20,498 bases of DNA, taken from IMG/VR virus record IMGVR_UViG_3300010885_035726, positions 1 through 20,498 of that record. One strand, given 5' to 3'. The notes beneath the pieces were generated by a model. That model saw only the letters and a list, made by a program, of their open reading frames with translations, was not told the DNA's origin and made no database searches. Every line of letters begins with the position of its first letter. Within the stretch, counting starts at the first letter, position 1. Both the position numbers and the translations under genes were made by a program. Of this stretch, positions 1 through 20,498 are shown piece after piece. This DNA comes from a virus.

Positions 1-1
1 T

Positions 2-115
2 AATCAGGCAACGCTTTACTTTCGTGACGGCACTACTGCTGGCACACTTAAACTTGTTGTTCGCGCCGGTGCAGCAGGCGCAGAAACCACCATTTTAGAT
101 AACATCCCACAATAA
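2..115 (+). CDS. C-terminal end of a phage structural (probably tail) protein, partial
   Basis: Only the last 37 codons are present; the gene starts before the window. The reading frame runs open from base 2 to TAA at 113-115. The peptide is rich in Thr, Ala and Gly with alternating beta-type residues (LYFRDGTTAGTLKLVVRAG), a pattern common in the C-terminal beta-structured parts of phage minor tail or fibre-associated proteins. Its place just before the lysis genes fits the end of the tail module. The assignment to a tail protein is inference from position and composition. Confidence 0.55.
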   Translation, partial: NQATLYFRDGTTAGTLKLVVRAGAAGAETTILDNIPQ

Positions 116-123
116 GGAAAACA

Positions 124-336
124 ATGAGCGAATTCAACGTATCCCCAGAAAACAAAGCCGCACTACTAGCCCAACGCATCGAACAGTTGAACCTTGAAGG
201 CTACCAACACGAACTGTTAGTAAAGCAGTTTGATGCTGTTGGTGCAGGCGAATCAGACGAAGCAAACGCTTCACGCGCAGCAATCGAAACCATCAAAGCA
301 GCACTAACCGTGTGCGCCGAAGAATTGGAAAACTAA
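124..336 (+). CDS. hypothetical small helical protein between tail and lysis genes
   Basis: A 70-residue protein that I do not recognise. It starts at ATG 124 after a purine-rich AAGGAAAACA, eight bases past the previous stop. The sequence is acidic and predicted mostly helical (NKAALLAQRIEQLNLEGYQ, then an Ala/Glu-rich half) with no signal peptide or membrane segment and one Cys near the end. Its TAA overlaps the ATG of the endolysin gene, so it is probably translated with it. Small helical genes at this position occur in many actinophages, but no function can be given. Confidence 0.75.
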   Translation: MSEFNVSPENKAALLAQRIEQLNLEGYQHELLVKQFDAVGAGESDEANASRAAIETIKAALTVCAEELEN

Positions 337-764
337 TGACCGTTTGGATTGAACCGTTTCCTAAAAAGAAACGTGGTGACGAATTCGGTAACCTTGCCCC
401 TTACCGTAAAGGTCGCCCGCATCGTGGCCTTGACTGGAGTGTTCCAGAAGGTTCACCAATCAAAGCTATTTGTTATGGTCAGGTGAAAGAAGTTGCTTGG
501 TCTGACGGTTTGGGTTGGTATCTGATTCATTCAGGGGATGCTGGCAAAAAGTTTGTTATCTACGCACACCTAAAAGAGAAACCAGACATTGCGGTTAAAA
601 CCCTTGTTCACCCTGGCGAAACCATTATTGGTCACGTTGGAAACACCGGCTCACTAACCACAGGCGCACACTTGCACTTGTCTGTTGCCACCACCAAAAA
701 TGTTCACCTTGCACCCTACGATAAACTTGTTGATCCAGCCAAACTATTTGAAGAAAGCGAATAA
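336..764 (+). CDS. M23-family peptidoglycan endopeptidase (endolysin or tail lysin)
   Basis: A 142-residue single-domain zinc metallopeptidase of the M23 (LytM/lysostaphin) family, expected to cut peptide cross-bridges of host peptidoglycan during lysis. The metal-binding signature is complete: HRGLD (His29, Asp33) and AHLHL (His112, His114), plus YAHL (His78). PEGSPIKAICYGQV and HPGETIIGHVGNTG match the usual M23 core strands. There is no signal peptide and no separate cell-wall-binding domain, so it needs a holin or another partner to reach the wall. The start at 336 is chosen because its ATG overlaps the previous TAA; an in-frame start at 312 would add eight basic residues inside the upstream gene. 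The next gene is a putative holin, which supports a lysis role over a tail role. Confidence 0.9.
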   Translation: MTVWIEPFPKKKRGDEFGNLAPYRKGRPHRGLDWSVPEGSPIKAICYGQVKEVAWSDGLGWYLIHSGDAGKKFVIYAHLKEKPDIAVKTLVHPGETIIGHVGNTGSLTTGAHLHLSVATTKNVHLAPYDKLVDPAKLFEESE

Positions 765-1045
765 TGAAACGGTTTATTAGCATTGCCAAACTTGTTGGTT
801 GGTTTGTGTGGTTTAGTGTCGCTTTGCTACTCATTACTGCAAGCGCAGGGTTAGCTATGGGTGCTGCCACAGGTAACGCTGTCACCGGTGTTATCGTCAT
901 GTTTGGTGGAGCTATGCTTCTTGTGTTTGGTGAGATTGGTCGCACCATGATCACAAAGATGAGTGTTTTGGTTGCTGATTTGCAACGAGCTTTCCGTAAA
1001 GCTGCAGATAGTATTGAAGAGCAAGCTAAAGACCCAAAGAAATAG
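764..1045 (+). CDS. putative holin, small two-helix membrane protein
   Basis: A 93-residue protein with two hydrophobic segments. One is near residues 9-33 (LVGWFVWFSVALLLI, then small residues) and the second near 38-58 (AVTGVIVMFGGAMLLVFG). A charged, amphipathic C-terminal tail (DLQRAFRKAADSIEEQAKD) follows. Small size, two membrane helices, a charged tail and the position directly after the peptidase gene (TAATG overlap) are the usual features of phage holins, which form the membrane lesions that release the endolysin. No sequence family is recognised, so holin is an inference from topology and context. It is the last gene before a terminator. Confidence 0.7.
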   Translation: MKRFISIAKLVGWFVWFSVALLLITASAGLAMGAATGNAVTGVIVMFGGAMLLVFGEIGRTMITKMSVLVADLQRAFRKAADSIEEQAKDPKK

Positions 1046-1063
1046 TCTTATCAGCCTTGTAAG

Positions 1064-1105
1064 CCCCCTACAAGCCCTAACGGTGTCTTGTTAGGGGGTT
1101 TTCTT
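1064..1105 (+). terminator. rho-independent terminator after the lysis genes
   Basis: Two alternative stems can form. One pairs CCCCCT (1064-1069) plus CAAG (1071-1074) with CTTG (1087-1090) plus AGGGGG (1093-1098). The other is a tighter CCCTAAC (1075-1081) with GTTAGGG (1090-1096) around an 8-base loop. Both are followed by TTTTCTTT (1099-1106). The T-run lies on the plus side only, so this ends plus-strand transcription coming from the tail and lysis genes before it meets the convergent minus-strand gene. Confidence 0.8.
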
Positions 1106-1419
1106 TATTCGCCTTTTTCAACCCACCGTTTACGGCGTGCCAACTTTTTTTGGTCAACATAAAACCATTTACGCTCTTCAGGAGTTAGCCCACCCCAAAT
1201 ACCGTATTCTTCTTGAGCTGCGAGAGCGTATTCTTGACACACTTGCACAATCGGGCAACTAGCACAAATAAACTTGGCCATTGTTATTGACTGCTGATCG
1301 CCTGGTTCCGCATAAAACTCTTCTGTGTAACCTTCACACAAAGCACCGTTCTCACTGATTGCGTCGGTAAGTGTTTGTTGAAGTTGTTGAACTTCTTTGC
1401 TTTGTCGTAGGTTGGTCAT
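1105..1419 (-). CDS. whiB: WhiB-family iron-sulfur transcription regulator
   Basis: A 104-residue WhiB-like (Wbl) protein. The four cluster ligands are Cys28, Cys52, Cys55 and Cys61 (C-x23-C-x2-C-x5-C, core CASCPIVQVC). They are followed by the family G-W turn YGIWGGLTPEER and a basic C-terminal tail (KKLARRKRWVEK) that contacts DNA. Wbl proteins carry a 4Fe-4S cluster, bind the principal sigma factor and tune transcription; they are confined to actinobacteria and their phages. This is the only gene on the minus strand. It starts after TAAGG, about eight bases upstream of the ATG, and is divergent from the recombination operon, so it may control that operon or host promoters. The second point is inference. 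Confidence 0.93.
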   Translation of the reverse strand: MTNLRQSKEVQQLQQTLTDAISENGALCEGYTEEFYAEPGDQQSITMAKFICASCPIVQVCQEYALAAQEEYGIWGGLTPEERKWFYVDQKKLARRKRWVEKGE

Positions 1420-1474
1420 ACACTAACCTTACAAACATTGGTATTGTGTTAGCAAATCGTAAAAGGAGAAACAG
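1420..1474. promoter_or_regulatory. divergent intergenic region between whiB and the replication operon
   Basis: This 55-base gap separates the minus-strand whiB start (1419) from the plus-strand nuclease start (1475), so it must hold both promoters or be read through. The plus-strand gene has a strong ribosome-binding site, AAAGGAG, about seven bases before its ATG. CTAAC at 1423-1427 and GTTAG at 1448-1452 form a short dyad that could be an operator. Candidate promoter hexamers are weak in both directions (TTACAA/TAGCAA plus, TTGCTA/TAAGGT minus), so I do not fix a start site. Confidence 0.45.
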
Positions 1475-2344
1475 ATGAATAAATGGGATGTTACTGATTT
1501 GCCGTCGGCGGAGCTGATTGGTGATTTTGTGAATGGTTCACCTGAGTGGCATGAGTTGCGTGATCAGGGTGTTGGTGGGTCGCAGGTTGGTACTTGTTTG
1601 GGGTTGAATCCGTGGGAGTCGGCGTTTACTGCGTGGGCTAGGGCTGTGGGCAAGATTGAGTCGAAGGAGTCTACTTTGGCTATGAAGTTGGGGAACTTGT
1701 TTGAACCTGTGATTAAACAGGCTGTGTTGTTGGAGAACCCTGCCTGGCAGATTTTTGAAACAGGCACTTGGCGTTCAAAACAGCATCCGTTGGCTCACGC
1801 TAATCCTGATGGCATTCTTGTTGATGAGAATGGTGAACTGTCTATACTTGAGATCAAAATGTCACGTTACCCGTGGACTGAAGTGCCAGCACATTATCGC
1901 GCACAGGTTGTTTGGTACATGATGGTTTTGGGTATTCGTAAAGCCAAACTTGTTGCGTTGTTTGGTGGTAATGACATTCAAACTTTTGACATTGCTTATT
2001 CCGATTTTGAAGCTGAAACAAATTTGGCTGGTGTGCAGCGTTGGTGGGAGTGTGTGCAGGAAGAACGCCAACCTGAGTGGGATGGGTCAACAAGCACTTA
2101 TGAAACTGTGCGAGTGTTGAATCCTGACATTGATTCGGGTAAGGAAGTTGACTTGGGGCAGTTGGGTGTTGAGTTGTGGAAAGCTCAGGATGAACTTGAC
2201 AAGGCCACAACTTTGTTGACAGAGTTGAAGGCGCGAACACTTGATTTTATGGGTGACGCAAAAACCGGTGTTGTTAATGGTGAGATTGTTGCTACGAGAT
2301 CAGCTCGTAATGGTGGTTCACCGTTTTTAACGATTAAAAAGTAA
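1475..2344 (+). CDS. YqaJ-type viral recombinase (exonuclease)
   Basis: A 289-residue PD-(D/E)xK exonuclease of the YqaJ family, functionally like lambda exonuclease: it resects double-stranded DNA to give single strands for annealing. Visible family motifs are WHELR (25-29), GGSQVG (34-39) with LNPW (44-47), the acidic Glu of LFEP (77), the catalytic Asp of NPDG (110-113), the catalytic LEIK (125-128), and HYRAQVVWYM (140-149). Beyond about residue 200 the chain becomes a helical C-terminal region (ELWKAQDELDKATTLLTEL). Length is usual for the family. It starts at an ATG with AAAGGAGAAACAG upstream and opens the replication and recombination operon. The next gene looks like its annealing partner. 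Confidence 0.92.
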   Translation: MNKWDVTDLPSAELIGDFVNGSPEWHELRDQGVGGSQVGTCLGLNPWESAFTAWARAVGKIESKESTLAMKLGNLFEPVIKQAVLLENPAWQIFETGTWRSKQHPLAHANPDGILVDENGELSILEIKMSRYPWTEVPAHYRAQVVWYMMVLGIRKAKLVALFGGNDIQTFDIAYSDFEAETNLAGVQRWWECVQEERQPEWDGSTSTYETVRVLNPDIDSGKEVDLGQLGVELWKAQDELDKATTLLTELKARTLDFMGDAKTGVVNGEIVATRSARNGGSPFLTIKK

Positions 2345-2353
2345 GGGAAGATA

Positions 2354-2905
2354 ATGGCTAATTTTAATCTCGCTGATTATGAAACAGTTGAAGAGCGTAT
2401 TCGTAGGTTGTATGAGTTGCATCCTGATGCTCGCATTGTGACAAAGAATTTGACTACGTTGCAGGATCGTCAGGTGTCCACTTGGGTTGTGCAAGCGAAG
2501 ATTTTGTTGCCTGTTTGGACTTTGCCTGATGCGTCGGTGGAGTTTGTGCCGAACGATGGCTGGTATGTGAAAGCGACAGGTTTGGCGTTTGAAGTTGATG
2601 GTGCTGGTATGACACAGAAAACGTCAGCCCTGGAAACCTGCGAAACGAGTGCGATTGGTAGAGCATTGGCCAACATGAATCTTTCCGGCAACCGTCGTGC
2701 AAGCCGTGAAGAGATGGCAAAAGTTGCAACAGGCGTAACCCCTAAAGCCCCTGTACGGGATTGGTTGGCAGAAGCAGAACAGTTAGCTCTCACTTATAGT
2801 GTGGATGCGTTGCGTCAACTGTGGGTTGATGCTCGTGCAGCTAAACAATCAGAAACCGTTTTGGCTGGTATTCAGGGGTGGGCTGATGTTGCCGGAAAGT
2901 CCTGA
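2354..2905 (+). CDS. putative single-strand DNA annealing protein (recombination partner)
   Basis: A 183-residue protein that resembles phage single-strand annealing proteins in layout. A beta-rich first half contains WVVQAKILLP and GWYVKATGLAFEV. It is followed by the helix ALETCETSAIGRALANMNL (92-110), a signature seen in several annealing families (an E-x-x-AIGRALA helix leading into an N-L-x-G loop). A basic segment SGNRRASREEM (111-121) and a helical tail complete it. It lies nine bases after the YqaJ nuclease, and nuclease plus annealing protein is the standard two-gene phage recombination module. I cannot name the subfamily (Erf-like, Sak-like or other) by eye. It overlaps the next gene by 20 bases. 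Confidence 0.6.
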   Translation: MANFNLADYETVEERIRRLYELHPDARIVTKNLTTLQDRQVSTWVVQAKILLPVWTLPDASVEFVPNDGWYVKATGLAFEVDGAGMTQKTSALETCETSAIGRALANMNLSGNRRASREEMAKVATGVTPKAPVRDWLAEAEQLALTYSVDALRQLWVDARAAKQSETVLAGIQGWADVAGKS

Positions 2906-3224
2906 TCAAATCATTAGCCGCCTGAAGTTCATTATTGAAGAGTCAGGTAAAGGGGTTGATGCTTTGTATAACGCTGAAGTTGCCCTGGCTGAATTGGAGT
3001 TGAAGTATGACTCTGAGTTTCAAGCAAAGTTTATTGAAGCGGGTGGAACAGTGGCGGATCGTCAAGCTGTTGCCCGTTTGCAAACTGCGGAACTAAAGTT
3101 TCAGGTGGATGTTGCTAAAGCGTCTGTAAATCGTGTAAAAGCGAAGATTCGTCAACTGTCTGATTCTGGTACTTTGACAGCGGTTATGGCTAAGCAAATT
3201 GAACTGACTTGGAAACACGCATGA
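2886..3224 (+). CDS. hypothetical helical protein in the recombination operon
   Basis: A 112-residue, almost wholly helical protein with heptad-like spacing (DALYNAEVALAELELKYD, then AVARLQTAELKFQVDVAKA), so a coiled coil or helical bundle is likely. I do not recognise a family. The frame is open upstream to 2799, but ATG 2886 is chosen because a purine-rich GGGGTGGG lies just before it and the earlier starts sit deep inside the previous gene. Position between the annealing protein and an HNH protein suggests a recombination or replication accessory role. That is inference only. Confidence 0.75.
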   Translation: MLPESPDQIISRLKFIIEESGKGVDALYNAEVALAELELKYDSEFQAKFIEAGGTVADRQAVARLQTAELKFQVDVAKASVNRVKAKIRQLSDSGTLTAVMAKQIELTWKHA

Positions 3225-3550
3225 CTCCGAAACAGTTCGCTAAGTTTGTTGCCCGTGACCGGTGTTGTTGGCATTGTGGGGCTGATACAGACCTTATCCC
3301 ACATCACAGAGCAAACCGTGGCATGGGTGGTTCTAAAGCCCGTGACAAGCCCGCAAACATCATTGTTATGTGTGCTGAGATTAATGGGTTGATGGAATCT
3401 GATGCTGATACTGCCGCATTTGCAAGAAAAGCTGGTTGGAAACTAGAATCGTGGGAACAACCTAATGTTGTGCCTATTTGGGATAAAAGTTCTGATGAAT
3501 GGTTTGTTCTTGACGATGAAGGTAATAGGGTTGTAAAAAAGTTGTTGTAA
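3221..3550 (+). CDS. HNH-type nuclease or HNH-like zinc protein
   Basis: A 109-residue protein with an HNH-like core. A zinc knuckle CWHC (16-19) is followed by the His pair PHHRANRG (27-34), GGSKARDKPANIIVMC (36-51) with Asn46, then Asn55. This H-H...N spacing fits the beta-beta-alpha metal fold of HNH endonucleases. After residue 60 a short acidic region (WDKSSDEWFVLDDEG) is unlike HNH domains. The start at 3221 is chosen for its ATGA overlap with the previous stop; an upstream in-frame ATG at 3209 would add four residues. Phage HNH proteins nick or cut DNA for packaging, replication or homing. Which applies here is not clear, and it is not next to the terminase. Confidence 0.75.
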   Translation: MTPKQFAKFVARDRCCWHCGADTDLIPHHRANRGMGGSKARDKPANIIVMCAEINGLMESDADTAAFARKAGWKLESWEQPNVVPIWDKSSDEWFVLDDEGNRVVKKLL

Positions 3551-3566
3551 AAGGGAAAGGAACACA

Positions 3567-3809
3567 ATGTGTAAATGTGATTTGACTGATCGGCTTGTTG
3601 CGGAACAGTTTGACATTAGTTATCGCAATCCAAAAGCTGTGGTTGCACCGTTGATTAAAACAAAACTCATAAAAATCAAACCAAAGACTACTTTGGATGA
3701 ACGAGATGTATTGTTTTTTAATGCTGGTCGCCATGCTGGCGGTCATCGTGATCGAGCTGCTATTAAAGCGCATGAAGAGTTACAAAAACTGTTTGAAGAC
3801 GTAGCATGA
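3567..3809 (+). CDS. hypothetical protein upstream of the C5 methyltransferase
   Basis: An 80-residue unrecognised protein. It begins CKCDLTD, with two Cys in a C-x-C pattern and no further Cys. A basic middle (IKTKLIKIKPKTTLDERDV) and a His/Arg-rich stretch (AGRHAGGHRDRAAIKAHEE) follow. The ribosome-binding site AAAGGAACACA sits directly before ATG 3567. The stop overlaps the start of the methyltransferase gene (ATGA), so the two are translationally coupled. Confidence 0.7.
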   Translation: MCKCDLTDRLVAEQFDISYRNPKAVVAPLIKTKLIKIKPKTTLDERDVLFFNAGRHAGGHRDRAAIKAHEELQKLFEDVA

Positions 3810-4366
3810 AAATCGGTTCGCTCTTCAGTGGGTACGGGGGCCTCGATTTGGCTGTTACTGCAGTTACGGGTGCTGAAGTTGTGTGGCATTGTGAATGGGA
3901 TGATGCGCCGGCAAAGATTTTGGAAAAAAACTTTCCAGGTGTTCCCAACTTTAGGGATGTGTCTACTGTTGATTGGTCGGCGGTTGAACCTGTTGACATT
4001 TTGACGGGTGGTTTTCCTTGTCAGGATTTGTCTTTGGCTGGTAAAAGGGCTGGTATGCGTGAAGGAACACGTTCTGGTTTGTGGTCAGAGTTTTTTAAAG
4101 CGATTGAAATTATTAAACCTAGATTGGTGGTTATTGAGAATGTCCGTGGAATCCTTTCAGCGTCAGCACATGGCGACGTGGAACAATGCGAGTGGTGTGT
4201 GGGTGACGGATCAGGTGAACCTTCTTTGCGCGCACTCGGTGCTGTTCTCGGCGACTTGGCCAGTATCGGGTATGACGCTAAGTGGACAGGCGTTCGAGCT
4301 GCAGATGCCGGCGCACCCCATAACCGTTTCAGAGTTTTCATCATCGCCTATCCTGCCCACTCTTAA
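3806..4366 (+). CDS. dcm: DNA cytosine-C5 methyltransferase, catalytic part (motifs I to VIII)
   Basis: A 186-residue polypeptide holding the AdoMet-binding and catalytic half of a C5 cytosine methyltransferase. Motif I is LFSGYGGLDLA (6-16). Motif IV is GGFPCQDLSLAGKR (68-81) with catalytic Cys72. Motif VI is ENVRG (111-115). The motif VIII region is GAPHNRFRVFIIA (169-181). It ends at YPAHS, before the target-recognition domain and motifs IX and X, so it cannot be a complete enzyme alone. The missing half is supplied by the next gene, which begins inside this one in another frame. Typical one-chain phage C5 enzymes are roughly twice this length. Likely roles are protection from host restriction or modification of phage DNA. 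Confidence 0.88.
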   Translation: MKIGSLFSGYGGLDLAVTAVTGAEVVWHCEWDDAPAKILEKNFPGVPNFRDVSTVDWSAVEPVDILTGGFPCQDLSLAGKRAGMREGTRSGLWSEFFKAIEIIKPRLVVIENVRGILSASAHGDVEQCEWCVGDGSGEPSLRALGAVLGDLASIGYDAKWTGVRAADAGAPHNRFRVFIIAYPAHS

Positions 4367-5249
4367 AGCGAGAGATTCGCAAGCCGAAGGTTATGAAGCT
4401 GGATTGCGTAGGGCTATGCCACAAGTGGGAACGATTGTTAAGGGCATTGTTGATGGTGATCCACGGGTTATGGATGTTCCTGAAGAGTCTTTGTTTCGTT
4501 CTCCTAAAGCGAGTGAAGGGCAGGGTGGGGCATTAGGTGAAGCTGAAGCTTTGAAGCGGGGTAATACTGTTGGTGTTCGTGATCAGGTCATGGATTTGGT
4601 TTCGGCTCAGGGGTTACGAGTTTCTCGTGTTGCTGATAATGATTTGTTGCCTACTCCTAACACGATGGAGCATCGTGAGATTAAAACGCCTGAGCAGATT
4701 GCTGAGTTGAAAGCTAAGTCACCTGGTGGTTACAGGGACTTGCGTGAGTCCGTGATAAACGATTTGTTGCCTACACCGATTGTGCGTGATTATAAGGATG
4801 GGTCGTCTGAAGTTTTGCGTGATGGTGAAGTGCAGGTTGATACTGTTGCTCGTGCCATTTTTAATAGTGGTGAAGTGCTGCTTGGAACACCAAGAACATC
4901 GTCAGCTAACGCATCAACTGCTAAACAGATTGATTCTGGTGCGCCAAAGTCACGCCTAGAAGATCAGGTAGAGTTACCGACAACAACGTGGGGTAAGTTT
5001 CAGCCAGCGATTACACGGTGGGAGCAAGTGTTGGGTCGCCCTGCACCAGCCCCAACCAAACCTGATGGTAAGGATGGCTCTCACAGGCTCTCATCGGCGT
5101 TTACAGAGTGGATGATGGGTTTACCTGAAGGTTGGATCACTGGTGTTGGTTTGACCCGTGTGGAAGAGTTGAAGGCTTGCGGTAATGGTGTTGTGCCACA
5201 GCAAGCAGAGATGGCTTTGCAAATACTACTTGAAGGGGTAGAAATTTAA
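4170..5249 (+). CDS. C5 methyltransferase partner: target-recognition region and motifs IX-X
   Basis: A 359-residue protein in the +1 frame relative to the catalytic gene, overlapping it by 197 bases. Its N-terminus (MATWNNASGVWVTDQVNLL, then TWPVSGMTLSG and SEFSSSPILPT) resembles, from memory, a segment often found in phage methyltransferase-associated proteins. The middle carries degenerate LPTP repeats (61-64, 159-163, 199-203; variants at 107-113 and 237-241). The C-terminus has WMMGLPEGW (314-322) and the motif X ACGNGVVPQQAEMAL (336-350) that completes a C5 methyltransferase. The start is uncertain: ATG 4170 gives the family-like N-terminus but lacks a good ribosome-binding site, while in-frame ATG 4140 follows GGTGG. 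Alternatives are a frameshifted product or a sequencing error (see findings). Confidence 0.82.
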   Translation: MATWNNASGVWVTDQVNLLCAHSVLFSATWPVSGMTLSGQAFELQMPAHPITVSEFSSSPILPTLKARDSQAEGYEAGLRRAMPQVGTIVKGIVDGDPRVMDVPEESLFRSPKASEGQGGALGEAEALKRGNTVGVRDQVMDLVSAQGLRVSRVADNDLLPTPNTMEHREIKTPEQIAELKAKSPGGYRDLRESVINDLLPTPIVRDYKDGSSEVLRDGEVQVDTVARAIFNSGEVLLGTPRTSSANASTAKQIDSGAPKSRLEDQVELPTTTWGKFQPAITRWEQVLGRPAPAPTKPDGKDGSHRLSSAFTEWMMGLPEGWITGVGLTRVEELKACGNGVVPQQAEMALQILLEGVEI

Positions 5250-6067
5250 TGTCAATTGAAATAATGTCACTCGTTTTAAATCACTCAAAAGCAAGGGGTC
5301 GAGCCAAACTTGTTCTGATCGGTATTGCAAATCATCAAGGTGATCAGGGAGCATGGCCGTCTATTGCGACTCTCGCCAAATACGCTAACGCTTCAGAGAG
5401 TTCTGTGCAACGGGATTTGCGAACACTTGTTGATTTGGGTGAGTTGCACATCGAGTATCAGGCAGCACCAACCAACTATCAATACAAAACAAACCTGTAT
5501 TGGGTGACCATCTCAGGGGTGTCAGATTTTGAGTCAGGGGTGTCAAATGGAGCAGTCAGGGGTGTCAGATCGAACACTTCAGGGGTGTCACCTGGTGACG
5601 TACAAAACATAATTAAGAAACCTAAAGAAACCTTAATTAACTTAACGTCAGATTTTGAAAAGTTTTGGAATGTTTACCCACGCAAAACTGCTAAGAAAGC
5701 TGCGTTCAAAGTTTGGTCAAATCTTGATGCTGACTTTGATGAAGTGTTAGCTGGTGCGTTGCGTTACGGCAATGACCCGAATCTGCCACCAGAGATTTAC
5801 ATCCCGCATCCTGCAACCTGGTTGCGTAACGAGCGTTGGAATGATCCGATGTTGCCGGAGCGTGTAAAAACACCTGAAGAGTTGAAGAAGATTGAACTTG
5901 AACAGATTCGTGTTAGGCGTGAACGGGAAAAGTTTTTGGCGGAGCAGGAACGTGCTGAGCGTAAACGTATCGAAGATGATGCTCGTGCCGAACCTGCACC
6001 ACGGTGTGAGCATGGCCGTATCATTGCTGCGTGCGCCAAATGTATTAGGGCTGGAAAAGTCGGATAA
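5249..6067 (+). CDS. replication initiator, lambda O-like (helix-turn-helix plus C-terminal domain)
   Basis: A 272-residue replication protein. The N-terminal domain carries a winged helix-turn-helix of the phage replication type (GAWPSIATLAKYANASESSV about 34-53, then DLRTLVDLGEL). A Ser/Gly/Val linker (89-117) contains repeated SGVS. A second domain has FEKFWNVYPRKTAKKAAFKVW (136-156) and HPATWLRNERW (187-197), typical of phage initiators that recruit a helicase or loader. A charged coiled coil (208-245) and Cys253, Cys262, Cys265 (CEHG...CAKC) end the protein. The DNA coding the linker holds four iterons and an AT-rich tract, as in lambda O. It starts at ATG 5249, overlapping the previous TAA. 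No helicase gene is seen in this window, so host helicase may be recruited. Confidence 0.85.
   Translation: MSIEIMSLVLNHSKARGRAKLVLIGIANHQGDQGAWPSIATLAKYANASESSVQRDLRTLVDLGELHIEYQAAPTNYQYKTNLYWVTISGVSDFESGVSNGAVRGVRSNTSGVSPGDVQNIIKKPKETLINLTSDFEKFWNVYPRKTAKKAAFKVWSNLDADFDEVLAGALRYGNDPNLPPEIYIPHPATWLRNERWNDPMLPERVKTPEELKKIELEQIRVRREREKFLAEQERAERKRIEDDARAEPAPRCEHGRIIAACAKCIRAGKVG
5513..5675 (+). other. candidate phage replication origin (four iterons plus AT-rich element)
   Basis: Inside the initiator gene, TCAGGGGTGTCA occurs four times without change, at 5513-5524, 5534-5545, 5556-5567 and 5579-5590. The start-to-start spacings are 21, 22 and 23 bases, about two helical turns. Copy four runs into the dyad GTCACC-T-GGTGAC (5587-5599). 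An AT-rich tract follows at about 5601-5675, containing AATTAAG (5611-5617) and its inverse CTTAATT (5632-5638) and TTAATTAA (5633-5640). Iterons in the linker-coding part of an initiator gene followed by AT-rich DNA is the arrangement of lambda ori within gene O. The repeats are seen directly; origin function is inferred. Confidence 0.7.
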
Positions 6068-6071
6068 ACTT

Positions 6072-6344
6072 TTGGTTGTGGAAGATAACAAAGTTGTTTG
6101 TGAGCAGTGTGGTTGGTCTTGGGCGGTCAATCAGGAAAAACGTCACCGCACCGATCTGCTTTGTGCTTCTTGTCGCGCTAAACCAGCTACCGTCATTCAG
6201 TATGGTGAGTTGCGTTGCATTCCGTGGAATGGTGCGTTTGACAAGGATGGTGTCACCCCAATGTTGGATGGGATACCGTTTCTTCCAGGTGCAAGGATTT
6301 GCAATCATTTAGATTGTTGCAATCCGAAACACATTGTGGCATAG
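6072..6344 (+). CDS. HNH-like zinc-binding phage protein
   Basis: About 90 residues with two zinc knuckles and an HNH-like end. CEQCGW near the N-terminus and CASC form the first site. LRCIPWNGAFDKDG, GIPFLPGARIC and CNHLDCCNPKHI follow. The last motif (C-x-H-x-D-C-x-N-P-x-H) resembles the His-Asn-His end of HNH proteins found in several actinophage genes. The start is uncertain. No ATG lies after the previous stop; TTG 6072 sits seven bases after CGGA, and GTG 6078 is the alternative. The frame is open upstream to 5892, but that part is a shadow of the initiator gene. It may be a DNA-binding or weakly nucleolytic partner in replication. Confidence 0.65.
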   Translation: MVVEDNKVVCEQCGWSWAVNQEKRHRTDLLCASCRAKPATVIQYGELRCIPWNGAFDKDGVTPMLDGIPFLPGARICNHLDCCNPKHIVA

Positions 6345-6372
6345 TGGAGATACCTGATGAAAGGGGTATGTA

Positions 6373-6651
6373 ATGTCTGGTGAAATCCGTTTCGCTAATG
6401 TTGAAGTAGTTCGCACTCACAAGGGTGGCTTCACAGTTGTTTCAGCTTTCCGTAAGAACGATGGTTCTGAAGGCAAAACTTATGTAAAAGTTTGGTCTAA
6501 CGCTCGCGTGGCCGAAGGTGACAAGATCACCGTGTTGGGTGAACCATCTGCACGCATCAGCGAATACACCGACAAGCAGGGCGAACACAAGATTGTCGCT
6601 GAGCTGCACGTCAACAACGCTACTGTGACCGGTCAGGATGCACCGTTCTAA
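6373..6651 (+). CDS. ssb: OB-fold single-strand DNA-binding-like protein
   Basis: A 92-residue protein with the pattern of a small OB fold. The strands include IRFANVEVVRTHKGGFTVVS, KTYVKVWSNARV, the loop-strand EGDKITVLGEP, and HKIVAELHVNNATV. The fragment YVKVWSNARVAEGDKITVLG matches strand 3 and the turn of phage and bacterial SSB-like proteins. It lacks the long acidic C-terminal tail of full-length bacterial SSB and is shorter, ending in GQDAPF. The ribosome-binding site GAAAGGGGTATGTA precedes ATG 6373. Expected role: coating single-stranded DNA during replication and recombination with the nearby YqaJ, annealing and RusA proteins. Confidence 0.72.
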   Translation: MSGEIRFANVEVVRTHKGGFTVVSAFRKNDGSEGKTYVKVWSNARVAEGDKITVLGEPSARISEYTDKQGEHKIVAELHVNNATVTGQDAPF

Positions 6652-6815
6652 TGTGGTTAGCAATCTTGGTGATTGTTTCTAACATCACTTTGTTGATGAT
6701 TTTTGGTAGTCAAACAAGTGACGATGTTCTGAAATACTCGGCTTGGGTTTTGAGTTTCATCTGGATTGTTTCAGTAATCAACACGATTGTGACTAAGGTT
6801 TTTGGTCGCAAATAG
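6651..6815 (+). CDS. small membrane protein, two helices
   Basis: A 54-residue protein read from ATG 6651, which overlaps the SSB-like stop (TAATG). It has two hydrophobic stretches, about residues 2-18 (WLAILVIVSNITLLMIFG) and 30-48 (YSAWVLSFIWIVSVINTIV). An acidic loop (QTSDDVLK) lies between them and the end is basic (KVFGRK). No family is recognised. Two helices with a short tail would suit a membrane anchor, antiholin or superinfection protein, but nothing in the sequence decides. It overlaps the RusA gene by 14 bases if that gene starts at TTG 6802. Confidence 0.65.
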   Translation: MWLAILVIVSNITLLMIFGSQTSDDVLKYSAWVLSFIWIVSVINTIVTKVFGRK

Positions 6816-7197
6816 TTTCAGTTTCTCTGTCATCGGGAAACCTGCACCGCAAGGATCTAAACGCAGTGTTGGTGGTGGCAGATTTATTGAAGCATCAAAG
6901 TTTCTTCCTGCATGGCGGGCTGCTGTTGTTTCGGCGGCCCGTTCTGCATTTGTGGGTGAACCGATTAGTGTTCCGGTGCGTGTCCGTGTTGTTTTCTTTT
7001 TGGACAAACCAAAGAAACCAAAGTTTGATTTTGTGCCAGCTACACCACCCGACATTGACAAACTTGCTCGCGGGGTTTTGGATGCTTTGAAAATCGCTGG
7101 AGTTTATGTTGATGATGCTTTGGTTGTGTCTTTAGAAGTGGACAAGTTGTGGGCTGACGGTAACCAGGGAGCATTTGTTACTGTTGTAACAATTTGA
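6802..7197 (+). CDS. rusA: RusA-family Holliday junction resolvase
   Basis: A 131-residue RusA-like endonuclease that cuts branched DNA during recombination and before packaging. Family features are the opening VIGKPAPQGSKR (10-21), VRVVFFLDKPKKPK (61-74), the acidic PPDIDKLARGVLDAL (82-96) with Asp84, Asp86 and Asp94, and the G-x-Y-x-D-D motif GVYVDDALV (100-108) with Asp104 and Asp105. Length is normal. No ATG is available: the TTG at 6802 gives the expected N-terminus and has AAGG just upstream, though the three-base spacing is short. The start lies inside the previous small gene, implying translational coupling. Confidence 0.9.
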   Translation: MVANSFSFSVIGKPAPQGSKRSVGGGRFIEASKFLPAWRAAVVSAARSAFVGEPISVPVRVRVVFFLDKPKKPKFDFVPATPPDIDKLARGVLDALKIAGVYVDDALVVSLEVDKLWADGNQGAFVTVVTI

Positions 7198-7272
7198 TTA
7201 CATAGCGTGTCAATGCTTTCTTTTGTCCGTGGTTGCTGGCAAAGTGAATGTAAACCGTTTGAAGGGAAAAAA

Positions 7273-7569
7273 ATGAGAGCAAGAAAATCTGATCCTGTTA
7301 CTTCGCACGAAGCTGGTGCTTCTGTTAAGAACTTGTCTGAAACCAAAAAGGGTATTTTGGGTATTTTGAAGAACCGCCCAATGTCTGATGGTGAACTGTG
7401 GAACGAGTATTACTGGTTGGCTCGTAAGGGTAAGTTGCCTTATGCGTCTGAGTCTGGTGTGCGTTCTAGGCGTGCCGAGTTGGTCGCTAGTGGCTTTGTT
7501 GAGTCTGTGGGGTTTGATACCACCAAGTTTGGTCGTCGAACCCTTGTGTGGGGTTTGAAGCGTGGCTAA
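7273..7569 (+). CDS. winged-helix DNA-binding phage protein
   Basis: A 98-residue protein of a type frequent in actinophages. It opens with ARKSDPVTSHEAGAS (3-17), continues with helices ETKKGILGILKNRPMSDGEL (23-42), then SESGVRSRRAELVASGFVES (59-78) and a beta wing ending in RRTLVWGL (88-95). This order (helix, helix, recognition helix GVRSRRAEL, wing) is a winged helix-turn-helix. ATG 7273 follows GAAGGGAAAAAA and is preferred over the in-frame upstream start at 7207, which has no ribosome-binding site. It is preceded by a 75-base gap that may hold a promoter, although none is clear. Likely a small regulator; target unknown. Confidence 0.75.
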   Translation: MRARKSDPVTSHEAGASVKNLSETKKGILGILKNRPMSDGELWNEYYWLARKGKLPYASESGVRSRRAELVASGFVESVGFDTTKFGRRTLVWGLKRG

Positions 7570-7711
7570 GCACCGTGATGTTCGGAATCGTCGAGCCTGG
7601 TGGCAGACTAAACAAATGTGGAAGCACCGGTTGTTTTGGGTGTCGCGTGAGATTCGTGATGAGTGGCATTTTTTTCGTGCAGAGTATTTTAGTTGGAAGG
7701 AAGAGAAATGA
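7562..7711 (+). CDS. hypothetical small Trp/Arg-rich protein
   Basis: A 49-residue frame from GTG 7562 to TGA 7711. It overlaps the winged-helix gene by eight bases and the next gene by ATGA. The product is strikingly rich in Trp, Arg, His and Lys (RNRRAWWQTKQMWKHRLFW). It would be basic and aromatic, consistent with a small nucleic-acid-binding or host-takeover peptide, but I recognise no family. The gene is supported by the tight fit between its neighbours and the absence of any other frame to fill this stretch. Confidence 0.55.
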   Translation: MAKHRDVRNRRAWWQTKQMWKHRLFWVSREIRDEWHFFRAEYFSWKEEK

Positions 7712-7983
7712 AACCAAGTATCCGTATTGATGCTGGCCGTGTCGGTTATGAAACTGGTTATGCAGCTGGTGTGGAGTCTGTGGAGTCTGAGCGTCAGAAG
7801 TGGACTGTGACAGGTCAGTATTTGGGGCATTTGTCTGGTGTTGCTGATGAGCGTGAGCGTGTGTGCAAGCTGATTGATGGTTTGTTGCGTGTCAATTTGC
7901 AGACTATGAAGGTTGTAGATGACGCACCAGAAAACGTGCTGTTGTTTGAGTTGTTGTCGTTGGTTAGGAATCCTGTTGTCTGA
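7708..7983 (+). CDS. hypothetical protein of the G-Y-x-x-G / ER-R small gene group (1)
   Basis: A 91-residue unrecognised protein. It starts at ATG 7708 (ATGA overlap; AGGAAGAG just upstream). It begins SIRIDAGRVGYETGYAAG, then ESERQK and DERERVCKLIDGLLRV, and ends in a hydrophobic helix. The pattern G-Y-x-x-G-Y-x-x-G followed by ERER-x-x-x-x-L-I recurs in weaker form in the next two genes, suggesting the three arose by duplication. No catalytic motif is visible. Confidence 0.7.
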   Translation: MKPSIRIDAGRVGYETGYAAGVESVESERQKWTVTGQYLGHLSGVADERERVCKLIDGLLRVNLQTMKVVDDAPENVLLFELLSLVRNPVV

Positions 7984-8197
7984 TTTAGAGTCGTTATCTG
8001 TTTGGTCTGCCGGTTATGAAGCTGGTAATGGAATGATGGTGAAAGCCATCGAAACTAACGTGTTTTTGGAGCGTAAAAGGATCATTGATTTGTTGATCAG
8101 TTTGAACGTAGTTCGACGTGACGCACTAGGTCACCTGGTTGCTTTCAATACTGACGGCACAGAAGTTGTTTACCTAACAGGTTTGGAAAGCGAATGA
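7976..8197 (+). CDS. hypothetical protein of the same small gene group (2)
   Basis: A 73-residue protein read from TTG 7976, which has AGGA six bases upstream and overlaps the previous gene by eight bases; earlier in-frame starts lie inside that gene. It contains WSAGYEAGNGMM and then VFLERKRIIDLLISL, the same order of G-Y-x-x-G and ER-x-R-I-I-x-L-L seen in its neighbours. The C-terminal half looks beta-rich (GHLVAFNTDGTEVVYLTG). Function unknown. Confidence 0.65.
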   Translation: MSDLESLSVWSAGYEAGNGMMVKAIETNVFLERKRIIDLLISLNVVRRDALGHLVAFNTDGTEVVYLTGLESE

Positions 8198-8442
8198 GTA
8201 TTGTGACTAAAGAAATGTTGGATGCTGCCATTCTTATTGGGCGCAGTCAAGAACGTGAACGCATCATTGCCGAATTAGCTAAAATCAGAAATGATTTTCA
8301 ATCAATGGAACAAACACCTAACTTTGAATTGTTGGCTGGCGTATTTGGTTCTGTGTCTATTTACATTGAAAGCATCATTAACAATAAGGGAAATTCTTTC
8401 ATGCAAGATTTTGGAGCTTTTATCAAAGGAGAAAACAAATGA
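8194..8442 (+). CDS. hypothetical protein of the same small gene group (3)
   Basis: An 82-residue protein starting at ATG 8194 (ATGA overlap). Its first part, AAILIGRSQERERIIAELAKI, repeats the G-x-x-x-E-R-x-R-I-I helix of the two genes before it. The remainder (NFELLAGVFGSVSIYIESIIN) is a hydrophobic but not clearly transmembrane helix, followed by a charged end. An internal ATG at 8401 is not used as a start here. Function unknown. Confidence 0.7.
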   Translation: MSIVTKEMLDAAILIGRSQERERIIAELAKIRNDFQSMEQTPNFELLAGVFGSVSIYIESIINNKGNSFMQDFGAFIKGENK

Positions 8443-8669
8443 CCATTGCTGAAGATGCGATGAGAACAGTAAAAACTATTGCTGAATCATCAGAAAAAGT
8501 TGGTGCATTGCGTGAAGCAACACAAATCATTCTCGACATAAACGAGATCATGCACGACTTTACCGACGAACAAAAAGTGGCCGTCGCCTACATTGTGAAC
8601 AAGATTGAAGCACGCCACGGCTTTCCACTAAGTCACAGAGAACTTGGGATACCAGGCGAAAATGACTGA
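8439..8669 (+). CDS. hypothetical helical protein
   Basis: A 76-residue, mainly helical and acidic protein starting at ATG 8439 with AAAGGAGAAAACAA upstream, one of the better ribosome-binding sites in this run. The segment DFTDEQKVAVAYIVNKIEARHG is a clear amphipathic helix. I recognise no family. It overlaps the preceding gene by ATGA and the next gene by eight bases. Confidence 0.7.
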   Translation: MTIAEDAMRTVKTIAESSEKVGALREATQIILDINEIMHDFTDEQKVAVAYIVNKIEARHGFPLSHRELGIPGEND

Positions 8670-8925
8670 AGAAACGAAAGAGAAAAGAATGCCACTCGCA
8701 CCGATAGCTGCAGACCTTCTTCTAGATGACAATCTGGTTTGGTCAGATGATATGAACTCTATTCGCAAAGACTTAGCTCACTTGCTAATCAGTATTGACC
8801 GGCTCATGTCAACTCAAGCAAAACAGTTGTTGCACCCAAACTTTGAAAACATTGTTTACACACTGACCGAAGATGAACTAGACCTAACCATCCCGTCAGT
8901 TATGAAAGAGTACGGTGACAGATAA
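8662..8925 (+). CDS. hypothetical acidic protein
   Basis: An 87-residue acidic protein from ATG 8662. An upstream in-frame TTG at 8644 would add six residues, but CCAGG sits at the right distance from 8662. The content is mostly helical (MNSIRKDLAHLLISIDRLM), with a C-terminal EDELDLTIPSVMKEYG. No family is recognised. It ends in a TAATG overlap with the next gene. Confidence 0.7.
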   Translation: MTEETKEKRMPLAPIAADLLLDDNLVWSDDMNSIRKDLAHLLISIDRLMSTQAKQLLHPNFENIVYTLTEDELDLTIPSVMKEYGDR

Positions 8926-9149
8926 TGTTAGAAGATCTTCAGTTCCCTACCCGCACTTTCAACTGTCGCGTGCGAGCCATTCTGAACACTTTGGATGCCA
9001 AAGATCAGAAGATACTAACTGATGCCGTAATGAACCCTGAATGGCCTATTGGCACGCTAGAAGGTTCTTTGCGTAAACTAGACATTGTGTTATCGGCTTC
9101 ATCCATTAAACGACACAGATTGAAGAACTGCTCATGTTGGAAAGTTTAG
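8925..9149 (+). CDS. small helix-turn-helix-like protein with C-terminal Cys pair
   Basis: A 74-residue protein of a type I recognise from actinophages. CRVRAILNTLDAKDQKIL (14-31) is followed by WPIGTLEGSLRKL (40-52) and LSASSIKRHRLKNCSC (56-71). The last helix with SIKRHR looks like the recognition helix of a helix-turn-helix, and the end Cys-Ser-Cys is typical of the group. It precedes the phosphoesterase gene and overlaps it by 16 bases. This suggests a linked function in DNA metabolism or packaging, but no activity is known to me. Confidence 0.65.
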   Translation: MLEDLQFPTRTFNCRVRAILNTLDAKDQKILTDAVMNPEWPIGTLEGSLRKLDIVLSASSIKRHRLKNCSCWKV

Positions 9150-10279
9150 AACCAGCTCGAATCAATCATCCGTCACCATTAGGTGCAGTATCAGTTGAGT
9201 TCGATGGAACACAAGGCACAGCAATCACCCCTGGACTACCTGAAGGGGCAGATTTCAAACAGTTTTTGATTGATGCCGGTTATTCACCTGACGAGTATGA
9301 AGTTGTGGGTACACCACGCACAAGCCGTTGGCAGAAGTATGACGGCGACTGGTTGACTTCTTACCGATTCAACTTTCGTCTAAAAAATACTCTGGTTGAT
9401 TTGCCAACACTTTACGCGCAAGCAAAGAAAACTAAACCGCCTGTTGTCAAGCCTGTTGTGTCTGACAAAGTGTTTGTGATCCTTACAGCAGACTTTCAGG
9501 TTGGTAAGGTTGCGTCACGGGGTGGCACTAAAGAACTGATTGAACGCATCCAAACAACTTATGCAGCTATTGAAGCGCATCTAAAGAAAAATAAGTATGA
9601 ACGCATTCTGGTTCTTGACGGTGGCGACATTGTTGAAGGTATTGAGAACGCTGCACATTTGGCTCAGCTCTCCAGCAACGACCTTTCACCGATGCAACAA
9701 ACAGACATGGCTGCCGCACTCATGTGGGATCTACTCAAGTTCACCACAAAGTATGCGCCCGTATCGTATGCGTCTGTCGGCTCAAACCATTGCCAATGGC
9801 GTGTATCAAAGCAAGCAGTTGGCAGACCAGGTGTTGACGATTGGGGCATAGTCATCCTGCAACAGTTGCGTAGGTTAGCTGTTGAAGTTGGTTTGGATGT
9901 AACATTCTTTATTCCGCAACCCGATGATGAATCACTAACTGTTGATGTTTTTGGTGACGGTTTCCACATTCTTGGTTTGGCTCACGGTCACCAAGTATCA
10001 CGACCTGACGGTATGCAACGCTGGCTGGAGAAACAATCATTTGGTCACCAACCACTTGCAGGGTTTACCGTGTTCTGTTCCGGTCACTTCCACCACACCC
10101 GTGTTGAAGAGTTAGGGCCAGCACATAACGGTGGGTCACGGTTCTGGGTGCAGGGCAGCACAATGGATAACGGATCTGATTGGTATCGTCTAACATCAGG
10201 TAATGACAGCCAAATAGGTATTACAACTTTTGAGTTGGAACGCCAAATACCGTTTTCTGGTTCAATAAAAAGATTTTAA
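9134..10279 (+). CDS. calcineurin-like metallophosphoesterase (SbcD/Mre11-like fold)
   Basis: A 381-residue protein whose residues about 112-350 form a two-metal phosphoesterase. The ligands are visible in order: TADFQVGK (118-125, Asp120), DGGDIVEG (162-169, Asp165), GSNH (216-219, the Asn-His pair), AHGHQ (283-287) and SGHFHH (316-321). The N-terminal 110 residues are a separate region with beta-rich LTSYRFNFRLKN, commonly seen before such domains in actinophages. Related phage enzymes are thought to be nucleases or phosphatases in replication and recombination; the exact substrate is not evident. ATG 9134 lies inside the previous gene. It is the last gene before the noncoding gap at 10280. 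Confidence 0.85.
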   Translation: MLESLEPARINHPSPLGAVSVEFDGTQGTAITPGLPEGADFKQFLIDAGYSPDEYEVVGTPRTSRWQKYDGDWLTSYRFNFRLKNTLVDLPTLYAQAKKTKPPVVKPVVSDKVFVILTADFQVGKVASRGGTKELIERIQTTYAAIEAHLKKNKYERILVLDGGDIVEGIENAAHLAQLSSNDLSPMQQTDMAAALMWDLLKFTTKYAPVSYASVGSNHCQWRVSKQAVGRPGVDDWGIVILQQLRRLAVEVGLDVTFFIPQPDDESLTVDVFGDGFHILGLAHGHQVSRPDGMQRWLEKQSFGHQPLAGFTVFCSGHFHHTRVEELGPAHNGGSRFWVQGSTMDNGSDWYRLTSGNDSQIGITTFELERQIPFSGSIKRF

Positions 10280-10326
10280 AAAAGTTTTCATAAATGCTTG
10301 GTTTTTGTGTGTCAAGCGTTTAGGAT
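10278..10326 (+). promoter_or_regulatory. promoter with A-tract and inverted repeat, upstream of the second methyltransferase operon
   Basis: AAAAAAGTTTT (10278-10288) is followed by TAAATGCTTG (10291-10300). This block is closely similar, with identical distance to the TTG, to the island promoter at 12805-12828. Plus-strand hexamers are TTGGTT (10298-10303) and TAGGAT (10321-10326) with a 17-base spacer. TAAATGCTTG is mirrored by CAAGCGTTTA (10313-10322), a 10-bp dyad with one G-T pair placed between the hexamers, so it could be an operator. The mirrored arm also supplies a minus-strand TTGACA. Confidence 0.6.
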
Positions 10327-10332
10327 TTTGGT

Positions 10333-10480
10333 ATCAGAAGTTTTCGTTTTCTTCTGATCGGGTTACAAGGTTAGTCAGGGTTTTGTGTGTTCTCCCTGGG
10401 TAGGTTCGATTCCTATCAACCCACTTCTGGTGGCACGATTAAGAACGGTGGTTATAGACCCTTATTCACCGCCACCAGAT
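10333..10480 (+). ncRNA. structured 5' leader or small RNA before the methyltransferase gene
   Basis: This 148-base stretch holds no gene but folds readily. Hairpin 1 pairs ATCAGAAG (10333-10340) with CTTCTGAT (10351-10358). A three-way element follows: GGGTT (10360-10364) with AACCC (10418-10422) closes CAGGG/CCCTG (10376-10380, 10394-10398) and GTAGG/CCTAT (10400-10404, 10412-10416), whose loop TTCGATT matches a tRNA T-loop. Finally TCTGGTGGC (10426-10434) pairs with GCCACCAGA (10471-10479), and GGTG/CACC (10447-10450, 10467-10470) pair within it. The last stem ends about nine bases before the ribosome-binding site. Role (riboswitch-like leader, processed RNA or tRNA relic) is undecided. 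Confidence 0.5.
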
Positions 10481-10497
10481 TCGCTTGAAAGGGATGC

Positions 10498-11772
10498 ATG
10501 ACTAAATGCTTGACGGACTTCACTGCTGTCAAAACAACTAACGCAACCGTGTTTCATGGGTCTAACCTTGACGTGTTGCCTTTTATGGCTGATAACAGCG
10601 TTGACTCTATTGTTACTGATCCTCCTTACGAGTTGGGTTTTATGGGTAAGTCGTGGGATAGCACCGGCATTGCTTACAATGTGGAAGTTTGGACAGAGTG
10701 TTTGCGTGTGCTGAAACCTGGTGGGCATCTGTTGGCTTTTGGTGGTTCACGCACTTGGCATCGTATGGCTGTCGCTATTGAGGATGCTGGTTTTGAGTTG
10801 CGTGACAATATTGCGTGGTTGTATGGGTCAGGGTTTCCTAAATCGCACAACATAAGCAAGGCGATAGATAAAGTGCAGGGTGGTCAAGTTAAGGTTGGTA
10901 AAGCCTTCAAGGTTGCTGGCGAGTATGGTGATAGGGATTTGCGTGACCCAGAAACACAGGGTGCAAGTCGTGAGGAGATGCGCCATAAAGCAGATACTGA
11001 TGATGCTAAGAAGTGGTCTGGTTGGGGAACAGCACTAAAGCCTGCGTTTGAACCAGTTGTTGTTGGTCGCAAACCGTTGTCTGGCACTATCGCTGAGAAC
11101 GTGCTGGAATGGGGTGTTGGTGGCCTAAACATTGATGCAAGCAGGATTGGAATGACTGCCGAAGACAAAGAAAAGAGTGCAAACAACTGGAAGCCACACG
11201 GCTATGAAAGTAAAGAAAACATTTACGAGATTGGCATTAAGGTATTAGCATCAAACCAGAAAGAAGGTCGCTGGCCAGCAAATCTTATTCTTGACGAATA
11301 CACCGCAGGACTACTAGACGAACAAAGTGAAGATGTTAGTCGTTTCTTTTATGTTGCTAAGGCTTCTAAACGTGACCGCAACGAAGGATTAGACGAACTA
11401 CCTGAAACACAAGCAAGTAAAATGACTGGGAGAAGTGAAGGATCAGCAGGCTTAGTAAGAATTAGAGAAGATGGTTCTATTGGTGAAAATCCTTATGCAG
11501 GTAAATCAGGAGCAGCAAAGAACTTTCATCCAACAGTCAAACCAACAGACCTAATGCGTTACCTAATCAAACTCGTAACCCCTGCTGGTGGTGTTGTGCT
11601 TGACCCATTCACAGGATCAGGTAGCACCGGCAAAGCAGCCCTGTTAGACGGTTACCAGTTTTTAGGTATCGAAATGACAGACGACTACCTGCCAATAATT
11701 CAAGGCAGACTTGACTGGGCTGAACAACAAGCCACACAAGCCGATGAAAAAGAAAACGAGAAACTGTTTTAA
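10498..11772 (+). CDS. DNA amino-methyltransferase (N6-adenine or N4-cytosine)
   Basis: A 424-residue AdoMet-dependent DNA methyltransferase. The catalytic motif IV TDPPYELG (40-47) comes first and the AdoMet motif DPFTGSGSTGKA (369-380) last, preceded by FHPTVKPTDLM, which is the beta-class order. LKPGGHLLAFGG (70-81) is a further core strand. DPPY fits both N6-adenine and N4-cytosine enzymes; I cannot separate them. A long middle region (about 125-340) is the likely target-recognition part. Start ATG 10498 follows AAAGGGATGC. Codon style changes around 11100, from G/T-rich to A/C-rich, hinting at mosaic origin. With the C5 pair at 3806-5249 the phage has two methylation systems and no obvious partner restriction enzyme. 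Confidence 0.9.
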   Translation: MTKCLTDFTAVKTTNATVFHGSNLDVLPFMADNSVDSIVTDPPYELGFMGKSWDSTGIAYNVEVWTECLRVLKPGGHLLAFGGSRTWHRMAVAIEDAGFELRDNIAWLYGSGFPKSHNISKAIDKVQGGQVKVGKAFKVAGEYGDRDLRDPETQGASREEMRHKADTDDAKKWSGWGTALKPAFEPVVVGRKPLSGTIAENVLEWGVGGLNIDASRIGMTAEDKEKSANNWKPHGYESKENIYEIGIKVLASNQKEGRWPANLILDEYTAGLLDEQSEDVSRFFYVAKASKRDRNEGLDELPETQASKMTGRSEGSAGLVRIREDGSIGENPYAGKSGAAKNFHPTVKPTDLMRYLIKLVTPAGGVVLDPFTGSGSTGKAALLDGYQFLGIEMTDDYLPIIQGRLDWAEQQATQADEKENEKLF

Positions 11773-11954
11773 TGCCAACATACGACTACAAGTGCGACAA
11801 ATGCGGCGCAGTAAGAACGCAAACTATTGGTTTAGCTGATGTGGACACGTTTCGCGCAGTATGCGCCGAAGGTGACCTAATGCGTCGAGTTTTAGCTGCC
11901 ACCCCAATCAGTTTCAAAGGTTCTGGTTTCTACACAAACGATAAGAACAAATAA
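11772..11954 (+). CDS. FmdB-type zinc-ribbon protein with degenerate second knuckle
   Basis: A 60-residue protein opening PTYDYKCDKCGAV, the FmdB/CxxC zinc-ribbon start (Cys8, Cys11), and ending SFKGSGFYTND, also typical of the family. The second knuckle is incomplete: only Cys31 is present (RAVCAEGDLMRRV) where a C-x-x-C pair would be expected, so zinc binding would need another ligand. Such small proteins are common in actinobacteria and their phages and are thought to act as regulators, but this is not shown. TAATG overlaps link it to both neighbours. Confidence 0.75.
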   Translation: MPTYDYKCDKCGAVRTQTIGLADVDTFRAVCAEGDLMRRVLAATPISFKGSGFYTNDKNK

Positions 11955-12283
11955 TGGAATGGCACAGGCCGTGGGGCAGCTACAAGATTTTGGGAGAAAA
12001 TCCGGTTCTTGTGAAAGTCATCACTGTGAACCCACATTCACGCCTATCGTTACAAACACACGAACACCGGTCAGAAATCTGGTTCGCCCTACAACCAGGG
12101 CTACTAGCTTATGTGGATGACAACATTATTCGCATGGGTGTACTAGATCGCGTCTGTGTTCAAAAGGGTGTAAAGCACCGCATTGAAAACACAACAGATA
12201 ACCCGCTACAACTCATTGAGCTAATGTATGGCGAGTATGACGAACAAGACATTTTCCGTCACGAAGATGATTACGGCAGATAA
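11954..12283 (+). CDS. cupin of the type II mannose-6-phosphate isomerase family
   Basis: A 109-residue single cupin domain matching the C-terminal isomerase domain of bifunctional GDP-mannose pyrophosphorylase/phosphomannose isomerase enzymes. It has the signature RPWGSYKIL (5-13), then VKVITVNPHSRLSLQTHEHR (20-39) with metal ligands His36, His38 and Glu41 (SEIW), and GVKHRIEN (72-79) with His75. All ligands needed for a metal-bound sugar isomerase or epimerase are present. The family would interconvert mannose-6-P and fructose-6-P; the substrate of the phage protein is unproven. It sits between a zinc-ribbon gene and an HNH gene with TAATG overlaps on both sides, so it belongs to the methyltransferase operon. 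Confidence 0.85.
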   Translation: MEWHRPWGSYKILGENPVLVKVITVNPHSRLSLQTHEHRSEIWFALQPGLLAYVDDNIIRMGVLDRVCVQKGVKHRIENTTDNPLQLIELMYGEYDEQDIFRHEDDYGR

Positions 12284-12612
12284 TGGGGCGTTTCCCAAAA
12301 CCATGCCTAGACTGTGGTCGCCTAACAACACTAGGTAACCGTTGCCAAACACACCAAAATCTGGTTGAACAACTCCACGAAGCTAAGCGCACACAAAAGA
12401 AAAAAGAATCTGGTCAGTATTCTGGTTTGTATCGGAAACGAGCAGCTGAGATACGAGCGACAGCTCTTGTGTGCCATTTGTGTGGTGAAGGGTTTCGGGC
12501 TTCTGATCCGTGGGTTGCTGATCATGTTGAACCGGCTTCTCATGGCAGTGTGGGTGAGCTTAGGGCAGCTCATGCTTCATGTAATCGTAAACGGGGCAAT
12601 AAACCGTTGTAA
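12283..12612 (+). CDS. HNH endonuclease (packaging-associated type)
   Basis: A 109-residue HNH protein. An N-terminal zinc knuckle CLDCG...CQTH (8-24) is followed by a basic linker, then CHLC (64-67), the ADHVEP core (79-84) with His81, His97 and CNRKRGNK (100-107) with Asn101. HNH genes of this kind usually lie just before the small terminase gene in actinophages and assist terminase DNA cutting. Here a four-kilobase island separates it from the small terminase at 16820. The gene also contains AAAATCTGGTTGA (12356-12368), matching the unit that is tandemly repeated straight after its stop. Confidence 0.88.
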   Translation: MGRFPKPCLDCGRLTTLGNRCQTHQNLVEQLHEAKRTQKKKESGQYSGLYRKRAAEIRATALVCHLCGEGFRASDPWVADHVEPASHGSVGELRAAHASCNRKRGNKPL

Positions 12613-12614
12613 AA

Positions 12615-12717
12615 ATCTGGTTGAGATCTGGTTGAGATCTGGTTGAAAAATCTGGTTGGGATCTGGTCAAAATCTGGTTGAAAAATCTGGCACTAAATTT
12701 AGTGCTAAATCTGGCAC
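12615..12717 (+). repeat. tandem ATCTGGTTG repeat array with 11-11-13 periodicity
   Basis: Eight units beginning ATCTGG start at 12615, 12626, 12637, 12650, 12661, 12672, 12685 and 12709. The steps are 11, 11, 13, 11, 11, 13 and 24 (11 plus 13), so a 35-base higher-order repeat is present twice and partly a third time. Common units are ATCTGGTTGAG and ATCTGGTTGAAAA. Stops occur in all forward frames, so the array is not coding. It begins three bases after the HNH stop. Confidence 0.88.
12690..12705. promoter_or_regulatory. perfect 16-bp palindrome, candidate operator
   Basis: GCACTAAATTTAGTGC reads the same on both strands with no mismatch. It lies inside the seventh unit of the TCTGG array, where it fills the extra length that makes that unit 24 bases. 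Perfect palindromes of this size are typical binding sites for dimeric regulators. No regulator gene is adjacent, and the site is about 120 bases upstream of the island promoter. Confidence 0.5.
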
Positions 12718-12721
12718 AATT

Positions 12722-12787
12722 CAGCTCACGCCCGCCATACTTGCAGCTCACGCCCGCCGGATTGGCAGCTCATACCAGGCGGGGCCG
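12722..12787 (+). repeat. three 22-bp iterons (CAGCTCACGCCCGCC type)
   Basis: CAGCTCACGCCCGCC occurs at 12722-12736 and 12744-12758, and a third, diverged copy (CAGCTCATACCAGGCGG) begins at 12766. AGCTC therefore recurs at exactly 22-base steps (12723, 12745, 12767), putting the sites on one face of the helix. The array lies about 55 bases upstream of the TTGACA promoter and is likely a protein-binding array. A related but different array occurs at 15257. Confidence 0.7.
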
Positions 12788-12792
12788 ATCAA

Positions 12793-12893
12793 GCGACACG
12801 CCAGAAAAAAGTTTTGTAAAATGCTTGACACGGTTCACGGTTACCCCCCTAAAATCGTTTCTAGGGCAACCGCCCCGCAAAAAAACGAAGGGA
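12793..12893 (+). promoter_or_regulatory. island promoter module A with leader
   Basis: GCGACACGCCA (12793-12803) leads into AAAAAAGTTTT (12805-12815), ATGC and a consensus -35 TTGACA (12825-12830). A -10 candidate TAAAAT lies at 12850-12855; its 19-base spacer is longer than usual. CACGGTTACCCC (12836-12847) is shared with module B at 15410. The leader ends with the ribosome-binding element ACGAAGGGA (12885-12893), eight bases before the GTG start at 12902. Confidence 0.65.
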
Positions 12894-12901
12894 TCTAAAA
12901 A

Positions 12902-13219
12902 GTGCAAACATACGAAAAAACATTCACGCAACACGGGCGCAACCAACATGCCAAAATTGCACGTTGGTTAGATAGCAATGTTGCTTTTATTTCAGAAGAT
13001 ACGGAATTTAACCGTTTCGCTATTCATTCGAACCGTGAAGGGCTTCTAATCGGGATTAGTTTCGATAAAGCTTTTGAAATGTTTACGATTCAATTTCTCA
13101 ATGAAAACGATCTAACCCCCGCCGGAATTGCCACGGTTCATGTTCACGCCCTATTTATTGGCGAAATGTTTGTGTCGAAGCGTGTTTTGGCAGCGGTTGA
13201 AATGTTGAAGGGATTCTAA
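12902..13219 (+). CDS. hypothetical protein, first gene of the accessory island
   Basis: A 105-residue protein of unknown family, starting at GTG 12902 eight bases after ACGAAGGGA. It appears alpha/beta with a basic, His-rich N-terminus (TFTQHGRNQHAKIARWLDSN) and strands such as FNRFAIHS, GLLIGISFD and MFTIQFLNE, ending in a helix VSKRVLAAVEMLKGF. No catalytic or metal-binding pattern is complete. It leads a block of five or six genes read from promoter module A. Confidence 0.7.
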   Translation: MQTYEKTFTQHGRNQHAKIARWLDSNVAFISEDTEFNRFAIHSNREGLLIGISFDKAFEMFTIQFLNENDLTPAGIATVHVHALFIGEMFVSKRVLAAVEMLKGF

Positions 13220-13222
13220 AAA

Positions 13223-13462
13223 ATGAACAACCTAAAAATTATGGCGATTCTTGAAACTAGCAATTTTACGTTTTATGCTTTTGCAGAATCCGAAAAACAC
13301 GCAATTGAGCTACTAGAAAAGCGTTGGATCTTGCACCAGAAGAAAACTGGCGCAACTTACACGTTTAGCGAATTACTTGATGACGTATTTTTTACTAAAA
13401 TCCAGGCGGGCGCATACGAAGCTAGCGAATTGCCAAAATCAGAAGAAAACGAAGGGAAATAA
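13223..13462 (+). CDS. hypothetical small protein with beta-beta-alpha N-terminus
   Basis: A 79-residue protein starting at ATG 13223 after GAAGGGATTCTAAAAA. The first 35 residues (MAILETSNFTFYAFAESEKH, then AIELLEKRW) have a two-strand plus helix form seen also at the N-termini of the proteins at 14870 and 15519. That form resembles small DpnD/PcfM-type domains, whose function is unknown. The rest is polar and acidic (SELPKSEENEGK). Its last codons contain the ACGAAGGGA ribosome-binding element used by the next gene. Confidence 0.65.
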   Translation: MNNLKIMAILETSNFTFYAFAESEKHAIELLEKRWILHQKKTGATYTFSELLDDVFFTKIQAGAYEASELPKSEENEGK

Positions 13463-13466
13463 AGAA

Positions 13467-13997
13467 ATGGAAATTTACCAATTTAGCGATACTGAACGTT
13501 TTACTTACACTTATGACGAAGATACCCGTCTAGCGGATTTTACGGGCGGTATGTATTTTGTTCAAGTGTTGTTAGGGCCTAGGGGGCGTTACGGTTATGA
13601 AACGGATACGTTGCCAGAAATAAATGCGGCAGTTTTGCGTTTTGAAGAATCGGGGCTTACAGACTCTACAAAATCTAGGGCGGTTGAGCTTTATGCAAAA
13701 TTGTTAGGTTTTGTTGGCGTAACTAAAACGATTTACGGTTATTCACAGAGTGAGTGGCTTGACGTGTTTATTTATTCCAAGCCCGCCGACGTTGATAGGT
13801 TGCCGGCTTTTGTTGAAGAGTTTACAAACGTTTATCGTGGTGACGTTTATAACGTTTCACTAGAACGGGCAAAAATCTTCACCGCAGCCGATGGCGAAAC
13901 GGTTACAGTGTGGCAAAACGTAGACACGTTAGGCGGTTTTGTTGCCGATGATCAAGAAAAACTAAACGAATACGCCCGCGAAGCTTTTGCGGTATAA
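13467..13997 (+). CDS. hypothetical protein of the accessory island
   Basis: A 176-residue protein starting at ATG 13467, nine bases after ACGAAGGGA (13449-13457). The frame is open further upstream but only within the previous gene. Visible features are an acidic N-terminus with many aromatic residues (FTYTYDEDTRLADFTGGMYF), then LGPRGRYGYETD, a helical middle (KSRAVELYAKLLGF), VFIYSKPADVDRLPAF, YRGDVYNVSLERAKIF, and a C-terminal end NVDTLGGFVADDQEKLNEY. The last part resembles sequences in actinobacterial phage and plasmid proteins of unknown role. I assign no function. Confidence 0.72.
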   Translation: MEIYQFSDTERFTYTYDEDTRLADFTGGMYFVQVLLGPRGRYGYETDTLPEINAAVLRFEESGLTDSTKSRAVELYAKLLGFVGVTKTIYGYSQSEWLDVFIYSKPADVDRLPAFVEEFTNVYRGDVYNVSLERAKIFTAADGETVTVWQNVDTLGGFVADDQEKLNEYAREAFAV

Positions 13998-14025
13998 CAA
14001 AAAAAACGAAGGGAAATGAATCAAA

Positions 14026-14766
14026 ATGAACACACAAACGGAAACGCAAACAACGGAATCGGTGATTTTGGAAATGCTCACCGAAAACACGGGAATTAGC
14101 ATGATGGATAGCGGGGAAGATTCGGGGCGTGCATGGCAACAAAACCAGGCTAAGGGCGTGGAAGCTTTACGGGCGCAACCGGCAGCATGGCTAAAATGGG
14201 GCCAACCCGTAATTTCAACTTTTCACTTTTTGAATGAACAACTAACTTACGCCCCCGTTTTGGATCTCTCACTTAGGGGTTTCATGCAAAAGTCAGAAAA
14301 TAGCTATCTTGAAGATATATCTAATTGGCTTGACTTTTTGGGCGTGCCACAGGGTGAAGATAAGGGTTTTTACGAAGATTCTAGATTTTCGCTAAACACT
14401 TATAACGATCAATATTGTTTACTCTCACAGGGGTTGCAATATGTTTGTTTTACCCTAAATAAAAAGGATTATGTTGCGTTGCAAGTACATGGCGGCGCAG
14501 ACATTAGGGGCGGTTATACTGCCCCCCGCGTATTTGAAGCTGATCGAGAGAGTTTAGTTTTTGATTCTCAATCGGTTGCGCTTCGGTGCAATAATTGCGC
14601 CCTACTTTTGAGTTTTCGCGGGTATGACGTGGATGAGCATGAACCGCCAAAAGAAAACGTTGAAGCATGGGCTAAGAAACTAAACGAAGAAATCCAAAAC
14701 CTAAAAAATTGGGATTTTGATAAAGCCGGTTGCCCTAATTGTGGCGTTGATAGTTGGGCCGCCTAA
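14026..14766 (+). CDS. conserved hypothetical phage/plasmid protein (ENTG-MDSG type) with zinc ribbon
   Basis: A 246-residue protein from ATG 14026, eleven bases after ACGAAGGGA (14006-14014); ATG 14016 is out of frame. The N-terminus ENTGISMMDSGEDSGRAWQQN resembles a family widespread in phages and plasmids (usual form T-E-N-T-G-x-x-x-x-D-S-G-x-x-x-G-R-x-W-x-x-N), for which I know no function. The C-terminal quarter has Cys pairs CNNC and CPNC about 55 residues apart, likely one zinc ribbon. The link to that family is from memory. Confidence 0.75.
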   Translation: MNTQTETQTTESVILEMLTENTGISMMDSGEDSGRAWQQNQAKGVEALRAQPAAWLKWGQPVISTFHFLNEQLTYAPVLDLSLRGFMQKSENSYLEDISNWLDFLGVPQGEDKGFYEDSRFSLNTYNDQYCLLSQGLQYVCFTLNKKDYVALQVHGGADIRGGYTAPRVFEADRESLVFDSQSVALRCNNCALLLSFRGYDVDEHEPPKENVEAWAKKLNEEIQNLKNWDFDKAGCPNCGVDSWAA

Positions 14767-14870
14767 TGCGTAAATTTTGGCTTATCATTGGCGGGGTTCT
14801 TTTGGTGATTCTGATTGCCCCCCTAGTGTTTATTGGTACGTTTCTGTCTAAGTCTGTTGGGGGTAAGTAA
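14766..14870 (+). CDS. very small single-pass membrane protein
   Basis: A 34-residue frame from ATG 14766 (TAATG overlap) to TAA 14870 (TAATG overlap with the next gene). It has a basic start (MRKFW) and one strong hydrophobic segment (IIGGVLLVILIAPLVFIGTF, about 7-26), ending KSVGGK. Position and overlaps on both sides support translation. Topology would place the N-terminus in the cytoplasm by the positive-inside rule. Function unknown. Confidence 0.55.
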   Translation: MRKFWLIIGGVLLVILIAPLVFIGTFLSKSVGGK

Positions 14871-15073
14871 TGAATTGGTACACGCTAAGCGTACTAACGC
14901 TAAACGGTTTCGTTGAAGAATACGCCGAAGGGAATACCGCCCTTGAAGCTATCGCAACGATTCGCAACGAATACGGTTTGGAAGCCCGAAGCATTACCGC
15001 CAGAAGATCGTTTTACACGGAATGGCGTTGGATGACGGGGCGCGAAACGTTAGGGGAATTAGCAAAAATCTAG
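14870..15073 (+). CDS. hypothetical small protein, beta-beta-alpha type
   Basis: A 67-residue protein starting at ATG 14870. YTLSVLTLNGFVEEYAEGNT followed by ALEAIATIRNEYG gives two strands and a helix, like the N-termini of the proteins at 13223 and 15519. A basic stretch (EARSITARRSFYTEWRW) follows. It is the last gene before the terminator at 15087. Confidence 0.68.
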   Translation: MNWYTLSVLTLNGFVEEYAEGNTALEAIATIRNEYGLEARSITARRSFYTEWRWMTGRETLGELAKI

Positions 15074-15086
15074 TCTGGTAAACCGT

Positions 15087-15119
15087 AACCCCCGTGGCCG
15101 TTTTGGTTGCGGGGGTTTT
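15087..15119 (+). terminator. rho-independent terminator closing the first island gene block
   Basis: AACCCCCG (15087-15094) pairs perfectly with CGGGGGTT (15110-15117) around a 15-base loop that can itself pair weakly (GGCC and GGTT sides). TTTTGG follows. It lies 14 bases after the stop of the gene at 14870. Confidence 0.8.
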
Positions 15120-15145
15120 GGTTTATCCGGCGGGTTCCAGGCGGG

Positions 15146-15195
15146 CGGGTTTTGGTTTCTGGTTTGGTTTTGGTTTCTGGTTTTTGGTTTCTGGT
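15146..15195 (+). repeat. G/T-rich GGTTTCTGGTTT repeats
   Basis: TTTCTGGT recurs at 15156, 15174 and 15188 within a stretch that is almost purely G and T on the plus strand. The core TCTGGT is the same as in the array at 12615, and both arrays precede AGCTC iterons and a TTGAC promoter. The copies here are less regular (steps of 18 and 14 bases). After about 15200 the strand bias flips to A/C-rich. Confidence 0.65.
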
Positions 15196-15256
15196 AAAAG
15201 TGCAGCCATGCCCGCCCCCAAAATTTCACCCCCAAAAATCACCGATTTAGATCACT

Positions 15257-15376
15257 AAAAAGTGAGCTTATCCCGAACAAAAAAGCAAGCTCTCAAAAAC
15301 CTAAAAAGCTAGCTCTCGCCAGCTCAAAAATTCGACACAAAAACGCAACCAAAACCGCCCAAAAAGTCAGCTCTCA
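15257..15376 (+). repeat. 23-bp iterons (AAAAAG-NN-AGCTCTC type), noncoding gap
   Basis: This is part of the gene-free stretch 15074-15518. AAAAAG followed by two bases and AGCT begins at 15257, 15280 and 15303, exactly 23 bases apart. Copies read AAAAAGTGAGCTTATC, AAAAAGCAAGCTCTC and AAAAAGCTAGCTCTC. A fourth, AAAAAGTCAGCTCTC, starts at 15361. An extra AGCTC lies at 15321. A related site, AAAAAGTAAGCTCACC, occurs at 16532. The flanks are A/C-rich and hold no convincing reading frame. Confidence 0.68.
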
Positions 15377-15409
15377 AAACCGCCAATTTTTCTAACCCGT
15401 TCCCCCTGG

Positions 15410-15509
15410 GCGACACGCCAAAAAAAATTTATAGAAATGCACTTGACGGATTACACGGTTACCCCGCAAACTTAGGGCATGGCAAACCGCCACAAAAAAA
15501 ACGAAGGGA
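15410..15509 (+). promoter_or_regulatory. island promoter module B with leader
   Basis: GCGACACGCCA (15410-15420) leads into an A-tract, AAATGC, and -35 TTGACG (15443-15448). ACACGGTTACCCC (15453-15465) is shared with module A. The -10 is unclear (CAAACT or AAACTT near 15467-15473). The leader ends in ACGAAGGGA (15501-15509), nine bases before ATG 15519. Distances between shared blocks differ from module A by only one or two bases, so the two are duplicates. Confidence 0.65.
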
Positions 15510-15518
15510 AATAAAGAA

Positions 15519-16292
15519 ATGGCTAAGTATCAAGTAACGATGACACAAACGGTTGACGTGGTTGCACGCAACGAAGAACACGCTTTTGAGTTAGCGAATT
15601 GGGAAATTGAAAATAACCCCGATTTTGAGCGTGAGATCGAATGCATTGCCAAACCAGAAATGGCGAACATTGCGAGTGAGCTTGAGAAGCGTGGCTATAC
15701 CGTGAAGCTAGATAAATGGGGCAACAATTCGGCGGATATCATCCGTATCAACTACACGTCTAAAACCGTTGATTATCACGGTGAAGATTTTGAATTCGCT
15801 TTAGTGATGAACCTAGACGAACGTTTTGAAACTTATGACGGAACGGGCTACACGTTAGCAACCTATGGCGACGAAATCATCAGCATCGGGCATCACCCCG
15901 ATTATGTTGTTGCCCGCCTAGTGGAAAACGCTCTTGAAGCCCGTCGCCCACATATGGTTGCAACCCTTGACGAAATCGTTGAGTGTCTAACTGCTTCTGG
16001 CGTTACAGCTACCGTGGTTGATTTTGGGCGTTACGAAGGGCAACCATGTGTTATTGAAATCGGCAATACTGAAGGATTTTCCGTCAATGGTGAACCCGTG
16101 ATTCTGCCAGAATTCACCCTTTACCAAAACCTAAGCGATGACGGAACAATTGCGGGAACGGGTTACCACTTGAGTTTTGAAGATGACGAAGCTCAAGTCA
16201 TTGCAGAAATCGGAAACGAAACCGCCCCCCGTATCGTGTTCGCCATCGCTACCGCCATCGCAACCGCTAAGGAACGGGCGAACCTATCATGA
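15519..16292 (+). CDS. hypothetical protein with DpnD/PcfM-like N-terminus
   Basis: A 257-residue protein starting at ATG 15519. The first 35 residues (KYQVTMTQTVDVVARNEEHA, then FELANWEIENNP) have the two-strand plus helix form of small DpnD/PcfM-like domains. The rest is acidic and alpha/beta, with possibly repeated units: DKWGNNSADIIRINY and GRYEGQPCVIEIGN look alike, and both are followed by an FxLxxNLxDx segment (FALVMNLDE, FTLYQNLSDD) and a GTGYxL (GTGYTLATYG, GTGYHLSFED). This points to an internal duplication of a domain of about 100 residues. No catalytic motif is recognised. It is driven by promoter module B. Confidence 0.72.
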   Translation: MAKYQVTMTQTVDVVARNEEHAFELANWEIENNPDFEREIECIAKPEMANIASELEKRGYTVKLDKWGNNSADIIRINYTSKTVDYHGEDFEFALVMNLDERFETYDGTGYTLATYGDEIISIGHHPDYVVARLVENALEARRPHMVATLDEIVECLTASGVTATVVDFGRYEGQPCVIEIGNTEGFSVNGEPVILPEFTLYQNLSDDGTIAGTGYHLSFEDDEAQVIAEIGNETAPRIVFAIATAIATAKERANLS

Positions 16293-16438
16293 GCAACGCC
16301 CGCCCCGCTATCCGCCTAATGGCTACCGTGTTCACCGTGTTGGGGATTAGCTCAACCGTCGGGGCTATCGCTCACGGTAACAACCCCGCCCAATCCATCG
16401 GCATGTTCGTCATAGGGCTAGCCCTTTACAGGATGTAA
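16289..16438 (+). CDS. small membrane protein, last gene of the island
   Basis: A 49-residue frame from ATG 16289 (ATGA overlap) to TAA 16438. A basic N-terminus (SNARPAIRLM) is followed by two hydrophobic segments (ATVFTVLGISSTVGAIA and SIGMFVIGLALY) separated by HGNNPAQ. It looks like a two-helix hairpin membrane protein of unknown role and precedes a strong terminator. Confidence 0.6.
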   Translation: MSNARPAIRLMATVFTVLGISSTVGAIAHGNNPAQSIGMFVIGLALYRM

Positions 16439-16454
16439 CCGCCCCGCAACCCCG

Positions 16455-16486
16455 AAGCCCCCCGCCTAACAAGCGGGGGGCTTTTG
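16455..16486 (+). terminator. strong rho-independent terminator at the end of the island
   Basis: AAGCCCCCCGC (16455-16465) pairs perfectly with GCGGGGGGCTT (16473-16483) around the 7-base loop CTAACAA. TTTTG overlaps the stem end. The 11-bp GC-rich stem is the strongest hairpin in the window. It isolates the island from the late genes. Confidence 0.88.
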
Positions 16487-16819
16487 CATACCGTAAGCAA
16501 GCTACCGCCACGGGTTCAACACACGCCACAAAAAAAGTAAGCTCACCACTTGATCAATGCTGCCAAACGCTAAAACGCCACACACGCCCGCTACACGCCA
16601 CAAAACACAAAAACAATACAAACACACACAAACACGGGTAACGCCTGCCCTGGAAGCTCTCAACCCCCAAAACGACGATTCGAACAACTTTTCGACGCGG
16701 AAACGGGGGGAGTGGGGCAAATTCGAACAAATTATCGAAGCCTGACACCCCGCCCGCCACAGCACGCATAAACCCGCAGTTCAGACCTTTTTGGGCTATG
16801 CTAAAACAAAGGAGTGTGT
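16487..16819. other. gene-free region before the terminase genes: repeats, possible packaging site and promoter
   Basis: No convincing gene lies here. From 16505 to 16650 the plus strand is A/C-rich. ACACGCCACAAAAAAAGTAA (16521-16540), AGCTCACC and TTGATC (16550-16555) echo promoter modules A and B in degenerate form. AGCTCTC recurs at 16655. An imperfect 18-base direct repeat, ATTCGAACAA-N-TT-N-TCGA, lies at 16678-16695 and 16721-16738, enclosing a G-rich block (16697-16718). TATGCT (16797-16802) may be a -10 for the late operon, but no -35 fits. AAAGGAG (16808-16814) is the small terminase ribosome-binding site. Position beside the terminase genes makes a cos or pac site plausible. Confidence 0.5.
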
Positions 16820-17269
16820 ATGGCTAATCCACCGAAACCACTTGAGCAGAAGCGTTTGACAGGTAACCCTGGTAAGCGTGCTTTGCCGAAGGATGGGCAG
16901 CTTGTGTTGATGCCGCAGGTTGAGAACCCGTTGCCGTTGCGCCCGTTGGGTGAAGTGGGTGAAGCGTTTTGGGATGAAGCGTGGAATAAGGGGCAGTTGT
17001 GGTTGGGGCGTACTGATAAGTGGTTGGTGCAGTTGACTGCTGAGATGTTGGATGAGCGTGAAGAGTTGCGTGTGATTGTTGCTGAGCGTACTTTGGCTGG
17101 TGATAAGGATGGTTGGCGTGATCGTCGGCAGTTGCGTGACTTGGAGCGTTCTATTGTTGCTAATTTGTCGGCGTTGGCTTGGACTCCTGTGGATCGTAGC
17201 CGGTATGGTTTGGCTGAAGTGAAGGCTAAGTCGAAGTTGGCTGAGTTTATGGAGAAGCATGGTAACTAA
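16820..17269 (+). CDS. terS: terminase small subunit, P27 type
   Basis: A 149-residue P27-family small terminase, the DNA-recognition part of the packaging motor. The family opening KPLEQKRLTGNPGKRALP (6-23) is clear. A helical body follows (WLVQLTAEMLDEREELRVIV, then RRQLRDLERSIVANLSALAW and DRSRYGLAEVKAKSKLAEF). ATG 16820 has AAAGGAG at proper spacing; the in-frame GTG at 16814 overlaps that site and is rejected. The stop overlaps the large subunit gene by 11 bases. Confidence 0.9.
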   Translation: MANPPKPLEQKRLTGNPGKRALPKDGQLVLMPQVENPLPLRPLGEVGEAFWDEAWNKGQLWLGRTDKWLVQLTAEMLDEREELRVIVAERTLAGDKDGWRDRRQLRDLERSIVANLSALAWTPVDRSRYGLAEVKAKSKLAEFMEKHGN

Positions 17270-18782
17270 TGCTTGGCCACCTGCCTGGTTGACTCCTGTT
17301 CCGCAGGATGCGATTGATGCTGGTAAGGGCAAGTCGGTTATTGAGTTTGCTGAAATCTTTGGCATTATTACGAAAGACTCGATTGCGGGTCGTGCAGGGT
17401 CACCGTTGGTGTTGCGTGAGTGGCAGAAGGATTTGTTGCGAGCTGTTTATGCTAAGGGTGATGATGGTGGGTTGCGTCACCGCATCAATTTGATTGGTAT
17501 GCCCCGTAAACAAGGAAAATCGGCGTTGGCTTCAGCTTTGGGTGTTTACAGTTTGTATGCGTCAGGTATCAAGGGCGCTGAAGTTTATTCGTGTGCTGCC
17601 GATAAGGATCAGGCTCGTATTGTGTTTGCGGATGCTAAACGCATGATTGAAGCGTCACCAGACTTGATGGGTATGGCAAAGCTTTACCGTGATGCTATTG
17701 AGATTCCTGAAACAAACTCTGTGTATCGTGTGCTTTCTTCTGAAGCGTTCACTAAGGAAGGTTTGTCACCGACTACCGTTATCTTCGATGAAGCTCATGC
17801 TCAGCCGAATCGTGAACTGTTTGATGTTATGTCTTTGGCTCAGGGTGCGCGTGGCACGATGGCAAACATGATTGCTATCACCACCGCTGGGGTCAAAACT
17901 GACACTACGGGTCGTGACTCGATTGCTTACTCGTTGTATCAGTATGGTCAGCGTGTGGCTCGTGGCGAAGTTGATGACCCATCCTTTTTTATGGCGTGGT
18001 GGGAAGCACCACAAGAAGCCGATCACCGTTTGCAAGAAACATGGGAAATCGCTAACCCTGGTATTAGTGACATTTGTGCATTGTCTGACTTTGAATCGTC
18101 TGTGCGTAGAACACCTGAAGCAGAGTTCCGCACTAAGCGTTGCAACCAATGGGTATCAAGCCAACTATCGTGGCTACCAACAGGTACTTGGGATGCTTTG
18201 GAACACGTTGAAGAGTTAGATCGTGATGCTGAGTATGTTCTCGGTTTTGACGGTTCGTTTAGCGGTGACACCACCGTTATTGTCGGTTGTCGCATTCCCC
18301 GTGACGACGAAGAGAAACCACACTTGTTTCTTGTCAAAGCTTGGGAGAAACCCATTGACTCTGATGACTCGTGGCGTGTAGACATTCAGGATGCAGAACA
18401 AGCCATCCTAGATTTTTGTGGGCGTTACAAGGTTCGCGAAGTTGCGTGTGACCCGTTCCGTTGGCAACGGTCTATGGAAGTGTTGCAGGATGCCGGTGTG
18501 CCTATTGTTGAATGGCCGTCAACATCCGCAAAACGCATGGTTGTGGCTTGTGCAGCTTTCTATGATGCTGTGCTTGAACAACGTATTACACACGACGGTG
18601 ACCCGATGATTGCTCGCCACCTTGATAACGCTGTTGTGAAGATTGACAATCTTGGGCCACGCATTGTTAAAGAAAACCGTTCTTCTCTTCGCCGTATTGA
18701 CGCAGCTGTTGCAGCAGTCATAGCGTATGATCGTGCAGGGGTTAGAATAGAAGAAGCAGTTGTGCCAGGATTCTACATTTAG
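17259..18782 (+). CDS. terL: terminase large subunit (ATPase and nuclease)
   Basis: A 507-residue large terminase. The ATPase half has the adenine-binding-like LREWQKDLLRAVY (52-64), Walker A MPRKQGKS (81-88) and Walker B TTVIFDEAH (172-180). The coupling motif region is ANMIAITTAG (202-211). The C-terminal RNase H-like nuclease shows its acidic residues in GFDGSFSGDTT (329-339, Asp331), ACDPFRW (396-402, Asp398) and RRIDAAVAAVIAYDRA (478-493, Asp481). Length is normal. ATG 17259 follows GGAGAAGC. It drives DNA into the prohead and cuts it. Codon style shifts from G/T-rich to A/C-rich near 18000. Confidence 0.95.
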   Translation: MVTNAWPPAWLTPVPQDAIDAGKGKSVIEFAEIFGIITKDSIAGRAGSPLVLREWQKDLLRAVYAKGDDGGLRHRINLIGMPRKQGKSALASALGVYSLYASGIKGAEVYSCAADKDQARIVFADAKRMIEASPDLMGMAKLYRDAIEIPETNSVYRVLSSEAFTKEGLSPTTVIFDEAHAQPNRELFDVMSLAQGARGTMANMIAITTAGVKTDTTGRDSIAYSLYQYGQRVARGEVDDPSFFMAWWEAPQEADHRLQETWEIANPGISDICALSDFESSVRRTPEAEFRTKRCNQWVSSQLSWLPTGTWDALEHVEELDRDAEYVLGFDGSFSGDTTVIVGCRIPRDDEEKPHLFLVKAWEKPIDSDDSWRVDIQDAEQAILDFCGRYKVREVACDPFRWQRSMEVLQDAGVPIVEWPSTSAKRMVVACAAFYDAVLEQRITHDGDPMIARHLDNAVVKIDNLGPRIVKENRSSLRRIDAAVAAVIAYDRAGVRIEEAVVPGFYI

Positions 18783-18791
18783 GCGGTCAGT

Positions 18792-18926
18792 TTGGCGACG
18801 ATTATTCAAGCATCAGGTATTAGCATCATTGCTATGGGTTTGGGTCTTGTGTATCCGCCACTTGGTGTAGTCGTTTTGGGCGTAGGCATTCTGCTTTTTG
18901 GTTTGGCTTTCGAACGGAGTAAGTAA
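18792..18926 (+). CDS. tiny membrane protein between terminase and portal
   Basis: A 44-residue frame from TTG 18792, with TAGGCGG upstream, to TAA 18926, which overlaps the portal ATG. It is nearly all hydrophobic: IIQASGISIIAMGLGLVY, then PPLGVVVLGVGILLFGLAF, ending ERSK, so two helices separated by a Pro pair. Tiny hydrophobic genes of this form lie at the same place in other actinophage genomes (recalled, not searched). Function unknown. Confidence 0.68.
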   Translation: MATIIQASGISIIAMGLGLVYPPLGVVVLGVGILLFGLAFERSK

Positions 18927-20200
18927 TGCTAAACAACCTGTTCGAACAAAGAACTTTGAGCTACCAGCAAGTTTTTGCTAACGGTGAAGATTTCACGACA
19001 CAAACTGAAGCAAGCGTTGTAATCAACAACGAAACGGCTTACAAGATTGTTGCATTCTTTGCTGCCGTGTCACTTTACTCAGACACCATCTCAACTCTGC
19101 CTGTTGACGCTTTCATTCGCTTAGACGGTGACCGTAAACCTTACCGACCTAAGCCAACATGGATTGACCAACCAGATGTGGACATGACACGTCAGGCACA
19201 CTACGGTCAGGTTGTTACTTCGCTACTTGTAAACGGTAACGCTTATGTGCGTGTATTCCGTGACAGCAATGGTGATGTTGTAAACCTAATCTGCCTTGAC
19301 CCGCTAAAGGTCAAAGTTGAGCGCACTGCTGTTGGTCGCAAGATTTTCATCGTCGAAGGTGAAAACAGGCCACTCACCACTAACGATGTTTTGCACATCA
19401 TTGACTTAGCTATCCCTGGTTCACTCACCGGTGCAAGCCGTGTAGAAAAACTTAAAGACGCTCTCGGCGTTGCAACTGCACTACAAAACTACGCATCTCG
19501 TTTCTTCTCACAAGGCGCAACTACAAGTGGCGTTATTGAGTTCCCTGGTGCTTTGACACCAGAGCAATCAAAGAACTTGGCAGATGGTTTCGACTCTCGT
19601 CACCGTGGTTACCGTAAGGCACACAAAACTGGTGTCTTGTTTGGCGGTGCAACCTATAAGCAGACGACAGTACCCAATGACCAAGCCCAATTCCTTGATT
19701 CCCGCAGGTTCGCTGTTGAAGAGATTGCTCGCGCATTCAACGTGCCACTGCACATGATGGGTATCCCTGGAACTAACAGTTACGCATCAGTTGAACAAAA
19801 CAACTTGCAATGGATTTCACACTCGCTACGCCCCATCCTTGAAAAGATTGAATGGGCTTACTCACAGCTACTACCAGGTAACGCTTTCATCAAGTTCAAC
19901 TTCAACGCTTTGTTGCGTGGAGATCTACAATCTCGTGCTACCGCTTACAGCATCATGTTGCAACAGGGTGCAGAAACTATCAACGAAGTTCGCCGGTTCG
20001 AAGATCTTCCACCGATTGAAGGTGGCGACATTCCACGAGTTCCGTTGGCTAACGTCAACTTGTCGGCTGCAGGTTTGCAAGAAGAACAGATTCGTGTAGA
20101 CATGGCTATTAAGTTGATTTCGGCAGGGTTTGATCCGTCAGCAGTTTTGAACGCAATGGCTTTACCTTCGATTGACAACATCGGACAGGCAGGAAACTAA
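18926..20200 (+). CDS. portal protein (HK97-type)
   Basis: A 424-residue phage portal protein that forms the dodecameric ring at the head vertex through which DNA passes. Family features include the early helix AYKIVAFFAAVSLYSDTIST, LVNGNAYVRVFRDSNG, the strand run LICLDPLKVKVER, VLHIIDLAIPG, FFSQGATTSGVIEFPGALTP, SRRFAVEEIARAFNVPLHMM with YASVEQNNLQWI, and the stem LRPILEKIEWAYSQLLPG. Length is normal for the HK97 portal family. It starts at ATG 18926 (TAATG; GGAGTAAGT upstream) and follows the terminase as expected. Confidence 0.93.
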   Translation: MLNNLFEQRTLSYQQVFANGEDFTTQTEASVVINNETAYKIVAFFAAVSLYSDTISTLPVDAFIRLDGDRKPYRPKPTWIDQPDVDMTRQAHYGQVVTSLLVNGNAYVRVFRDSNGDVVNLICLDPLKVKVERTAVGRKIFIVEGENRPLTTNDVLHIIDLAIPGSLTGASRVEKLKDALGVATALQNYASRFFSQGATTSGVIEFPGALTPEQSKNLADGFDSRHRGYRKAHKTGVLFGGATYKQTTVPNDQAQFLDSRRFAVEEIARAFNVPLHMMGIPGTNSYASVEQNNLQWISHSLRPILEKIEWAYSQLLPGNAFIKFNFNALLRGDLQSRATAYSIMLQQGAETINEVRRFEDLPPIEGGDIPRVPLANVNLSAAGLQEEQIRVDMAIKLISAGFDPSAVLNAMALPSIDNIGQAGN

Positions 20201-20460
20201 TGGCTATTCTTACTGGGCAAGTAACCGCTACCACATCTGCTACTGCGATTGATACAACCAGTGCTAACCCATTTGTTCTTGTCTTACATAACGAGTCAGG
20301 CTCTAATGACATTTTTCTTGGTAATTCTGGAGTAACTTCAACTACTGGTTTTTCGTTGCACGCCAACTCTACAATTTCTTTGCCCCTAACTCCTGGTGAC
20401 CAACTTTATGCAATCACAGGAACAGGCTCTCACTTGATTAGTTGGATGAAGATTTATTAA
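20200..20460 (+). CDS. hypothetical small beta-rich protein in the head module
   Basis: An 86-residue protein with many Thr and Ser and the repeating strands of a small beta sandwich (NPFVLVLHNESGSNDIFLGN, STTGFSLHANSTISLPLTPG, DQLYAITGTGSHLISW). Similar small proteins occur near head or tail genes of actinophages and may decorate the virion, but I cannot assign a specific role. TAATG overlaps join it to the portal gene and to the next gene. Confidence 0.7.
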   Translation: MAILTGQVTATTSATAIDTTSANPFVLVLHNESGSNDIFLGNSGVTSTTGFSLHANSTISLPLTPGDQLYAITGTGSHLISWMKIY

Positions 20461-20498
20461 TGCCATACTTTATTACCGATAAGGCAAATGGTTGTACA
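20460..20498 (+). CDS. start of a probable prohead protease gene, partial
   Basis: Only 13 codons are visible, from ATG 20460 (TAATG overlap) to the window edge: MPYFITDKANGCT. MPYFITD followed by a Cys-containing turn is, as I recall, a frequent start of actinophage capsid maturation proteases or protease-scaffold fusions located after the portal gene. The call rests on that short match and on gene order, so it is tentative. Confidence 0.5.
   Translation, partial: MPYFITDKANGCT

Follow-up and report, generated by a model that had tools for sequence, protein, structure and literature searches.

Can 227 bases of viral DNA code for parts of two conserved proteins at once and, if so, are those proteins two halves of a single enzyme? 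The question is raised by a viral record of 20.5 kb (20,498 nucleotides, hereafter the window) that encodes terminase, portal, RusA, and YqaJ along with methyltransferase genes. An earlier note on this DNA proposed that one of its methyltransferases, a C5-cytosine enzyme, is encoded by a pair of overlapping genes and that each frame looks conserved in the shared stretch. We find that the overlapping gene pair is real, largely unannotated, and not an error, and that both readings are kept in phage and bacterial relatives.

Layout and Family Assignment

Both genes lie on the + strand. The first, alpha, is an ORF in frame 2 (3806..4366, 186 aa) that encodes the N-terminal half of a C5-cytosine methyltransferase and ends in ...GAPHNRFRVFIIAYPAHS followed by a stop. 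Frame 3, which is +1 relative to alpha, is free of stops from 4005 to 5249, has ATGs at 4140 and 4170, and reads ATWPVSGMTLSGQAFELQ...SSSPILPTLKARD, with motifs IX and X at its end. Read from the first ATG it yields beta (4140..5249, 369 aa), composed of an overlapping N-terminal segment, LPTP modules, and motifs IX and X. The coordinates and peptides of the earlier note, which had frame 2 ending at 4366 with motif VIII and frame 3 ending with motifs IX–X, are correct. The alpha/beta overlap (4140..4366, 227 bases) is classed as dual coding from stop counts and conservation against synonymous shuffles (below), and within it a conserved segment of the +1 reading that could be aligned across dozens of loci, beta-N, runs from 4173 to 4319 (ATWNNASGVW...SATWPVSGMTLSGQAFELQMPAHP).

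Alpha matches Pfam PF00145 (E 2e-38, profile positions 1–161 of 324), NCBIfam TIGR00675 dcm (118.9 bits; cut-off 100.65), and, among PDB sequences, M.HhaI (E 3.6e-16). It carries in order motif I (SLFSGYGG, 3818..3841), motif IV with the PCQ of the catalytic Cys (GGFPCQ, 4007..4024), motif VI with its ENV (ENVRG, 4136..4150), and motif VIII (GAPHNRFRVFIIA, 4310..4348). Motifs IX (HRLSSAFTEWMMGLPEGW, 5082..5135) and X (ELKACGNGVVPQQAEMAL, including GNGVVPQQA, 5166..5219) of a PF00145-type enzyme are also present, but in beta rather than alpha, and their columns are nearly invariant in alignment A1. Between the overlap and these motifs beta has a variable region in which LLPTP modules start at 4644–4658 and 4764–4778 (span 4644..4778). 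Beta gave no useful match to Pfam, NCBIfam, or PADLOC models and no match to PDB sequences at E <= 1. It does match PHROG 1008 "DNA methyltransferase" (E 6.4e-57), as do the 78 overlapping residues alone (4140–4375; E 7.5e-8), so that the family match proposed earlier for frame 3 now rests on data, the overlapping N-terminal part included. Two further profiles place the chains side by side: on the single-chain profile PHROG 363 (327 positions) alpha covers 54–216 and beta, weakly, 257–312 (E 0.005), and on PHROG 116 alpha likewise covers 208–372 and beta 424–490.

Both Frames of the Overlap Are Conserved

We compared the overlap with a null in which synonymous codons were shuffled within each gene, so that neither the alpha sequence at the protein level nor codon usage changed at all. 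The overlap was delimited on alpha landmarks, and beta-N matches that are conditional on an open frame were left out of the tests. Across 59 loci of the split class, which has the layout of the window, the +1 frame of the overlap contains 0 stops vs. 107.5 ± 7.4 expected, compared with 398 (362 expected) in an upstream control from the same 59 loci and 148 (243 expected) in the +2 frame of the overlap. For pairs that are 65–75% identical in alpha, +1 identity in the overlap is 0.42 (0.25 when shuffled) and the +1 BLOSUM score is 2.0 (0.3 when shuffled), whereas the upstream control reaches a +1 identity of 0.34 vs. 0.30. Reuse of the same codon at the same amino acid is 0.55 in the overlap vs. 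0.33 shuffled, and 0.39 vs. 0.35 upstream. The data support the overlap as a dual-coding gene pair, with selection in both frames across relatives. The proposal that both frames are conserved over about 200 bases is thereby borne out in many relatives by stop and conservation tests alike, and the synonymous-site comparison across homologs that the earlier note suggested finds the +1 frame far more conserved than shuffles allow.

Two cautions apply to these numbers. The loci share ancestry and the stop and identity counts are therefore not independent events, a caveat mostly answered by the upstream control, since it comes from the same genes and has equal relatedness. Similarity of the +1 peptide alone would also be little proof, because conserved residues of alpha partly dictate that peptide.

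Start Sites of Beta

The likely start of beta is an ATG at 4140..4142 embedded in the alpha E-N-V codons (GAG AAT GTC, 4136–4144), with a Shine–Dalgarno-like GGTGG (4126..4130) 5′ of it within alpha V-V codons. In the window the predicted duplex energy is −5.6 kcal/mol for this ATG vs. +0.6 for the alternative ATG at 4170..4172. We rejected the latter as a start; it is not conserved, being usually ATA in relatives, and lacks Shine–Dalgarno pairing.

Starts in relatives fall into two groups. In the first, no stop interrupts the +1 frame as far back as an ATG within E-N-V of alpha (GAR AAT GTN); in the second, a +1 stop is followed by a GTG within L-S-A, about six codons 3′ of the ENV-ATG site. 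Among 114 loci surveyed, 44 have only the ENV-ATG, 51 only the GTG, 6 both, and 13 neither; 101/114 have one or the other in an open frame. The codon for Asn in the fused, GC-rich class (below) varies with the start: it is AAC in 18/20 GTG loci and AAT in 9/12 non-GTG loci, against a background of 24/127 AAT. Mean Shine–Dalgarno energies are −4.89 at the ENV-ATG of the split class (−2.20 ± 0.31 shuffled) and −7.41 at the GTG of the fused class (−3.96 ± 0.46 shuffled), with only a weak excess at the GTG of the split class (−6.07 vs. −5.44 shuffled); the unused ENV site of split GTG loci has −1.47. Shine–Dalgarno pairing is thus selected at the start in use and not at the other site, although only weakly so for split GTG loci. 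Of the two starts previously left open, "4170 (or 4140)", the survey and duplex energy favor 4140 and do not favor 4170. Beta most likely starts at 4140, with internal initiation inferred in the absence of expression data.

Three Phage loci (L082, L083, and L086, from Arthrobacter and Gordonia phages) have a GenBank beta that begins near or after the end of alpha, losing the conserved overlapping N-terminus.

Gene Arrangements among Relatives

Relatives of the window distribute the same parts over the two frames in several ways. The split class, with motifs IX–X and beta-N in one +1 ORF, comprises about 80–84 loci, which come from many different assemblies; most of their overlaps measure 220–260 bases. 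In the fused class, found in mycobacteriophages and Gordonia phages and retrieved with an alpha-frame query only, motifs IX–X are in the alpha ORF while beta-N is still in the +1 frame; its overlap contains 1 +1-frame stop vs. 24.8 expected, and +1 identity is 0.66 (0.31 shuffled), close to an alpha identity of 0.69. In the nested class, which spans many phyla of bacteria, the +1 frame holds motif IX, whereas motif X is back in alpha. The overlap from motif VI to VIII has 0 +1 stops vs. 47 expected in 65 nested genes, and just 5′ of motif X the same DNA encodes WxxEPDVGRVAxGVPxRVDR in alpha and GGQLNPTWVEWLMGFPxGWTD in +1, with identities of 0.51 and 0.50, respectively, vs. 0.24 for shuffled +1. 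Beta of Paenibacillus phage Tadhana, which has the nested form, falls in PHROG 1008 like beta of the window, which links the split and nested classes by homology. The overlapping N-terminus of beta is thus conserved in split, nested, and fused forms alike, while the back half is found in either frame or split between them.

Several loci show further variation. The +1 ORF of fused loci often ends at a TAG directly before alpha-frame V-D-L-L-P-T-P (GTAGACCTGC), with differing upstream sequences (L087–L128, e.g., L088:2722–2784). Several mycobacteriophage methylases (L092, L105, L106, L110, L111, and L148) have a cysteine-rich module, GLCxHCAAALRRAxAGEPxLWNDDxCPDPNxCDTTVVDLLPTP, inserted among those of LPTP type; it perhaps binds zinc. 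In the methylase of two Gordonia phages (L117 and L119) the overlap is displaced by an insertion of ~490 bases that lies between ENV and motif VIII. Work on the ShiLan domain (PMC11855218) describes an HNH insertion that is also out of frame in phage methylases but is distinct from the overlap studied here; the Gordonia insert is possibly an element of that kind.

A Proposed Two-Chain Enzyme and Its Alternatives

Our preferred explanation, to which we assign a probability of roughly 0.8, is that the overlapping genes encode two separate chains of one C5-cytosine DNA methyltransferase, a phage variant of the enzymes typified by M.AquI and M.EcoHK31I. Ribosomes would translate alpha (3806–4366), supplying motifs I–VIII with the AdoMet site and the catalytic Cys, while others would initiate internally in the +1 frame at ATG 4140 within E-N-V, aided by the Shine–Dalgarno-like GGTGG. 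The resulting beta chain would consist of the overlapping N-terminal segment, the LPTP modules, and then motifs IX and X, and would associate with alpha to rebuild one enzyme. The target-recognition domain of M.HhaI lies at the position that corresponds to the LPTP modules. Since the modules occupy the target-recognition position of other C5 enzymes, we infer that they may serve recognition, and they probably include or replace that region.

Structure predictions are compatible with such an assembly. The predicted structure of a natural fused chain from a mycobacteriophage (L101) is M.HhaI-like over the full length, with model residues 1–370 aligning to M.HhaI 12–325 (Z 23), and its module region (191–282) is predicted to be disordered and is comparable to the LPTP region of beta. 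For beta, the overall quality of the model is poor (pLDDT 64), although the IX–X end is modeled well, and for its residues 288–369 nearly all Foldseek matches are C5 methyltransferases, although weak (E > 1, Z <= 2.7). A Foldseek search with the whole beta model recognized no known fold for beta-N, which was not folded alone. These models support, without proving, that alpha and the back half of beta form one enzyme, and a heterodimer, which no assay has addressed, fits both the distribution of motifs and the fold of the single-chain relative. Counting against the two-chain explanation are the poor beta model, the weak fold matches, the lack of a PDB sequence match for beta, the conserved +1 segment of relatives with a complete alpha, and the 13/114 loci without either expected start. 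Initiation at 4140, the heterodimer, methylation, and a recognition role for the modules are all inferred without expression, ribosome profiling, proteomics, or methylation data.

Alternatively, beta-N and the modules could form a companion protein that acts separately, in target recognition or enzyme regulation, to which motifs IX–X became attached in this phage only by frame-switching indels. We regard this as possible, if not what we expect, and it does not exclude the two-chain explanation. Beta-N is conserved where motifs IX–X are in alpha, both in the fused class and in Candidatus Bandiella (L245), and because relatives with a complete alpha conserve the +1 segment, beta-N must do something besides carry motifs IX–X. 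The earlier statement that neither polypeptide is complete alone holds for the window but not for relatives in which a complete alpha keeps the overlapping frame. A second clade, with motif VIII GV(A/P)QRRRR, points the same way. Its alpha is complete, with motifs IX and X in the alpha frame itself, and over motifs IV–VIII there is a strongly conserved +1 ORF with 0 stops vs. 66 ± 6 expected (QLTLFAxDSPA...CSLSDVLETxVPxKYYLSPKAAxGILRRAEKRG; PHROG 16143; L131–L133, L152–L163, L260–L339, and phage P1 L340:2219–2707). All 76/76 scorable IMG/VR loci found with this ORF have it in +1 inside the alpha ORF, dmt of phage P1 contains one that is open for 163 codons, and in Streptococcus phage MM1, whose alpha looks complete, both genes are annotated. 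Conservation in this clade implies that a +1 companion persists even in genes that do not depend on it for motifs IX–X. On the other hand, beta of the window and of the nested class carries essential methyltransferase motifs and so is at least also an enzyme half. A broader reading, tentative and somewhat short of an even chance, is that many phage and bacterial C5 genes carry an ancient +1 gene over motifs IV–VIII whose product is a companion subunit with its own function, kept beside a complete alpha in mycobacteriophages and in the GV(A/P)QRRRR clade including P1 dmt, and that small indels have moved motifs IX–X from one frame to the other, which would produce the nested, split, and fused forms.

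The Candidatus Bandiella locus, a bacterial gene with motifs IX–X in the alpha ORF and beta-N and PTP modules open in +1, resembles the fused state of mycobacteriophages.

A programmed ribosomal frameshift shortly before alpha ends, joining it to the back half of beta and leaving the upstream +1 frame untranslated, would account for a back half in the +1 frame and for the existence of single-chain fused relatives. However, upstream of any such shift the +1 frame lacks stops and is conserved, with selected starts and Shine–Dalgarno pairing, and beyond motif VIII both the tail of alpha and its stop differ among loci in length and sequence. Because we saw no slippery site in common and no conserved alpha end, we rejected a frameshift fusion as very unlikely. 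Conservation of alpha could in principle keep the +1 frame open by itself, leaving one gene plus a downstream fragment, and parts of the +1 peptide are indeed fixed by alpha residues (GYD aligns with GMT, and GAPH with AHP); yet synonymous shuffles, which predict the many stops and low identity reported above, refute constraint from alpha alone, codon reuse included, and we discount it almost entirely. That a sequencing error or recent frameshift split one gene has a negligible chance, even though relatives have fused chains and one phage record (GigiOuiOui) has an alpha frameshift, for the same split layout recurs in about 80 loci. The two objections that the earlier note had anticipated, a one-base error and the existence of a single fused frame in homologs, fail accordingly: the former on this recurrence, and the latter because mycobacteriophages and Gordonia phages have such single frames and yet conserve frame 3.

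Comparison with Known Systems

Two-chain C5 enzymes are already known, as are a few phage records with annotated overlapping pairs. The beta gene of M.EcoHK31I lies inside alpha, in a different reading frame. In M.AquI the larger subunit has motifs I–VIII and the smaller IX–X, and M.EcoHK31I is a two-polypeptide C5 methyltransferase with motif IX on the second polypeptide (PMC3404938). The window shares the division of motifs of M.AquI, I–VIII on one chain and IX–X on the other, but its beta differs in having LPTP modules and an additional N-terminal segment whose coding sequence shares 227 bases with alpha. With M.EcoHK31I it shares motif IX on the second chain, a likeness of motif layout only, without sequence comparison; unlike that enzyme, which has motif X on the larger chain (alpha), the window has motif X in beta, its alpha stops after motif VIII, and its beta extends far beyond alpha. 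The nested bacterial relatives do match the M.EcoHK31I layout, with motif IX in a +1 frame nested in alpha and motif X in alpha.

Among phages, both +1-overlapping methyltransferase genes are already in GenBank for Tadhana (TADHANA_54/55) and MM1 (ORF13/ORF14), whose second genes are fully nested, unlike beta of the window; the nested ORF of MM1 also lacks motif IX. In Arthrobacter phage ArV1 the genes likewise overlap at their ends, and the annotation gives them as two overlapping genes for DNA methyltransferase (067a/067b), but they have diverged from the window (beta ~30% identity). The fused methylases of mycobacteriophages and Gordonia phages (e.g., DillTech15 gp66) have an alpha ~66% identical to that of the window and a conserved +1 beta-N; unlike the window, they have motifs IX–X in the alpha ORF, and DillTech15 has a single annotated gene. 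A literature search that left most subscription journals outside found no description of this overlap, nor of dual-coding statistics, start-site switching, or movement of motifs IX–X between frames.

To our knowledge, conservation of both proteins encoded by a long same-strand overlap has rarely been established in DNA phages or bacteria. Here, one gene family shows such an overlap in several architectures, with internal starts inside a catalytic motif, and the conservation of beta-N beside a complete alpha is the most interesting point. An overlapping pair accounts for the "half" methylases, and for genes that are missing, in phage annotations; annotation rules that penalize long overlaps have been stated for the phages of one study (PMC6070908). 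The family also lends itself to studying why an enzyme that is split between overlapping genes persists in nature. In addition, it is a source of C5 methyltransferases already divided in two that could be used in targeted methylation, an application in which M.EcoHK31I has already been used (PMC3439449).

Elsewhere in the window are a second DNA methyltransferase, of N6/N4 type (10498–11772; PF01555, E 4e-32), and a small mannose-6-phosphate-isomerase/cupin-like protein (11954–12283; PF01050, E 1.5e-21).
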